Shown here: positions 1-64,000 of the stretch, in pieces | How positions within the stretch are numbered: the stretch's first letter is position 1 | How the letters are laid out: every line of letters begins with the position of its first letter | Assembly: GCF_002866065.1 (NCBI RefSeq) | Contig: NZ_LNJZ01000007.1 | Span: 40,388 to 104,387, forward strand | DNA length: 64,000 bases | From: Thiopseudomonas denitrificans | GTDB taxonomy: Bacteria > Pseudomonadota > Gammaproteobacteria > Pseudomonadales > Pseudomonadaceae | Direction: 5' to 3' | Position numbers and translations under genes: made by a program | The notes under the pieces: model-generated | Databases searched by the model: none | Seen by the model: the letters and a program-made list of their open reading frames with translations, nothing else | Told to the model about the DNA's origin: nothing

Positions 1-919
1 CAAAGGCTTGCGGGTCGGCCCTGGGCCAGTCGCCGGGGGCTTCAAGCAGGCTGCCGTCGGCCATGACTTTTTGCGCGGTAGCCAAGATCAGCGGGGCAAT
101 CGCCGGGTGGAACTGGTTATTGACCACCAGCAGGGCCTGGGCACCCAGGGTCTGCATGTCGTGCGCCGGCTGGTCGTTGGGCAGGCTGAGCAGGCCACGG
201 CTGACATCAATACCTTGCACAAAAGGCAGGCGGTGTTCATAGGCGTTGACGCGGGCAATGGGAAACAGCCGCACTTCCGGATGGGCGGCCAGCTGCTGAA
301 TGAGGTCGCTTTCGGCCGGAGCCATGAAAAAAGCGCCATCCAGCTCGGCAGCCAGCAGTTGTTCGGCGGCTTTCTTGCCGGTGAAGGGTTGCCAGTTGCC
401 GCCAAGACTGTCGGTATCGATGCCGATTGACTGCAGCAGCGGCTCAAGCAGCAGGCGCAGTCCGCCGGCGGGGCTGCCAATGGCAATCCGGCGTTCGGTC
501 AGGTCTTGCAGGGTATCAGCTTGCAGGTGACGGCGTACAAACAGCCACAGCGGTTCCTGATAGACCGCGCCCAGGCTGTGCAGGGACTGGCGCTGCTGTT
601 CGTCCAGTTCGCGTTCCTGGCCGCTTTGCAGCAGGGCGAGATTGATGCCCGAGTCCTTGTCCAGCAGGCGTTCGGCATTCTGGACCGAGCCGCTGCTTTC
701 AACCAGTTTCAGCTCGAAGTGTTCACGGGCGAGTTCTTCCTGCAGGCGCAGGGCGAAGGCATGATAGCCGCCACCGGCCGCGCCGGTGCTCATGGTTGCC
801 GACATCGGTGGCGGCGGAGCGACAAAGTAGAACAGGGCGGCAACCAGCGCACCCAGTACCGGCACCAACCAGAGGTTGGCGCGGATCATGATGGACAGGT
901 CCTGGAAAAAACGACTCAT
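1..919 (-). CDS. TAXI-family TRAP transporter solute-binding protein (3' end beyond window)
   Basis: The minus-strand frame stays open from ATG at 919 to the window edge, about 306 codons with no stop. The product begins with a short cytoplasmic stretch and a hydrophobic segment at about residues 16-33, then the TAXI/NMT1-like binding fold: an early MSTGAAGGGYHAFAL glycine-rich segment, an LTERRIAIGSPAGGLRLLLEP segment near residue 140, and an LDGAFFMAP segment typical of these periplasmic binding proteins. The N-terminal hydrophobic segment lacks a lipobox and may be an uncleaved anchor or a signal peptide. No permease gene is seen beside it inside the window. Substrate unknown. A second, unrelated TAXI binding protein lies at 33730-34755. 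A TATAAT sits 34 bases upstream of the start. Confidence 0.85.
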   Translation of the reverse strand, partial: MSRFFQDLSIMIRANLWLVPVLGALVAALFYFVAPPPPMSATMSTGAAGGGYHAFALRLQEELAREHFELKLVESSGSVQNAERLLDKDSGINLALLQSGQERELDEQQRQSLHSLGAVYQEPLWLFVRRHLQADTLQDLTERRIAIGSPAGGLRLLLEPLLQSIGIDTDSLGGNWQPFTGKKAAEQLLAAELDGAFFMAPAESDLIQQLAAHPEVRLFPIARVNAYEHRLPFVQGIDVSRGLLSLPNDQPAHDMQTLGAQALLVVNNQFHPAIAPLILATAQKVMADGSLLEAPGDWPRADPQAF

Positions 920-953
920 GTGTGTGCTATCCGGTTATATAAAACGGTTGGTC

Positions 954-959
954 ATTATA
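954..959 (-). promoter_or_regulatory. candidate -10 box for the TAXI binding-protein gene
   Basis: The minus strand reads TATAAT here, 34 bases before the start codon at 919. I see no good -35 hexamer at the usual spacing, so the call rests on the perfect -10 alone. Confidence 0.35.
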
Positions 960-1029
960 CGCAGACCGCTAGGGGTTGGCTTGGCGGGGATGATGTTTAC
1001 ACCTGTTTGCCGAGAGTACGATCTTTATA

Positions 1030-1137
1030 GCAGCGTTGGGGTATGGGTGGAGCAAACCCCGTGCCGCCATCCCTGGCGGCACGGAGCCTACATGGACGTA
1101 CTTGCGGCGTGTTTGCGAATCCATACCCCAACGCTGC
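1030..1137. repeat. 108-bp nested palindromic element between cbrB and the TAXI gene
   Basis: Perfect 17-base inverted arms (gcagcgttggggtatgg at 1030-1046 and its complement at 1121-1137) enclose a second hairpin with an 11-bp stem and 4-base loop at 1059-1084. A further 6-bp pairing (gcaaac with gtttgc) lies between the two. The transcript of either strand would fold strongly. It could act as the cbrB terminator, although no T-run follows, or be a small mobile palindromic element. The family is not identified. Confidence 0.6.
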
Positions 1138-1158
1138 AGACACAGAACTTGTCAGCCT

Positions 1159-2556
1159 CTAACGCTCGTCTTCAGCCTCTGTCCCGGCCTTGCGGCGTGG
1201 AATACCCATGCGCTGGCGGCGTTCCCACAGGGACTTGCGGCTGATGCCGAGGCGGCTGGCCAGCTCGGTTTCGGTCATGCTGTCCTGGTGCTCCAGCACA
1301 AACTGCTGAAAGTAATCCTCCAGGGATTGTCCGGTCTGTTCTTGCGGGGCCTTGGCATGGGCGGCAGGCTGCTCCAGGTCGACATCAATACCGAGCAGAT
1401 CAAGAGTGACGCGGTTGCCCTCGCACAGGATGACCGCCCGCTCGATGGCGTTTTCCAGCTCGCGCACATTGCCCGGCCAGTGATAGTGGTGCATGCCCTT
1501 GAGGCATTCATCGGTGAAATGCATCGGCTCGGTACGTTTGGCTTTCAGGCGCTGGCGTTCCAGCAGGGCGGTGGCGATTTCGCTGATGTCGTCACCACGC
1601 TCGCGTAGCGCCGGCAAGGTCAGGGCGATCACATGCAGGCGATAGAACAGGTCTTCGCGGAACTTGCCCTCTTTGGCCAGCGCCTTGAGATCCCGGTGGG
1701 TGGCGGCAATCAGGCGGATGTTGACCTTCTGTGACTGGGTCGAGCCGACCCGGCGGATTTCGCTTTCCTGCAACACGCGCAGCAGGCGGGCCTGGGCTTC
1801 CAGCGGCAACTCGCCGATTTCGTCGAGAAACAGGGTACCGCCATCGGCGGCCTCGACCAGCCCGGCACGCGCCTTGTCGGCTCCGGTAAAGGCACCCCGC
1901 TCATGGCCGAACAGCTCGGACTCGATCAGGGTTTCGGGAATGGCAGCACAGTTGACGGAGATCATCGGGGCACCGGCCCGGTCGGACAGGTTGTGCAGGG
2001 CGCGGGCGACCAGCTCCTTGCCGGTACCGGATTCGCCATGAATCAGTACGTTGGCATCAGCGGGAGCGACCTTGCGGATCTTGACAAACAGTGCCTGCAT
2101 GGCCGGGCTGCTGCCGATGATGCCGATATCGCTATTGTCGCTGGCTGCCGGCTGCCCGCCGACCGGAGCCTGATCGCCCGGCGTTTCTTCGTCAGTTGTC
2201 GCGCGGGCATGTTCCTGTAGAATCCGGGCGATGGTGGCCAGCATGTCCTGGTGGTCAAACGGTTTGGCAATGTAGTCCATGGCGCCCAGTTTCATGCTGT
2301 CCACCGCCGAGCGCAGGCTGGCGTAGCTGGTCATGATCAGCACCGGCGTGGTGCCGGCATGCTGGATGATTTCCGTACCCGGAGCACCGGGCAGACGCAG
2401 GTCACTGATGATCAGGTCGTAGGCGCCGGGACTGAAACCGTCCAGGGCTTCCTGTACCGAGCCGGCCTCGCTCACCTGGTAGCCGTTGCGCTCCAGCAGG
2501 CGCTTGAGGGCTGAGCGGATGATGGGCTCGTCTTCAACAATGAGGATGTGGGACAT
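1159..2556 (-). CDS. cbrB: NtrC-family response regulator CbrB
   Basis: 465 residues in the classical NtrC order. A receiver domain at 1-115 has acidic residues at 8-9, phosphoacceptor Asp52 and Lys98. A sigma-54 activating AAA+ domain carries Walker A GESGTGKE at 174-181 and the sigma-54 contact loop GAFTGA at 221-226. A Fis-type helix-turn-helix lies in the last 40 residues. The N-terminal sequence closely matches CbrB of Pseudomonas as I remember it. ATG at 2556 is chosen because the receiver fold starts there and AGAGAG precedes it; an in-frame extension reaching 2769 would add 71 unlike residues and overlap cbrA. In pseudomonads CbrA/CbrB governs use of amino acids and other carbon sources and activates the sRNA gene crcZ with RpoN. 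cbrA lies 70 bases upstream on the same strand. Confidence 0.93.
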   Translation of the reverse strand: MSHILIVEDEPIIRSALKRLLERNGYQVSEAGSVQEALDGFSPGAYDLIISDLRLPGAPGTEIIQHAGTTPVLIMTSYASLRSAVDSMKLGAMDYIAKPFDHQDMLATIARILQEHARATTDEETPGDQAPVGGQPAASDNSDIGIIGSSPAMQALFVKIRKVAPADANVLIHGESGTGKELVARALHNLSDRAGAPMISVNCAAIPETLIESELFGHERGAFTGADKARAGLVEAADGGTLFLDEIGELPLEAQARLLRVLQESEIRRVGSTQSQKVNIRLIAATHRDLKALAKEGKFREDLFYRLHVIALTLPALRERGDDISEIATALLERQRLKAKRTEPMHFTDECLKGMHHYHWPGNVRELENAIERAVILCEGNRVTLDLLGIDVDLEQPAAHAKAPQEQTGQSLEDYFQQFVLEHQDSMTETELASRLGISRKSLWERRQRMGIPRRKAGTEAEDER

Positions 2557-2626
2557 TGATACTCTCTCTACTTGTGAATGCTGGCGTGATGCTGTTGCGG
2601 GTAACCTGTAATGCTTGCTGGTCAGA

Positions 2627-5575
2627 TTAGCCCGGAGTGTCCGGAGCCGGCAGGCTGCGGGGCAGGCGGATACAGAATCTTGTGCCGCCGGGCGTGTCAG
2701 GCAGGGGGCTGGTGACGCGGATGTCGCCCTGATGTTCCCTGACGATGGAGTAGGCCATGGCCAGACCAAGCCCGGTGCCTTCGCCCGGGTCCTTGGTGGT
2801 GAAAAACGGCTCGAACAGCTGACTCTGGTGCTCGGGTGCGATACCGCTACCCTGGTCGGTGATGCTCAGCTCGACCCAGTCGCGGCCGGCCCGGGTTGCC
2901 ATCAGGATCAGTCCGCCGGGCGGGCTGGCATCGCGGGCATTGCCGAGCAGGTTGACCACCACCTGGCTCAGGCGCTGGGGATCGCCCTTGATCCAGTGGT
3001 CGGGCTGGCACAGGTTACGAAACTCCACACTCTGCGCATCGGTGTTCAACGATAAGAGGTTCACCGCATCTTTGCAAACTTCCAGCCAGCACAGTGCCTC
3101 GTGGCTGTTGTCGTGCGGCTGGCCGCTGCGGGAAAAGCCCATCATGGACTGTACGATGCGGGTGATGCGCCGGGTCTGCTCGATGATCTGGCCGCTGATT
3201 TCCTGCAGTTCCTCATCGCTGGTACGCTCTTCCTGGATGATCTGGGCCAGGCAGGCGATGCCGGTCACCGGGTTGCCGATTTCATGGGCGACGCCGGCGG
3301 CCAGACGCCCCAGCGAAGCCAGCCGCTGGGCGTGAATCAGCTGGTCTTCCAGCTGACGGTTTTCGGTGATGTCTTCAACCAGCAGCACCATGCCGCTGTC
3401 ACCGGGTGCGCCGGGTTCGGCAATGGCGGCCTTATGCAGGTTGAGCCAGCGCGACTGGAAACTGCTGTGCAGGCGTTTTTTGTGCAGCCGGTTTTCCGTG
3501 CCCTGGCTGAAGCTCACCAGCAGGTCACGCCAGGGGGCATCGATACTCTCCAGCGGCGAGCCGAGCACACGGGCCGCACCGATGCCGGTCAGGTTTTCCA
3601 TGGCCAGGTTCCACAGGGTGATTTCCGCTTCCCGTGACAGGGCGCAGACACCCAGCGGCAGGTTGTGCAGCGTTTGCCGGTGGTGGCGGCGGACTGCGTC
3701 CAGCTCGGCGGCCAGGCCGGTCAGGCGCGAGCGGTAGTCTTCCAGGCGGTTTTCGATGAAGTGGATGTCTTCGGTGACATAGTTGGCGGCAGCGTTTTGA
3801 TAAGGCAGAAAGCTGGACACCAGATCCCGGGCCACGCCCGGCCCGAGCAGCCCGGACAGGTTGGCCTCGATCCGGTCACGCAGGCGGCGCAGGGCAAAGG
3901 GCCGGCTCTCGTCCATGGGCAGTTGCAGGTCGCTCAGGGCACGCTGCACTTCGCGCTGGGCGGTGATGCTGCCCAGCGGCTTGGACAGGGCAAAGGCAAA
4001 CTCGTGGGGCGAGCCGGCCTGCAAGCGGCGGCTTTCCGGCAGCCGTGAGCGGTTGACCAGGCAGGTCTGGCGGCTGATCTGCTCTTCTTGCCGGGTGCTG
4101 CTGAGCAGGGATACCAGGGCAAATACCAAGCTGTTGGCAATGATGGCAAGAGCGGTCGCCTGCTGCCAGCTGTCTTCGGCAGACAGGTAGTCGAGCCCGA
4201 GGTCGGACAGGGGCAGGCGGGTAGCCAGGCCAAGGGTCGGCAGCAGCATGCTGTAGGCCCAGATCAGCAGGCCGGTGAGGGTGCCGGCCATGAAACCATT
4301 GCGGTTGGCCTTCGGCCAGTACAGCAGGGCCATCACACCGGGCAGAAACTGCAGGCCACCGGCAAAGGAAACCACGCCCAGGCTTGACAGCTGGTGTGTC
4401 GAGCCAAGCAGCAGGTAGACAACAAAGCTGGCCAGGATGATGGCGGCGATCAGCAGGCGGCGGGTCCACTTGAGCCAGCCGTAGATGTTGCCGGTGGCCG
4501 GCGGTTGATAGACAGGCAGGATCAGATGGTTGAGCACCATGCCGGACAGGGCGATGGTGCAAACGATGATCACCCCGCTGGCCGCCGACATGCCGCCCAT
4601 GAACGACAGCAGGGCCAGTGTTTCGTTGTTCAGGGCCAGCCCCAGGCCAATGGCGAAATACTGCGGCTCGGTGGTCACGCCCAGTTTCAGGCCGGCCCAC
4701 AGGATGAGTGGAATGGGCAGGCTCAGCAACAGCAGGAACAGCGGCAGGCCCCAGCTGGCACTGACCAGCGAGCGTGGCTTGAGGTTTTCGGTGAAGGCCA
4801 TGTGGAACATGTGTGGCATGACGATCACGGCGGCAAAAAACAGCAGCAACAGCACGCGCCACTGGCCGTCCTGCATGGGTTGTTGTAGTTGCTGCAGTAT
4901 GGCCTTGTTGTCGCTCAGCCATTGCTGCAGGCCGGCGGGGCCGTCAAACAGCTGGTACAGCAGCCAGCCGGCCACTGCCAGAATGGCCAGCAGCTTGAGC
5001 AGTGACTCGAACGCCATGGCGAAGACCACGCCCTGGTGCTTTTCCCGGGTGGCGATGTGGCGGGCACCAAACAGGATCGAGAACAGGGTGATGATCAGGC
5101 AGAAAACCAGTGCGATGTTTTCCTGCACCGGCGAGCCGGTCAGCAGCTGGGCGGTATCAGCCACCGCCTGGATTTGCAGCGCCAGCAAGGGCAGGGTGCA
5201 CAACAGCAAACCCAGGGTGGTCAGGGTGCCGGCTGCGGTGCTGCGGAAACGAAAGGCAAACAGGTCGGCCAGCGATGCCAGCTGGTGGGTGCGGGTCAGC
5301 TCCAGTAGCGGGTAAAGCAACACCGGCGCAAGCAGGAAGGCACCGGAAATACCCAGATAGATGGCCAGAAAACCATAGCCGTACTGATGGGCCAGCCCGA
5401 CCGAACCGTAGAATGCCCATGCGCTGGCGTATACGCCCAGCGACAGGGTGTAGATCAGCGGATGCCGCACCAGCTGGCGCGGCAGCAGGTTTTTTTCTGC
5501 CAGCCAGGCGGTGGCAAACAACGTCAGCAGATAGCCGATGGCCAAGCCGGTCAGATGGATTACGCTGATGGTCAT
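2627..5575 (-). CDS. cbrA: Transporter-linked sensor histidine kinase CbrA
   Basis: 982 residues, the usual size of CbrA (about 983). Residues 1 to about 500 form a sodium/solute symporter-like (SLC5) domain with some 13 membrane segments, followed by a linker, a PAS-like region and a kinase core. The dimerisation box reads GVAHEIGNP with phosphoacceptor His764. The N box is VNLLGNARDAS near 871, followed by DQGSGIA, FEPFFTTK and GTGLGLA. The family couples histidine transport to kinase function, phosphorylating CbrB. The start at 5575 lies 42 bases after the stop of cbrX and has only a weak ribosome site, which fits translational coupling to cbrX as described in Pseudomonas putida (inference here). 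Confidence 0.93.
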   Translation of the reverse strand: MTISVIHLTGLAIGYLLTLFATAWLAEKNLLPRQLVRHPLIYTLSLGVYASAWAFYGSVGLAHQYGYGFLAIYLGISGAFLLAPVLLYPLLELTRTHQLASLADLFAFRFRSTAAGTLTTLGLLLCTLPLLALQIQAVADTAQLLTGSPVQENIALVFCLIITLFSILFGARHIATREKHQGVVFAMAFESLLKLLAILAVAGWLLYQLFDGPAGLQQWLSDNKAILQQLQQPMQDGQWRVLLLLFFAAVIVMPHMFHMAFTENLKPRSLVSASWGLPLFLLLLSLPIPLILWAGLKLGVTTEPQYFAIGLGLALNNETLALLSFMGGMSAASGVIIVCTIALSGMVLNHLILPVYQPPATGNIYGWLKWTRRLLIAAIILASFVVYLLLGSTHQLSSLGVVSFAGGLQFLPGVMALLYWPKANRNGFMAGTLTGLLIWAYSMLLPTLGLATRLPLSDLGLDYLSAEDSWQQATALAIIANSLVFALVSLLSSTRQEEQISRQTCLVNRSRLPESRRLQAGSPHEFAFALSKPLGSITAQREVQRALSDLQLPMDESRPFALRRLRDRIEANLSGLLGPGVARDLVSSFLPYQNAAANYVTEDIHFIENRLEDYRSRLTGLAAELDAVRRHHRQTLHNLPLGVCALSREAEITLWNLAMENLTGIGAARVLGSPLESIDAPWRDLLVSFSQGTENRLHKKRLHSSFQSRWLNLHKAAIAEPGAPGDSGMVLLVEDITENRQLEDQLIHAQRLASLGRLAAGVAHEIGNPVTGIACLAQIIQEERTSDEELQEISGQIIEQTRRITRIVQSMMGFSRSGQPHDNSHEALCWLEVCKDAVNLLSLNTDAQSVEFRNLCQPDHWIKGDPQRLSQVVVNLLGNARDASPPGGLILMATRAGRDWVELSITDQGSGIAPEHQSQLFEPFFTTKDPGEGTGLGLAMAYSIVREHQGDIRVTSPLPDTPGGTRFCIRLPRSLPAPDTPG

Positions 5576-5617
5576 GGGCGGCCACCAGCCGGAGGAATGC
5601 AGGCAAGGTCTTGCATG

Positions 5618-5794
5618 CTAACAGGACTCGCCATCACGCTTGCCCTGCAAAAGAAAGGTGAGCACGATCAGCAGTAGCCAGAGCAGATAAGGGCGATACC
5701 AGAGGTCGTTGTTGGCCGTCCACCAGTCCATGATGGCGGGTGAAAACAGGTAAATGCCGACAACCAGCAACAGGATCAGGCGGTAGATGTACAT
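5618..5794 (-). CDS. cbrX: Small membrane protein CbrX upstream of cbrA
   Basis: A 58-codon reading frame runs from ATG at 5794 to TAG at 5618. The product begins MYIYRLILLLVVGIYLFSPA, a first membrane segment, continues through a DWW and WYRPYLLW motif into a second membrane segment (about 37-49), and ends in a charged tail KRDGESC. Its position directly before cbrA and this architecture match the CbrX leader protein of pseudomonads. There it is co-transcribed with cbrA and its translation is needed for CbrA synthesis. Here 42 bases separate it from cbrA, whereas in P. putida the two frames are reported to overlap. The ribosome site is poor, and a stem-loop lies 13 bases upstream of the start. 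Confidence 0.82.
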   Translation of the reverse strand: MYIYRLILLLVVGIYLFSPAIMDWWTANNDLWYRPYLLWLLLIVLTFLLQGKRDGESC

Positions 5795-5807
5795 GAAAGC
5801 GCTTCAC

Positions 5808-5845
5808 TGACAACAGGTGTTACCGATGGTAACCCGTGGTTGTCA
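5808..5845 (-). promoter_or_regulatory. stem-loop in the cbrX leader, or inverted-repeat operator
   Basis: Outer arms tgacaac (5808-5814) and gttgtca (5839-5845) are perfectly complementary, as are inner arms gttacc (5819-5824) and ggtaac (5828-5833) around a gat loop. An asymmetric internal loop separates the two stems. Its position 13 bases before the cbrX start suggests a leader RNA hairpin or a dyad operator. Confidence 0.45.
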
Positions 5846-5974
5846 TGCCTGCCAGCCGGACAGCCCCTTCTTTAGGTGTAGGCTCGGGGCTGGATGTTTC
5901 AGCAGCCATTCTGCCGGAGGGTAACTCCTTCCGGCAAGGCGAGGCTGGAGCAAACCGCTTCGTCCACAGGGCGG

Positions 5975-6712
5975 TTACTGTGCGTTCAGCGCCTGGCCGT
6001 TGACTCCCTTGCTGTCCGGGCCAAGCAGATACAGGTACACCGGCATAATGTCTTCCGGCGCAGGGTTGCTGTTCGGGTGTTCGCCCGGATAGGCGGCGGC
6101 ACGCATGGAGGTGCGGGTGGCACCGGGGTTGACACTGTTGGCACGCACATGGGTTTCATCCAGTTCGTCGGCCAGCACCTGCATCAGCCCCTCGGTGGCG
6201 AACTTGGACACCGCGTAGGCACCCCAGTAGGCACGGCCCTTGCGGCCAACGCCGCTGGAGGTGAAAACCACGGAAGCATCCTCCGACAGCTGGAGCAGCG
6301 GCAGCAGGGCGCGGGTCAGGCCGAAGGTGGCCTGCACGTTGACCTGCATGACCTCGGCAAACTTGTCATCGGGAATTTGTTGCATGGGCATGCGCGGGCC
6401 GAGAATCGAGGCATTGTTGAGCAAGCCGTCCAGCCGGCCGAATTCCTGCTCGATCATTGCGCCCAGCTCATCGAACTGGGCGGTGGTGGCGGTTTTCAGG
6501 TCCAGCGGGATCACTACCGGCTCCGGGTGGCCGGCGGCACAGATCTCGTCATACACCAGATTCAGGTTTTTCTCGGTCTTGCCCAGCAGCAATACCGTTG
6601 CGCCACGGGCGGCGCAGGCCCTTGCGGCGGCGGCACCAATGCCGCGGCCGGCACCACTGATCAGGATGATGCGCCCTTTGAGCAGGTCGGGCGCGGCAGT
6701 GTAATCAAACAT
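5975..6712 (-). CDS. yciK: YciK-family short-chain dehydrogenase
   Basis: 245 residues of classical SDR fold. The cofactor loop is ISGAGRGIGAAAA at about 18-30, NNAS follows in the middle, and the catalytic YAVSK motif is preceded by the SSGVGRKGRAYWGAYAVSK region typical of the YciK family. The family is predicted to be NAD(P)H-dependent; its physiological substrate is unknown. It ends three bases before the next gene upstream (mupP), as in the Pseudomonas aeruginosa yciK-mupP-ubiG order, so the three are probably one transcript. A hairpin with a 9-bp stem (5914-5936) lies downstream but has no clear T-run. Confidence 0.9.
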   Translation of the reverse strand: MFDYTAAPDLLKGRIILISGAGRGIGAAAARACAARGATVLLLGKTEKNLNLVYDEICAAGHPEPVVIPLDLKTATTAQFDELGAMIEQEFGRLDGLLNNASILGPRMPMQQIPDDKFAEVMQVNVQATFGLTRALLPLLQLSEDASVVFTSSGVGRKGRAYWGAYAVSKFATEGLMQVLADELDETHVRANSVNPGATRTSMRAAAYPGEHPNSNPAPEDIMPVYLYLLGPDSKGVNGQALNAQ

Positions 6713-6715
6713 GGT

Positions 6716-7408
6716 TCAGTCTCTTGACGGGTTCGGATAATCGGCTTGCAGCAGCGCCAGTATGGCGCCGGCCAGCTGTGTGGAATGGGTGACATGGTGG
6801 GTGGCGCCCCAGCCCGGCGGGTTGTCCTGCGGGCCGTGATAGCCGTAACCGACCGACATCGACGGCATGCCCGCCGCCTCCGCCGCCTGGATGTCCCGCA
6901 GGTCATCGCCGACATACAGGGCGTGCTGCGGAAGCACATCCAGCTGCCGGCAGGCCAGCAGCAGCATGTCGGGGGCGGGCTTGGGCTGGCTGACCTGTTC
7001 GGGGCAGACCAGTACGGCAGCCCGTTGCTCCAGTTGCAGGGCATGCAGGATCGGGCGGGCAAAACGTTCCGGCTTGTTGGTGGCAACTCCCCAGGGAATT
7101 TGCCGCTGCTCCAGCAGCTGCAGCAGTTCGGCCAGCCCGGCAAACAGGCGGCTGTGCGCACAGGGATTGGCATGGTAGCGTTGCAGGAAATCATCCTTGA
7201 GTGCATCAAAGCCGGCCTGTTCCGGTGCGGTTTCCAGCGCCAGAGCGACCATCGCGGCGGCACCGGCCGATACCCGCTGGCGGATCAGCTGTTCGTCCAT
7301 GGCGGGCAGGCCGCGCCCGGCCCGCATCTGCTGCAGGATCGCGATGAAGTCCCGTGCGCTGTCCAGCAGGGTACCGTCCAGATCAAACAAAACCGCCCGG
7401 ATGCACAT
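6716..7408 (-). CDS. mupP: N-acetylmuramic acid 6-phosphate phosphatase MupP (HAD family)
   Basis: 230 residues with the HAD phosphatase motifs: FDLDGTLLDS with nucleophile Asp near residue 9, ATNKPERFA as motif II/III region, and VGDDLRDIQAAEAAGM as motif IV. Gene order with ubiG and yciK matches MupP of pseudomonads, which dephosphorylates MurNAc 6-phosphate in the peptidoglycan recycling route that bypasses de novo UDP-MurNAc synthesis and raises fosfomycin tolerance. ATG at 7408 is chosen because it starts directly at the HAD motif and lies two bases after the ubiG stop; an upstream ATG at 7429 would overlap ubiG. Confidence 0.88.
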   Translation of the reverse strand: MCIRAVLFDLDGTLLDSARDFIAILQQMRAGRGLPAMDEQLIRQRVSAGAAAMVALALETAPEQAGFDALKDDFLQRYHANPCAHSRLFAGLAELLQLLEQRQIPWGVATNKPERFARPILHALQLEQRAAVLVCPEQVSQPKPAPDMLLLACRQLDVLPQHALYVGDDLRDIQAAEAAGMPSMSVGYGYHGPQDNPPGWGATHHVTHSTQLAGAILALLQADYPNPSRD

Positions 7409-7410
7409 GA

Positions 7411-8109
7411 TTACAGGGGCTTGCTGCAATGCATCATGTAATTGACGTCGACGTCGTTTTCCAGCTTGTAGCGTTTGAGCAGCGGATTGTAGGTCAGGCC
7501 GACGAGATCGTGGATTTCCAGTTCGGCCTGGCGTGCCCAGGCACCCAGCTCGGAGGGTTTGATGAATTTCTTGAAGTCGTGGGTGCCGCGCGGCAGCATG
7601 TTGAGCACGTATTCAGCCCCCACCACCGCCAGCAGATACGCCTTGGGGTTGCGGTTGATGGTGGAGAAAAACACCTGGCCACCGGGTTTGACCAGTTTCT
7701 GGCAGGCGGCAATGATGGAGGACGGCTCGGGGACGTGCTCCAGCATTTCCAGACAGGTGACCACGTCGAATTGGCCGGGCATCTCTTCGGCCAGCTGTTC
7801 GGCAGTAATCTGGCGGTAATCGATGTTCAGGCCGCTTTCCAGCTGGTGCAGTTTGGCCACCGACAGCGGAGCTTCGCCCATGTCGATGCCGGTCACCTCG
7901 GCCCCGCGCTGGGCCATGGCTTCGGCCAGAATGCCGCCGCCGCAGCCCACGTCCAATACCTTTTTACCCGCCAGCGGGGCACGCTCGTCGATCCAGTTGA
8001 CCCGCAGCGGGTTGATGTCGTGCAGGGGCTTGAACTCGCTTTCACGGTCCCACCAGCGATGGGCCAGTGCTTCGAATTTGGCGATTTCCAGAGGGTCAAC
8101 GTTGCTCAT
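7411..8109 (-). CDS. ubiG: Ubiquinone biosynthesis O-methyltransferase UbiG
   Basis: 232 residues. The class I SAM-binding motif [16 protein letters not shown] is at about 50-65, with the acidic residue of GIDMGE after it. The N-terminal [19 protein letters not shown] segment is diagnostic of UbiG. It performs both O-methylations of ubiquinone synthesis. Length is normal for the family. It is followed two bases later by mupP, suggesting a ubiG-mupP-yciK operon. Confidence 0.95.
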
Positions 8110-8239
8110 GCGGGGTTCCTGTCAGGTGGATGCCGGCGCAAGCGGGGCCAGGCGGAGCTTGCGCATTCAAATGCGGCACATGATGCCAGTTTTCGCCGGC
8201 GTTTGCTGTAATGCTGGTCAAGAAAGCGGATAAGACAAC

Positions 8240-9562
8240 TCAGCCGGCCTGAATCCGCTGGCACCATTCGGTAGCACGGGCACGAAGGGCGGCGGTGTCC
8301 ATGCGCAGCAGCTGCCGGCTGGCGACCAGTTGCTTGCCGCCCACCCAGACATGCTCCACGGCATCGCTACTGCAGGCATACACCAGTTGCGAAACCGGGT
8401 CATACACCGGCTGCACCGCCGGGGCGGACAGGTTGATGCTGACCAGATCGGCCAGCTTGCCGACTTCCAGCGAGCCGGTCCGCTCCTGCAGGCCCAGCGC
8501 ACGTGCGCCATTGAGGGTGGCCATGCGCAGCGCCTGATGGGCATTGAGTGCGCTGGCATTGCGGCTGACCGCCTTGGCCAGCAAGGCAGCGGTGCGCATT
8601 TCTTCCAGCAGGCTGAGATTGTTGTTGCTGGCCGCGCCATCGGTACCCAACGCCACATTGATGCCGGCCTGCCACAGGCGCTCGACCGGGCAAAACCCGC
8701 TGGCCAGTTTCAGGTTGGAGCGGGGGCAGTGCACCAGGCTGCAGTTGTGGGTCAGCAGCAGGTCGATGTCGGAGCGCTCGACCTGTGTCATGTGCACCGC
8801 CTGGAAATTCGGCCCGAGCAGGCCGTGCCCGGCAATGCGCTCCAGCGGCCGCTGGCCATGAAGTTTCAGGCTTTCTTCCACTTCGTGGGCGGTTTCGTGC
8901 AGGTGCATCTGTACATTGATGTCCAGCTGGTTGAGCAGCGTGGCCAGCTTGCGCAGGTTGTCATCGTTCAGGGTATAGGGCGCATGCGGACCAAAGGCGA
9001 TGTCGATGCGCGGGTGCTGCTTGAAATCGTCAAACAGCTCCAGCCCCCGGCGCATGGCATCATCGGCACTGCGGATGCCGGGCATGGGGAAATCGGCCAC
9101 CGGCATGCAGATCTGCGCGCGGATGCCGCTGTGATGCACCTGCTGACAGGCCGTTTCCGGATAAAAATACATGTCCGAGTAGCAGGTCACGCCAGCCAGC
9201 AGCTGCTCGGCGATGGCCAGATCGGTGCCATCACGCACAAAATCCTCGTTGACCCAGCGTGCTTCCGCCGGCCAGATGTGCTCCTGCAGCCAGGTTTGCA
9301 ACGGCAGGTCATCGGCCATGCCGCGAAACAGGGTCATGGCGGCATGGCCATGGGCGTTGACCAGCCCGGGAATCAGCAGGCTGTCGGGCAGCTCCAGTAT
9401 CTGGCCGTAGTTGTGTCGCAGCGCCTGCTCGCGTGGCGCGATCAGCGCGATGCGGTCGCCGGCAATGGCCAGGCCGTAATCCTCCAGCACCACGCCGGCC
9501 GGCTCGACCGGTACCAGCCAGCGCGGGAGTAGCAGGGTGTCGTAGCGGTTGGGCGTGTTCAT
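8240..9562 (-). CDS. mtaD: 5-methylthioadenosine/S-adenosylhomocysteine deaminase (TRZ/ATZ family)
   Basis: 440 residues of the amidohydrolase superfamily. The first metal-binding HGH motif is in [16 protein letters not shown], a second histidine lies in [11 protein letters not shown], and the C-terminal [18 protein letters not shown] carries the last metal aspartate. Its homologue PA3170 deaminates methylthioadenosine to methylthioinosine in the alternative methionine salvage route of P. aeruginosa. It is divergent from mtnA, which acts later in the same route. ATG at 9562 follows GGAAT; the frame upstream to 9673 is open but its residues are unlike the family. Confidence 0.9.
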
Positions 9563-9655
9563 GGTGATTCCGTTCCGGGTAGATTGTGTGATGCAAATGT
9601 ACCTGATGCGGCCAGGGTTTTGTGCTGTCTGTGGCTGGTTATTTTTTGCAACAAG

Positions 9656-9708
9656 GTGCGGCTTTATCCGCACATCTCCGTTTGTTGTGTGTTCGAATAA
9701 ATTCGAAC
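9656..9708. repeat. degenerate inverted pair of REP palindromes between mtaD and mtnA
   Basis: Two palindromes lie 17 bases apart in opposite orientation. gtgcggctttatccgcac (9656-9673) has 6-bp stems; gttcgaataaattcgaac (9691-9708) has 8-bp stems. Both keep the layout of the better copies at 22972, 31110 and 49888. The flanking GTAG tetranucleotide has decayed (caag on the left, ctgc on the right). Confidence 0.6.
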
Positions 9709-9725
9709 CTGCAGGTCTGTACAGC

Positions 9726-9731
9726 TATACT
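9726..9731 (+). promoter_or_regulatory. candidate -10 box (TATACT) for mtnA
   Basis: TATACT is followed by the GC-rich discriminator CCGGCG; the same 14 bases gctatactccggcg precede gyrA. The -35 position falls on the right arm of the REP palindrome and matches the consensus poorly. Confidence 0.5.
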
Positions 9732-9760
9732 CCGGCGCGGTATGGGTTGGAGGTGTGCAG

Positions 9761-10840
9761 ATGCGTGAACAGTTGATCAGGGCCGAGCAAATCAAGCCGC
9801 TGGAATGGCGTGGTGGTGTGTTGCGCCTGCTGGACCAGCGCGTGCTGCCGTTGCAGCAGGCATGGCTGGAGTGTCGCGATGCAGCACAGACCGCAGCGGC
9901 GATCCGTGACATGGTGGTGCGCGGCGCACCGGCCATCGGCATTGCGGCTGCCTATGGCGTGGCGCTGGCGGCGCGGCAACGCCATGCCGAAAGCGCTACC
10001 GGCTGGCGAGCAGCTCTGGCAGAGGATATGCAGCTGCTGGCGGCTTCACGGCCGACAGCGGTCAACCTGTTCTGGGCGCTGGAGCGCATGCAGCAGGTGC
10101 TGGATGCCCATGCCGGACAAGACTGTCCGCTGGCGCAACTGGATGCGGCGGCGATTGCCATTCACGAAGCCGACCGCGAAGCCAACCTGTGCATGGCGCA
10201 GCTGGGCATGGAGGTCATCCGCCACTATTGCGAAGCACCGCAACACCTGCTGACCCACTGCAATGCCGGCGCGCTGGCCACCGGTGGCTTTGGCACCGCG
10301 CTGGGCGTGATCCGAGCCGCCCATCTGGCCGGGCTGGTGGAGCATGTGCACGCCGACGAAACCCGGCCCTGGCTGCAGGGCTCGCGACTGACCGCATGGG
10401 AGCTGGCCTGTGATGGCGTGCCGGTGTCGGTGAATGCCGACTCGGCGGCGGCGCACCTGCTGCGCGAGGGCGATATCACCTGGGTGATTGTCGGGGCTGA
10501 CCGCATCACCGCCAACGGCGATGTGGCCAACAAGATAGGTACTTACCAGCTGGCGGTGCTGGCACGCTTTCATGATGTGCGCCTGATGGTGGTCGCGCCC
10601 AGTTCAACCATCGACATGCAGCTGGCCAGCGGGGCCGACATTCCCATCGAACAACGCAGCGCCGATGAGCTGCTGCGGGTCGCCGGCCAGCCGGTGACCA
10701 CGGAACTGCCGGCGTTCAATCCGGTATTCGACGTTACACCGGCCAGTCTGGTGGACGTGATTGTCACCGAGCGCGGCGTGGTCGAGCAGCCTACAGCAGA
10801 AAAGATGCGCCAGCTGATGCAAGAGGGGGCGTTGCACTAA
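9761..10840 (+). CDS. mtnA: S-methyl-5-thioribose-1-phosphate isomerase MtnA
   Basis: 359 residues of the eIF2B-like aldose-ketose isomerase fold. The signature [13 protein letters not shown] lies near 50. The catalytic cysteine is Cys167 in [12 protein letters not shown], the catalytic aspartate is Asp247 in [10 protein letters not shown], and [14 protein letters not shown] lies between them. It isomerises methylthioribose 1-phosphate to methylthioribulose 1-phosphate in methionine salvage. ATG at 9761 is preceded by GGAGGT at six bases; an in-frame GTG at 9755 is less likely. It is divergent from mtaD, the gene of an earlier step in the same pathway. Confidence 0.95.
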
Positions 10841-10907
10841 GCTTGCCGGATGCAAAAGGGTTTCCGGCCAATCAACCCCTACATTGTAGTAGAAGGATGA
10901 ACTGCAG

Positions 10908-11234
10908 ATGTATACAATATGCGAAACAACGATTTTCAACAGGTACTATCGCGACTACTGGTCCGATGAAGAATACAGCGACTTCAAGGTATTTCTTGCC
11001 ACGAACCCGGAAGCGGGTGTCGTCGAACCGGGGGCCGGAGGCATCCGTAAAATACGCTGGTATTCCGGCCAGAGCGGAAAACGTGGTGGCGTCAGGGTGA
11101 TCTATTACAACAGGCTGGCCAGCGGGCAAATCTGGCTGCTGACCATTTATGGCAAATCTGCCGTTGATCAGCTCGACAAGAAGCTGCTGCGCCAATATGT
11201 GGAGGCACTCAATGAATCACTTGAAACGCATTGA
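10908..11234 (+). CDS. RelE/ParE-superfamily toxin, HigB-like
   Basis: 108 residues. The region IRKIRWYSGQSGKRGGVRVIYY is the positively charged core typical of HigB2-type RelE toxins, which are ribosome-dependent mRNA interferases. LLTIYGKSAVDQL follows near the C terminus. GAAGGA precedes the ATG. The antitoxin gene overlaps its 3' end by 23 bases, the toxin-first order usual for higBA. The pair sits between mtnA and gyrA, which are neighbours in P. aeruginosa, so it looks like an insertion into a conserved block. Confidence 0.85.
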   Translation: MYTICETTIFNRYYRDYWSDEEYSDFKVFLATNPEAGVVEPGAGGIRKIRWYSGQSGKRGGVRVIYYNRLASGQIWLLTIYGKSAVDQLDKKLLRQYVEALNESLETH

Positions 11235-11517
11235 ACAACGGGATGCGGCACGCGACATCCAGGCCGAATTGCTGGAGGGCCTGCAAGAAATGGCTGCCGA
11301 TATGCCTGCGGCCTCTCACCGGATCACTCAAACAGATGTCGCTCTTGCCAGGCAGAAAGCACAGATGAGCCAGGCCAGCTTTGCAAAAACTCTGGGGGTA
11401 TCCGTTCGCACCCTGGAAAGCTGGGAGCAGGGCGCTCGCCGACCTTCCGGAGCAGCCCGCTCCCTGATCAAACTGTTTATCAAGCATCCAGAATTTGTAC
11501 GGGAAGCGTTGAGCTGA
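11212..11517 (+). CDS. HigA-like helix-turn-helix antitoxin
   Basis: 101 residues. A C-terminal Cro/C1-type helix-turn-helix (about 59-95) contains MSQASFAKTLGVSVRTLESWEQG, the form seen in HigA-type antitoxins paired with RelE-like toxins. ATG at 11212 lies six bases after GGAGG (11201-11205) and within the end of the toxin gene, so the two are translationally coupled. The protein is expected to neutralise the toxin and repress the shared promoter. Confidence 0.85.
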   Translation: MNHLKRIEQRDAARDIQAELLEGLQEMAADMPAASHRITQTDVALARQKAQMSQASFAKTLGVSVRTLESWEQGARRPSGAARSLIKLFIKHPEFVREALS

Positions 11518-11587
11518 GCTGATTTTTCAGTGCTGTTCTGCCGTGCGTGTCGGTGCAAAATCCCGGCTGCTCCGGCAAGGGCTTTTA

Positions 11588-11596
11588 TGCTATACT
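11588..11596 (+). promoter_or_regulatory. extended -10 promoter element for gyrA
   Basis: TGCTATACT is a TGn-extended -10 box followed by CCGGCG. No -35 box is visible at 17 bases, which is acceptable for an extended -10 promoter. The predicted start leaves a leader of about 60 bases before gyrA. Confidence 0.55.
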
Positions 11597-11664
11597 CCGG
11601 CGATTGTGGAAATGGCCAGACGGGCCGTTTCAAGCACCTTGACTGAGAAAGGAACACAGCTTCC

Positions 11665-14397
11665 ATGGGTGAACTCGCCAAAGAAATCCTGCCGATCAGC
11701 ATTGAAGACGAAATGCGCCAGTCCTATCTCGATTACGCCATGAGCGTGATTGTGGGCCGTGCGCTCCCCGATGCCCGGGACGGGCTGAAACCGGTACACC
11801 GCCGCGTGCTCTTCGCCATGAAAGAGCTCGGCAACGACTGGAACAAGCCGTACAAGAAGTCCGCCCGTGTGGTCGGTGACGTCATCGGTAAGTATCACCC
11901 GCATGGTGACAGAGCCGTTTACGACACCATCGTGCGCATGGCGCAGCCGTTCTCGCTGCGCTATATGCTGGTGGACGGGCAGGGCAACTTTGGTTCGGTC
12001 GATGGCGACAACGCCGCCGCCATGCGATACACCGAAGTGCGCATGGCAAAACTCGCCCATGAGCTGCTGGCCGACCTGGAAAAGGAAACCGTCGACTGGG
12101 TGCCCAACTATGACGGCACCGAGCAGATTCCCGAGGTGTTGCCGAGCAAGGTGCCCAACCTGCTGGTCAACGGCTCGTCCGGTATTGCCGTGGGTATGGC
12201 CACCAACATTCCGCCGCACAACCTGAATGAAGTGATTGACGGCTGTCTGGCGCTGATCGCCAATCCCGACATGTCGGTCGACGAGCTGATGCAGCACATC
12301 CCCGGCCCGGATTTTCCGACCCACGGCATCATCAACGGCCGTGCCGGCATCATCGAGGCTTACCGCACCGGCCGAGGCCGGGTGCATATCCGTGCCCGCG
12401 CCGAGATCGAAGACATCGACAAGGCTGGTGGCCGCGAGCAGATCGTGGTTACCGAAATTCCTTACCAGGTCAACAAGGCAAAACTGATCGAGAAGATTGC
12501 CGAACTGGTCAAGGAAAAGAAAATCGAGGGCATCAGCGAGCTGCGTGACGAGTCCGACAAGGACGGCATGCGCATTGTGATCGAGCTGCGCCGTGGCGAA
12601 GTGGCCGAGGTGGTGCTCAACAACCTCTATGCCCAGACCCAGATGCAGACCGTGTTCGGCATCAACAACGTGGCGCTGGTCGATGGCCAGCCACGCCTGC
12701 TCAACCTCAAGGACATGCTTGAGGTGTTCGTGCGTCACCGCCGCGAAGTGGTGACCCGCCGCACCGTTTACGAGTTGCGCAAGGCCCGCGAGCGCGGCCA
12801 CATCCTGGAAGGCCAGGCAGTGGCGCTGTCCAACATCGACCCGGTAATCGAGCTGATCAAGAACTCGCCGACTCCGGCCGAGGCCAAGGAACGCCTGATC
12901 GCTACCGCCTGGGAATCCAGCGCTGTGGCGGCCATGGTCGAGCGCGCCGGAGCCGAGTCCTGCCGTCCCGAGGAACTGGACGAACAGTACGGCATGCGTG
13001 ACGGCTTCTATCACCTGTCACCCGAGCAGGCCCAGGCCATTCTGGAGCTGCGCCTGCACCGCCTGACCGGTCTTGAGCACGAAAAGCTGCTGGCCGAATA
13101 CCAGGAGATTCTGCAACTGATCGGCGAGCTGCTGGAAATCCTCGGCAGTGAAGAGCGCCTACTGGAAGTGATCTGCGAAGAGCTGCAACAGGTCAAGGAA
13201 GGTTTTGGCGATGCCCGCCGTACCGAGATCGTCGCCTCCCAGGTGGACCTGACGATTGCCGACCTGATCCCCGAAGAAGAGCGCGTGGTCACCATTTCCC
13301 ATGGCGGCTACGCCAAGAGCCAGCCGCTGGAAACCTATCAGGCCCAGCGCCGTGGCGGTCGCGGCCGTTCGGCCACCGGCGTCAAGGACGAGGACTACGT
13401 CGAACACCTGCTGGTGGCCAACAGCCATGCCACGCTGTTGCTGTTCTCGAGCAAGGGCAAGGTGTACTGGCTACGCACTTTCGAGATTCCCGAAGCATCG
13501 CGTGCCTCCCGTGGCCGGCCAATGGTCAACCTGTTGCCGCTGGAAGAGGGCGAGCGCATCACCGCGATGCTGGAAATCGACCTGGAAGCACTCAATGCCC
13601 AGGCCGAGGCCGAAGGTCTCAACGATGACGACATGCCCGAGCTGGCCGATATTGCCGAAGATGTGGACAGCGACGATGGCGACGATGGCCTGGAATATGA
13701 CGAAGCTGACGGTGCTTACATCTTCATGGCCACCGCCAAGGGCACGGTGAAAAAGACCCCGCTGACCCAGTTCAGCCGTCCGCGCAGCTCCGGCCTGATC
13801 GCGCTGCGTCTGGAAGAGGGCGACACCCTGATTGCCGCCGCCATTACCGACGGTTCCAAACACGTGATGCTGTTCTCCGACGGTGGCAAGGTGATCCGCT
13901 TCAAGGAAAGCAAGGTACGCCAGATGGGCCGTACCGCCCGTGGCGTGCGCGGCATGCGCATCAGCGACGAGCAGCAGCTGATTTCCATGCTGATCCCCGA
14001 GCCGGGCGCCTACATTCTGACCGCTTCCGAAAACGGTTATGGCAAACGTACCGCCCTCGACGAATTCCCGCTGCGTGGCCGTGGTGGCCAGGGCGTGATC
14101 GCCCAGGTGCAGAACGAGCGTAACGGCTGTCTGGTCGGCGCGGTCCAGGTCCAGGACGGTGAGGAAATCATGCTGATCACCGATCAGGGCACGCTGGTGC
14201 GTACCCGTGTCGATGAAGTTTCCAGCCAGTCGCGCAACACCCAGGGTGTGACCCTGATCCGTCTGACCAAGGGCGAGCTGCTGGTCGGCATCGAGCGGGT
14301 GCAGGAGCCTTCAGGCGGTGATGATGAAGAAGAATTTGACGCAGACGTGGCTGACAGCAACGAAAGCGCCGCTGACACAACCGAAAACCAGGAATAA
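11665..14397 (+). CDS. gyrA: DNA gyrase subunit A
   Basis: 910 residues. The N-terminal breakage-reunion domain carries catalytic Tyr122 in AAAMRYTEV. The C-terminal beta-pinwheel has the GyrA box QRRGGRG. It also has the acidic insertion (about residues 650-675) and the acidic tail seen in pseudomonad GyrA. In the quinolone resistance-determining region the sequence reads [11 protein letters not shown], so position 83 (E. coli numbering, here also residue 83) is Arg, encoded by the rare AGA codon at 11911-11913. Pseudomonads normally have Thr there and E. coli has Ser. Asp87 is unchanged. Seven bases separate it from serC. Confidence 0.98.
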
Positions 14398-14403
14398 GCA
14401 TCC

Positions 14404-15489
14404 ATGACCACAAGAGCTTACAATTTTTGTGCAGGGCCGGCAGCACTGCCGGAAGAGGTACTGAAGCAGGCGCAGGCCGAACTGCTGGACTGGCAGGGTC
14501 GTGGCCTGTCGGTCATGGAGATGAGCCACCGCAGTGACGAGTTTGTCGCCATTGCCGAAACTGCCGAACAGGACCTGCGCGACCTGATGCAGGTGCCAGA
14601 CAACTACAAAGTGCTGTTCGTGCAGGGCGGTGCCAGCCAGCAGTTTGCCCAGATTCCGCTCAACTTCCTGCCCGAAGATGGCGTCGCCGACTATGTCGAC
14701 ACCGGCATCTGGTCAAAGAAAGCCATTGATGAGGCCCGTCGTTTCGGCAACATCAATGTCGCCGCCAGCGCCAGGGCGCAGGATTATTTTGCCATTCCCG
14801 GCCAGAACGACTGGCAGCTGAGCAAGGGGGCCGCCTACCTGCATTACTGCACCAACGAAACCATTGGCGGCCTGCAGTTTGACTGGGTTCCGCAGACCGG
14901 CGATGTTCCCCTGATTACCGACATGTCGTCCGATATCCTGTCGCGTCCGGTTGATGTCAGCCAGTTCGGCATGATCTACGCCGGCGCACAGAAAAATATC
15001 GGCCCCAGCGGCCTGGTGGTGGTGATCGTGCGCGAGGACCTGCTCGGCCGGGCCCGCAGCAGCTGTCCGACCATGCTCGATTACAAGGTGGCGGCCGACA
15101 ACGGTTCCATGTTCAACACCCCGGCGTGCTTTTCCTGGTACCTGTCCGGGCTGGTGTTCAAGTGGCTGAAAGCGCAGGGCGGTGTCGAGGCCATGGCCAG
15201 GGTCAACCATGAAAAACAGCGCCGCCTGTATGAGTACATCGACAGCAGCGAACTGTACAACAACCCGGTCAGCCGCAGCGCCCGCTCCTGGATGAACGTG
15301 CCTTTCACCCTTGCCGATGCTGCACTGGACAAGGTGTTTCTGAGCGGTGCCGAAGAGCGTCGCCTGCTTAACCTGAAGGGCCACCGCTCGGTCGGCGGCA
15401 TGCGTGCTTCCATCTACAATGCGGTACCGCTGGAAGCCATCGACGCACTGATTGACTACATGAAAGCATTCGAGAAGGAGCACGGCTGA
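14404..15489 (+). CDS. serC: Phosphoserine aminotransferase
   Basis: 361 residues, a class V PLP aminotransferase. The PLP lysine is Lys197 in AGAQKNIGPSG, and the N terminus NFCAGPAALPEEVL is diagnostic of SerC. It converts 3-phosphohydroxypyruvate to phosphoserine and also serves pyridoxine synthesis. AGGA precedes the ATG. The stop overlaps the pheA start by one base, so serC and pheA are cotranscribed. Confidence 0.97.
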   Translation: MTTRAYNFCAGPAALPEEVLKQAQAELLDWQGRGLSVMEMSHRSDEFVAIAETAEQDLRDLMQVPDNYKVLFVQGGASQQFAQIPLNFLPEDGVADYVDTGIWSKKAIDEARRFGNINVAASARAQDYFAIPGQNDWQLSKGAAYLHYCTNETIGGLQFDWVPQTGDVPLITDMSSDILSRPVDVSQFGMIYAGAQKNIGPSGLVVVIVREDLLGRARSSCPTMLDYKVAADNGSMFNTPACFSWYLSGLVFKWLKAQGGVEAMARVNHEKQRRLYEYIDSSELYNNPVSRSARSWMNVPFTLADAALDKVFLSGAEERRLLNLKGHRSVGGMRASIYNAVPLEAIDALIDYMKAFEKEHG

Positions 15490-16583
15490 TGAGCGAGCAG
15501 GAATTGCAGGCGCTGCGGGTACGCATTGACTCACTGGATCACAAGATTCTTGAACTGATCAGCGAACGCGCCCGCTGCGCCCAAGAAGTGGGCCGGGTGA
15601 AGATGGCCGAACTGGCCGAAGGCGAAACCGCTGTTTTCTACCGCCCGGAGCGTGAAGCCCAGGTGCTCAAGCGTATCATGGACCTCAATCAGGGCCCGCT
15701 GGACAACGAAGAGATGGCACGGCTGTTCCGCGAAATCATGTCCGCTTGCCTGGCGCTGGAGCAGCCACTGAAGGTCGCCTATCTGGGGCCGGAAGGAACC
15801 TTCTCCCACGCGGCGGCGCTCAAGCATTTTGGCCAGTCGGTACACGCCCGCTCAATGGCGGCGATTGACGAGATCTTCCGTGAAGTGGCCGCCGGCGCGG
15901 TGAGCTATGGCGTGGTGCCGGTGGAAAACTCCACCGAAGGTGCCATCAACCACACGCTGGACAGCTTCCTCGAGCACGACATCGTGATCTGCGGTGAGGT
16001 CGAGCTGCGCATTCACCACCACTTGCTGGTCGGTGACAACACCAAGACCGAGCATATCACCCGCATCTATTCTCATGCCCAGTCGCTGGCCCAGTGCCGC
16101 AAGTGGCTGGATGCCTACTACCCCAACGCCGAGCGTGTGGCAGTGGCGAGCAACGCCGAGGCGGCCAAACGCGTCAAGGGCGAGTGGAGCAGTGCGGCGA
16201 TTGCCGGAGACATGGCAGCCAGCCTGTACGGCCTGACCATCCATGCCGAAAAGATCGAGGACCGTCCCGACAACTCGACCCGCTTCCTGATCATCGGCAG
16301 CCGCCCCGTTCCGGCCTCCGGCGACGACAAGACCTCGATCATCGTGTCGGTCAGCAACAAGCCGGGCGCATTGCACGAGCTGCTGATTCCGTTTCACGAC
16401 AACGGTGTCGACCTGACCCGCATCGAGACCCGGCCGTCACGCAGCGGCAAGTGGTCCTATGTGTTCTTCATCGACTTCATGGGCCATCAGGATGATCCGC
16501 TGGTCAAGGACGTGCTGGAAAAAATCGTCAGCCAGTCCACCGGGGTCAAGGTGTTGGGCTCCTATCCTAAAGCTGTACTTTAA
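15489..16583 (+). CDS. pheA: Bifunctional chorismate mutase/prephenate dehydratase
   Basis: 364 residues. An AroQ-type chorismate mutase occupies about 1-90 (LRVRIDSLDHKILELISERARCA). The dehydratase domain occupies about 95-275 with the catalytic NSTRFLIIG-type motif. A C-terminal ACT domain at about 285-360 (KPGALHELL and the ESRP-like ETRPS) binds phenylalanine for feedback inhibition. It makes phenylpyruvate from chorismate. It is followed by hisC after 36 bases. Confidence 0.97.
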   Translation: MSEQELQALRVRIDSLDHKILELISERARCAQEVGRVKMAELAEGETAVFYRPEREAQVLKRIMDLNQGPLDNEEMARLFREIMSACLALEQPLKVAYLGPEGTFSHAAALKHFGQSVHARSMAAIDEIFREVAAGAVSYGVVPVENSTEGAINHTLDSFLEHDIVICGEVELRIHHHLLVGDNTKTEHITRIYSHAQSLAQCRKWLDAYYPNAERVAVASNAEAAKRVKGEWSSAAIAGDMAASLYGLTIHAEKIEDRPDNSTRFLIIGSRPVPASGDDKTSIIVSVSNKPGALHELLIPFHDNGVDLTRIETRPSRSGKWSYVFFIDFMGHQDDPLVKDVLEKIVSQSTGVKVLGSYPKAVL

Positions 16584-16619
16584 ATTATTGAGCTGTAATC
16601 AAGCGGGAGTTGAATTTGC

Positions 16620-17735
16620 ATGAGCTGTGATTTCTTGCAACTGGCACGCACGCCGGTGCAACAGCTGTCACCCTATGTGCCCGGCAAACCGGTCGAGGAG
16701 CTGGCACGCGAGCTGGACCTGAACCCGGCCGACATCATCAAGCTGGCCAGTAACGAAAACCCGCTGGGGCCGAGCCCGAAAGTGCTGGAAGCGATTGAAA
16801 AGGCACTGCCGGAGCTGACCCGCTATCCCGACGGCAACGGCTTTGCGCTCAAGCAGGCGCTGGCCGCCCATTACGGGCTGGACATGGCCCAGATCACCCT
16901 GGGCAACGGCTCCAACGATGTGCTGGAGCTGGTGGCCAAGGCCTGGCTGGAACCGGGCCACAACGCCGTATTCAGCCAGTACGCCTTTGCCGTGTACCCG
17001 ATTGCCACACTGGCAGCCGGCGCCGAGTGCCGCGAAGTACCGGCCAAAGACCATGGCCACGATCTGGATGCGATGCTGGCCGCGATTGATGCCGACACCC
17101 GAGTCGTGTTCATTGCCAACCCGAACAATCCGACCGGAACCTGGTTTGATATCAGCGCTCTGGAAGCTTTTCTTGACGCAGTACCTGAACAGGTGCTGGT
17201 GGTACTGGACGAAGCCTATATCGAATATGCCTCGGGCAGCGAGTTGCCAAATGGCGTGAAATATCTATCGCGCTATCCGAACCTGATCGTCTCGCGGACC
17301 TTTTCCAAGGCCTATGGCCTGGCCGCCTTGCGCGTTGGCTACGCACTGTCCTCGCCCCGTGTGGCGGAAGTGCTCAACCGGGTGCGCCAGCCGTTCAACG
17401 TCAACAGCCTGGCGCTGGCAGCCGCTTGCGCCGCGCTGGAAGACGAGGACTACCTGTTCCGCAGCCGGCTGGCCAATGACCAGGGCATGGAACAGCTGGA
17501 AACCGGGCTGGAAGCGCTGGGGCTGGAGTGGATTGCCTCGAAGGGCAACTTCATTGCCGTGCGCTTCGGGCCGGATGCGGCCGCCATCAACCAGGCACTG
17601 CTGGAAAAAGGGGTCATTGTCAGGCCGGTTGCCGGCTATGGCATGCCCGAATACCTGCGGGTTTCGATCGGCACGCATGAAGAAAACGCACGCTTTCTCG
17701 GTGTTCTAAAGCAGGTGCTGGTCAATGATGCCTGA
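16620..17735 (+). CDS. hisC: Histidinol-phosphate/aromatic aminotransferase
   Basis: 371 residues of aminotransferase fold type I. The PLP lysine is Lys230 in RTFSKAYGLAALRVG, with NPNNPTG and DEAY motifs before it. In pseudomonads this second HisC copy lies in the aromatic cluster and can transaminate aromatic keto acids as well as imidazole acetol phosphate; which reaction dominates here cannot be read from sequence. It overlaps the next gene by 11 bases. Confidence 0.93.
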   Translation: MSCDFLQLARTPVQQLSPYVPGKPVEELARELDLNPADIIKLASNENPLGPSPKVLEAIEKALPELTRYPDGNGFALKQALAAHYGLDMAQITLGNGSNDVLELVAKAWLEPGHNAVFSQYAFAVYPIATLAAGAECREVPAKDHGHDLDAMLAAIDADTRVVFIANPNNPTGTWFDISALEAFLDAVPEQVLVVLDEAYIEYASGSELPNGVKYLSRYPNLIVSRTFSKAYGLAALRVGYALSSPRVAEVLNRVRQPFNVNSLALAAACAALEDEDYLFRSRLANDQGMEQLETGLEALGLEWIASKGNFIAVRFGPDAAAINQALLEKGVIVRPVAGYGMPEYLRVSIGTHEENARFLGVLKQVLVNDA

Positions 17736-19959
17736 GGCAAAGACCGCCCCGCTGACAGGCAAGCTGACGGTTGTCGGACTGGGCCTGATCGGGGCTTCTT
17801 TTGCCAGGGCAGCACGCGAACTGGGGCTGTGCCGCGAAGTGGTCGGAGTCGATAGCGATCCGTCCACCTGCCAGGCGGCACTGGACATGGGCGTGATTGA
17901 CAGTGGCCATACCAGCCTGCTGGAGGGCTGCCGCGATGCCGAAGTGATCCTGCTGGCCGTACCGGTACTGGCCGCAGGGCCGATTCTGCAGCAGCTGGCG
18001 GACGACGCACACACCCGCAACGCGATCATTACCGATGTCGGCAGCGTCAAGGGTGCATTTGTCAGGGCGGCAGAACAGGCGTTTGGCCGGCTGCCGGCCG
18101 GGCTGGTACCGGGACACCCGATTGCCGGCTCCGAGCGCAGTGGCGTGACGGCGGCCGATGCCGGGCTGTTTCGCCAGCACAAGGTGATCCTGACGCCCCA
18201 TGCCGGCACTGAACCGCATGCCCTGGCGCTGGTCAGCCAGTTGTGGCAGCGCATGGGTGCCGACGTCGAACAGATGAGTATCGAACAGCACGACCTGGTG
18301 CTGGCGGCGACCAGCCATCTGCCGCATCTGCTGGCCTTCGGTCTGGTCGATTCGCTGGCGCAGCGCGACGAGAATCTGGATATCTTCCGTTATGCGGCAG
18401 GCGGTTTTCGCGATTTCACCCGCATTGCCGCCAGTGATCCACAAATGTGGCATGACATCTTCCTGTCCAACCGCGATGCCGTCCTGCAGCAACTGGACAC
18501 GCTGAACGCCAACCTGCAGGCCTTGCGCCAGGCGGTGGCGGACAGCGACGGACATTACCTGATGGGGGTGTTCACCCGGGCCCGGGTGGCACGTGAACAC
18601 TTTAGTACGATTTTGGCTCAACGGGCATATATGCAAACCATGGATAAAGAACTCATTTTCGTAGCGCAACCCGGTGGCAGCGCCAATGGCAGCATCCGCG
18701 TGCCGGGTGACAAGTCAATTTCCCACCGCACCATCATGCTGGGTTCGCTGGCGGTCGGCACCACCGAGGTGGATGGTTTTCTGGAAGGTGAAGACGCGCT
18801 GGCCACCATCCAGGCGTTCCGCGACATGGGGGTGGTCATTGAAGGGCCGGTCGAGGGCAGGGTGGTGATCCACGGTGTCGGCCTGCATGGCCTGCAGCCC
18901 CCGCCCGGACCGATCTACGTTGGCAATTCGGGTACCACCATGCGCCTGCTGTCCGGCATTCTGGCCGGGCAGGCATTTGACACCACGCTGACCGGCGATG
19001 CCTCACTGAGCAAGCGCCCGATGAACCGTGTCGCCAATCCATTACGCGAGATGGGCGCAGTGATCGAAACCGCCGCCGAAGGCCGTCCGCCACTGACCAT
19101 CCGTGGTGGCCACAAACTGACCGGCATGCACTATGACATGCCAATGGCCAGCGCCCAGGTCAAGTCCTGCCTGCTGCTGGCTGGCCTGTATGCTTCCGGC
19201 AGCACCTCGGTGACCGAACCGGCACCGACCCGTGACCACTCCGAGCGCATGTTGCAGGGTTTCGGTTATCCGGTTGAAGTCCATGATTCGACCGTCAGGA
19301 TCGAGAGCGGTCACGAACTGTCGGCGACCTATATCGAGGTCCCGGCTGATATCTCTTCTGCGGCTTTCTTCATGGTGGCCGCCTGTATCGCCGAAAATGC
19401 CGATGTCATGCTGGAGCACGTCGGCATCAACCCAACCCGTACCGGTGTCATCGACATCCTCAAACTGATGGGTGCCGACATCAGCATCGAGCGGGTACGT
19501 GTAGTGGGCGGCGAGCGCGTGGCCGACATCCGTATGCGCAGCTCGAAGCTGAAGGGCATCGAGATCCCGCAGGAGCTGGTACCACTGGCGATTGACGAGT
19601 TCCCGGTACTGTTCATTGCCGCTGCCTGTGCCGAAGGCCGTACCATCCTGCGTGGTGCCGAAGAGCTGCGTGTCAAGGAATGTGACCGCATCGAGGTGAT
19701 GGCCGACGGCCTGCGCACTCTTGGCGTACAGGTGGAAACCCTGCCTGACGGCATCATCATTGATGGCGGCCCGATGGGCGGCGGCGAAGTCTGGGCCCAC
19801 GGTGATCACCGCATTGCCATGTCCTTCAGCGTCGCCTCGCTGCGCGCCGCCCAGCCGATCCGCATCCACGGCAGCCAGCATGTGGCAACATCCTTCCCCA
19901 ACTTTCTACAACTCTGTGCCCGTCTGGGCATGCGCGTGAGCGCGGAGGTCGGCGCATGA
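17725..19959 (+). CDS. tyrA-aroA: Fused cyclohexadienyl (prephenate) dehydrogenase and EPSP synthase
   Basis: 744 residues. Residues 1 to about 295 form a prephenate/arogenate dehydrogenase with Rossmann motif [12 protein letters not shown] near 16 and the HPIAGSE motif. From Met306 (18640) the product is a complete EPSP synthase: [29 protein letters not shown] and [13 protein letters not shown]. The fusion is characteristic of pseudomonads and joins a step before chorismate (shikimate pathway) to a tyrosine-branch step after it. The sequence around 306 would allow an internal start, but I see no strong ribosome site there. It overlaps cmk by four bases. Confidence 0.96.
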
Positions 19960-20624
19960 GCCAGATACCTGTAATCACTATTGACGGCCCCAGCGGCTCG
20001 GGCAAGGGAACCGTCACCGGGCTGGTGGCACGCCAGCTCGGCTGGCATGTGCTGGATTCCGGTGCGATCTACCGTGTGCTGGCGCTGGCAGCCGAACAGT
20101 CCGGCATTGCGCCGACCAGCGAAGCGGCATTGCGCACCATGGCGCTGCAACTGCAGGTGGAATTTGTCGATGGCAAGACCCTGCTCGGTGGCGCCGATGT
20201 CGGACGCGCCATCCGTACCGAATCCGTCGGCAGCTACGCCTCACAGATCGCCTCGCTGGAAGGCGTCCGTGAAGGGCTGTTGCAGCGTCAACGGGATTTC
20301 CGTCAGGAACCCGGCCTGGTTGCCGATGGCCGTGACATGGGCACTGTGGTTTTTACCGACGCACCACTGAAGATCTTTCTCACTGCCAGCGCCGAGGAAC
20401 GTGCCCGCCGCCGCTATTTGCAGTTGAAGGAGGCCGGGCATTCTGTTAATCTCCCGGCCCTTGTGGAAGAAATTCGTGCGCGCGACGAGCGTGACACCAA
20501 TCGTGAAGTGGCTCCGCTCAAGCCTGCCGATGATGCCATCGTGCTTGACTCGACCACCTTGACGATTGAACAGGTTGTAGAACGCGTCCTGGCCGAAGCC
20601 ACCACCCGTGGGCTCGGCAGCTAG
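19956..20624 (+). CDS. cmk: Cytidylate kinase
   Basis: 222 residues. The P-loop is GPSGSGKGT at 8-16, and [10 protein letters not shown] and the lid region [12 protein letters not shown] follow, all diagnostic of Cmk. It phosphorylates CMP and dCMP. The start overlaps the end of tyrA-aroA (ATGA). Its position before rpsA is conserved across gammaproteobacteria. Confidence 0.97.
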
Positions 20625-20742
20625 CGTTCTATAAGCAAGGCTGGTAGCGGCCCAGACAGCGCCGCCCCGGTCTTTTTATTCATAAACCCGCATTGTCTGG
20701 AATGTGGACGGGTCAGTCCGACCCTTAAAAGCAGGATTAAAC

Positions 20743-22422
20743 ATGAGCGAAAGCTTTGCAGAACTTTTTGAAGAAAGCCTTAAATCCCTGGACATGCAGC
20801 CGGGCTCCATCATCACCGGTATCGTGGTTGATATCGACGGTGACTGGGTAACCGTACACGCCGGCCTGAAGTCCGAGGGCGTCATCCCCGTAGAGCAGTT
20901 CTACAACGAGCAAGGTGAACTGACCATTGCCGTGGGTGACGAAGTCAGCGTCGCGCTGGACGCGGTTGAAGATGGCTGGGGTGAAACCAAGCTGTCCCGC
21001 GAAAAAGCCAAGCGTGCCGAGTCCTGGCTGGTTCTGGAAGCCTCTTTCAACGCCGAGGAAGTGGTTAAGGGTATTATCAATGGCAAGGTCAAGGGTGGTT
21101 TCACTGTTGACGTCAATGGTATCCGTGCGTTCCTGCCAGATTCTCTGGTAGACGTGCGCCCTGTGCGTGACACCACTCACCTGGAAGGTAAAGAGCTGGA
21201 ATTCAAGGTCATCAAGCTGGACCAGAAGCGCAACAACGTGGTGGTTTCCCGCCGCAGCGTTCTGGAAGCTGAAAACAGTGCCGAGCGCGAACAGCTGCTG
21301 GAAAACCTGCAGGAAGGCCAGCAGGTCAAGGGCATTGTCAAGAACCTCACCGACTACGGTGCCTTCGTCGACCTGGGCGGCGTAGACGGTCTGCTGCACA
21401 TCACCGACATGGCCTGGAAGCGCATCAAGCACCCAAGCGAAATTGTCAACGTTGGCGACGAGATCGACGTCAAGGTGCTGAAGTTCGACCGCGAGCGCAA
21501 CCGCGTTTCCCTGGGTCTGAAGCAGCTGGGTGAAGATCCGTGGGTAGCCATCAAGGCGCGTTACCCGGAAGGTACCCGCGTACAGGCCAAAGTGACCAAC
21601 CTGACCGACTACGGCTGTTTCGCCGAGCTGGAAGAGGGCGTCGAAGGCCTAGTTCACGTCTCCGAAATGGACTGGACCAACAAGAACATCCACCCATCCA
21701 AAGTGGTACAGGTTGGTGACGAAGTTGAAGTCCAGATTCTGGACATCGACGAAGAGCGCCGCCGTATTTCCCTTGGCATCAAGCAGTGCAAAGCCAACCC
21801 CTGGGAAGAGTTCTCCGGCCAGTACAACAAGGGCGACAAGATCTCCGGCACCATCAAGTCCATCACCGACTTCGGTATCTTCATTGGTCTGGATGGCGGC
21901 ATCGACGGTCTGGTTCACCTGTCCGACATCAGCTGGCACGAAGCCGGTGAAGAAGCCGTTCGCAACTACAAGAAAGGCGACGAGCTGGAAACTGTCATCC
22001 TGTCCGTTGACCCTGAGCGCGAGCGCATCTCCCTGGGCATCAAGCAGCTGGAAGACGATCCGTTCTCCAACTACGCTTCACTGAACGAGAAGGGCAGCAT
22101 TGTCCGCGGTACCGTGAAGGAAGTTGACGCCAAGGGTGCCATCGTGGTTCTGAGCGACGACGTTGAAGCCGTACTGAAAGCCTCCGAAATCAGCCGTGAC
22201 CGTGTTGAAGACGCGCGCAACGTGCTGAAGGAAGGCGACGAAGTCGAGGCCAAGATCATCAACATCGACCGCAAGTCACGCGTCATCAACCTGTCCATCA
22301 AGTCCAAGGACGTTGAGGACGAGAAAGACGCGATGAAAGAACTGCGCAAGCAGGAAGTGGAAGCTGCCGGTCCGACCACCATCGGTGATCTGATCCGCCA
22401 GCAGATGGAAGGCCAGAACTGA
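20743..22422 (+). CDS. rpsA: 30S ribosomal protein S1
   Basis: 559 residues with six S1 RNA-binding repeats, the last four with the typical (T/D)YGAFV, HISDM and ERISLGIKQ motifs. It recruits mRNA to the 30S subunit. ATG at 20743 is chosen because S1 proteins start [12 protein letters not shown] and AGGA precedes it; an in-frame start at 20704 would add 13 unlike residues. The 118-base leader after cmk could hold the autoregulatory structure known in gammaproteobacteria, though I could not define it. A strong terminator follows, and ihfB, the usual next gene in Pseudomonas, is absent. Confidence 0.97.
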
Positions 22423-22440
22423 TTCTGGGCGACCATTAGA

Positions 22441-22468
22441 AAAAGGGGATGCTTGCATCCCCTTTTTT
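22441..22468 (+). terminator. Rho-independent terminator after rpsA
   Basis: A 12-bp perfect stem (aaaaggggatgc with gcatcccctttt) and a 2-base loop, followed by a run of six T. Confidence 0.92.
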
Positions 22469-22490
22469 GTGTCTGTCAGAAGGTGAAATG

Positions 22491-22730
22491 ATGCTTGAAT
22501 GTCGTTTGTACAGCACCCTGGGCTGTCATCTGTGCGAAGAGGCGGAAAAGGTACTGCAGCCGTTGTTGACGGTGTTGCCATTGCAAATCGAATGGGTGGA
22601 TATTGTCGAGCGGGAAGACTGGGTGGAGCGTTACGGCGTGCATATCCCGGTGTTTGCCCGGCTCGATACCGGGGCTGAGTTGTTTTGGCCTTTTACCACG
22701 CAGCAGGCGTGGGAGTTTTGTACCGGGTGA
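22491..22730 (+). CDS. Glutaredoxin-like thiol protein (DUF836 type)
   Basis: 79 residues with a thioredoxin-fold N terminus CRLYSTLGCHLCEEAE containing a CHLC redox motif near residue 10 and a cis-proline region GVHIPVFA. This is the glutaredoxin-2-like DUF836 family; the disulfide partner is unknown. ATG at 22491 has AGAAGG at seven bases, and the adjacent ATG at 22488 is equally possible. It lies directly after the rpsA terminator, so it probably has its own promoter or depends on read-through. Confidence 0.8.
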   Translation: MLECRLYSTLGCHLCEEAEKVLQPLLTVLPLQIEWVDIVEREDWVERYGVHIPVFARLDTGAELFWPFTTQQAWEFCTG

Positions 22731-22767
22731 TGTTTTTTCCTTCGGTGTTTTTGGTGTGTTCGGTGTG

Positions 22768-22882
22768 GCAGGGTGGCAGGGTGGCAGGGCGGTAGAGGCG
22801 CTACGCCAGGCTGACGCTGCCAGTGCCGAAGCGGAGCTTCGTCCCTGTTGCTAATGCCTGGCTTCGGCCTCTGCCACCCTGC
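22768..22882. repeat. short tandem repeat and inverted repeat
   Basis: An 8-base unit gcagggtg is repeated (22768-22792, last copy gcagggcg). The arm gcagggtggcag at 22768-22779 is perfectly complementary to ctgccaccctgc at 22871-22882, enclosing about 90 bases. No coding potential is seen. It borders the larger array that starts at 22939. Confidence 0.5.
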
Positions 22883-22938
22883 TGATACACCCAGGTGTTG
22901 GGGAGGGGGTGGCCCGGCTGTGCCGGGCTGCTGTCGCT

Positions 22939-23525
22939 GTGTAGGTCTCTGCATCCCGTGTGTACCTGTAGGTCCGAATTTATTCGGACATGTGCGGAAT
23001 TGATGAATGGAGACGGGAAAGGATGCGTGAGTTCATTTGTACATGAGCCCCATGTCCTGGCAGGGTCGGGCTGCTGTTGTTGTGTACGTCTCTGTATCCC
23101 GTGTGTACCTGTAGGCCCGAATTTATTCGGACATGTGCGGAATTGATGAATGGAGACGGGAAAGGATGCGTGAGTTCATTTGTACATGAGCCCCATGTCC
23201 TGGCAGGGTCGGGCTGCTGTTGTTGTGTACGTCTCTGTATCCCGTGTGTACCTGTAGGCCCGAATTTATTCGGACATGTGCGGTATTGATGAATGGAGAC
23301 GGGAAAGGATGCCTGAGTTCATTTGTACATGAGCCCCATGTCCTGGCAGGGTCGGGCTGCTGTTGTTGTGTAGGTCTCTGTATCCCGTGTGTACCTGTAG
23401 GTCCGAATTTATTCGGACATGTTCAGTAATGGTGAGTGGTGGCAGGAAAGGATACGTGAGTTCATTTGGGCATGAGCCCCATGGCCCGGCAAAGTCGGGC
23501 TTTGTCTGGATAAATCCGGACCTAC
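22939..23525. repeat. tandem 143-bp repeat array built on REP palindromes
   Basis: Units start at 22939, 23082, 23225 and 23368, exactly 143 bases apart. The first three are nearly identical; the fourth has diverged. Each unit carries a REP-type palindrome (gtccgaatttattcggac at 22972-22989 in unit one, with preceding GTAG), then a conserved interior with ggaaaggat and gttcattt. The last unit ends in an inverted palindrome gtctggataaatccggac (23504-23521) followed by ctac. Short open frames inside the units repeat with the same period and have no independent support as genes. This fills most of the 840 bases between the glutaredoxin-like gene and the phosphopantetheinyl transferase. Confidence 0.88.
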
Positions 23526-23570
23526 AACAGTGCAAGGGTACGAGCTGTTCTTGCTTAAAATCAAAGTTGA

Positions 23571-24287
23571 TCAGGCTGACAGATACACCAGCGTCAGCAT
23601 GCCGTGGCCGTAAGGGGTCCACAGGCAGGGGAATTCCATGCCGCTGTGGTACGTATCCGACAGGTCGCGCAGCAGTTGCAGGGTCAGCCAGCCGTCCTGT
23701 GCGTATTCGGTGATCCGGGCATCCTGGAAGCCGAAATATGTTCTGGTGAGCGGGTTGATGGCCTTGTACAGGCTTTCCTTGGCGGAGAAGATCAGTGTCA
23801 GTCGCCGGGCGGCTTCATCTTCGCTTAAATCATGCAACCAGTGTTGTTCGTCGGGGGTCAGGATTGCATCGCACAGGCGCAGGGCGCGCTTTGGGCTGAT
23901 GAGCCGCTCGATGTCCAGTCCCAGCCCGCTCCATTGTGTTGTGGGGCCGGCAATGGCTGCCGCCAGGCCATGACTGTGGGTAATGGAGCCACACCAGCCA
24001 TCAGGCCAGACCGGCAAGCCCGTATCACTGTCGCGCGTCGGTAACGAGGCGCATTGTCCGTTCTGGCCAAGCGCCTGTGCGGCGCAGAGGCGGCCGGCCA
24101 GGAATTCGCCTTGCCGTTTGCGGTTGCTGCCAGAGGGTTGCAAGCCGTGATCAAGCAGATCCTGTTCACGGGAGGCAGCCGGATCAAAGCATGCCGTCAC
24201 CAGTTGGCAACCTGGCAGACTGACCGTGAAAGGCCAGTTGCACGCCAGTGTTTGAATAAAACCGGGACGAATAGGGGATGAAGGCAT
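23571..24287 (-). CDS. 4'-phosphopantetheinyl transferase superfamily protein
   Basis: 238 residues of the EntD/Sfp-like type. Conserved motifs are SITHSHGLAAA, the magnesium-binding GLDIE near 122, and SAKESLYKAI near 167, with an N-terminal KRQGEFLAGR segment. It transfers phosphopantetheine from CoA to carrier proteins. In Pseudomonas a single broad-range enzyme (PcpS) serves both fatty acid and siderophore carriers; whether this is that enzyme is inferred only. It is divergent from cysB, and its 3' end abuts the tandem repeat array. Confidence 0.85.
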   Translation of the reverse strand: MPSSPIRPGFIQTLACNWPFTVSLPGCQLVTACFDPAASREQDLLDHGLQPSGSNRKRQGEFLAGRLCAAQALGQNGQCASLPTRDSDTGLPVWPDGWCGSITHSHGLAAAIAGPTTQWSGLGLDIERLISPKRALRLCDAILTPDEQHWLHDLSEDEAARRLTLIFSAKESLYKAINPLTRTYFGFQDARITEYAQDGWLTLQLLRDLSDTYHSGMEFPCLWTPYGHGMLTLVYLSA

Positions 24288-24384
24288 GATCGTGCTTGGC
24301 TGGAATGACTTTTCGTTATAAGATTGTCTTTTTTGAACAGCTATTATTATAAGAGCGCTGTATTATAACAATCCCGAGGCAACC

Positions 24385-25359
24385 ATGAAATTACAACAGC
24401 TGCGTTATATCTGGGAAGTGTCCCGCAACGGATTGAATGTATCAGCAACCGCACAGGTGCTGTATACCTCCCAGCCAGGCATCAGCAAGCAAATCCGCCT
24501 GCTGGAGGACGAGCTGGGCGTGGAGATCTTTGCCCGCAGTGGCAAACACCTTTCGCATATCACTGCCGCTGGTGAACAGGTCATTGCCGTGGCCGGCGAG
24601 ATTTTACGCAAATGCGAACAGATCAAGCAGATTGCCAACGAATTTTCCAACGAGCGGGAAGGGGTGCTGGCGGTTGCCACCACTCATACCCAGGCGCGTT
24701 ATGCATTGCCACCGGTGATCAGCAGCTTCATGCAGGATTATCCGGAAGTGTCCCTGCACATGAACCAGGGCACACCGGCGCAAATTGCCGAGATGGCTGC
24801 CGATGGTGCGGTGGACTTTGCCATTGCCACCGAAGGGCTGGAGGCGTTCCCCGAACTGATCACCATGCCCTGTTACCGCTGGAACCGCTGTGTGGTGGTA
24901 CCAAAGAATCATCCGCTGGCCGGTGTAGAGAAGATTACCCTTGAGCAGCTGGCCGAGCATCCAATCGTGACCTACGTGTTCGGCTTTACCGGACGCTCCA
25001 AACTGGACGAAGCGTTCAGCCTGAAGGGTCTGACGCCCAAGGTGGTATTCACTGCTGCCGATGCCGACGTGATCAAGACCTATGTGCGCCTTGGCCTGGG
25101 GGTCGGTATCGTTGCCGGCATGGCGGTGGACCCGCGTCAGGACAGTGACCTGGTGGTGCTGGATGCCAGCCACCTGTTCGAGTCCAGCGTGACCAGAATT
25201 GCTTTCCGTCGCGGCACCTTTTTACGCGGCTACATGTCGGCCTTCATCGAACAGTTCGCCCCCCATCTGACGGTGCGCATCCAGCAGGAAGCCATCCAGT
25301 GCCGTGACCAAAAGGAGCGTGACGAGCTGTTTGCCGACATGGAGCTGCCCGTCTACTAG
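24385..25359 (+). CDS. cysB: LysR-type regulator CysB
   Basis: 324 residues. An N-terminal winged helix-turn-helix (MKLQQLRYIWEV, TSQPGISKQIRLLEDELG) is followed by a periplasmic-binding-like effector domain with TTHTQARYALP, the acetylserine/sulfate-binding region of CysB. It activates sulfur assimilation genes. The upstream region (24310-24370) is AT-rich with three TTATAA-like motifs, so autoregulation is plausible. GAGG precedes the ATG. A terminator follows. Confidence 0.96.
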   Translation: MKLQQLRYIWEVSRNGLNVSATAQVLYTSQPGISKQIRLLEDELGVEIFARSGKHLSHITAAGEQVIAVAGEILRKCEQIKQIANEFSNEREGVLAVATTHTQARYALPPVISSFMQDYPEVSLHMNQGTPAQIAEMAADGAVDFAIATEGLEAFPELITMPCYRWNRCVVVPKNHPLAGVEKITLEQLAEHPIVTYVFGFTGRSKLDEAFSLKGLTPKVVFTAADADVIKTYVRLGLGVGIVAGMAVDPRQDSDLVVLDASHLFESSVTRIAFRRGTFLRGYMSAFIEQFAPHLTVRIQQEAIQCRDQKERDELFADMELPVY

Positions 25360-25389
25360 GTGGCTGAAACCGACCGGCCAGAGCGCAAT

Positions 25390-25418
25390 AAAAAACGCAG
25401 CCCGGAGCTGCGTTTTTT
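25390..25418. terminator. bidirectional terminator between cysB and the SCP2 gene
   Basis: A 12-bp perfect stem (aaaaaacgcagc with gctgcgtttttt) and a 5-base loop, with A and T runs on both sides. It serves convergent genes. Confidence 0.9.
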
Positions 25419-25433
25419 ATACCCGTGCTGCTG

Positions 25434-25748
25434 TTAGCCGGGGAACAGTTCGTTCAGCTTCATGGCCAGCATCATGTCGCCTTCGGTGCGCAGCTTGCCC
25501 ATCATGAAGGCCTGCATGCCATCGGTCTCGCCACTGGCCAGACCCTGAAAGGTCTCTGCATCCATGATCAGGGTTACGTTGGCGTCGGCGTTGTCACCTT
25601 CCTGCACATTACAGGCGCCATCCTTGACGGTCAGGTTGTAATTGCCGGCGTCTTCGATGTTGAACTGGAACACCAGATCCAGGCCAGCAGCAGCAGCAGC
25701 GTTGAAACGCTCGGTATAGGTCTTGATGTGATCAGCAACTGAGCTCAT
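25434..25748 (-). CDS. SCP2 sterol-binding domain protein
   Basis: 104 residues forming a single SCP2 domain: hydrophobic LDLVFQFNIED, NYNLTVKDGAC, then DANVTLIMDAETFQGLASG and GKLRTEGDMMLAMKL, the usual core. Such small bacterial proteins are thought to bind lipids or acyl chains; no specific role is known here. ATG at 25748 has GAAAGGA upstream; an open extension to 25823 is unlike the family. Confidence 0.9.
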   Translation of the reverse strand: MSSVADHIKTYTERFNAAAAAGLDLVFQFNIEDAGNYNLTVKDGACNVQEGDNADANVTLIMDAETFQGLASGETDGMQAFMMGKLRTEGDMMLAMKLNELFPG

Positions 25749-25974
25749 TTTATTTTCCTTTCTCGAAGTTGCGCCTGGGCGCCAAGGGTAGATGCCGCGG
25801 GTTTGCGGCGTTTGACAGGGCAAGGTTAGGGGCTGGTATCGCGGCTGTCAAACAATTTCATACGATTGTTTGAAATCTTGTCCGCAAGGGCTTCCGCAAC
25901 ATGGCAGGCCCCCGCTTTTTCTCCATTGCAGGTACAATCATGCTCTTTGATTGATATTGCAGGCTGGGGGTCAA

Positions 25975-26994
25975 GTGGATTTTTTACTGGATTATGCGGG
26001 TTTTCTGCTGCGTGCTGCGACTGTGCTTATTGTTCTTGTAGTGCTCCTGATTACTGTCGCCGGGCTCAAGGGCCGGCAGCGCAGCAAGGAGGGCGAGCTT
26101 GAAGTGCGCTCGATCAACGAACGCCTCGATGACATCAGGGAGGGCATGCAAGCCGCAGTGCTGGACAAGGCCGAGTTGAAAAAGCTGGCCAAACAGCGCA
26201 AGCAGCAAGAGAAACATGACAAGAAAAACCCGGTCAGCAAACCCAGGGTGTTTGTGCTGGATTTTGACGGCGATATCCGCGCCTCGGCCACCGACAGCCT
26301 GCGCCAGGAAGTCACCGCAGTACTGAGTCTGGCCGGCAAGGATGACGAGGTGGTGCTCCGCCTGGAAAGCGGTGGCGGCATGGTGCACAGCTATGGTCTG
26401 GCATCCTCGCAACTGGCCCGTATCCGCGATGCCCAGATTCCTTTGACGGTCTGTGTCGACAAGGTGGCCGCCAGCGGCGGCTACATGATGGCCTGTATCG
26501 GCAACAAGATCCTCAGCGCACCCTTTGCCGTGCTCGGTTCGATCGGCGTGGTGGCACAGATGCCCAACATTCATCGCCTGCTAAAGAAGAACGATATCGA
26601 CGTGGAGGTACTGACTGCGGGTGAGTACAAGCGCACGCTGACCTTCATGGGCGAGAACACCGAACAGGGCCGGGCCAAATTTTTGCAGGACCTGCAAACC
26701 ACCCACGACCTGTTCAAGAATTTTGTTGCCCGCTACCGGCCACAACTGGACATGGCCACGGTGGCAACGGGGGAGGTCTGGCTGGGCACTGACGCGCTGG
26801 CCAAACAGCTAGTAGACGAAATCAGCACCAGCGACCAATATCTGGTGCAACGTGCCCGGGAAGCCAGCGTGTTCCAGGTCAGCTATAGCTTCCGGAAGAA
26901 CCTGCAGGAGCGCATCGGCCTGGCTGCCGCCAGCACCGCCGATAATGTCGCAACACGACTCTGGCAGCGCTTGCAACAGGGCTTCTGGCATTAA
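25975..26994 (+). CDS. sohB: Inner-membrane serine peptidase SohB (S49 family)
   Basis: 339 residues. An N-terminal membrane segment (about 3-27) is followed by a charged coiled linker and the S49 signal-peptide-peptidase fold. The catalytic Ser167 lies in KVAASGGYMMA and Lys219 in GEYKRTLTFMG. The likely start is GTG at 25975, after GGGGG, giving an MDFLLDYAGFLL N terminus as in other SohB; a TTG at 25951 is in frame but less likely. SohB degrades membrane or periplasmic substrates. A gene for an alcohol dehydrogenase-like reductase follows 24 bases later. Confidence 0.92.
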   Translation: MDFLLDYAGFLLRAATVLIVLVVLLITVAGLKGRQRSKEGELEVRSINERLDDIREGMQAAVLDKAELKKLAKQRKQQEKHDKKNPVSKPRVFVLDFDGDIRASATDSLRQEVTAVLSLAGKDDEVVLRLESGGGMVHSYGLASSQLARIRDAQIPLTVCVDKVAASGGYMMACIGNKILSAPFAVLGSIGVVAQMPNIHRLLKKNDIDVEVLTAGEYKRTLTFMGENTEQGRAKFLQDLQTTHDLFKNFVARYRPQLDMATVATGEVWLGTDALAKQLVDEISTSDQYLVQRAREASVFQVSYSFRKNLQERIGLAAASTADNVATRLWQRLQQGFWH

Positions 26995-27018
26995 AGAACA
27001 ATACAAGAGGTAAAGCGA

Positions 27019-28005
27019 ATGACAACTTATCGTGCATTGTGGGTCACTGAAGAGCCGCAGTTCAAACAGCAGGTCATCCGGCGTGATCTGGACGAGTTGC
27101 CGGCAGGCGAGGTGCTGGTGCGTGTGCATTATTCATCCCTGAACTACAAGGATGCCCTGTCGGCCACCGGCAATCGCGGTGTGACCAGAAACTTTCCGCA
27201 TACGCCGGGAATTGATGCCGCCGGAGTAGTCGAACATTCGACAGCGGAAGGCTTTGTGCCCGGTGACGAAGTCATCGTCACCGGCTATGACCTGGGCATG
27301 AACACCTATGGTGGCCTGGCTGATTACATTCGTGTTCCGGCCAGCTGGCTGATCAAGCGCCCTGCCGGGCTGAGCCTGCGCGAGGCGATGATTCTGGGCA
27401 CGGCCGGCTTCACGGCCGGGCTTTGTGTGTACAAGCTGGTACGTGCCGGCTTGCAGACCGGTGATGGCGATGTGCTGGTTACCGGTGCCACCGGCGGGGT
27501 TGGCTCGGTTGCGGTGAAACTGCTGTCACAGCTGGGTTATCGGGTGGTCGCGGCAACCGGCAAGGCAGACCAGATTCCATTTTTGCAGGAACTCGGCGCT
27601 GCCGAGGTGATCGACCGTGCCGAACTGGGCGAGGGCACCGACCGGCCAATGCTGAAAAGCCGCTGGGCCGCCGCGGTGGATACGGTTGGCGGGGATGTCC
27701 TGTTCAATGTGGTCAAGTCACTCAACTATGGTGGCAGTGTGGCCTGTTGCGGGCTGACCGCCGGTACGCACTTTAACGGTAATGTCTTTCCGTTCATCCT
27801 GCGGGGCGCCAACCTGCTCGGCGTCGATTCGGTCGAGTTGCCGCTGGTGGCCAAGGCGTCGATGTGGGACATGCTGTCGCTGCAATGGAAGATGGATCTT
27901 GAGCCCCTGGTTGACGAGATCAGCCTGGAAGACACGCCACAGGCCATTGCCAGGATCCTGGCAGGACATCAGAAGGGCAGGGTGCTGGTGAATGTCATAG
28001 GTTAG
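27019..28005 (+). CDS. YhdH/AcuI-family quinone or acryloyl-CoA reductase
   Basis: 328 residues of zinc-independent medium-chain dehydrogenase. An N-terminal GroES-like fold (SSLNYKDALSATG) is followed by a Rossmann domain with VTGATGGVGSVA near 156. The family includes AcuI, an NADPH-dependent acryloyl-CoA reductase, and E. coli YhdH; family identity is clear but the substrate is not. AGAGG precedes the ATG. Confidence 0.88.
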   Translation: MTTYRALWVTEEPQFKQQVIRRDLDELPAGEVLVRVHYSSLNYKDALSATGNRGVTRNFPHTPGIDAAGVVEHSTAEGFVPGDEVIVTGYDLGMNTYGGLADYIRVPASWLIKRPAGLSLREAMILGTAGFTAGLCVYKLVRAGLQTGDGDVLVTGATGGVGSVAVKLLSQLGYRVVAATGKADQIPFLQELGAAEVIDRAELGEGTDRPMLKSRWAAAVDTVGGDVLFNVVKSLNYGGSVACCGLTAGTHFNGNVFPFILRGANLLGVDSVELPLVAKASMWDMLSLQWKMDLEPLVDEISLEDTPQAIARILAGHQKGRVLVNVIG

Positions 28006-28057
28006 GGCAAACATCTGGCGCCTGCTGCATCGGGGCAACCAATGTTATCCATCCATA

Positions 28058-28087
28058 AAAAATCCCGCTGCATGCAGCGGGATTTTT
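28058..28087. terminator. bidirectional terminator between the AcuI-like gene and fabB
   Basis: A 30-base perfect palindrome (arm aaaaatcccgctgca) with A and T runs at the ends, between convergent genes. Confidence 0.92.
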
Positions 28088-28106
28088 GTTCGGGTGAAGA
28101 CCGCAA

Positions 28107-29324
28107 TCAGCCTTCGTAACGCTTCAGTACCAGTGTGGCGTTGGTGCCGCCAAAGCCGAAGCTGTTGCTCATGATGGTGTCGAGCTTCACGCCTTCTTCG
28201 GTTTTGGTGACAATCGGCAAGCCCTGGGCGGCTTCATCCAGCTCGTCCACGTTGACGGAACCGGCAATGAAGTCGTTTTCCATCATCAGCAGGGAGTAGA
28301 TGGCTTCCTGTACGCCGGTGGCACCCAGGGAGTGGCCGGTCAGGCTCTTGGTTGAGCTGATTTTCGGTGCCTTGTCGCCAAACACGGCGCGGATGGCTTT
28401 CAGCTCGGCGACGTCACCGACCGGGGTGGAGGTGCCGTGGGTATTGATGTAGTCGATAGGAGCGTCAATGCCGGCCATGGCCTGCTGCATGCAGCGCTCG
28501 GCACCTTCACCGCTCGGGGCAACCATGTCATAACCATCGGAGGTGGCACCGTAGCCAACGATTTCGGCATAGATCTTGGCGCCGCGCTTCAGGGCGTGCT
28601 CCAGCTCTTCGACCACCACCATGCCGCCACCGCCGGCAATGACAAAACCGTCACGGTTGGCGTCGTAGGCACGGGAAGCTTTGTCCGGGGTTTCGTTGTA
28701 CTGGGTGGACAGGGCACCCATGGCGTCGAACAGGCAGCTCTGGCTCCAGTGTTCTTCTTCACCGCCACCGGCGAAGACAACATCTTGTTTACCCAGCTGA
28801 ATTTGTTCAACTGCCTGGCCAATACAATGGGCACTGGTGGCACAGGCCGAGGATACGGAGTAGTTGACGCCCTTGATTTTGAAAGGGGTGGCCAGACAGG
28901 CGGAAACGGTGCTGCCCATGGTGCGGGTGACACGGTAGGGGCCGACACGCTTGACGCCTTTTTCACGCAAGGTGTCTATGGCTTCCATCTGGTTCTGGGT
29001 GGAGGCACCGCCGGAGCCGGCAATCAGGCCGGTACGCGGGTTGGATACCTGCTCTTCGCTCAGGCCACTGTCTTCGATGGCCTGCTGCATGGACAAATAG
29101 GCAAATGCGGCGGCATCACCCATGAAGCGCAACACTTTGCGGTCAATCAGCTCTTCGAGGTTGATATCGACCGAACCGGAAACCTGACTGCGCAGGCCGG
29201 CTTCGGCATAGGATGGATTGAAACGGATACCGGAGCGCCCGGTACGCAGGCTTTCAATGACTGTGGCCTTGTCGGTACCGATGCAGGAGACAATGCCAAT
29301 ACCGGTGATAACTGCACGACGCAT
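28107..29324 (-). CDS. fabB: 3-oxoacyl-ACP synthase I (FabB)
   Basis: 405 residues of thiolase fold. The active-site cysteine is Cys161 in [10 protein letters not shown], with histidines in [11 protein letters not shown] and TGHSLGATG. The [13 protein letters not shown] segment is typical of KAS I. It elongates unsaturated acyl chains and acts just after FabA in anaerobic-type unsaturated fatty acid synthesis. It starts 12 bases after fabA, so the two form one operon as in Pseudomonas. Confidence 0.97.
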
Positions 29325-29336
29325 ACTCTCTATCCC

Positions 29337-29852
29337 TTAAAAAGAATCGGTGGAGGTGAACAGGCCCACACGCAGGCCTTCAGCGCTGTAGATTTCACGG
29401 CCATCCACGCTGACCGTGCCATCGGCAATGGCCAGGATCAGCGAGCGGTTGATGGTGCGCTTGATGTGAATGTTGTAGGTGACTTTCTTTGCGGTGGGCA
29501 GCACCTGGCCAAAGAACTTGACTTCACCCGAGCCCAGGGCGCGGCCGCGGCCGGGGTTGCCCTGCCAGCCGAGGTAAAAACCGACCAGCTGCCACATGGC
29601 ATCCAGGCCCAGACAGCCGGGCATGACGGGGTCGCCTTCGAAGTGGCAACCGAAGAACCACAAGTCAGGGTTGATATCCAGCTCGGCAACGATCTCGCCC
29701 TTGCCGAATTTGCCGCCGGTGTCACAGATGTGGCTGATGCGGTCAATCATGAGCATGTTCGGCGCAGGCAGCTGTGCATTACCCGGACCGAAGAGTTCGC
29801 CACGACTGCATTGAAGCAGCTCTTCGTAGGTAAATGAATTCTGTTTGCTCAT
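29337..29852 (-). CDS. fabA: 3-hydroxydecanoyl-ACP dehydratase/isomerase (FabA)
   Basis: 171 residues of hot-dog fold. The catalytic pair is His70 and Asp84 in [20 protein letters not shown]. It dehydrates 3-hydroxydecanoyl-ACP and isomerises the product to the cis-3 form, introducing the double bond. GAGGAG precedes the ATG. I looked for a DesT/FabR-like palindrome upstream and saw none with confidence. Confidence 0.97.
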
Positions 29853-30179
29853 GCTTGCTCCTCGTTATGCGCCTTGCAAATATTGGGTGTTTCGGTTGCC
29901 ATCAGGCAGGTTTCAGTTTGATAACTGCGCCATGGTAGCGGTAAAACCATGAAAAAATCCATAGAACTTAAGGTGCCTGCGGCTGCTTGCAGCAGTAACG
30001 CGGCCGCTTTGTTCCCCTGTACTGAACAACATAGACAGCCACTCCGGGTTCCGGGTCACATCAGATTTGCGCTATTCATGGACAGGGCTTGCCGGAAGCA
30101 TCTGTCTGCAGGCAGGATGGCAAGCGTTACCGGCCTGCCATGATGCCGGCCCGATCACGCACCTGAACACGGAAGCACC
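29853..30179. other. intergenic region between divergent fabA and the AEC transporter gene
   Basis: 327 bases. It should hold promoters for fabAB and for the transporter gene, but no clear promoter pair or operator was found. A 64-codon open frame at 29949-30143 has no recognisable features and is not called. Confidence 0.5.
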
Positions 30180-31088
30180 ATGCACAACGTCCTGTATCCC
30201 TTGTGGCCCATTTTCGCCCTGATCCTGTTTGGCTATTTGCTGCGCAGGGGGCGCTTTCTGGAGCAGGGGTTCTGGAATGGCGCGGAACGACTGAACTATT
30301 TCATCTTGTTTCCGGCGTTGCTGGTCAACAGCATGGTGAAAGCCCCGTTTTCCAGCCCTGACTTGCCGAAAATCGCCTTGCTGGCACTGCTTTGCACCGG
30401 CGGCATCTGGTGCCTGTTGTTGCTGTTACGCTGTTATCGGCACTGGCCCGCCGCACGCTTTGGCGTACTGGTACAGGGTGCCTTGCGTTTCAATACCTAC
30501 CTTGGGTTGGCCATGGTCAGTGCCTTTTATGGCGCGGAAGGGCTGGCGATTGCCGCCATCATCATGGCGGTGAAAATTCCGGTGCTGAACTTCCTGTCAG
30601 TCTGGGCACTGGCATCCGGGCAGGGACTGAGCCCCTGGCACATGGCGAGGCCAATCCTGAAGAACCCGCTGATCCAGGCATGCCTGCTGGGGATTGCGCT
30701 CAATCTGTCCGGAATCGGCATGCCACTGGGCAGTGACAACCTGATGGGCATGCTCGGGGCCGGCAGCCTGCCACTAGGACTGCTGTGCGTGGGCGCGGCC
30801 TTGCAGCCCGCCGGCTTGCTTGGCGAGCGTTCGGCCATGCTGGTCAATAGCCTGGCCCGGCTGTTGCTGGTACCGGCAGCCTGCGGAATGCTGGGCTGGC
30901 TTTTGGGGGTTCCAGCCCAGGCGGCAGCACTGATGGTGATCTTTTTTGCCCTGCCGACAGCACCTACCGCTTACATACTGACCCGCCAGATGGACGGGGA
31001 CAGCGAACTGATGGCCGGCATCATCACCATGCAAACGCTGCTGGCAGCGGTCACTTTGCCGCTGGTGCTGAGTTTGTTGCCGGGTTGA
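30180..31088 (+). CDS. AEC-family permease
   Basis: 302 residues with ten predicted membrane segments in two repeats of five, typical of auxin efflux carrier/malonate-type permeases: N-terminal PIFALILFGYLLRRGRFL and a mid-protein NTYLGLAMVSAFYG segment. Bacterial members export or import small organic acids; no substrate can be assigned. GGAAG precedes the ATG. No cotranscribed gene; a REP-type composite element follows. Confidence 0.85.
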   Translation: MHNVLYPLWPIFALILFGYLLRRGRFLEQGFWNGAERLNYFILFPALLVNSMVKAPFSSPDLPKIALLALLCTGGIWCLLLLLRCYRHWPAARFGVLVQGALRFNTYLGLAMVSAFYGAEGLAIAAIIMAVKIPVLNFLSVWALASGQGLSPWHMARPILKNPLIQACLLGIALNLSGIGMPLGSDNLMGMLGAGSLPLGLLCVGAALQPAGLLGERSAMLVNSLARLLLVPAACGMLGWLLGVPAQAAALMVIFFALPTAPTAYILTRQMDGDSELMAGIITMQTLLAAVTLPLVLSLLPG

Positions 31089-31105
31089 GGGCCATGTGCG
31101 TCACT

Positions 31106-31229
31106 GTAGGTCCGGATTTATCCGGACAAGGCCCGGCATCGCCGGGCCTTGGGCCTTGTGCAAATGAATTTACACATCCTTTCCTGCCACGACTCACCCA
31201 ATACCGTATATGTCCGAATAAATTCGGAC
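31106..31229. repeat. REPIN-like composite element with inverted REP palindromes
   Basis: It starts with GTAG and gtccggatttatccggac (31110-31127) and ends with the inverted gtccgaataaattcggac (31212-31229). Inside are a 10-bp GC hairpin (aaggcccggc with gccgggcctt) and a decayed third palindrome gtgcaaatgaatttacac. Read on the minus strand it aligns along its length with the last unit of the array near 23.4 kb, including ggcaggaaaggat. It lies between convergent genes. Confidence 0.85.
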
Positions 31230-31264
31230 ATATAGATGGTCGTGGCCTGGATGTGATGATTGCC

Positions 31265-33253
31265 TTATGACACCGCACTCTGCCTGGCACTGCGCCAATT
31301 CCAGGCGGCTACCAGTGCCACCACGATGATGCCGGCGATATCTGTATAGGTTTCCGGGATGATCATCATCAACGCACCGGCTGCCAGGATCAGGCGCACC
31401 AGGGGTGACAGCGGTGTTTTCAGGTAGCCTTCCACTGCCGCCCCGAGAGCAATGATGCCGACAATCGAGGTGAAACTGATGGAAATGATGTCCCACACCG
31501 GTGGCAGCGGGAACTCGCGGGCATTCATCGGCAGGCCGGTGACGTCGATCATCATCATCGCCGGGTTGTAGACGAACAGGAAGGGCACGATGAAACCGGC
31601 CAGTGCCAGACGCAGCGAAATGAAGCCGGTACGCATGGGGTCACCACCGGCAATGCCGGCACCGGCAAAGGCGGCCAGCGCTACCGGCGGAGTGATGTTG
31701 GCAAACAGGCCGAAGTAGAACACGAACATGTGGGCAACCAGCACCGGTACGTCGAAGTTGGCCAGCGCCGGAGCGGCCATGGTGGCGGTGATGATATAGG
31801 CCGGAATGGACGGCAGGCCCATACCGAGAATCATCGAGGCCAGCATGGTGAATACCAGGGTCAGCATCAGCGAGCCTGCACCGATGCTCATGATGGACGA
31901 GGTCATCACGCTGCCGAAACTGGTCAGGCTGACCACGCCGATGATGATACCCACCACGGCACAGGCCACCATCACCGACAGCGACTGACGCGCACCGTCG
32001 GCCATGGCTTCGAAGATGTCGCTGATCGACATGCGGGTACTCTTGCGCAGGCTGCTGATAATGATGGTGATGATGATGGTGTAGAAGGCGGCAAAGCTGA
32101 CTGGCACCGACTTGAACAGCAGCACCACCAGCGCAACGATGGGGATCAGCAGGTGGCCGCGCTCCTTGAGCACTTCCATCACTCGTGGCAGGTCGGCCTT
32201 GGGGATACCCTTGAGGTTTTCCCGGCCGGCACAGAAGTGCACCTGGGCGATCACGCCGAGATAATAGAGCAGGGCGGGCAGCAGGGCGGCCAGCGCGATG
32301 CTGCCGTAGCTGACGCCGGTGGTTTCGGCCATGATGAAGGCGCTGGCTCCCATGATCGGCGGCAGGATCTGGCCACCGACCGAGGCGCTGGCCTCCACCG
32401 CGCCGGCAAAGTTCTTGTCGTAACCGATCTTCTTCATCAGCGGAATGGTGAAAGCACCGGTGCCCACCACGTTGGCTACGGCAGTGCCGTTGATGCTGCC
32501 CATGAAACCGCTGGAGATCACCGCCACCTTGGCCGGACCACCCTGCTTGTGGCCGGCCAGTGCCATGGCCAGGTCGTTGAACAGCTGACCCATGCCGGAC
32601 TTGGCGAGGAAGGCGCCAAACAGGATGAACAGGAAGATGAATGTCACCGATGCTCCGATGGCGGTCGAGTACAGGCCCTCGGTTTTCAGGTACATCTGGC
32701 CGAAGATGTCGCCCATGTCAAAGGCGCGGGTCAGCAGGCGGTCCGGCATGAAGTCGAAATGGCTGATGAAGGGATAGGCCAGAAACACCAAAGCCAGAAT
32801 GGGCAGCATCCAGCCCATGATGCGGCGGGTGCCCTCGATCACCAGTACCACGGTAAGAATGGAAAAGGCGATGTCCAGGGTATTGGGAATGCCGCCCCGG
32901 GTAGTCATGATGGCCTGATATTCCAGTGCCAGATAACCGAAACTGGCAGCGCTGGCCAGTACCAGTAGCCAGTCGACCAGACTGACGCGGCTACGGCTGG
33001 TGCTCTGACGCGCCGGATACAGAAAGAAGATCAGGCACAGGCCGATTGCCACGTGGGCGCTACGCTGCAGCAGCTCCGGCATCGGGTTGTAGGTGATATA
33101 GAGGTGAAATGCCGAGTAGGCCACCGACAGCCAGAAAACCAGCCAGGCCACCGGTTTGCTGCTGATATTTCGCAGCACCGAGGCGCGGTCAAATTTTTCC
33201 AGCAATTCCTGTTCGGTATTAGCCGGGGTTATGTCCTTGTCTGAAGAGGTCAT
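31265..33253 (-). CDS. TRAP transporter fused permease (4TM plus 12TM), TAXI type
   Basis: 662 residues and about 17 hydrophobic segments. The small DctQ-like part occupies the first 180 residues, then the DctM-like large permease with GSINGTAVANVVGTGAFTIPLMKK, EASASVGGQILPPIMGASAFIMAE and FANITPPVALAAFAGAGIAGG, all hallmark motifs of fused TRAP permeases used with TAXI binding proteins. It works with the binding lipoprotein at 33730-34755, driven by an ion gradient. It overlaps the DUF1850 gene by 35 bases. Substrate unknown; relatives handle C4-dicarboxylates or glutamate. Confidence 0.93.
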   Translation of the reverse strand: MTSSDKDITPANTEQELLEKFDRASVLRNISSKPVAWLVFWLSVAYSAFHLYITYNPMPELLQRSAHVAIGLCLIFFLYPARQSTSRSRVSLVDWLLVLASAASFGYLALEYQAIMTTRGGIPNTLDIAFSILTVVLVIEGTRRIMGWMLPILALVFLAYPFISHFDFMPDRLLTRAFDMGDIFGQMYLKTEGLYSTAIGASVTFIFLFILFGAFLAKSGMGQLFNDLAMALAGHKQGGPAKVAVISSGFMGSINGTAVANVVGTGAFTIPLMKKIGYDKNFAGAVEASASVGGQILPPIMGASAFIMAETTGVSYGSIALAALLPALLYYLGVIAQVHFCAGRENLKGIPKADLPRVMEVLKERGHLLIPIVALVVLLFKSVPVSFAAFYTIIITIIISSLRKSTRMSISDIFEAMADGARQSLSVMVACAVVGIIIGVVSLTSFGSVMTSSIMSIGAGSLMLTLVFTMLASMILGMGLPSIPAYIITATMAAPALANFDVPVLVAHMFVFYFGLFANITPPVALAAFAGAGIAGGDPMRTGFISLRLALAGFIVPFLFVYNPAMMMIDVTGLPMNAREFPLPPVWDIISISFTSIVGIIALGAAVEGYLKTPLSPLVRLILAAGALMMIIPETYTDIAGIIVVALVAAWNWRSARQSAVS

Positions 33254-33752
33254 GACATGAATCCATCAGTAAAATTTGCCCAAAAGGGGTCCGCCTGACC
33301 CTGAAGCCAAGCACGGTATAGTCATCAAACCAGGCATGTACCGGCCATGCCTGCTGGTTTATCCAGAGTGTGGATTGCACGTTACCCGATACAACCCAGT
33401 CAAGTTCGTTCAGCAGCCGGTTGACCTGATAGTCGACCAGCCCGCTGCTCCCGCCATGCAGGTTGCCGTCACTGGGCGTGCCGGCACCGTAGGTCTTGAA
33501 GCGGCTGCGGGTCAGAAGCAGCTTGCTGCCGCTGCGGCGATAATCCTCGCGCCAGTCTTCCTTTTCCACCGAATGTTGCCACTGCAGGGCAAAGCCGCTG
33601 TCCGGCAGGCGACACGTTTGTCCGGCCACCGACAGCCCGATGCTGTCGACTGGCCATAACAGGGCTGCCAGAACAAAAAGGCCGGACAATCCTGTGAGGA
33701 TGCCCGGCCATTTTTTGCTGTGCCGGGAATCAGTCCGCCGCCAGCTCGTCAT
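33219..33752 (-). CDS. DUF1850 protein of the TAXI TRAP operon
   Basis: 177 residues with one N-terminal membrane segment (about 17-36), then an extracytoplasmic domain with VEKEDWREDYR, the conserved start of DUF1850, and GGSSGLVDY later. The family is found beside TAXI TRAP permeases and its role is unknown. ATG at 33752 overlaps the binding-protein gene by 23 bases, and its 3' end overlaps the permease gene, so the three genes are translationally coupled. Confidence 0.85.
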   Translation of the reverse strand: MTSWRRTDSRHSKKWPGILTGLSGLFVLAALLWPVDSIGLSVAGQTCRLPDSGFALQWQHSVEKEDWREDYRRSGSKLLLTRSRFKTYGAGTPSDGNLHGGSSGLVDYQVNRLLNELDWVVSGNVQSTLWINQQAWPVHAWFDDYTVLGFRVRRTPFGQILLMDSCHDLFRQGHNPG

Positions 33753-34755
33753 AGTATTGCTGTGCACCTGGGTGCAATGGAGCAACCAGCCCCTGCTGGG
33801 CTGTCTCGACGGAAACATCGTTCATCGCCTGGTGCGAGTTACGCAACTGGGGCAGGCTCTCGAAGAAAGTCTTGGTCAGTTTGTAGACGTCTTCCTGCGA
33901 CAGGTCCGAGCGTACGGCCAGCGCGTTCATGATCGCGGCAGTGGCTACCGGCTCGTCGTTGCCGTAGGTACCGGCAGGAATTTCCAGCGAGACAAAATAG
34001 CTCTTGTCCTCGGCAATACGGGCGATGTTTTCCGGCTTGATGCTGACCATTTGCAGGTCGAAGCTCTGTTCCAGCTCTAGCAGGGATGCATTGGGCAGGC
34101 CGCTGGTGAGGAAGGCTGCGTCCAGCTTGCCGGCTTTCAGGGCATCGGCCGCTTCGGCATAGCCCAGATAGTCGACCCTCAGGTCGCCATAGGCGATATC
34201 GTGGCCGTTCAGCAGGTTGCGTGCGTTCACTTCCACGCCGGAGTTCTGCGCGCCAACAGCTACACGCTTCCCGCGCAGGTCCTCCAGCGTCTTGATGCCG
34301 CTTTTCTTCGAGGTGACGATCTGTACATAGTTCGGATACAGGGCTGCAATCTGCTGCACGTTGGTGACCGGTGCCTGGAAGCTGCCTTCACCGGCCAGCG
34401 CATCGCTGAGCACGTCGCTCATCAGGAAGGCCAGTTCGACCTTGTTCTGCGCCATCAGGTTAACGTTTTCCACTGAGGCACCAGTGGTCTGGGTTTTTGA
34501 GTTGACACCATAGGTCTTGTTGAAAATTTCACCCATGGTGGTGGCAATGATGTTATAGGGACCGGAAGCACCGCCAGTGGCGATGGTGGCAAAACGGGTT
34601 TCAAGCTTGTTGTCGGCTGCCGGGGCGGCAGCCGTACCGGTGCTGGCCGGCGCGGCTGCGCTCTGGGCCTGTTTGCTGCCGGAGTCGTCGGAACAGGCCG
34701 TGATCAGGCCGGCCAGGGCGAGCATGCCAATGCTGGTACGCAGAGTTTTTTTCAT
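33730..34755 (-). CDS. TAXI-type TRAP solute-binding lipoprotein
   Basis: 341 residues. A lipoprotein signal with lipobox LITAC puts the acylated cysteine at 21, followed by a Ser/Ala-rich linker and the TAXI fold: ATGGASGPYNIIATTMGEIFNK, TTGASVENVNLMAQNKVELAF, GKRVAVGAQNSGVEVNARNLL. It delivers substrate to the fused permease two genes downstream. Lipid anchoring is unusual for a binding protein in a Gram-negative cell, where most are soluble in the periplasm. Confidence 0.92.
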   Translation of the reverse strand: MKKTLRTSIGMLALAGLITACSDDSGSKQAQSAAAPASTGTAAAPAADNKLETRFATIATGGASGPYNIIATTMGEIFNKTYGVNSKTQTTGASVENVNLMAQNKVELAFLMSDVLSDALAGEGSFQAPVTNVQQIAALYPNYVQIVTSKKSGIKTLEDLRGKRVAVGAQNSGVEVNARNLLNGHDIAYGDLRVDYLGYAEAADALKAGKLDAAFLTSGLPNASLLELEQSFDLQMVSIKPENIARIAEDKSYFVSLEIPAGTYGNDEPVATAAIMNALAVRSDLSQEDVYKLTKTFFESLPQLRNSHQAMNDVSVETAQQGLVAPLHPGAQQYYDELAAD

Positions 34756-34922
34756 GTTGTTTCACCTTGTATGCAAAGTCGGGATTGTACAGCCGGCATG
34801 GGATGACAACAGGTACTTGCGGTTGTCCGCACGCCTTTGTGATTATTGGTACACATTCAGTGACAAAATGACTTTAGCACAACAGGCCGGCAGGGTAGGA
34901 CTGTTTATCACAGTTTTGCCGG

Positions 34923-35609
34923 CTATTCGTGGGTCAACAGCTTTTCCAGGTCGAGGATGCAGATCTGCCGGCCTTCCAGCAGCAGCAGGCCTTTGCGCTC
35001 CAGCTGGTTGAGGACGCGCGATAGCGTTTCCGGCTGGATTGACAACTGGCTGGCAATCAGCCGCTTGGTCGCGGGCAGCTCAAACTTTGGTGCCATGCAG
35101 CGGCTGCATGAACTGAGGGCACGGCCGACCAGGTAGCGGACCACGCGGTCAATGGATTTCTTGAACGACAATATTTCCAGGGTTTCCAGACTGTCCTGCT
35201 CCATCTGGGCCAGCGTGGAGAGCAGGGCAAGGCTCAGCTCGCTGTTGCCCAGGATGACCTCGCGATACTCTTCCAGCGGAAACAGCAGGACCTCGGTATT
35301 TTCAACCGCCATGGCTGTAAAGTGGTAAATGGCATGGATGGAGAACAGCATGCCTTCGGCCAGCTGATCACCGGTATTGAGGATCCTGAAAACCTTTTCC
35401 TGGCCATCCTGGGTCAGGCGGTACAGCTTGAGCGAACCGGACAGAACAAAGCCAAAGTACCGGGCGACATCACCCTGCTGGTAGATGTAGTCTCCCCGGG
35501 CAAGGCTGAGTATTTCCGCACGCTCTTTAAGCCTGTCTTGTTCTTCAGCAGTCAGCTGGCTGAACAGGGGATTGCCATGCAACTGGACATAGCGCGAGGA
35601 AAAACCCAT
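34923..35609 (-). CDS. Crp/Fnr-family regulator of the DNR type
   Basis: 228 residues. A cyclic-nucleotide-binding-like domain (GDYIYQQGDVARYFGFVLSGSLKLYRLTQDGQEK) leads into a long dimer helix and a helix-turn-helix TKRLIASQLSIQPETLSRVLNQL. The pattern closely resembles P. aeruginosa DNR, the nitric-oxide-responsive activator of denitrification. It lacks the N-terminal FNR iron-sulfur cysteines; CSRC near 168 may be incidental. ATG at 35609 has AAGGA upstream and gives the DNR length; a start at 35675 would add 22 residues. No denitrification gene lies in the window, so the target is unknown. Confidence 0.82.
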   Translation of the reverse strand: MGFSSRYVQLHGNPLFSQLTAEEQDRLKERAEILSLARGDYIYQQGDVARYFGFVLSGSLKLYRLTQDGQEKVFRILNTGDQLAEGMLFSIHAIYHFTAMAVENTEVLLFPLEEYREVILGNSELSLALLSTLAQMEQDSLETLEILSFKKSIDRVVRYLVGRALSSCSRCMAPKFELPATKRLIASQLSIQPETLSRVLNQLERKGLLLLEGRQICILDLEKLLTHE

Positions 35610-35728
35610 GTGGAATCCTTGAGTTGTAACGTAACTTTGTGCGAATGAAACAATATGATCGTGCAAGTTTAGCATGAAGCCGGCATGAGGTTACAAAGCC
35701 ACAGACAGCCCGGTGACGGGTAAACTTG

Positions 35729-35757
35729 TTGGTTATGGGGAAGTGTGACCCTATAAT
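35729..35757 (+). promoter_or_regulatory. candidate sigma-70 promoter for gpsA
   Basis: TTGGTT (35729-35734), 17 bases, TATAAT (35752-35757). The spacing is ideal and the -10 box perfect. The start codon of gpsA lies 35 bases downstream. Confidence 0.6.
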
Positions 35758-35792
35758 GCCTGCACATTGCCAGGGGTAAAGAGAGGAATGGA

Positions 35793-36821
35793 ATGACAGT
35801 CAAACAACCCGTAGCCGTTCTGGGTGGCGGAAGCTTTGGCACGGCAGTAGCAAGCTTGCTTGCTGCCAACGGCTATCCGGTCATGCTGTGGATGCGGGAC
35901 GCCGCGCAGGCGGCGGCGATCCGGGAAAGCGGACGAAACCCGCGCTACCTGAAGGATCTCGACCTCGGCCCGTACGTCCAGCCGACCACCGACCTTGCCA
36001 GCGTGTTGCAAAGGTGCGAGCTGGTGTTCGTTGCCTTGCCGTCCATGGCACTGCGCTCGGTGCTCGCACCCTGCAGCGGGCAGCTGGCCGGCAAGATGCT
36101 GGTCAGCACTACCAAGGGCATCGAGGCTGACACCTTTCTGCTGATGAGCCAGATTCTTGAACAGGTGGCACCACAGGCACTGATCGGTGTACTGTCGGGC
36201 CCCAATCTGGCCCGTGAAATTGCCGATCGCGCCCTGACCGCCACGGTGGTCGCCAGCGAACACGAGGAGCTGTGCAGCCGCGTGCAGCAGGTGCTGCACG
36301 GCGATACGTTCAGGGTATATGCCAGCAAGGACCGTTTTGGTGTCGAACTGGGCGGCGCACTGAAGAACGTCTACGCGATCATTGCCGGCATGGCTGCCGC
36401 CATGGGCATGGGTGAAAACACCAAGAGCATGCTGATTACCCGGGCGCTGGCCGAAATGACCCGGTTTGCCATGAAAATGGGGGCCAACCCGATGACCTTC
36501 CTCGGGCTGTCGGGCGTTGGCGACCTGATTGCCACTTGCACTTCGTCAAAAAGCCGCAACTATCAGGTTGGTTTTGCGCTGGGGCAGGGCGTGCCGCTGG
36601 AGCAGGCGGTCGAGCAACTGGGCGAGGTGGCCGAGGGGGTCAACACCCTGCGTGTGCTGAAGCAGAAGGCCGCCGATCTGGAGGTCTACATGCCGCTGGT
36701 CAACGGTCTGCACGCCATCCTGTTTGAGGGCTACCCGCTACAGAAAATCATTGGCGGCCTGATGAGTGGCGAACCAAAGACCGATATCGATTTCATTTCA
36801 CCTGATGGATTTGCGGAGTAA
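35793..36821 (+). CDS. gpsA: Glycerol-3-phosphate dehydrogenase [NAD(P)+]
   Basis: 342 residues. The Rossmann loop is [19 protein letters not shown] at about 9-27, and [21 protein letters not shown] carries the catalytic lysine region. GpsA makes glycerol 3-phosphate for phospholipid synthesis. GAGAGGAATG precedes the start. DUF4389, sixA and a hydrolase follow with short gaps in the same direction. Confidence 0.96.
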
Positions 36822-36823
36822 TC

Positions 36824-37132
36824 ATGGCGTCTGCTGCAAAAAAACTGGAACGTGAGGCGCTGGCTATCCGGCTGGCGTGGATGCTGCTGTACGGACTGGC
36901 GTGGCAATTGGCCGTTCCCTTACTGATGCTGGTTGTCGTGTTACAGCTGGTTTACCGGCTGTTCAAGGGCAAACCCCATGACGGACTGGCCAGGCTTGGC
37001 GGCGGCCTTGGCGGCTTCCTGGCACAGATTGCCCGCTTTGCCAGCTTTCAGGTCGATGACAAGCCATGGCCAGTGGCCGACTGGCCGGAACCGCAGCCCG
37101 GGGCAAATCCGGATAACGGGCCTGCAACATGA
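36824..37132 (+). CDS. DUF4389 membrane protein
   Basis: 102 residues, with one or two membrane helices (about 20-48: MLLYGLAWQLAVPLLMLVVVLQL) followed by a lysine/glycine segment FKGKPHDGLARLGGGLGGFLAQI and a Pro-rich tail. This matches DUF4389, of unknown function. It starts two bases after the gpsA stop and overlaps sixA by four bases. Confidence 0.82.
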   Translation: MASAAKKLEREALAIRLAWMLLYGLAWQLAVPLLMLVVVLQLVYRLFKGKPHDGLARLGGGLGGFLAQIARFASFQVDDKPWPVADWPEPQPGANPDNGPAT

Positions 37133-37596
37133 AGATCTGGCTATTGCGACATGGAGAAGCTGCACCTGCACGCGGTCGTGATGCCGAGCGGGAGCTGACC
37201 GAGCATGGTCGTCAACAGGTAAGGGACATGGCCTGCCACTTGGCAGGGCAATCTCTGTCCCGGATCATTTGCAGCCCCTATGTGCGGGCAAGACAGACAA
37301 CAGATGTCCTGCTTGAGGCGCTCGGTTGCGGAACCACTCCACTGGTCGTTCCCTGGCTGGTACCTGACGAGCCGGTACAAAGCGTAGTACGGCAGCTGGA
37401 TAGCCTGCCGGGCGCAGACATGCTGCTGGTCAGCCACCAGCCACTGGTGGGCTTGCTTGGCAGCTGGCTATGTGACGGCACTCTGGCTCACCCGCTGCCA
37501 CTGGGCACGGCCAGCCTTGCCTGCCTGGAGGGCGACTTTGTCATCGCCGGCCTGATGCGCTTGCAGGCCATGCACCACCCACAAGTGCGAACGTGA
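37129..37596 (+). CDS. sixA: Phosphohistidine phosphatase SixA
   Basis: 155 residues of the histidine phosphatase (RHG) fold. The catalytic motif LLRHGEA puts the nucleophile at His8; RQTTDVL and the second histidine in LLVSHQPLVG follow. SixA removes phosphate from histidine-phosphotransfer proteins such as ArcB or NPr. It overlaps the DUF4389 gene (ATGA). Confidence 0.92.
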   Translation: MKIWLLRHGEAAPARGRDAERELTEHGRQQVRDMACHLAGQSLSRIICSPYVRARQTTDVLLEALGCGTTPLVVPWLVPDEPVQSVVRQLDSLPGADMLLVSHQPLVGLLGSWLCDGTLAHPLPLGTASLACLEGDFVIAGLMRLQAMHHPQVRT

Positions 37597-37693
37597 GAAT
37601 CAAGAAGCCCAGGTGCATCTGAATGTTCCCGGGCTCAAAAGCGATGCTGCATCGCCGTGTCATACCCAATACAAATATAAAAAAGGAAAACGC

Positions 37694-38560
37694 ATGTTCC
37701 AGGTAGAAGAAATCCGCATCCAGCTCCCCCACATCGATCTGGCCGCCCGCGTCTATGGCCCCGAAAACGGCAAGCCGGTGCTCGCCCTGCACGGCTGGCT
37801 GGATAACGCCATGACGTTCGAACTGCTGGCACCGCGCCTGCAGGGATTGCGCATTGTCGCCATGGACATGGCCGGGCACGGCCACTCCGGCCGGCGCGGC
37901 CCCGGGGCCGGTTATCAGCTCTGGGACTACGCGCTGGACGCCCTGATGGCTGCACATCAGCTTGGCTGGCAGCGCTTCTCCCTGCTGGGCCATTCACTGG
38001 GCGGTATCATTTCGGTACTGATTGCCGGCGCCGTACCCGAGCGCATTGAGCGCCTGGCACTGATTGACGGGCTGGTTCCCGATACCGGCGAAGCCGCACA
38101 CTCGCCCAAAAAACTCGGCGAAGCGCTGCTGGCGCAAATTGCGCTGGCCGACAAAAAGAAAACCGTATACAGCACTATCGAACAGGCGGTCGAGGCCCGC
38201 AAGCGCGGCCTGATCGCGGTCAGTCAGCAGGCGGCGGAGCTGCTGGCCTCACGCGGACTGAGCCCGGTGGCCGGCGGCTACAGCTGGAATACCGACCAGC
38301 GCCTGACGCTGCCCTCGCCACTGCGCCTGACCAACGCCCATGCCCTGGCCTTTGTAAATGCGTTAGAGTGTCCGGTGTCACTGGTACTGGCAGAGCAGGG
38401 GTTGCTGTTGAATATTCCTGAATTCGTGTACTTCCTCGACCATCTGGGCAAACCGAACATCCAGGTGGAGCGGATGCCGGGCGGGCATCACCTGCATGTC
38501 AATGACGAGCAGGGTGCACAGGCAGTGGCCGATTGTTTCAATGGTTTTTTTGCCGGGTGA
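37694..38560 (+). CDS. Alpha/beta hydrolase
   Basis: 288 residues. The nucleophile elbow GHSLGG puts serine near 104, the oxyanion region is HGWLDN, and the catalytic histidine lies in PGGHHLH near the C terminus. It is probably an esterase or lipase-like enzyme; no specific reaction can be assigned. ATG at 37694 follows AAAAGGAAAA; the 97 bases after sixA show no other gene. Confidence 0.85.
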   Translation: MFQVEEIRIQLPHIDLAARVYGPENGKPVLALHGWLDNAMTFELLAPRLQGLRIVAMDMAGHGHSGRRGPGAGYQLWDYALDALMAAHQLGWQRFSLLGHSLGGIISVLIAGAVPERIERLALIDGLVPDTGEAAHSPKKLGEALLAQIALADKKKTVYSTIEQAVEARKRGLIAVSQQAAELLASRGLSPVAGGYSWNTDQRLTLPSPLRLTNAHALAFVNALECPVSLVLAEQGLLLNIPEFVYFLDHLGKPNIQVERMPGGHHLHVNDEQGAQAVADCFNGFFAG

Positions 38561-38601
38561 CAGCCGTCACGGCAAATTTTCATCTACGGAGTATTGTTGA
38601 A

Positions 38602-39408
38602 TTGACGATCCGAATTGGCTTCTTGTTTGCTGTTGTCAGCACTCTTTATGCCGGTCCGCTGGCAGCCGCGCAGACCGTACTGGACGCCGTCAGTCAGCTG
38701 CCATCGCTGGTGGACTCCCGCTTGCTGGAGCAGACTGCCGGACAGCCGGCAGAAAAAATCTACCCGCTGGGTTCGGTACGTAGAATCAGCGGCCAATTGC
38801 GCTTTTCCGACGAGCTGACGGTGCGTGGCGAACGTCACCGCGCGACCTGGCAACTGTCTGCCGTACATGCTGCCGATAGCGCCTTTACCCAGGGGCGCGA
38901 ACTGTTGCAGGCTGCAGGGGCACGGCTGCTGTACTGGTGCCAGGGACGCGACTGCGGCCCGAGCAACCTGTGGGCCAACGCGGTCTTTGACAACGCCCGG
39001 CTCTACGGGCCGGATGAACGCCAGCTGTATGCCTTGCTGGCCGGTGCCAGCGGGCAGGAGCTGTTTGCCCTATACGCGGTGACCCGCGGCAACGGCCGTG
39101 GCATGTTGCATGTTGAACAATTCATGACTGATGAGCTGCCTGACGGACTCTATCCGGCCGCGGCAACGCTTTTGCTGCAACTGCAAACCGACCAGCGCCT
39201 CGAACTAACCGGCAACCAGGGTGAAATCCGTGCCGAAATTCCCCAGCTGGCTCGCGCACTGAACCGGGATAGCTCCCTGCGCGTGGTCCTGAGTGGTGCC
39301 CAGGCAGCCAGCTGGCGCGAACAACTGGTCAGTGCCGGAGTTCGTGCGACACGCATGGAGCTGGGCGAAGAAACCGGAGCAGCCACACGGATGGACGTAC
39401 TGCCCTGA
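38602..39408 (+). CDS. DUF4892 exported protein
   Basis: 268 residues. The N terminus is a signal peptide (RIGFLFAVVSTLYAGPLAAAQ) with a likely cleavage after AAA. The mature part has RRISGQLRFSDELTVRGERHRATWQL and LLYWCQGRDCGPSNLWAN, typical of DUF4892, whose C-terminal third resembles an OmpA-like fold. I choose TTG at 38602 after CGGAG because it starts the signal peptide; no ATG is available. It overlaps nothing and follows the hydrolase gene by 41 bases. Confidence 0.72.
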   Translation: MTIRIGFLFAVVSTLYAGPLAAAQTVLDAVSQLPSLVDSRLLEQTAGQPAEKIYPLGSVRRISGQLRFSDELTVRGERHRATWQLSAVHAADSAFTQGRELLQAAGARLLYWCQGRDCGPSNLWANAVFDNARLYGPDERQLYALLAGASGQELFALYAVTRGNGRGMLHVEQFMTDELPDGLYPAAATLLLQLQTDQRLELTGNQGEIRAEIPQLARALNRDSSLRVVLSGAQAASWREQLVSAGVRATRMELGEETGAATRMDVLP

Positions 39409-39484
39409 CGCCCCGGCTTTCCGGCACCATGAACACAACACCGGCAGGCTCTTTACACCAGGCCCGTTACAACAGGACCCGCAC

Positions 39485-40585
39485 ATGAAAACAAGCGACC
39501 GCCTGATAGCACAGCTACTGATCCTTGGGCTTCTGGTCGCCTGCCTGTGGGTGCTAACGCCGTTTCTCTCCGCCCTGTTCTGGGCGGCGGTACTGGCCTT
39601 CGCCACCTGGCCGGTGATGCTCACCCTGACCCGGCTGCTGCATGGCAACAGCACTCTGGCCGCCGCCCTGCTGACCGGCATCTGGGTGCTGCTGGTCGCC
39701 ATTCCGCTGGTCTGGCTGGGCCTGAACATTGCCGATTACATCCGTGACGGCATGGAGCTGATGAAGGATTTCGGCACCAGCGGCATGCCCAGCGAACCGC
39801 AATGGCTGGCACGCATTCCGCTGGTGGGCGAGCGGCTGCATGATCTCTGGAACACACTTGACGCGCAGGGCGAGGTGTATTTCGCAACGATCAAACCCTA
39901 TCTGGGGCAATTCGGCAACTGGCTGCTCGGGCGTAGTGCCGTCATGGCCGGTGGCATGCTGGAGCTGGCGCTGAGCCTGCTGCTGGTGTTTTTCTTCTAT
40001 CGTGACGGCAGGCGCCTGGCCGGTTTCATGCGCAGCCTGGTGCGGCCCATCATGCGCAAGCGCACCGACCATTACATAGAGTTGGTGGCCGATACGGTCC
40101 GGCGTGTTGTCAATGGCGTCATCGGCACGGCCATGGCCCAAGCGATCGTGGCCTTTATCGGCTTCAGCATTGCCGGGGTTCCCGGTGCCTTCCTGCTCTC
40201 GATCTTCACCTTCGGTCTCAGCATCATCCCGATGGGGCCGCCACTGGTGTGGGCACCGGCCACAGCCTGGCTATTCTTCCAGGAAAGCTACGGCATGGGC
40301 ATCTTCATGCTGCTCTGGGGCTTTGTGGTGATCAGCAGCGTTGACAACTTCCTCAAACCCTACCTGATCAGCCGCGGCGGTAACCTGCCACTGATTGTGG
40401 TACTGATGGGCGTATTTGGTGGCATCATAGCCTTCGGCTTCATGGGGATATTTCTTGGCCCGGTACTGTTGGCGGTAGCCTACAGCCTGGTCAGTGACTG
40501 GATTCATCTCAGCCAGCCGGAACAACAACTGCAACTGCCGGAACGGGTCGACATGGAAACCGGCAGGGAGGACAGACAGACATGA
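39485..40585 (+). CDS. AI-2E family (YdiK/PerM) membrane protein
   Basis: 366 residues and about eight membrane segments, with FLSALFWAAVLAFATWPV near the start, FFFYRDGRRLAGFMRSL in the middle and NLPLIVVLMGVFGGIIAFGFMGIFLGPVLLAV near the end, typical of the AI-2E/PerM family. The family includes transporters and proteins of unknown role; a true autoinducer export function should not be assumed. It overlaps a small lipoprotein gene by four bases. Confidence 0.88.
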   Translation: MKTSDRLIAQLLILGLLVACLWVLTPFLSALFWAAVLAFATWPVMLTLTRLLHGNSTLAAALLTGIWVLLVAIPLVWLGLNIADYIRDGMELMKDFGTSGMPSEPQWLARIPLVGERLHDLWNTLDAQGEVYFATIKPYLGQFGNWLLGRSAVMAGGMLELALSLLLVFFFYRDGRRLAGFMRSLVRPIMRKRTDHYIELVADTVRRVVNGVIGTAMAQAIVAFIGFSIAGVPGAFLLSIFTFGLSIIPMGPPLVWAPATAWLFFQESYGMGIFMLLWGFVVISSVDNFLKPYLISRGGNLPLIVVLMGVFGGIIAFGFMGIFLGPVLLAVAYSLVSDWIHLSQPEQQLQLPERVDMETGREDRQT

Positions 40586-40866
40586 AACAGACAGGACTCC
40601 TGGCGCTGGTTGCAGCCGGCGTGCTGCTCGCCGGCTGTGCCGGCAAAACCCATAACCGTGCGGCCTGCGCCAGCGAACTGGACGCCGCCTGGAACGAGCT
40701 TAGCCTGGCCAAGGCCGAAGGCTTTGCCGGTACGGTAAGCTATTCAAAGGCGCTGACCCTGATCACCGGTGCCAAGACACAGCAACAGTTCGAGGGGTAT
40801 GCCGGCTGCCGGCGCAAGGCACAAAAAGCCCGTTTCTACATACGCGAGTCCAGGGCAGGGCGCTGA
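40582..40866 (+). CDS. Small lipoprotein of unknown function
   Basis: 94 residues. Lipobox LLAGC puts the acylated cysteine at 19; two further cysteines lie at 28 and 77, and the body is short and rich in Ala, Lys and Glu. No family is recognised. ATGA overlap with the preceding AI-2E gene shows cotranscription. The shape resembles small outer-membrane lipoproteins of pseudomonads; function unknown. Confidence 0.75.
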   Translation: MKQTGLLALVAAGVLLAGCAGKTHNRAACASELDAAWNELSLAKAEGFAGTVSYSKALTLITGAKTQQQFEGYAGCRRKAQKARFYIRESRAGR

Positions 40867-40991
40867 CCGGCTCTTACGGAACCGGCCGGCCCACTGGGGT
40901 GATGCCAGCGTGCCCGCAGGTGATCCCTTTTACAGTAACCCGTGGCCGGCCGCTTTTGCGGCGGGCATTTTTTGGCGAGGGAGTGAACCGA

Positions 40992-41915
40992 GTGGCTTTA
41001 CAACAACTGGAAAAAGCACTGGCAGCAGTCAACCAGGTGGTACTGGGCAAGGAAACCGCCGTGCGCATGGCGCTGGCCTGCCTGCTGGCCCGGGGCCATT
41101 TGCTGCTGGAAGATTTGCCCGGCATGGGTAAAACCACGCTCAGCCATGCGCTAGCGCGAGTACTGGGTTTGCAATATCAGCGCATCCAGTTCACATCCGA
41201 CCTGCTGCCCGGAGACATCCTCGGCACCACCGTCTTCGAGCGCGACAGCAGCAGTTTCGTCTTTCACCCGGGGCCTGTATTCACCGAGCTGTTGCTGGCC
41301 GATGAAATCAACCGGGCCACACCCAAGAGCCAGAGCGCTCTGCTTGAGGCCATGGAAGAGAGGCAGGTAACGATAGAAGGTACCAGTCACAGGCTGCCTG
41401 AGCCGTTTTTCGTGATTGCCACCCAAAATCCCGTGTCACAGGGTGGTACGTTCAGCCTGCCCGAATCGCAGCTGGACCGCTTCCTCATGCGGCTGTCGCT
41501 GGGCTACCCCGACAGCCGGGCCGAGCATGCCCTGCTCGGCGGCAGTGGCGGGCGCAACCAGGCCATCAGCCCCGAAGCGCTACTGGACAAGCAACAGCTG
41601 CTGGCAGCACAGCAGCAGGTGGCCACGGTCAGGGCCAGTGATGCCCTGATTGCCTATGTCCTGCGCCTGGCCGAAGCCAGCCGCAACCACCCGCAACTGG
41701 GCTATGGCCTGTCGCCCCGTGGCAGCCTTGCGTTACTGGCAGCGGCGCGGGCCTGGGCTTTTCTGGCCGGTCGCGACTATGTCATTCCGGAAGACATACA
41801 GGCACTGGCTCCGGCAGTGATCAGCCACCGGCTGGGACATGCGCAGGGCGCCAGCCATGGTCGCAGTGCCGATGCCATTGTCCATGACCTGCTGGACACA
41901 GTGCCGGCGCTGTGA
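40992..41915 (+). CDS. MoxR-family AAA+ ATPase
   Basis: 307 residues. Walker A is LPGMGKTT near 45, Walker B LLADEINRATPKSQSALLEAMEE, and sensor 1 FFVIATQNPVSQGG, all of the MoxR type. I prefer GTG at 40992 over GTG at 40983 because GAGGGAG (40977-40983) lies eight bases upstream of it. It is a chaperone-like partner for the DUF58 and transglutaminase-like proteins downstream, with which it overlaps (GTGA). Confidence 0.85.
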   Translation: MALQQLEKALAAVNQVVLGKETAVRMALACLLARGHLLLEDLPGMGKTTLSHALARVLGLQYQRIQFTSDLLPGDILGTTVFERDSSSFVFHPGPVFTELLLADEINRATPKSQSALLEAMEERQVTIEGTSHRLPEPFFVIATQNPVSQGGTFSLPESQLDRFLMRLSLGYPDSRAEHALLGGSGGRNQAISPEALLDKQQLLAAQQQVATVRASDALIAYVLRLAEASRNHPQLGYGLSPRGSLALLAAARAWAFLAGRDYVIPEDIQALAPAVISHRLGHAQGASHGRSADAIVHDLLDTVPAL

Positions 41916-42871
41916 AAACCGGAATGCAACAATGGCTCCGGCGCTGGTGGCAGCGACGGCTGCCACCGCTATCACAGATCCGCCTGAGTCAGCGGCAGGT
42001 CTTCATCGTGCCGACGGTGACCGGTGCGGCTTTTGCCGTCGCGCTGCTGCTGATGCTGCTGGTAGCCATCAACTACCAGAACAGCCTGGCCTATGCACTG
42101 GCCTTTCTGCTGGGATCGCTGGGGTTGCTCACCGCACTGCATACCTGGCGTAACCTGGCCGGGCTGGAATTGCAGGCCCGTACCCCTGAACCCTGCTTCG
42201 TCGGTGAGCAGGCGCAATTCGCGGTACAGCTGCCGGGCGGAGCTTACCGTCGGCCCGGCATCGCGCTGGGCTGGCGCATGCCGCTGGCCGTGCAAACGGA
42301 TGTCGACACAAGCCGGGATGTACTGGTCAAGTTGTATCTGCCGGCCAGCCAGCGTGGCTGGCTACGGGCGCCGCGCCTGCGTGTTGAAACCCGCTTTCCG
42401 CTCGGCATCTGGGTGGCCTGGAGCCAGCCGGACCTGAACATGCGTGTTCTGGTATACCCGCGTCCGCTAGAGGCCGGCCTGCCACTGGCTGCAGCACACA
42501 GTGACGACCAACGTGAAGACGGTTTGCTGGAGATGCGCCACGGCGTCGATGACTACCAGGGGCTGGAAAGCTGGCAACTCGGCGATTCATTACGCCGGAT
42601 TGACTGGAAAGCCTGGTCCCGGGGGCAGGGCTTGTGGGTCAAACAGTTCAACGAGCTGCAGGGCAGCGACACCTTGCTGGATTACGACGGGTTGCAGGGC
42701 GACAGCGAATACCGGCTGTCTGTGCTGTGCTTTCATGTGCTGCGGCTGGATGCGGAATCACGCCCTTATTTGCTGCGCCTGCCGGACCGGCTGCTGGGAC
42801 CGGATAGCGGAGCTGGTCACCGCGATGCCTGTCTGGTCGCCCTGGCGCTGTTTGGCAAGGAGCCGGAATGA
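41912..42871 (+). CDS. DUF58 membrane protein
   Basis: 319 residues. Two membrane segments at the N terminus (about 29-70) are followed by a large cytoplasmic domain with RHGVDDYQGLESWQLGDSLRRIDWKAWSRG, the signature of DUF58 proteins. It usually partners a MoxR ATPase. Start GTG overlaps the moxR stop by four bases, and its end overlaps tgpA by four bases. Confidence 0.9.
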   Translation: MKTGMQQWLRRWWQRRLPPLSQIRLSQRQVFIVPTVTGAAFAVALLLMLLVAINYQNSLAYALAFLLGSLGLLTALHTWRNLAGLELQARTPEPCFVGEQAQFAVQLPGGAYRRPGIALGWRMPLAVQTDVDTSRDVLVKLYLPASQRGWLRAPRLRVETRFPLGIWVAWSQPDLNMRVLVYPRPLEAGLPLAAAHSDDQREDGLLEMRHGVDDYQGLESWQLGDSLRRIDWKAWSRGQGLWVKQFNELQGSDTLLDYDGLQGDSEYRLSVLCFHVLRLDAESRPYLLRLPDRLLGPDSGAGHRDACLVALALFGKEPE

Positions 42872-44871
42872 GTAGCTCGCCGTTGCTGCATGCCATTCCA
42901 CGCAATGCACTCTTGTGGTTGCTGATTGCCCAGGCACTGGTGATTGCCCCGCACCTGTTCCACATTCCGCCATGGATCGCCGGGCTCTGGCTGTTTTGTG
43001 CGCTGTGGCGGGTACAGGTGTACCGCAGCCGCTGGAGCCTGCCACGGGCCATCGTCAAACTGGCGATGATGGTCAGTGCCGCTTTTGCGGTCTATGTGAG
43101 CCGTGGCAGCTTGGTGGGGCTGGATGCCGGAGTAGCCTTGCTGATTACCGCCTTCACCCTGAAACTGGTGGAATTGCGCAGCCGGCGTGATGCACTGGTG
43201 CTGGTGTTTCTCGGCTTTTTTGCCGTGGTCACCGGTTACCTGTATGACGACAGCCTGCTGGCAGCGCTGTATTCATTGTTGCCGGTTGCCGCGTTGCTGA
43301 CGGCATGGGCCGGTTTGCAGCAGGCAGCCGGCAGCCGGCAGAGTCCCCGCATCAGTCTTGGGCTGTCCCTGCGCCTGCTGGGGCAAGCGATTCCGCTGGC
43401 GTTGCTGTTGTTTGTGTTTTTTCCGCGCCTTGAGCCTTTGTGGAGCCTGCCGCAGCCAGCGGAGAAAGGCCGTACCGGCCTGTCCGGCCAGATGTCTCCC
43501 GGCGACATCGCCGAACTCAGCCAGTCGACCGAACTGGCTTTTCGCGCCACCTTCGACGGCGAGATACCGGCCAAGAACCAGCTGTACTGGCGTGCGCTGA
43601 CCTTGCCGCTGTTTGATGGACGCAGCTGGCGCATGGCCAGTTTCGGTACCGACTTGCTGCCCGGACAGTGGCGCAAACAGGGGGCATCGCAGGCTTACAG
43701 CGTGATCATGCAACCCAGCCGGCAGCCCTGGCTGTTCAGCCTGGATATCAGTGAATCCACTCAAGCCGATGTGCGCATGCTGGGTGATTTCCGCCTGCAG
43801 CGAAACCGTCCGGTAGCCCGCACCTACCTGTACCAGGCCGAAGCCTGGCCACAGGCAGTGGCCGAGCCGTTGCTGTCGGCTGCCGGTCGTCGCCACAACC
43901 TGCAACTGCCGCGTCCGGGCAACCCGCGCACTCGCGAATGGGCCCGCCAGCTGCGCGAGCAATATGCTGATGACCGGCAGCTGGTCGCCGCAATGCTGGC
44001 GCATTTCAACCAGCAACCCTACCACTACACACTGAAGCCGCCACTACTGGGCGAAAACAGTATCGACGAGTTCATGTTCGATACCCGGCGCGGTTTTTGT
44101 GAGCATTATTCCAGCGCCATGACTTTCGCCCTGCGTGTGGCCGGCATACCGGCGCGGGTCGTCACCGGTTATCAGGGAGGGGAAATCAATACTGCCGGCA
44201 ACTATGTGCAGGTCAGGCAAATGGATGCCCACGCCTGGGTCGAGTACTGGCTGCCGGGCAGCGGCTGGCAGCGGGCCGACCCGACCTTCCAGGTAGCACC
44301 GGAGCGGATCGAACTGGGCCTGCAGGACGCGCTGGGCGATGAGGTGGCTGCACTGGACAACAGCCTGTTCTCTCCGGTCCGTTATCGACATGTCGCCTGG
44401 CTCAACAAGTTGCGCATGGGCTGGGAAAACCTCAATCATGGCTGGCAGAGCAAGGTATTGGGCTATCAGAGAGAGAGGCAGCACGCCTGGCTGCGGCAAC
44501 TGTTCGGCGAGGTCAACTGGCAGCGAATAGGCATTGGCATGGTGGCCGCCATGGCGCTGTTACTGGGGCTGCTGGCTCTTTTCATTATCCGGCCATGGCA
44601 ACAGAGACCGGCCCCGGCCCAGCGTCTGTTGCAAGACTATGACCGCCTGATGCGGCGACGTCGACTGGCGCGCAGTCCGCAGGAAGGCATGCAAAGCCAT
44701 GCGCAGCGTATCGCCAGCCAACTGGATGCTCTGCAGTTACAGGCACTGGAAGACTTTGTTACCGTCTATCAGCAGCTGCAGTATTCCGGTGATGGCAACC
44801 TGCAGCAGGCCCGTTACGCCTTGCGGCAGTTGTGGCGCAGCATGTCGCCCCGATACCTGCGCAAGCGCTAG
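42868..44871 (+). CDS. tgpA: Transglutaminase-like membrane protein TgpA
   Basis: 667 residues. Five or six membrane segments at the N terminus lead into a periplasmic transglutaminase-like domain, then a C-terminal membrane segment and a cytoplasmic tail. The catalytic triad is Cys411 (RGFCEHYSSA), His455 (DAHAWVEY) and Asp471 (RADPTF). The length matches P. aeruginosa TgpA, which is reported as essential there. Its substrate is unknown. Its TAG stop shares the CTAG palindrome with the stop of the converging VanZ gene. Confidence 0.92.
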   Translation: MSSSPLLHAIPRNALLWLLIAQALVIAPHLFHIPPWIAGLWLFCALWRVQVYRSRWSLPRAIVKLAMMVSAAFAVYVSRGSLVGLDAGVALLITAFTLKLVELRSRRDALVLVFLGFFAVVTGYLYDDSLLAALYSLLPVAALLTAWAGLQQAAGSRQSPRISLGLSLRLLGQAIPLALLLFVFFPRLEPLWSLPQPAEKGRTGLSGQMSPGDIAELSQSTELAFRATFDGEIPAKNQLYWRALTLPLFDGRSWRMASFGTDLLPGQWRKQGASQAYSVIMQPSRQPWLFSLDISESTQADVRMLGDFRLQRNRPVARTYLYQAEAWPQAVAEPLLSAAGRRHNLQLPRPGNPRTREWARQLREQYADDRQLVAAMLAHFNQQPYHYTLKPPLLGENSIDEFMFDTRRGFCEHYSSAMTFALRVAGIPARVVTGYQGGEINTAGNYVQVRQMDAHAWVEYWLPGSGWQRADPTFQVAPERIELGLQDALGDEVAALDNSLFSPVRYRHVAWLNKLRMGWENLNHGWQSKVLGYQRERQHAWLRQLFGEVNWQRIGIGMVAAMALLLGLLALFIIRPWQQRPAPAQRLLQDYDRLMRRRRLARSPQEGMQSHAQRIASQLDALQLQALEDFVTVYQQLQYSGDGNLQQARYALRQLWRSMSPRYLRKR

Positions 44872-45269
44872 GGCGGCGGTGATTTCCGGTAATTCCATAC
44901 CAGCAAGAAAATGCCGGCCAAGGCGATGCCAGTCCAGTTGGCAAGAATATCGGCCCAGCTGAAGACCCTGGTTTCGGGATACAGCCAGTTTTGCAGCAGC
45001 TCGGAGGCAGGCGCAAGCAAACAGAGCAGGACCCAGAGCAGCCAACGGGGCAGTCGAGTGAAGGCCAATGCTGCAAGCAGGGCAAAGCCGCCAAATGCAG
45101 CAATATGCAGGAGTTTGTCCGAACCTGAAAAAGGTGAAGGTGGCGAGGCCGACCGAAAGAGTCCGTAAGTGAGCAGCAAGCCATAGAAAATGAAAATTGC
45201 CAGTCTTGCCGATTTGTTGCGTTTGATCCCTGACACCCTGATCCCTGCCAGCCTGAAATGAATGCGCAT
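44868..45269 (-). CDS. VanZ-like membrane protein
   Basis: 133 residues and four membrane segments, with the VanZ-type SDKLLHIAAFGGFALLAAL motif and a NWLYPETRVFSWADILANWTG segment. VanZ-like proteins have no certain function outside teicoplanin resistance. The start is uncertain: ATG at 45269 is chosen, with no good ribosome site; ATG at 45296 is also possible. Confidence 0.78.
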   Translation of the reverse strand: MRIHFRLAGIRVSGIKRNKSARLAIFIFYGLLLTYGLFRSASPPSPFSGSDKLLHIAAFGGFALLAALAFTRLPRWLLWVLLCLLAPASELLQNWLYPETRVFSWADILANWTGIALAGIFLLVWNYRKSPPP

Positions 45270-45409
45270 GATACGGTAACGAGAACCTGATTTCATCCGC
45301 AGTACCGCAAGGTTGCCACACCGGCTGGTTTGTCGCTGCTCTTGCAAAACAAGCGGGCTGCCAACATAATGATATTTAATTTTATAGATTATCTATCCGG
45401 AGATCATTG

Positions 45410-46429
45410 GTGAGCAGATTTCTTGCAGCCTTTTTATGCCTGTCGGTTTTTCTGGCTGGCAGCCCGACCATGGCGCAAACACCAGCCCTGGCCAAGGTAC
45501 AGAGCCTGTCGGCAACCCGCAGCGCAGCCTACGACGGCCAGATCGAGGCGGTGACGCAAACCCGCATGGCGGCCCAGGTACCGGGATTGATCAAGCAGGT
45601 ACTGGTCAAGGCCGGAGACCAGGTCAGCAAGGGGCAGTTATTGCTGGAAATCGACGACAGCCAGGCACGGCAACAGCAGGCCGCGATGCAGGCCCAGGCT
45701 GCTGCCACCCGCGCACAGCTGCAAGCCCTGACCAGCGAGTTGCAGCGCCAGCAGCAGCTGTTCGAAAGAAACTACATCAGCAAGGGCGCACTTGAACGTA
45801 TCGAGGCCGAACAGCGGGCCACCCGTGCCCAGCTCAATGCCCAGCAGGCCCAGGCCAGCGCTGCGGCTGTACAAACCGGCTTTTTCCGCATCACCGCACC
45901 CTATGACGGCATCCTGATCGATGTGCCTGTGGAGCAGGGCGACATGGCCATGCCGGGCATGCCGTTGCTGTCGCTGTTCGATCCTGCTGCGCTGCGGGTT
46001 GGCGTGTCCGTGCCTGTTGCCGCCCTGGCTGGCGGCCTTCCCGATACCTCACAGATTCTGGTTTCCCACGGCCAGCAGCAACTGGCCGTCAGTGCAGTGG
46101 AGCAACTGCCCACTGCCGATGCCGGCTCGCAAACCAGACGCCTGCGGTTGAATCTTGAATCCGGGGCCAATGCCGTTCCCGGCCAGTCGGTCAAGGTGCG
46201 TCTGCAACGCTCCGCTGCCGGGGAACAGCAGCGGCTGTTCATTCCTGCTGCTGCCGTGGTGCGCCGTGCCGAACTGACTGCCGTCTATGTGCAGAGCGCA
46301 ACCACGGGCAAGGCGCTGCTGCGCCAGGTGCGCCTTGGTGCTAATGAGGGCGAGCTGGTGGAAGTGCTCAGTGGCCTGGCCGAGGGCGAGCAGGTCCATC
46401 TGGATCCGCACGCGGCAAACAGGGAGTAA
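45410..46429 (+). CDS. RND efflux periplasmic adaptor protein
   Basis: 339 residues. A signal peptide (about 1-22, ending TMAQ) is followed by a barrel-sandwich lipoyl domain (AQVPGLIKQVLVKAGDQVSKGQLL), a coiled-coil hairpin rich in Gln (about 70-140) and beta-barrel domains (APYDGILIDVPVEQGDMAMPG). It links an inner membrane RND pump to an outer membrane channel. GTG at 45410 follows GGAG; a TTG three bases earlier is also in frame. Three bases separate it from the pump gene. Confidence 0.9.
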   Translation: MSRFLAAFLCLSVFLAGSPTMAQTPALAKVQSLSATRSAAYDGQIEAVTQTRMAAQVPGLIKQVLVKAGDQVSKGQLLLEIDDSQARQQQAAMQAQAAATRAQLQALTSELQRQQQLFERNYISKGALERIEAEQRATRAQLNAQQAQASAAAVQTGFFRITAPYDGILIDVPVEQGDMAMPGMPLLSLFDPAALRVGVSVPVAALAGGLPDTSQILVSHGQQQLAVSAVEQLPTADAGSQTRRLRLNLESGANAVPGQSVKVRLQRSAAGEQQRLFIPAAAVVRRAELTAVYVQSATTGKALLRQVRLGANEGELVEVLSGLAEGEQVHLDPHAANRE

Positions 46430-46432
46430 GGC

Positions 46433-49400
46433 ATGCAACCTCTGGGTATTTCCGGCCGCATTGCCGCGGCTTTCCAAGCCTCTCCAATCACACCCTTGCT
46501 GGCGTTGCTGGCACTGCTGATGGGCCTATTTGCAGTCATCGTCACGCCGCAGGAAGAAGAGCCGCAGATCAACGTCACCATGGCCAACGTCATCATTCCG
46601 TTTCCTGGCGCAGCAGTGCGTGATGTGGAAAACATGGTGGCCACTCCGGCCGAGCAGGTGCTGTCACAGATGGCCGGCGTCGAGCATGTGATGTCGGCAT
46701 CCCAGCCCGGTGTTGCCGTGATCACCGTGCAGTTCGAGGTCGGCGTGACCCGCAACGATGCACTGGTCAAACTGCATGACACCCTACGCTCCAACGAGGA
46801 CTGGCTGCCACGTGATCTTGGTGTGCTGGAGCCAATCACCAGACCCATGGGCATTGATGATGTGCCCATCGCTGCAGTCACCCTGTACAACCGCAATCCT
46901 GATGTCGGCGCTTATGATCTTGAGCGCATTGCCCACAGCATCGAGGTGGAGCTCAAGCGTGTGCCCGGCACCCGTGAAGTGAAAACCATCGGTGGCCCGG
47001 GCCGGGTGGTACGGGTGGATCTGGAGCCGGAGCGGCTGGCCGCCGTCGGCCTGACCGTCAATGACCTGCGCATGGCGCTGAAGTCGGCCAATCTGGGCTT
47101 GCCCAGCGGCGAACTGATCAGTGGCAACCGTGCGATCCAGATCGAGGCCGGCCGTTTCCTCAACAACGCCCGTGAAGTCGCCGAACTGGTGGTTGGCGTG
47201 CATGAGGGCAGGGCGGTCTATCTGGGCGATGTCGCCGCTGTCAGCGAAGGCCCGCTGCCGGCACGCAACTATGTGCGCTTTGGTACTGCTGGCGAGAATG
47301 CCGAGAACCATCCGGCGATCACGCTCACGGTCACCAAAAAGCCAGGCGAGAACGCCATCGATGTCTCCGAAGGGGTGATGGCACGCATGGCCGAGCTGCA
47401 GAACACCTTGATTCCCCATGACGTCGAGGTGGTGGAAACCCGTGACTACGGTGCTACCGCCAACGAAAAGGCCCGCCAGCTGATCCAGAAACTGATCTTT
47501 GCCACCTTGTCGGTGGTGGCGCTGGTGTTCTTTGCGCTGGGCCGGCGCGAAGCGGCGATTCTTGGCGTGGCTGTCGGGCTGACCCTGGCAGCCACCCTGT
47601 TTGCCTCCTGGGCCTGGGGCTTCACCCTGAACCGGGTCTCGCTGTTTGCGCTGATTTTTTCCATCGGCATTCTGGTGGATGACGCCATTGTGGTGGTGGA
47701 AAACATTCACCGCCACATGCAGCTCAATCCGGGCAAGAAGCTGACCGAACTGATTCCACCGGCGGTCGACGAAGTCGGTGGCCCGACCATCCTCGCCACC
47801 TTCACCGTGATTGCCGCATTGTTGCCGATGGCCTTTGTCAGCGGCCTGATGGGGCCCTACATGAGTCCGATCCCGATCAATGCCAGCATGGGCATGGTGC
47901 TGTCACTGGCGATTGCCTTCACATTGACGCCATGGCTGGCAAGGCTGTGGCTGAAGCCGCATAACACCGGCAAGCAGCAAGACAGCACTGCACAGCAGCA
48001 GAAAAAGGGTCGCCTGCCGGCCTTCCTGACCCGCCTGTTCACTGCCATCTTCCGCCCCTTTCTCGATGCGAAAAAGGGTGTGCGTAACCGCTTCTTCCTT
48101 AGCCTTGGTGTCATGGGGCTGATCGGCATGTCCATGGCCTTGCCGGTGACCGGACTGGTCCTGCTGAAAATGCTGCCCTTTGACAACAAGTCCGAGTTTC
48201 AGGTGATAGTGGACATGCCTGCAGGCACACCGCTGGAGCAGACCCAGGCCGTGCTCGACGAGCTGGGCGCTTATCTGGCCACAGTGCCGGAAGTGACCAA
48301 CTACCAGAGCTACGCCGGCACCGCCTCGCCGATCAACTTCAACGGTCTGGTGCGTCAGTATTACCTGCGCAGTGCCAGCGAGAGCGGCGATATCCAGGTC
48401 AATCTGGTCGACAAGTCGGAGCGCAAGCAGCAAAGCCATGCCATCGCCACCCGTGTGCGCCCTGAATTGCAGCGTATCGGCCTGGCCCATGGTGCCAACG
48501 TCAAGGTGGTGGAGGTACCGCCGGGGCCGCCGGTGCAGGCGCCGATCGTGGCCGAGATTTACGGCCCGACCTTCGAAGGCCGCAAGGCAGTGGGCGATGC
48601 GGTACTGGCCGCGCTGCAGAATGTCGACGGGGTAGTCGATATTGACGACAGCGCCATTGCCGAAGCGCCACGCAAACTGCTGGTAATCGACCGCAGCAAG
48701 GCCAGCCAGCTGGGGGTGGCCCAGGCCGACATTGTTGCCACCCTGCGGGCCGGCCTGCACGGTGAGGATGCCGCCTGGCTGCATGATGGCAGCAAGTATC
48801 CGGCCTCGGCCTACCTGCAGCTGCGTCCCGAACTGCATGGCGACCTCAACGCCCTGCTGCAACTGAAAGTGCGCAGCATCAGCGGTACGCTGATCGCCAT
48901 CGAGGAGCTGGTCAGCATCAGCGACAGCCTGCGCGAGCAGCCGGTATTCCACAAGGACCTGTTGCCGGTGCACTTTGTCATGGCCGACATGGCAGGGAAG
49001 GTGGACAGCCCGCTGTATGGCATGTTCTGGGCCCGCAGCGAAATCGGCCAGATCATCACCCCGGCCGGCACGCCGATCGATGAATACTTCATCAGCCAGC
49101 CCAGCGACCCCTGGCGCAACTATGCGCTGAAATGGGATGGCGAATGGCAGATCACCTATGAAACCTTCCGCGACATGGGCGCCGCCTATGCGGTGGGCAT
49201 CCTGCTGATCTACCTGCTGGTGGTGGCGCACTTCTCGTCCTACCTGACACCATTGGTGATCATGGCACCCATTCCCTTGACCATCATCGGTGTGATGCCG
49301 GGCCATGCCATTCTGGGCCAGCAGTTCACCGCCACCAGCATGATCGGCATGATCGCGCTGGCCGGCATCATAGTGCGCAACTCCATTTTGCTGGTGGACT

Positions 49401-49675
49401 TCATCAACCTTGAGCTGAAAGCGGGCCAGCGTTTCGAGCAGGCGGTGGTCAACTCGGCCATCACCCGTGCCCAACCCATTGTACTGACCGGTCTGGCGGC
49501 GATGCTGGGGGCGCTGTTCATTCTTGATGATCCCATTTTCAACGGCCTGGCCATTTCCCTGATCTTTGGCGTGCTGGTGTCCACGGTACTCACCCTGGTG
49601 GTGATTCCACTGCTGTACTACGCCGCCTACCGCAACAAACTACACAAAATCATTCCACAAGGAGAAACATCATGA
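46433..49675 (+). CDS. RND-family efflux permease
   Basis: 1080 residues with 12 membrane segments. The large periplasmic loops start with NVIIPFPGAAVRDVENMVATPAEQVL, and the transmembrane proton relay region shows GILVDDAIVVVENIHRH with paired aspartates. The cargo is unknown; the sequence belongs to the general efflux branch rather than clearly to the metal or MexB type. It forms an operon with the adaptor before it and with DUF2892 and a TolC-like gene after it. Confidence 0.93.
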   Translation: MQPLGISGRIAAAFQASPITPLLALLALLMGLFAVIVTPQEEEPQINVTMANVIIPFPGAAVRDVENMVATPAEQVLSQMAGVEHVMSASQPGVAVITVQFEVGVTRNDALVKLHDTLRSNEDWLPRDLGVLEPITRPMGIDDVPIAAVTLYNRNPDVGAYDLERIAHSIEVELKRVPGTREVKTIGGPGRVVRVDLEPERLAAVGLTVNDLRMALKSANLGLPSGELISGNRAIQIEAGRFLNNAREVAELVVGVHEGRAVYLGDVAAVSEGPLPARNYVRFGTAGENAENHPAITLTVTKKPGENAIDVSEGVMARMAELQNTLIPHDVEVVETRDYGATANEKARQLIQKLIFATLSVVALVFFALGRREAAILGVAVGLTLAATLFASWAWGFTLNRVSLFALIFSIGILVDDAIVVVENIHRHMQLNPGKKLTELIPPAVDEVGGPTILATFTVIAALLPMAFVSGLMGPYMSPIPINASMGMVLSLAIAFTLTPWLARLWLKPHNTGKQQDSTAQQQKKGRLPAFLTRLFTAIFRPFLDAKKGVRNRFFLSLGVMGLIGMSMALPVTGLVLLKMLPFDNKSEFQVIVDMPAGTPLEQTQAVLDELGAYLATVPEVTNYQSYAGTASPINFNGLVRQYYLRSASESGDIQVNLVDKSERKQQSHAIATRVRPELQRIGLAHGANVKVVEVPPGPPVQAPIVAEIYGPTFEGRKAVGDAVLAALQNVDGVVDIDDSAIAEAPRKLLVIDRSKASQLGVAQADIVATLRAGLHGEDAAWLHDGSKYPASAYLQLRPELHGDLNALLQLKVRSISGTLIAIEELVSISDSLREQPVFHKDLLPVHFVMADMAGKVDSPLYGMFWARSEIGQIITPAGTPIDEYFISQPSDPWRNYALKWDGEWQITYETFRDMGAAYAVGILLIYLLVVAHFSSYLTPLVIMAPIPLTIIGVMPGHAILGQQFTATSMIGMIALAGIIVRNSILLVDFINLELKAGQRFEQAVVNSAITRAQPIVLTGLAAMLGALFILDDPIFNGLAISLIFGVLVSTVLTLVVIPLLYYAAYRNKLHKIIPQGETS

Positions 49676-49881
49676 CTTCATGGCAACTGGTCCGCGTGAT
49701 CGCCGGAATCTTCATCATGCTCAGCCTGGCACTGGGCGCACCGTCTAGTCCCTGGTTCGTCAACGAGTGGTTCCTGGCCTTCACCCTGTTTGTTGGTGCC
49801 AACATCTTCCAGAGCGGCCTGACCCGCTGGTGCCTGATGGAAACCATCCTGCGCAAGCTGGGCCTGAAACCAGGGTGCTGA
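49672..49881 (+). CDS. DUF2892 membrane protein
   Basis: 69 residues with two membrane segments (about 7-22 and 30-47) and a C-terminal CLMETILRKLGLKPGC, the arrangement of DUF2892 inner-membrane proteins often linked to sulfur or RND loci. Overlap with the pump gene by four bases (ATGA) ties it to the efflux operon. Function unknown. A REPIN-like element starts two bases after its stop. Confidence 0.85.
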   Translation: MTSWQLVRVIAGIFIMLSLALGAPSSPWFVNEWFLAFTLFVGANIFQSGLTRWCLMETILRKLGLKPGC

Positions 49882-49883
49882 TT

Positions 49884-49944
49884 GTAGGTGCGAATTCATT
49901 CGCACAAAAAACGGCCGGCGTTGTGCGAATGAATTCGCACCTAC
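49884..49944. repeat. 61-bp REPIN-like inverted repeat in the RND operon
   Basis: GTAG, then palindrome gtgcgaattcattcgcac (49888-49905), a 13-base spacer (49908-49920), then the inverted palindrome gtgcgaatgaattcgcac (49923-49940) and CTAC. The outer 24 bases on each side are perfectly complementary. This is the least decayed pair in the window and lies inside the operon between the DUF2892 and TolC-like genes. Confidence 0.88.
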
Positions 49945-49964
49945 AAAGACTGACAGGTAACAGA

Positions 49965-51347
49965 ATGAGCTTTTTCAAACACTCCCTGACCGCGCTGACG
50001 TTGTCCATCGGCATGACGGCGGGCATGCTGCAGGCTCAGCCGCTGGATCTGCTGCAAACCTGGCAGCTGGCCACGGAGCATGATCCTGAATACCGTGCCC
50101 GCAAGGCGCAGGCCAACGCCGGTGCAACACAGGACCAGCAGGCACGCAGCCTCTGGTTGCCGACCCTTGGTGCCAGTGCCACGGCAGGGCGGGGTGGTCA
50201 CAAGAGTTCCAGCCAGGGCGCCAATTTCAAGACGCCCAACATGGGCTCCGAAGACCGGGTTGAATTCAACAACTCCATTACCGGCGGTGATTTGCGTGCC
50301 TACGAGATCGGTCTGAAACAGCCGATCCTGAGCCGTGAGCGACTGGCACAAAGTCGTCAGCTGCGCATGGGCAGCGAACTGGCCGAACTGGAATGGCAGC
50401 ATGCACAGCAACAGCTGATGCTGCGGGCGGCCGAACGCTACTTTGCTGTGCTGGTCAGCCGCCAGGCTGCACAGTTGCTGGAGCAACAGTACGAACAGGC
50501 GGTGCGTGCCGAACAGGAAACCCGCACCCGCTTCGAGCTGGGCGATCGCCCCGTGACCGATACCCATGAAGCCACCGCCCAGGCGCGCAGCCTGCAGGCC
50601 ATGCTGCTCAATGCCCAGATGCAACAGCAGCTGGCCGAGGCGGCCTATGGCGACCTGACCGGCCAGCCAGCAGGACAGCTGTTGAGTTTGCCGCTGACGG
50701 CCGGGATGACCGCTCCCGAGCTGGACAGCCTGGCGCAATGGCTGAGCGATGCGGCTCAGCTGAACGCGGCCGTGCAGATGCAGGACAAGGGTGCCGATAT
50801 TGCCCTGGAAAGCATCGCGCAGTATTCCAGCTGGAAAAGCCCGACGCTGGACCTGGTCGGTCGCTTGGCCCATGAGAAGCTGGACGGCAGTGGCCGCTAC
50901 GGCTCCGCCCTGAACAAGGCGGATGACTGGATGCTGGGTGTACAGATCAATGTGCCGATCTTCACTGGCGGCTATCGCAGCGCCAAGCGCAGGGAAGCCC
51001 TGCATACTCACGAGCAACGGATTGCCGAAGCCGAGGCCATGCGCCAGCAGGTACGCCAGCAAACCCGTAGTGCCTGGCATGCGGTCCAGGTCAGTAGCCA
51101 GCAGGTCGATGCCCTGCAACAGGCACTTGAGGCCAGTCGCCTGCGTGCCGATTCCACCCGATTGGGCGTAGAGCTAGGCGACAAGACCATGCTGGAAAAG
51201 CTGGATGCCGACAATCAGCACACCAGGGTGCAAATCGACCTGCTCAACGCCAAGGTGGCGCTGATCATGCACCAGCTGCAGCTGGCTGCACTGGTTGGCA
51301 GCCTTGATCGGCAGCATCTGCAGCAGGCCAATCTGTATCTGCAATAA
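49965..51347 (+). CDS. TolC-family outer membrane efflux channel
   Basis: 460 residues. A signal peptide ends near LQAQP, followed by the TolC-family repeats (LDLLQTWQLATEHDPEYRARKAQANAG at the start; GRLAHEKLDGSGRYGSALNKADDWMLGVQINVPIFTGG in the middle). It provides the outer membrane duct for the RND pump encoded upstream. ATG at 49965 follows an AGGTAACAGA spacer; the in-frame extension runs through the REPIN element and the DUF2892 gene and is not used. Confidence 0.92.
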   Translation: MSFFKHSLTALTLSIGMTAGMLQAQPLDLLQTWQLATEHDPEYRARKAQANAGATQDQQARSLWLPTLGASATAGRGGHKSSSQGANFKTPNMGSEDRVEFNNSITGGDLRAYEIGLKQPILSRERLAQSRQLRMGSELAELEWQHAQQQLMLRAAERYFAVLVSRQAAQLLEQQYEQAVRAEQETRTRFELGDRPVTDTHEATAQARSLQAMLLNAQMQQQLAEAAYGDLTGQPAGQLLSLPLTAGMTAPELDSLAQWLSDAAQLNAAVQMQDKGADIALESIAQYSSWKSPTLDLVGRLAHEKLDGSGRYGSALNKADDWMLGVQINVPIFTGGYRSAKRREALHTHEQRIAEAEAMRQQVRQQTRSAWHAVQVSSQQVDALQQALEASRLRADSTRLGVELGDKTMLEKLDADNQHTRVQIDLLNAKVALIMHQLQLAALVGSLDRQHLQQANLYLQ

Positions 51348-51416
51348 GCTCCCATCTGTCAAAAACGTCAGTCTTTGACAGGCAAAAAGCCGGCAGGATG
51401 CATGCTCCGGACTTTC

Positions 51417-51425
51417 TGGTATAAG
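51417..51425 (+). promoter_or_regulatory. extended -10 element upstream of tusD
   Basis: TGGTATAAG is a TGn-extended -10 box placed 29 bases before tusD. No -35 box fits; a TTGACA at 51375 is too far upstream. Confidence 0.35.
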
Positions 51426-51454
51426 ATACGTGGTCATTTTTACCGGATTCATCC

Positions 51455-51850
51455 ATGCAGTTCACCCTGATCCTTTCCTCTTCGCCGCAAGACCCGGCCT
51501 CGCGCCGGGCCCTGTGCTTTGCCAGGGCGGTGATTGCCGCCGGCCACCAGCTGCAGCGCATCTTCTTTTATCAGGATGCCGTGCACCTGGCGTCGCGCCT
51601 GCTGGTGGTGCCGCAGGACGAGCAGGATCTGGCCGCACAATGGCAGGAATTCGTCCGCGAAAACCGGCTGGATGCCGTGGTCTGCATTGCTGCCGCCCTG
51701 CGTCGCGGCGTGCTGGACGAAGCCGAAGCGCGGCGCTACGAAAAAGACGCCGACAACCTGGCCGCAGGCTTTGAGCTGTCCGGTCTGGGCCAGCTGCATG
51801 AAGCCATGCAAAGTGCCAATCGCGTGGTGCACTTCAAGGGGGATGCATGA
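51455..51850 (+). CDS. tusD: Sulfurtransferase TusD
   Basis: 131 residues of the DsrE fold. The active cysteine is Cys77 in VVCIAAALRRGV, and the C-terminal GLGQLHEAMQSANRVVHFKG matches TusD/DsrE. It accepts persulfide sulfur in the TusBCD complex that feeds MnmA for 2-thiolation of tRNA U34. It overlaps tusC by four bases. Confidence 0.93.
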   Translation: MQFTLILSSSPQDPASRRALCFARAVIAAGHQLQRIFFYQDAVHLASRLLVVPQDEQDLAAQWQEFVRENRLDAVVCIAAALRRGVLDEAEARRYEKDADNLAAGFELSGLGQLHEAMQSANRVVHFKGDA

Positions 51851-52203
51851 AGTCCTTGCTGCTGATTGCCAGCCATGCCCCCTGGTCGGGCCTGGCGGCC
51901 CGCGAAACCCTGGATATCGCCCTGGCCGGCGGTGCCTTTGACTTGCCCGTCAGCATGCTGTGGCAGGGCGAGGGCGTGTATCAGCTGCTGGCCGGTCAGC
52001 AACCGGACATCCTGCAGCAGAAAAACCTGCAGTCCCAGCTGTCGGGCCTGCCACTGTTCGGCATTGAACAGCTATATGTCTGCAGTGAAAGCCTGCAACA
52101 GCGCAATCTGCTACCCGAACAGCTTGCACTGGAGGTGCAGCTGGTGAGCAAGAGCGAAATCCGCCAGCTGCTGGCCACTCACGCACAGACTCTGGTGCTC
52201 TGA
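51847..52203 (+). CDS. tusC: Sulfur relay protein TusC (DsrF-like)
   Basis: 118 residues of the DsrE/F fold. The start reads MKSLLLIASHAPWSGLAARETLDIALAGGAFD, and the AGQQPDILQQK and PLFGIEQLYVC segments fit TusC. It is a structural partner in the TusBCD heterohexamer. It overlaps tusD and is followed two bases later by tusB. Confidence 0.92.
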   Translation: MKSLLLIASHAPWSGLAARETLDIALAGGAFDLPVSMLWQGEGVYQLLAGQQPDILQQKNLQSQLSGLPLFGIEQLYVCSESLQQRNLLPEQLALEVQLVSKSEIRQLLATHAQTLVL

Positions 52204-52205
52204 AT

Positions 52206-52463
52206 ATGACAACCCTTTATCTGGTGAACCGCCGCGACGCTGCCGGCCAGCTATGTGACTTGCTGTCTGCCGGTGATGCCCTGGTGCTCTGCGGTGATGC
52301 TGTGCTGTGTTGGCAACGCGCATGGCCACAAAAGGTCCAACTGCATGTGCTGGCCGAGGATGCCATTGCCCGAAACCTGCAGCTGCCGGCCAACTTGCCA
52401 GCTATCGATTATCCGGAGCTGGTGCGGCTTTGCGAAAGCCATGCGCGGGTGGTGGCATGGTGA
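52206..52463 (+). CDS. tusB: Sulfur relay protein TusB (DsrH-like)
   Basis: 85 residues. The LYLVNRRDAAGQLCDLLSAGDALVLCGDAV start and the LQLPANLPAIDYPELVRLC ending fit DsrH/TusB. It completes the TusBCD complex. Its end overlaps tusE by seven bases. Confidence 0.9.
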   Translation: MTTLYLVNRRDAAGQLCDLLSAGDALVLCGDAVLCWQRAWPQKVQLHVLAEDAIARNLQLPANLPAIDYPELVRLCESHARVVAW

Positions 52464-52795
52464 GCGTAGTTGAAGTCGATGGCCGTCGCATCGAGCTGGA
52501 TGAAGACCTCTGCCTCAGGCATCTGGATGACTGGAGCGAGCAAGTCGCGGCTTTTCTGGCGCAGGAAGAGGGTATCGAGCTGACTGCCGAACACTGGGAA
52601 ATCCTGCATCTGGTGCGCCGCTTCTATCAGGAATTCGACCTGGCGCCAGCCAATCGGGCGCTGGTGCGCTATGTGCGCCAGCAGCTTGGAGAAGAGAAGG
52701 GCAACAGCCTTTACCTGAATACGCTATTTGCCGGCCGTCCGGCCAGGATTGCCAGCCGTCTGGCCGGCCTGCCAAAACCTGCCAACTGTTTTTGA
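52457..52795 (+). CDS. tusE: Sulfur relay protein TusE (DsrC-like)
   Basis: 112 residues. The core carries HWEILHLVRRFYQEFDLAPANRALVRYV, and the flexible C-terminal arm ends GLPKPANCF with a conserved cysteine one residue before the end (Cys111), as expected for the sulfur-carrying TusE/DsrC. It takes sulfur from TusD to MnmA. ATG at 52457 overlaps the tusB stop; longer in-frame frames upstream run through tusB in the wrong frame. Confidence 0.93.
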   Translation: MVSVVEVDGRRIELDEDLCLRHLDDWSEQVAAFLAQEEGIELTAEHWEILHLVRRFYQEFDLAPANRALVRYVRQQLGEEKGNSLYLNTLFAGRPARIASRLAGLPKPANCF

Positions 52796-52819
52796 TCTGC
52801 TATTGAATAAGGGTTATCC

Positions 52820-53788
52820 ATGACTACAGGCGAACATCCGTTTGCACAATACATCCGCATCCTGGGCAAGGGGAAAAAGGGTTCCCGTGAACTGACCGGT
52901 GATGAGGCATACGTCGCCATGGGCATGCTGCTTGATGGTGAAATCGAGGATGTGCAGCTGGGCGCCTTCCTGATGCTGCTGCGCTACAAGGAAGAAACCG
53001 CCGAGGAGCTGGCCGGCTTTGCCCGTGCCGTGCAGGAGCGGGTACAGGCACCGGCAATCAAGGTCGATCTGGACTGGCCCACCTATGCCGGCAAACGCCG
53101 CCAGCTGCCCTGGTACTTGCTGGCGATCAAGACCCTGGCCCGGTCGGGCGTGCGCATCCTGCTGCACGGTGGCGGACAGCATACCGACGGCCGCCTGTAT
53201 ACCGAAGACCTGCTGGAGGCGCTGGATATTCCGCGCTGCAGCGACTGGGAGCAGGTGGCGCAGGCGCTGGATCAGCATAACCTGGCCTATATCGGCCTTG
53301 GCCAATGGATGCCGCGACTGCAACGCTGTATCGATCTGCGTGACACCATGGGCTTGCGCTCGCCGGTACACTCGCTGGCCCGCCTGCTCAATCCGCTCAG
53401 TGCGCACTGCGTGCTGCAAAGCATCTTTCACCCGGGCTATCAGCCGATCCACCAGCAGGCCAACGTGCTGCTGGGCCAGCATGCACTGGTGATCAAGGGC
53501 GACGGCGGTGAAATCGAAGTGCGCCCGGATACCGGTGGCACATTGCTCGGTGCGGCAAGCGGAGAAGCCTGGGAGGAATCATGGCCCGCGCAAATCAGCC
53601 GCCAGGTGAAAGCGCCAACCCTGCAGCCGGAACGCTTGCTGAGTGTATGGAAAGGAGAGGAGGGCGACCTGTATGGCGAGCAGGCAATCATTGCCACCAT
53701 TGCCCTGGGGTTGCGTGGACTGGGACGTATACGTGAAGAAGCAATGGTCGAGGCGGCCAGACTGTGGCAGGAGCGTCACAATCCCTGA
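52820..53788 (+). CDS. TrpD2/YbiB-family DNA-binding protein (anthranilate phosphoribosyltransferase fold)
   Basis: 322 residues. An N-terminal helical domain (GDEAYVAMGMLLDGEIEDVQLGAFLMLLRYK) is followed by a glycosyltransferase-like domain with GVRILLHGGGQHTDGRLYTEDLLEALDI and LIKGDGGEIEVRPD. This is the TrpD2/YbiB branch, which binds nucleic acids and is not a working TrpD. In pseudomonads it also follows tusE. It starts 24 bases after tusE. Confidence 0.88.
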   Translation: MTTGEHPFAQYIRILGKGKKGSRELTGDEAYVAMGMLLDGEIEDVQLGAFLMLLRYKEETAEELAGFARAVQERVQAPAIKVDLDWPTYAGKRRQLPWYLLAIKTLARSGVRILLHGGGQHTDGRLYTEDLLEALDIPRCSDWEQVAQALDQHNLAYIGLGQWMPRLQRCIDLRDTMGLRSPVHSLARLLNPLSAHCVLQSIFHPGYQPIHQQANVLLGQHALVIKGDGGEIEVRPDTGGTLLGAASGEAWEESWPAQISRQVKAPTLQPERLLSVWKGEEGDLYGEQAIIATIALGLRGLGRIREEAMVEAARLWQERHNP

Positions 53789-53923
53789 CGCTTGTCCGGC
53801 ATGAATTGAGGACAGGGGAGCAAGCTCCGGCCCGGTCGGGACCGGAGTGCAGAAGAACTCGTACCGCGCCCGCTGCACTTGCGATCTGCCAAAGCTTTCC
53901 GCAAGCATGACGCGGGTGGAGAG

Positions 53924-54247
53924 TCAGTCGTTATGCTGCTCCAGATCGTAGGCAATCAGGGCCAGCAGGGCGTTTTGCTGACGCTGGGTCAGCTGGCGAA
54001 AGCGCTGTAGCAACTCACGCTCATGGACGGTTATCTCGTTTTCGTCCAGCGCAACCGGGTTGTTATAGTCCATGACCTGATCCTGTTTCAGGCTGGTTTC
54101 CAGGCGGGCGACAATTTCCGAGTTCATGCTGCGATGGTTGTGTTTCGCAACTTCGGCAATGCGGTCGCGCATGTCATCAGGGAAGCGCACAACAAACTTG
54201 TCGGCACTACGTGAACTGGTAAATGTTGCTTTCTTGGCTGTGCTCAT
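53924..54247 (-). CDS. amrZ: Ribbon-helix-helix regulator AmrZ
   Basis: 107 residues, matching P. aeruginosa AmrZ (108) in length and pattern. The DNA-contacting strand ADKFVVRFP includes Lys17, Val19 and Arg21, equivalent to Lys18, Val20 and Arg22 there. Helices with [17 protein letters not shown]-like sequence follow, then a C-terminal [23 protein letters not shown] oligomerisation region. AmrZ controls alginate, flagella, twitching motility and cyclic-di-GMP genes in Pseudomonas. It converges on trpD2. The upstream region is poor in clear promoter or AmrZ-box signals. Confidence 0.9.
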
Positions 54248-54647
54248 TATTTAACCATGCGAAATGTGGTGACAGGAATCCGGGTGAAATCTGTACAGTT
54301 GATAAAACCTGCTCATGCCGGCAGTGGGCCGCTACAAACACCTTTGACTCGCTCCATCCGCTAGCGGTTGTCGTTCAGACCGTTCCGGCACTCGCCAGAG
54401 CTGATCAGGGTATTGAACCCGGCACCGGAGGCAGACCCGGTTTGCATTCAGAGACCTCTGAATTGGCCACGGGTTCAGTTCGCGCACGCCGGCTTTGATG
54501 TAGCGCACAAGTTTGTTTTTGCCTCGAACGCTGGCTATCCAATGCGCAAGACAGGGTGTAGACTTGGGCCAGTTTGCAGTCATCGTGCTGATGCTATCAT
54601 GACTGCAGATGGATAGTGTTCAAAATTACAAACTTTCGAGGTGGAAT
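54248..54647. other. intergenic region between divergent amrZ and the OmpA-like lipoprotein gene
   Basis: 400 bases with no supported gene on either strand. It should hold the amrZ promoter. Two short perfect palindromes occur: ccgctagcgg (54358-54367) and ttcagagacctctgaa (54446-54461). The minus strand carries a T-arm-like gggttcaataccc (54408-54420), but no tRNA fold could be built around it. Confidence 0.5.
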
Positions 54648-55223
54648 GTGGTACGTCTAGCATTGGTTGCAAGCCTGGTTGCCCTCATCAGCGGTTGTGC
54701 CGGCAATACGGCTACAACAGACCGACAGGATGCTGCCGTATCCGCACTGTCAGCTGCCGAATGGTCGCAGGTCCAGCAGGAAAAACTGCAGGTCGTGCTG
54801 GACGGCACACCCTATGTGCTTACGGAAGTCAGCGGTGGCTGGCTGATCCGCATTGCCGAGAAGGACACATTCAATCCGCATCGTCCGGAATTGCTGTTAC
54901 CGGCAGCGCTGGGCAATATCGGCCAGATCACCCGTCACCTGGCGCAAGACCCTGACGTTGCCGTGATGGTGGTCGGCATTGCCACCGGGCAGTACAAGCT
55001 CAAGTCGAAAGAGCAGGTCAGCCATGAGCGCGCCCAGTCGGTTGCATCCATTTTCCGCCTGAACCGCGTCCCCGGCCACCGCCTGAAAACGCTGGGCGTG
55101 AGCCATGGCGAGGATATTGACGGGCGGCTTGGCGTTGCCTTGCTGGTTGTGCCCGAACAGGAACTGCATCACCGGGTATCAAAAGACCACACCCAGGTGG
55201 TTGCCATGCTGACCCGCCGTTAA
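54648..55223 (+). CDS. OmpA-like lipoprotein
   Basis: 191 residues from GTG at 54648, which follows GAGG and starts a clear lipoprotein signal MVRLALVASLVALISGC with acylated Cys17. An ATG at 54609 would add 13 residues. The C-terminal part from about 80 (DTFNPHRPELLLPAALGNI, ERAQSVASIFRLNRVP, VSHGEDIDGRLGV) has the shape of an OmpA peptidoglycan-binding domain with diverged motifs. The P. aeruginosa gene before pdxH is of similar type. It is followed by pdxH after 24 bases. Confidence 0.8.
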   Translation: MVRLALVASLVALISGCAGNTATTDRQDAAVSALSAAEWSQVQQEKLQVVLDGTPYVLTEVSGGWLIRIAEKDTFNPHRPELLLPAALGNIGQITRHLAQDPDVAVMVVGIATGQYKLKSKEQVSHERAQSVASIFRLNRVPGHRLKTLGVSHGEDIDGRLGVALLVVPEQELHHRVSKDHTQVVAMLTRR

Positions 55224-55247
55224 CCGCCATCCGGGCAGGAACAGATC

Positions 55248-55910
55248 ATGCACACAGCAGAGCAGCTGGCGCACATGCGCCGCAACTATGTTCGCGACGG
55301 CCTGCTTGAAGGCAACAGCCCCGCCAACCCGATGCAGCTGTTCGGGCAGTGGCTGGAGCATGCGGTGCAAACGGAAAAACCGCCCAGCGAAGCCAATGCG
55401 ATGCTGCTGTCCACAGCGGATGCAAGTGGCCAGCCCCATGCGCGAATCATGCTGCTCAAGGGTATGGACGAGCGGGGCTTTGTTTTTTTCAGTAACTACC
55501 AAAGCGCCAAGGGACTGCAAATGGAGGACAATCCATTGGCAGCCCTGACATTTTTCTGGCCGGTACTGGAACGCCAGGTGCGTATCGAAGGCCGGGTGGA
55601 GCGGGTAAGCGCGGATGAATCAGACGCCTATTATGCCGTGCGGCCACTGGGCAGCCGACTGGGCGCCTGGGCATCACCGCAGAGCCAGCCGATCGGCGGC
55701 CGTGAGCAGCTCGCAGAGCGCCTGGCTGCAGTCAACCAGCGCTTTGCCGACAATGACAATCCTGCACGCCCGCCACACTGGGGCGGTTACCGGGTGCTGC
55801 CGCAACGCATCGAATTCTGGCAGGGCCGCCCGGACCGCCTGCATGATCGGCTGGATTACCGGCTCCAGCCAGACAGCGGGGACTGGAGCATGACCCGCCT
55901 GGCACCCTGA
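55248..55910 (+). CDS. pdxH: Pyridoxamine 5'-phosphate oxidase
   Basis: 220 residues of the FMN-binding split barrel. The flavin-binding region reads [27 protein letters not shown], and [16 protein letters not shown] and [27 protein letters not shown] are the PdxH signatures. It oxidises pyridoxamine and pyridoxine phosphates to pyridoxal phosphate. It likely shares a transcript with the preceding lipoprotein gene. Confidence 0.96.
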
Positions 55911-55922
55911 TACCTGATCCGA

Positions 55923-56168
55923 CTACTTCTGGCTGTAAGCGCCTGCAGCTGCCCGCAGCCAGTCCGGCAGATCTTTTTTGGCAATCTTCAGCCTTTCCGC
56001 CTCGAGCAGTTTGTCCAACATGTATTGACGCATGTCCGGGTCAGCCGTTGCCATCGACAATGCCAGGTCGCGATTGACCCAGCGCTTGATACGCACATAC
56101 AACCACCAGTGAAAATAAAAACCGGATACGCTCACCACGACAATGATGGCGATGCTCATGAAATCCAT
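55923..56168 (-). CDS. Small membrane protein of unknown function
   Basis: 81 residues. One membrane segment (about 4-22: SIAIIVVVSVSGFYFHWWLY) is followed by a basic stretch RIKRWVNRD and a helical tail ending DLPDWLRAAAGAYSQK. Similar short proteins occur in pseudomonads; no function is known. ATG at 56168 follows AAAGGA; the frame continues upstream to 56291 but without a ribosome site. Divergent from the glycine-zipper lipoprotein gene, with 70 bases between the starts. Confidence 0.75.
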   Translation of the reverse strand: MDFMSIAIIVVVSVSGFYFHWWLYVRIKRWVNRDLALSMATADPDMRQYMLDKLLEAERLKIAKKDLPDWLRAAAGAYSQK

Positions 56169-56204
56169 TACACATCCTTTACATTTTGCTTGCACGAAGG
56201 CGTG

Positions 56205-56210
56205 TATAAT
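56205..56210 (+). promoter_or_regulatory. candidate -10 box for the glycine-zipper lipoprotein gene
   Basis: TATAAT lies 28 bases before the start codon. A -35 hexamer at 16-18 bases is poor (AT-rich acattt region). Confidence 0.5.
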
Positions 56211-56238
56211 AGTTTCAAATCCACTCAAGGAGAACATC

Positions 56239-56700
56239 ATGCGTAAAGTCATAGTATTTGCTGCCGCGCTGAGCGCTGTCAGCCTGGTCACCGGCTGTGC
56301 CTCGAGCCTGACTGGCGACAGCTACTCTAGAAGTGATGCGCGCCAGGTGCAAACTGTGCGCATGGGTACCATTGAATCCCTGCGTCCGGTACGCATTGAA
56401 GGCACCAAAACGCCTATCGGGGCCGGGGCCGGAGCTGCTGTCGGCGGCATTGCCGGCAGCACCATTGGCGGCGGTCGCGGCAGCGCGGTTGCCGCAGTGA
56501 TCGGTGCCGTGGCAGGCGGCCTGGCCGGAGCCGCTGCAGAAGAGGGCATCACCCGTACCCAGGGCGTTGAAATCACCGTACGCGAAGACAATGGCGCACT
56601 GCGCGCCTATGTGCAGGCCGTCAACCCGAATGAAATCTTCCGGGTCGGCGAGCGTGTCCGCATCACCACCGTCAACGGTACCTCCCGCGTATCACACTGA
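56239..56700 (+). CDS. Glycine-zipper outer membrane lipoprotein (SlyB-like)
   Basis: 153 residues. Lipobox LVTGC puts the acylated cysteine at 20. A glycine-zipper segment (about 57-98: GAGAGAAVGG, STIGGGRGSAVAAVIGAVAGG) is followed by a beta-rich tail with GVEITVREDNG, as in SlyB/PagP-type 2TM glycine-zipper lipoproteins. These sit in the outer membrane and support envelope integrity; SlyB itself is PhoP-regulated in enterics, while regulation here is unknown. ATG at 56239 follows AAGGAG. Confidence 0.85.
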   Translation: MRKVIVFAAALSAVSLVTGCASSLTGDSYSRSDARQVQTVRMGTIESLRPVRIEGTKTPIGAGAGAAVGGIAGSTIGGGRGSAVAAVIGAVAGGLAGAAAEEGITRTQGVEITVREDNGALRAYVQAVNPNEIFRVGERVRITTVNGTSRVSH

Positions 56701-56704
56701 CACA

Positions 56705-56728
56705 CAGGGGCGGCTGATGCCGCCCCTG
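56705..56728. terminator. terminator-like hairpin after the glycine-zipper lipoprotein gene
   Basis: A 10-bp perfect stem (caggggcggc with gccgcccctg) and TGAT loop lie four bases after the stop. No T-run follows, so intrinsic termination would be weak. In the remaining bases before the Mrp operon there is also a 7-bp hairpin (tgcccgg/ccgggca, 56821-56838) and a direct repeat tgtataac (56876 and 56901). Confidence 0.5.
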
Positions 56729-56938
56729 CCATATCAAAGCCCTCATCCTGCCTGGTGCAACAAGCACGCGGGCTGTGCGACACACCCGCTTTCCCACATC
56801 AACCCCCCTCTTGCTTGATCTGCCCGGCCAGCCGGGCATGTCTATTGGTCGTACTGACTTCCTTACCTTGCTTACTGTATAACTTGATGCAGTTCTTGAT
56901 GTATAACAAGAAAAACCAACAGGAATCCGGGGTCCAAG

Positions 56939-59728
56939 ATGACAGTATTGCTGGCCTTGCCTTTTCTATGCGCCTTTCTGGTGCTGCTGTTTGCCCGTAG
57001 CGGACGCAACACGTTGGCCTGTCTGACAGCGCTTGCGCCGGTAGCCGGGCTGCTGTTGCTGGCCACCTTCCTGCCGGCAGTGCTGGCCCACGAGGTGATC
57101 AGCCTGCAGCAAGCCTGGCTGCCCACACTTGGGCTGAATTTCAGCCTGCATCTGGATGGTCTGAGCTTCCTGTTTGCCCTGCTGATTCTGGGCGTCGGCT
57201 TGCTGGTGATCGTCTACGCCCGCTACTACCTGGGCGAGCACGAAGACCTGCCGCGCTTCTTTGCCAGCCTGCTGCTGTTCATGGGGGCCATGCTGGGCCT
57301 GGTCCTGGCCGGCAACCTGCTGCTGATGCTGATGTTCTGGGAACTGACCAGCCTGGCGTCATTTCTGCTGATCGGCTACTGGCGTCATCGTGACGAAGCG
57401 CGTACCGGCGCTCGCATGGCGCTGGCCGTCACCGGCGGCGGCGGGCTGGCCTTGCTCGCCGGCATCATCCTGATCGGTCAGGTGGTGGGCAGCTACGAGC
57501 TGACTGACGTACTGGCGGCTGGTGACCAGTTGCGTGCACATGCCCTTTACCCGGTGATGCTGGTGCTGGTGTTGCTAGGTGTATTCACCAAGTCGGCACA
57601 GTTCCCGTTTCATTTCTGGTTGCCCCACGCCATGGCCGCACCTACTCCGGTGTCGGCCTACCTGCACTCGGCAACCATGGTCAAGGCCGGCGTTTTTCTG
57701 CTGGCCCGGCTGTATCCGGCGCTGTCCGGCACCGACTGGTGGTTCTATCTGGTGACCTTTGCCGGCCTGGCAACCCTGCTGGTCGGTGCCATTACCGCAG
57801 TGTTCCAGCATGATCTGAAAGGGCTGCTGGCCTATTCCACTGTCAGCCATCTGGGGCTGATCACCATGCTGTTCGGGCTCGGCTCGGACCTGGCTCCAGT
57901 GGCAGCGATTTTCCATATCATCAACCATGCCACCTTCAAGGCGTCACTGTTCATGGCCGCCGGTATCATCGACCACGAAACCGGCAGCCGAGACATGCGG
58001 CGCATCAACGGGCTGTGGAAGTACATGCCGCACACGGCGGTGCTGGCGATGGTGGCGTCCTCGGCGATGGCCGGCGTGCCGCTGCTCAATGGTTTCCTGA
58101 GCAAGGAAATGTTCTTTGCCGAAACCCTGCACCAGCAGTTGCTGGGCAGCTTCAGCGCCCTGATTCCGGGGCTGGCGACACTGGCGGCGGTATTTTCCGT
58201 AGCCTATTCGCTGCGCTTCATCCATGACGTATTCTTCAATGGAGAGCCGGTCAATCTGCCCAAATTTCCGCCGCACGAGCCGCCGCGCTCAATGAAAATT
58301 CCGGTCGAGATTCTGGTTTTTCTTTGCGTACTGGTGGGTACTTTTCCGGCCTTTAGCGTTTCCGGTCTGCTGGCCAGTGCAGCACAGGCCAGCCTTGGCC
58401 ATGCACTGCCCGAGTACAGCCTGGGGATCTGGCACGGTTTCAACCTGCCGCTGCTGATGAGCGTCATCGCACTGCTGGGCGGTATCGCGCTATACAGCCT
58501 GCGCCGCCCCCTGTACCGCTGGTATGACGGCCTGCCGGACCTCAATGCACTGGAAACCTTTGGTCAAACCCTGAAACACGCCTATACCCGTACCTCCCGG
58601 GCCATGGCGGTGGTGCAGGCGGTATCCCTGCAGCGTTACCTTGCCGTGATGCTGCTGGCCCTGGTACTGGTGGTCGGCTGGACGCTGTGGCCGATGACAT
58701 CGCTGGGAGGGCCGGTTGCCCTGACGCCGGTTGACCCGCTGACACTGATCGGGCTGCTGGCCATGGCACTGGTTGCCTTGCTGACAGTGCTGTTCCATCG
58801 TGAACGTTTGCGGGCACTGGTCACGCTCGGGCTGGTCGGCCTGATTGTTTCCATGCTGTTCGCCCGTTTCTCCGCACCGGACCTGGCGCTGACCCAGCTG
58901 GTAGTCGAAGTGGTCACCATCCTGCTGATGCTGCTGGTACTGAATTTCATGCCGGCCACAACCCCGCAAGAGAGCAGCAGCCTGCGCCGCCTGCGCGACC
59001 TTTGTGTGGCTGCCGCCGGCGGCGGCCTGTTTGCAGTACTCAGCTATGCGGTCCTGACCCGGCCCTACGACAACAGCATCGCCCGTTACTACCTGGACAA
59101 TAGCGTCCCGGGCGGTGGTGGTACCAACGTGGTCAACGTGGTCCTGGTGGATTTCCGTGGTTTTGACACGCTCGGTGAAATCAGCGTCCTGGCGATTACC
59201 GCCATCGCCATTCTGGCACTGCTGGGCGGCACCAAACTGCCCAGACCACGCACCGACCGCCAGGGCCGCCTGTGGACTGCGGCGCGTGAGTACATGATGT
59301 TGCGGTTGCTGGCACGGCTTCTTTTGCCGCTGGCATTGCTGGTGTCGGTGTTCATTTTCCTGCGTGGCCATAACGAGCCGGGCGGCGGCTTCATTGCCGG
59401 GCTGGTCACCTCGGTGGCGCTGGTATTGCTGCACGTCAGCTCCGGCCAGCAGTGGGTGGAGCAACGGCTGAAACTCGATTATCGCAAGCTGGCCGCCAGC
59501 GGCATCCTGGTTGCCGGTCTGACCGGTCTGGCCAGCCTGTTGTTTGGCTATCCCCTGTTGACCTCGGCTCACGGTCATGTCGCGATACCGCTGCTGGGCG
59601 AGCTGGAGCTGGCTTCAGCCATGCTGTTTGACCTGGGCGTCTACTTTGCCGTTGTTGGCGGTACCCTGCTGATTCTTGGCCAGCTGGGGCACCTGGGGTA
59701 TAGCGCACACCTGCCGGAGGATAAATAA
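56939..59728 (+). CDS. Mrp/Mnh cation:proton antiporter subunit A with B-like C terminus
   Basis: 929 residues. The first about 500 residues form an NADH dehydrogenase-like antiporter module with [34 protein letters not shown] and [16 protein letters not shown], including the conserved lysines and glutamates. Later segments (about 600-750) form the MrpA-specific domain, and the last about 150 residues ([36 protein letters not shown]) match subunit B. This fused A-B form is found in six-gene (group 2) Mrp operons such as PhaAB of Sinorhizobium. The complex exports Na+ or K+ in exchange for protons. Overlaps subunit C by one base. Confidence 0.93.
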
Positions 59729-60069
59729 TGGAGCTCTGGCTTTCCTGTGCCATCGGCTTTCTGGTGTTTTGCGGCATCTACCTGCTTCTGCGGGCGCGGA
59801 CCTTTCCCGTTGCCCTTGGCCTGACGCTGCTGTCCTATGCCATCAACCTGTTCCTGTTCTCCATGGGCCGGCTGCACACCGGCATGCCGGCGGTGATCGG
59901 CAGCGCCGCCGACTACACCGACCCGGTGCCGCAAGCACTGGTGCTGACCGCCATCGTGATCGGCTTTGCCATGACCGCCTTCGTGCTGGTGCTGGCCTTG
60001 CGTGCCCATGTGCTGCTGGGCAGTGACCATGTCGATGGCCACGAGAAAAAAACGGAGGAGGGCGCATGA
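59728..60069 (+). CDS. Mrp/Mnh antiporter subunit C
   Basis: 113 residues and three membrane segments, homologous to NuoK: SYAINLFLFSMGRLHTGMPA and DPVPQALVLTAIVIGFAMTAF are conserved. It carries a small charged tail. The start shares one base with the subunit A stop, and its end overlaps subunit D by four bases. Confidence 0.93.
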   Translation: MELWLSCAIGFLVFCGIYLLLRARTFPVALGLTLLSYAINLFLFSMGRLHTGMPAVIGSAADYTDPVPQALVLTAIVIGFAMTAFVLVLALRAHVLLGSDHVDGHEKKTEEGA

Positions 60070-61562
60070 ACCACTGGATCATGATTCCGGTCATTCTGCC
60101 CCTGCTGCTGGGTGCGGTGCTGGCCTGGCTCAGTGACGAGCGGGCCACCCTGCAACGCCGGCTGAGCCTGGCCGGCAGTCTGGCATTGTTGGCTGTGAGC
60201 CTGTTGCTGATGCAGACGGCCAACCAGGAACAGGTACAAATCTACAGTCTGGGCAACTGGTCGGCACCATTTGGTATCGTGCTGGTGCTGGACCGGCTCA
60301 GCGCCCTGATGGTTCTGACCACCGCAGTGCTGGCCGCACTGGTCAACGGCTATGCCTGCGCCGGTGACGACAAGCGCGGACGCTACTTTCATGCGCTGTT
60401 CCAGTTCCAGATTGCCGGCATTTGCGGCGCCTTCCTGACCGGCGACCTGTTCAACCTGTTCGTGTTTTTCGAGATCCTGCTGATTGCCTCCTATGCGCTG
60501 TTGCTGCATGGCGGCGGCAGCCAGCGGCTACGCTCGGCGGTGCATTATGTGGTGCTCAACCTGGTCGGCTCGACGCTGTTCCTGCTCGGCGCCGGACTGG
60601 TCTACGGCATCAGCGGCACCCTGAACATGGCCGATATCGCCCGTTTTGTGCAGCAGGCGGAAGGCGACAGCCTGTACCTGATGCATGCTGCCGGCTGGAT
60701 CCTGATACTGGTATTCGGGCTGAAGGCGGCCCTGCTGCCCCTGCATTTCTGGCTGCCCCGGGCTTACGCCAGCGCCACTGCACCGGTGGCGGCGCTGTTT
60801 GCCGTAATGACCAAGGTGGGGCTCTATGCCATTTTGCGCTTTGTCACCCTGATCTATGCTGCCGAAGCCGATGCAGCCAGCGCCTTCGACCTTGACCTGC
60901 TGTTTGCCATTGCCTTGCTGACACTGCTGCTGGGAGCGCTGGGGGCCTTTGCCGCCGACACCCTGCACAGCATGCTGGCCTGGCTGGTGCTGGTATCGGT
61001 CGGCACACTGCTGGCCGGCATCAGCCTGGCCAGCGAGCAGTCGATTGCCGCCAGCCTGTACTACCTGTTGCACAGTACCTGGGGCATCGCCGGCATGTTC
61101 CTGCTCGCCGACCTGATTGCCCGCCAGCGCGGCAAGCTGGCCGCCCGACTGCGTACCGGACCACCTCTGCTGACCCCCGCACGGCTCGGGGCACTATTCT
61201 TTGTTGGTGCGATTGCCACCGCCGGTTTGCCGCCGTTTTCGGGTTTCATCGGCAAGCTGTCACTGCTGCAGTCGGCCAGCGGCCCGTATGCAGCCTGGCT
61301 GTGGCCGGCGTTGTTGCTGGCCGGTTTTGTGGTGATCGTGGCGCTGAGCCGTGCCGGCAGTCAGTTGTTCTGGCAGCAGGGCAGTCCGCTGCCGGAGCCG
61401 GTCGAGCCGCTGCAGCCGGTGCGCTTTGCCACTGCCTTGCTGCTGACCGGCAGCGCAGTGCTGTTGCTGGTGGCTGCCGGCCCGGTGCTGGATTATTGCC
61501 TGACAACGGCGCAGCAACTGCTGCAACCGGAGCTTTATCTGAAACAGCTGGAAGGAGGCTAG
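60066..61562 (+). CDS. Mrp/Mnh antiporter subunit D
   Basis: 498 residues and about 14 membrane segments, homologous to NuoM/NuoN. The proton-channel motifs include LFNLFVFFEILLIASYALLLHGG, LKAALLPLHFWLPRAYASATAPVAALFAVMTKVGLYA and LYYLLHSTWGIAGMFLLADLIAR. It supplies one proton path of the antiporter. Followed by subunit E after three bases. Confidence 0.94.
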   Translation: MNHWIMIPVILPLLLGAVLAWLSDERATLQRRLSLAGSLALLAVSLLLMQTANQEQVQIYSLGNWSAPFGIVLVLDRLSALMVLTTAVLAALVNGYACAGDDKRGRYFHALFQFQIAGICGAFLTGDLFNLFVFFEILLIASYALLLHGGGSQRLRSAVHYVVLNLVGSTLFLLGAGLVYGISGTLNMADIARFVQQAEGDSLYLMHAAGWILILVFGLKAALLPLHFWLPRAYASATAPVAALFAVMTKVGLYAILRFVTLIYAAEADAASAFDLDLLFAIALLTLLLGALGAFAADTLHSMLAWLVLVSVGTLLAGISLASEQSIAASLYYLLHSTWGIAGMFLLADLIARQRGKLAARLRTGPPLLTPARLGALFFVGAIATAGLPPFSGFIGKLSLLQSASGPYAAWLWPALLLAGFVVIVALSRAGSQLFWQQGSPLPEPVEPLQPVRFATALLLTGSAVLLLVAAGPVLDYCLTTAQQLLQPELYLKQLEGG

Positions 61563-61565
61563 GCC

Positions 61566-62063
61566 ATGGCAAAAAAAGTCTGGTTGCCGCACCCCCTGCT
61601 CAGCCTGGTACTGCTGGCTGGCTGGCTGTTGCTGGTGGATGATTTCACATTGGTCGGACACTGGGTGTTTGCGGCCGTACTGGCCCTGTGCATTCCGCAC
61701 CTGATCGGGCACTGGTGGCCACCGCTGCCACGGATTGCCGACTGGCAGGCACTGGCCGTATTTGTCGGTCGCAGCCTGACCGACATCATCATGGGCAACC
61801 TGCAGGTGGCCCGGATGGCGCTGGGTTCGCAGACGGGGCTGCAACCGGTGTTTGTCCGCTTCGAAACCCGGCTGGACAACGACCTGGCCATTTTCATGCT
61901 GATGAGCGCGATTTCGCTGGCACCGGGCTCGGTCTCTACCCGTTTTGACGAAGAGACACGTGAAGTGGAAGTGCACGCACTGCACTGTACCGACGAGGCC
62001 GAACTGGTGGCCGAGATCCGCCAGCGTTACGAACAGCTCCTGCAGAGGGTATTTGCATGTTGA
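61566..62063 (+). CDS. Mrp/Mnh antiporter subunit E
   Basis: 165 residues. Two or three membrane segments at the start are followed by a cytoplasmic domain with RFETRLDNDLAIFMLMSAISLAPGSVS and EVEVHALHC, conserved in MrpE. AGGAGG lies seven bases before the ATG. It overlaps subunit F by seven bases. Confidence 0.92.
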   Translation: MAKKVWLPHPLLSLVLLAGWLLLVDDFTLVGHWVFAAVLALCIPHLIGHWWPPLPRIADWQALAVFVGRSLTDIIMGNLQVARMALGSQTGLQPVFVRFETRLDNDLAIFMLMSAISLAPGSVSTRFDEETREVEVHALHCTDEAELVAEIRQRYEQLLQRVFAC

Positions 62064-62326
62064 ACATCGTCATCTGGATCAGCATGGCCATGATCGGTAT
62101 GGCCTTCTGCCTCAACCTGGTGCGGCTGATCCGTGGCCCGTCGATTGCCGACCGGGTACTGGCACTGGATACGTTGTATATCAACGGACTGGCGATTCTG
62201 GTGATCTTCGGCATTGCCATCGACAGCAGGGTGTTTTTTGAAGCCGCCTTGCTGATCGCACTGTTCGGCTTCTTCAGTACGGTCGTGATCAGCAAGTACC
62301 TGCTTCGCGGCGATGTCATCGAGTAG
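62057..62326 (+). CDS. Mrp/Mnh antiporter subunit F
   Basis: 89 residues and three membrane segments. LVRLIRGPSIADRVLALDTL is the MrpF signature. Its ATG lies within the end of subunit E. Confidence 0.92.
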   Translation: MLNIVIWISMAMIGMAFCLNLVRLIRGPSIADRVLALDTLYINGLAILVIFGIAIDSRVFFEAALLIALFGFFSTVVISKYLLRGDVIE

Positions 62327-62334
62327 GAGGCTGT

Positions 62335-62649
62335 ATGTCGTTCGGATTGCAACTGGTGGTGGCGTTCTTTCTGCTGACCGGCAGTTTTTTCGCCCTGATG
62401 GGTTCCATCGGATTGTGGCGCTTCGGTGACTTCTACATGCGCCTGCACGGCCCGGCCAAGGCCACCACGCTGGGAGTGGGCGGCGTACTGATCGCCTCCA
62501 TGCTGTACTTCACTTTTACCACCGGCAGCCTGCGTCTGCACGAACTGCTGGTCACCCTGTTTCTGATCATCAGCGCGCCGGTTTCTGCCTATATGCTGTC
62601 ACTCGCGGCAAAGAAGGAAGCCAGCCGCGAGCGCGGCCAGCGCCATTGA
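62335..62649 (+). CDS. Mrp/Mnh antiporter subunit G
   Basis: 104 residues and three membrane segments. GLWRFGDFYMRLHGPAKATTLGVG is the MrpG signature. AGGAGG precedes the ATG by about seven bases. It closes the six-gene antiporter operon; the MFS gene at 62697 converges on it. Confidence 0.93.
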   Translation: MSFGLQLVVAFFLLTGSFFALMGSIGLWRFGDFYMRLHGPAKATTLGVGGVLIASMLYFTFTTGSLRLHELLVTLFLIISAPVSAYMLSLAAKKEASRERGQRH

Positions 62650-62696
62650 CATGAGCATCTGCTGATGGACGGATACTGAGTGCGCGCGTTGCAGCA

Positions 62697-63914
62697 TCAG
62701 GGCTCGCTTCTGCGCATATCCGGCAGCATGAAAGCCACCAGTCCGAGCAGTGGCAGCAGGGCGCACAGGCGATATACCGTTTCTATGCTGTAAAAGTCGG
62801 CCAGCGCACCAATCGCTGCGGCACCAATCCCGGCGATGCCGAAAGACAAACCGAAGAACAATCCGGAGATCGCCCCGGTCTTGCCCGGCACCAGCTCCTG
62901 CCCGTAGACCACAATGGCGGGAAATGCCGAGGCGATGATGAAGCCGACAATGAATACCAGCACCAGCGTCAGCGGCAGACTGACAAAGGGCAGGGCAAGG
63001 CTGAACGGTGCCGCGCCCAGAATCGAGCCGAGAATCACCTTTTTGCGTCCGAAGCGGTCACCCAGCGGGCCGCCGGCAATGGTGCCCAGTGCCGAGCCGA
63101 ACATGAAGATGAACAGGCTGTACTGGGCCTGTTGAATGCCCAGGCCAAAATTGTCGATCAGGTAAAAGGTGAAGTAGCTGTTCAGGCTGGCCAGATAGAC
63201 AAACTTGGAAAACATCAGGATCAACAACAACGTCAGTGCCAGACGCACCTTGCCGTTGGCCGGCAGCTCTCCGCCCGGTTTGAGGGCACGACGGCCGCGA
63301 ACTCCGTTAATGTTGGCTGCATGCCAGCGGCTGATACCGGTCAGGACAATCACGCCGACCAAAGCCAACAAGGCCACCCAGGCCACACTGGGCTGGCCAA
63401 AGGGCACGATAAAGGCCGCGGCCAGCAAGGGGCCGACCGCCGACCCCATGGTGCCGCCAACCTGAAAGATCGACTGGGCCAGGCCATGCTTGCCGGCAGA
63501 GGCCATGCGGGCGATACGCGAGGATTCCGGATGAAACACCGCCGAACCGACCCCGATCAGTGCCGCCGCCAGCAGAATCAGCGGATAGCTGTCCGCCCGG
63601 GACAGCAGAATCAGCCCGCCCACGGTAAAGCCCATGCCGGCCGGCAACAGCCAGGGCATGGGGTGTTTGTCGGTGTACAGACCAATTAACGGTTGCAGCA
63701 GCGAAGCGGAACACTGGAAGGCCACGGTGATCAGGCCGATCTGGACGAAGCTCAGGCTGTAGCTGCCCTGCAACAGCGGATACAGGGCCAGCAGTACCGA
63801 TTGCATCATGTCGTTGATCAGGTGAGTGCTGCTGATGGCAAGCAGAATGCCAAAGGAAACGCCAAGACCGGCGCCGGGTAATGCAGGGCTGCTGGATGTG
63901 TTCACGACTGTCAC
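62697..63914 (-). CDS. MFS exporter, fosmidomycin-resistance (Fsr) type
   Basis: 405 residues and 12 membrane segments. The N-terminal SSTHLINDMMQSVLLALYPLL, GVGSAVFHPESSRIARMAS and GPLGDRFGRKK motifs are typical of the Fsr-type major facilitator family. Substrate not assignable from sequence; Fsr itself exports fosmidomycin. The likely start is GTG at 63914, with another in-frame GTG at 63905; neither has a strong ribosome site. The promoter would lie in the last 80 bases of the window, where none is clear. Confidence 0.82.
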   Translation of the reverse strand: MTVVNTSSSPALPGAGLGVSFGILLAISSTHLINDMMQSVLLALYPLLQGSYSLSFVQIGLITVAFQCSASLLQPLIGLYTDKHPMPWLLPAGMGFTVGGLILLSRADSYPLILLAAALIGVGSAVFHPESSRIARMASAGKHGLAQSIFQVGGTMGSAVGPLLAAAFIVPFGQPSVAWVALLALVGVIVLTGISRWHAANINGVRGRRALKPGGELPANGKVRLALTLLLILMFSKFVYLASLNSYFTFYLIDNFGLGIQQAQYSLFIFMFGSALGTIAGGPLGDRFGRKKVILGSILGAAPFSLALPFVSLPLTLVLVFIVGFIIASAFPAIVVYGQELVPGKTGAISGLFFGLSFGIAGIGAAAIGALADFYSIETVYRLCALLPLLGLVAFMLPDMRRSEP

Positions 63915-64000
63915 TGCCAGAAAGTTGATCGACAGGCCATGCTACCCCCAAACGTGAACTGGCGCACGTTTCTTCTTCCTGTGCATCCCGGCCCTTCAGG

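Follow-up and report, generated by a model that had tools for sequence, protein, structure and literature searches.

A 143-base tandem REP array between converging genes of Thiopseudomonas denitrificans, probably a by-product of a REPIN inserted beside a second dispersed repeat

The window analysed here, a stretch of 64,000 nucleotides from Thiopseudomonas denitrificans, contains a tandem array formed by a GTAG-type REP/REPIN element, and clusters of this kind have been described before. The array is probably a by-product. A REPIN would have inserted next to a second dispersed repeat, slippage between like hairpins would have duplicated a 143-base stretch, and later rounds would have acted on longer homology, the outcome being tolerated between gene ends. 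The features of the locus are listed below; the four units were placed by Tandem Repeats Finder, the REP scan and unit alignment.

22449-22730, forward strand: glutaredoxin-like gene, left neighbour, directed towards the array (PF05768, 54.8 bits)
About 22772-22942, forward strand: element B, the second dispersed repeat, with the hairpin TGGCCCGGCTGTGCCGGGCT (22910-22929) in its final ~33 bases; 13 other matching places
22910-23052, forward strand: unit 1, with REP at 22968-22989; its left end is element B
23053-23195, forward strand: unit 2, with REP at 23111-23132
23196-23338, forward strand: unit 3, with REP at 23254-23275
23339-23481, forward strand: unit 4, the most diverged, with REP at 23397-23418
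23482-23501, forward strand: terminal (fifth) hairpin, part of the REPIN spacer, 572 = 4 x 143 bases past the element-B hairpin and the same at 16 of 20 bases
23397-23525, forward strand: complete REPIN (REP, spacer, inverted REP), the presumed founder; predicted single long hairpin; relative at 31106-31233
23504-23525, reverse strand: inverted REP closing the last unit (REP scan), paired in the predicted fold with the REP at 23397
23571-24287, reverse strand: 4'-phosphopantetheinyl transferase (PPTase) gene, right neighbour, directed towards the array (PF17837, PF01648)
31106-31233, reverse strand: dispersed single copy of the REPIN composite, its second REP without GTAG; 83% identity to query positions 486-617

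Tandem Repeats Finder reported 4.0 copies of a 143-base period over 22924-23501, with 94% matches and no indels. The score of 981 was the highest of the 15 rows obtained for the window, in which the next was 52. The register can be extended leftward to 22910, giving four 143-base units at 22910-23481. The earlier note on this DNA had described four units at an exact period of 143 bases, and that repeat array stands; it begins 15-29 bases before the position 22939 given there, within the end of element B. The pairwise identities bear out its description of three nearly identical units and a diverged fourth, with unit 1 somewhat more distant. Out of 143 positions, units 2 and 3 agree at 141, units 1 and 2 at 133, and units 1 and 3 at 131; unit 4 agrees with units 1, 2 and 3 at 123, 129 and 129, respectively. 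Across the spacer, units 1-3 are mutually identical at 61-63 of 63 bases and match unit 4 at 51 of 63. The altered spacer common to units 1-3 suggests that these were amplified from one changed copy. Four forward REPs (at 22968, 23111, 23254 and 23397), each with CCT directly on its 5' side, are followed by a sole inverted REP at 23504-23525, matching the claim that only the last unit closes with an inverted palindrome.

That the array is an assembly artefact, with fewer or more units at the true locus, is highly improbable. REPs coincide with no fewer than three contig ends (C1:1-22, C2:1-22 and C7:134660-134681 of 134,682) and therefore probably break assembly. However, the four units all differ mutually, contrary to a simple duplicated-read error, and the array lies well within a 370-kb contig. 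Other kinds of repeat were tried and rejected. The array had been described as free of coding content, and none of the six open frames that overlap 22910-23525 (69-118 amino acids, at a cut-off of at least 60) gave a Pfam match at E ≤ 0.1, which disposes of a coding repeat. A CRISPR array was rejected because the entire 143-base period repeats, spacers too, so that there are no unique spacers. For structured RNA families, the sole hit of cmscan in 22400-23700 was to mir-703 at 22436-22472, beyond the array and below threshold (20.3 bits; gathering score 88). A plasmid-borne element was likewise rejected, since a search of the plasmid collection returned nothing.

In every unit there is a single 22-base palindrome of the form GTAGGTCCGAATTTATTCGGAC, that is, GTAG at one end and a body of the GTCCGAAT-TT-ATTCGGAC type, in keeping with GTAG-type REPs as 20-40-base palindromes that end in GTAG. 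The family is also dispersed at high copy, as the consensus GTAGGTNCGRATTNATYCGNAC has 437 sites (229 + 208) at no more than one mismatch in the 2.84-Mb genome, compared with 0 for the reversed pattern under the same conditions. REPINs are non-autonomous hairpin elements bounded by two inverted GTAG-type REPs, and RAYT transposases are thought to mobilise them. The last unit together with the inverted REP has this form: the predicted fold of 23395-23528 is one long hairpin with paired ends, at -58.5 kcal/mol, a value without a shuffle control. Units 1-3 contain no inverted REP and are not REPINs by themselves. The dispersed copy at 31106-31233 is closest to unit 4, sharing 85 of 103 bases with it; the figures for units 1, 2 and 3 are 80, 79 and 79. 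These results fit the proposal of a tandem expansion of a REP-bearing module beside one complete element, unit 4 with the inverted REP being that complete REPIN, and support its extension from one end. Elsewhere in the window, a close pair of REPs in opposite orientations (GTGCG type) at 49884-49944 forms a single REPIN-like dimer.

The second parent of the array is element B, a repeat of ~170 bases with several predicted hairpins. Its match list comprised 33 rows, namely the query itself, three internal array units, 13 long matches and 16 weaker or shorter ones; the 13 long matches are other places that align over 139-170 bases at 74-82% identity. We fetched the 14 element-B loci with ~1.5 kb on each side, and the REPIN spacer was absent from the 13 others and found at the window's own locus alone. 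The dispersed REPIN composite at 31106-31233, for its part, stands without element B. Element B is itself tandem at one place (G000:C5:97662-98154, L108; 177-base period, 2.8 copies), and at its left edge in the window lies a small tandem repeat of GTGGCAGG (22765-22789, 3.1 copies).

Both parents contain a similar hairpin. Element B ends in TGGCCCGGCTGTGCCGGGCT and the REPIN spacer in TGGCCCGGCAAAGTCGGGCT, with CCCGGC...CGGGCT in both. When the window was compared with itself at an offset of 143 bases, which was picked after the array was seen, 0 of 62,801 other positions attained the 16 of 20 matches found between the hairpins at 22910 and 23482. Among themselves the three internal hairpins do not differ, and they resemble the two parent hairpins at 15 and 16 of 20 bases; being about equally near to both, they do not mark the crossover point. 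As both parents carry a like hairpin, exactly 4 x 143 bases apart, tandem duplication between the hairpins is the likeliest origin of the array.

The REPIN, presumably moved earlier by a RAYT, would have come to rest 25 bases to the right of an element B copy (38 from its hairpin), between two convergent genes. In such a single-copy ancestor the CCCGGC...CGGGCT hairpins of element B and the REPIN would have stood 143 bases apart, and slippage or unequal exchange between the two may then have given the first duplication, an order of events that we infer. The duplicated stretch would have run from the element B tail through linker and REP across most of the spacer, with the inverted REP left out; the inverted REP would occur in the last unit only because it sits to the right of the second hairpin, outside that stretch. 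Subsequent rounds would have relied on the full 143-base homology. Directly observed in this scheme are the anatomy, both parents as dispersed repeats, the 4 x 143 register and a short gap in two congeners. The longest unbroken identity at the closing point is just 6 bases, and the hairpins match imperfectly; a homology-driven exchange would therefore be weakly seeded. A further point counter to a hairpin origin is that most arrays in this genome start at a REP on the left, which the window array does not.

This comparison draws on a scan for periodic runs in 47 stretches around REP places and the RAYT match, plus the window region 21001-26000. The scan gave 38 rows, from which three without a REP and seven overlapping or adjoining a listed array were dropped, leaving 28 arrays. 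In the fetched stretches that were scanned, the genome thus has no fewer than 28 tandem arrays with REPs, whose periods range from 43 to 231 bases. The left array edge coincides with a REP edge in 22 of 28, against 7.5 expected when the start is slid through one period (a count reached in none of 20,000 draws), and the right edge in 13 of 28 (7.5 expected, P 0.019). The excess is greater on the left although the choice of strand is arbitrary. Six arrays, the window array among them, have a left edge that lies away from a REP. As a description, without a null model, the closing homology includes a REP in 19 of 28 arrays and is 8 bases or less in nine, the window array among these nine. The most copies of any scanned array were found at L098 (G000:C6:203936-205225), where a 73-base unit with one REP is present in 17.7 copies with a successive identity of 1.00.

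An excess of borders at REP edges on both sides is what might be seen if the RAYT had seeded the duplications, with a nick beside a REP and rejoining or re-priming leading to head-to-tail copies. The E. coli TnpA-REP cuts at CT 5' or 3' of the REP, according to the part of PMC8266576 available to us, and CCT precedes all four forward REPs here. We nonetheless regard RAYT seeding as unlikely. Ordinary exchange between REPs in the same orientation yields an equal REP-edge pattern, the left edge of the window array is one of those not at a REP, and the only RAYT found has an in-frame TAG. It is similarly doubtful, if conceivable, that REPs, and occasionally other hairpins as here, act more generally as break or nick points, perhaps via RAYT cleavage, which would make array formation a by-product of the mobilising enzyme and not of random slippage. 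If this were true, the window array would be an exception to the REP-edge rule, having drawn on the hairpin of an unrelated repeat family.

A single place in the genome, C2:290579-290992 (L112 2580-2993), matches the REP-associated tyrosine transposase model NF047646, at 146.8 bits. The match contains one in-frame TAG directly before the HLH motif. REPs flank the match on both sides, so that a RAYT gene with its own REPs beside it, as belongs to a REPIN system, is present, albeit with the in-frame TAG. This TAG may be a true inactivation or a sequence error, and present mobility is therefore doubtful. If the TAG is real and the gene is the sole mover, the spread of the REPs would be over, with the arrays still changeable by recombination. 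The congener G001 has an uninterrupted NF047646 match of 136.6 bits, yet 0 of these REPs, and RAYT presence alone is therefore no predictor of this REP family. Two further candidates, G002:C60:9259-9621 and G003:C64:7682-8050, were rejected as RAYTs, since their strong Y1_Tnp matches are those of IS200/IS605-type transposases by NCBIfam.

The Pfam matches of the flanking genes agree with the earlier placement of the array between a glutaredoxin-like and a phosphopantetheinyl transferase gene. Separated by 840 bases, these genes converge on the array, and the distance from the REPIN end to the PPTase stop codon is 45 bases. For the PPTase protein, the closest named records are three MAGs, including a Thiopseudomonas sp. 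(60% identity) and an uncultured Pseudomonadaceae bacterium. The gene order rpsA, glutaredoxin-like, PPTase, LysR-type regulator is shared with the congeners G002 and G003, in which the gap measures 123 and 65 bases, respectively, these being other species and not strains. The gap comparison covers G002 and G003; G001 was left out, as neither a glutaredoxin-like gene nor rpsA was found beside its PPTase (L097). No REP was found at up to four mismatches in the three fetched congener PPTase stretches (L095-L097). At no more than one mismatch, the REP consensus has 0, 5 and 0 sites in G001, G002 and G003, and any site at all occurs in 4 of 57 genomes searched: this one, G002 with its five, and two others of the family with one each. 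Among these 57 genomes, the REP burst is confined to this genome.

The arrangement of neighbouring genes was surveyed at the 26 loci into which the 28 arrays fall. Gene calls rested on a simple codon-usage score, not a gene finder, and are rough; the glutaredoxin-like gene was missed, and the window array's left neighbour in the survey is rpsA, which has the same direction. By these calls, 23 of the 26 loci lie between called genes and three (L103, L167 and L177) overlap a called frame. Convergent neighbours were found at 14 loci, unidirectional ones at 10 and divergent ones at none, with two loci having no called left neighbour. Among the window's 51 adjacent gene pairs there are 6 convergent and 6 divergent ones, and the 24 fully called loci, with 14 convergent and 0 divergent, differ from these in the share of convergent neighbours (Fisher P 4.8e-5, whether or not the window array is counted; 1.3e-4 for all 26).

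The convergent excess and the absence of divergent neighbours among the 24 loci would suit a functional array like the E. coli BIME-2, that is, a gyrase or IHF landing site that absorbs supercoils between converging genes and whose copy number is selected. Gyrase targets E. coli REPs and relieves transcription-induced supercoiling, as stated in the portion of PMC3733652 available to us. Avoidance of promoters, however, accounts equally well for the position, two congeners have a short gap without an array at the same locus, the counts of these REPs in the three congeners are 0, 5 and 0, and the REPs of the array units are all in one orientation and do not alternate. Such a function is improbable here.

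Improbable too is that the array serves as a bidirectional transcript end, or as a set of mRNA-stabilising hairpins, for both flanking genes. Terminator prediction gave five terminator-like sites in 22400-23700 versus 1.4 +/- 1.1 in shuffles, three of the five being one repeated hairpin, and the PPTase stop codon is near the REPIN end as noted. However, all sites are on the forward strand, with no reverse-strand site in 22400-23700, two of the five fall within the glutaredoxin-like gene, G interrupts the T tails, and the tandem copies are left unexplained. The array hairpins may nevertheless end or stabilise transcripts. As to a selected function, there is most likely none; the array is best read as a by-product of a mobile element, tolerated because genes converge there and promoters are left undisturbed.

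The locus offers a clean case of an array probably born between two repeats, as both parents persist as dispersed copies, two congeners have a short gap and a candidate for the seed homology can be pointed to. Having no fewer than 28 arrays in 2.84 Mb, the species would be well suited to asking how arrays grow and whether a RAYT is needed. The open-licence literature searched contained no report on repetitive sequences in Thiopseudomonas, and the word is absent from the main text of PMC3733652. Neither a borrowed hairpin nor a count of borders at REP edges was met in the descriptions available to us from PMC3116915, PMC2613905 and PMC3733652, to which this statement is confined.

REPs clustered in tandem together with variable flanks are on record and have served for typing. 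The E. coli BIME-2 is REP-based, often tandem and intergenic, and in these respects the array is similar. Unlike BIME-2, in which REPs alternate within each unit, the units here have their REPs in one orientation, with the sole inverted REP at the array end. BIMEs unite a REP and an inverted REP, in the portion of PMC8266576 consulted. In the available text of PMC3733652, GTAG REP families have a GTAG terminus and a palindromic body, occur singly, as dimers and in groups that are reiterated together with flanking DNA, and lie between convergent or unidirectional genes in other REP-rich genomes, with RAYT genes flanked by GTAG repeats. The present family resembles these, having been set beside the 24 families of that paper by description and not by sequence. 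For the SMAG elements of Stenotrophomonas maltophilia, the sections of PMC2613905 at hand describe GTAG-tagged REP monomers or dimers in tandem with flanks of variable length, with units of 50 and 103 bp, a copy number that differs between strains, and no discerned rule of amplification. Similar to SMAG arrays, a GTAG-type REP is reiterated here with flanking DNA; the REP sequence and the host are different. In Pseudomonas fluorescens SBW25, according to the excerpts of PMC3116915 available, near-identical REPINs with their flanks form 16 tandem clusters, of which the largest consists of four REPINs and a REP over more than 700 bp; evenly spaced tandem REPs are also known, and RAYTs are present. 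In contrast to the RAYTs of SBW25 as there described, the single RAYT found here has an in-frame TAG. The array is like those SBW25 clusters, as presented in these excerpts, in being a tandem repetition of a REPIN that includes flanking sequence, and unlike them in that its unit omits the inverted REP and the flank repeated with it takes in the end of a second dispersed repeat.
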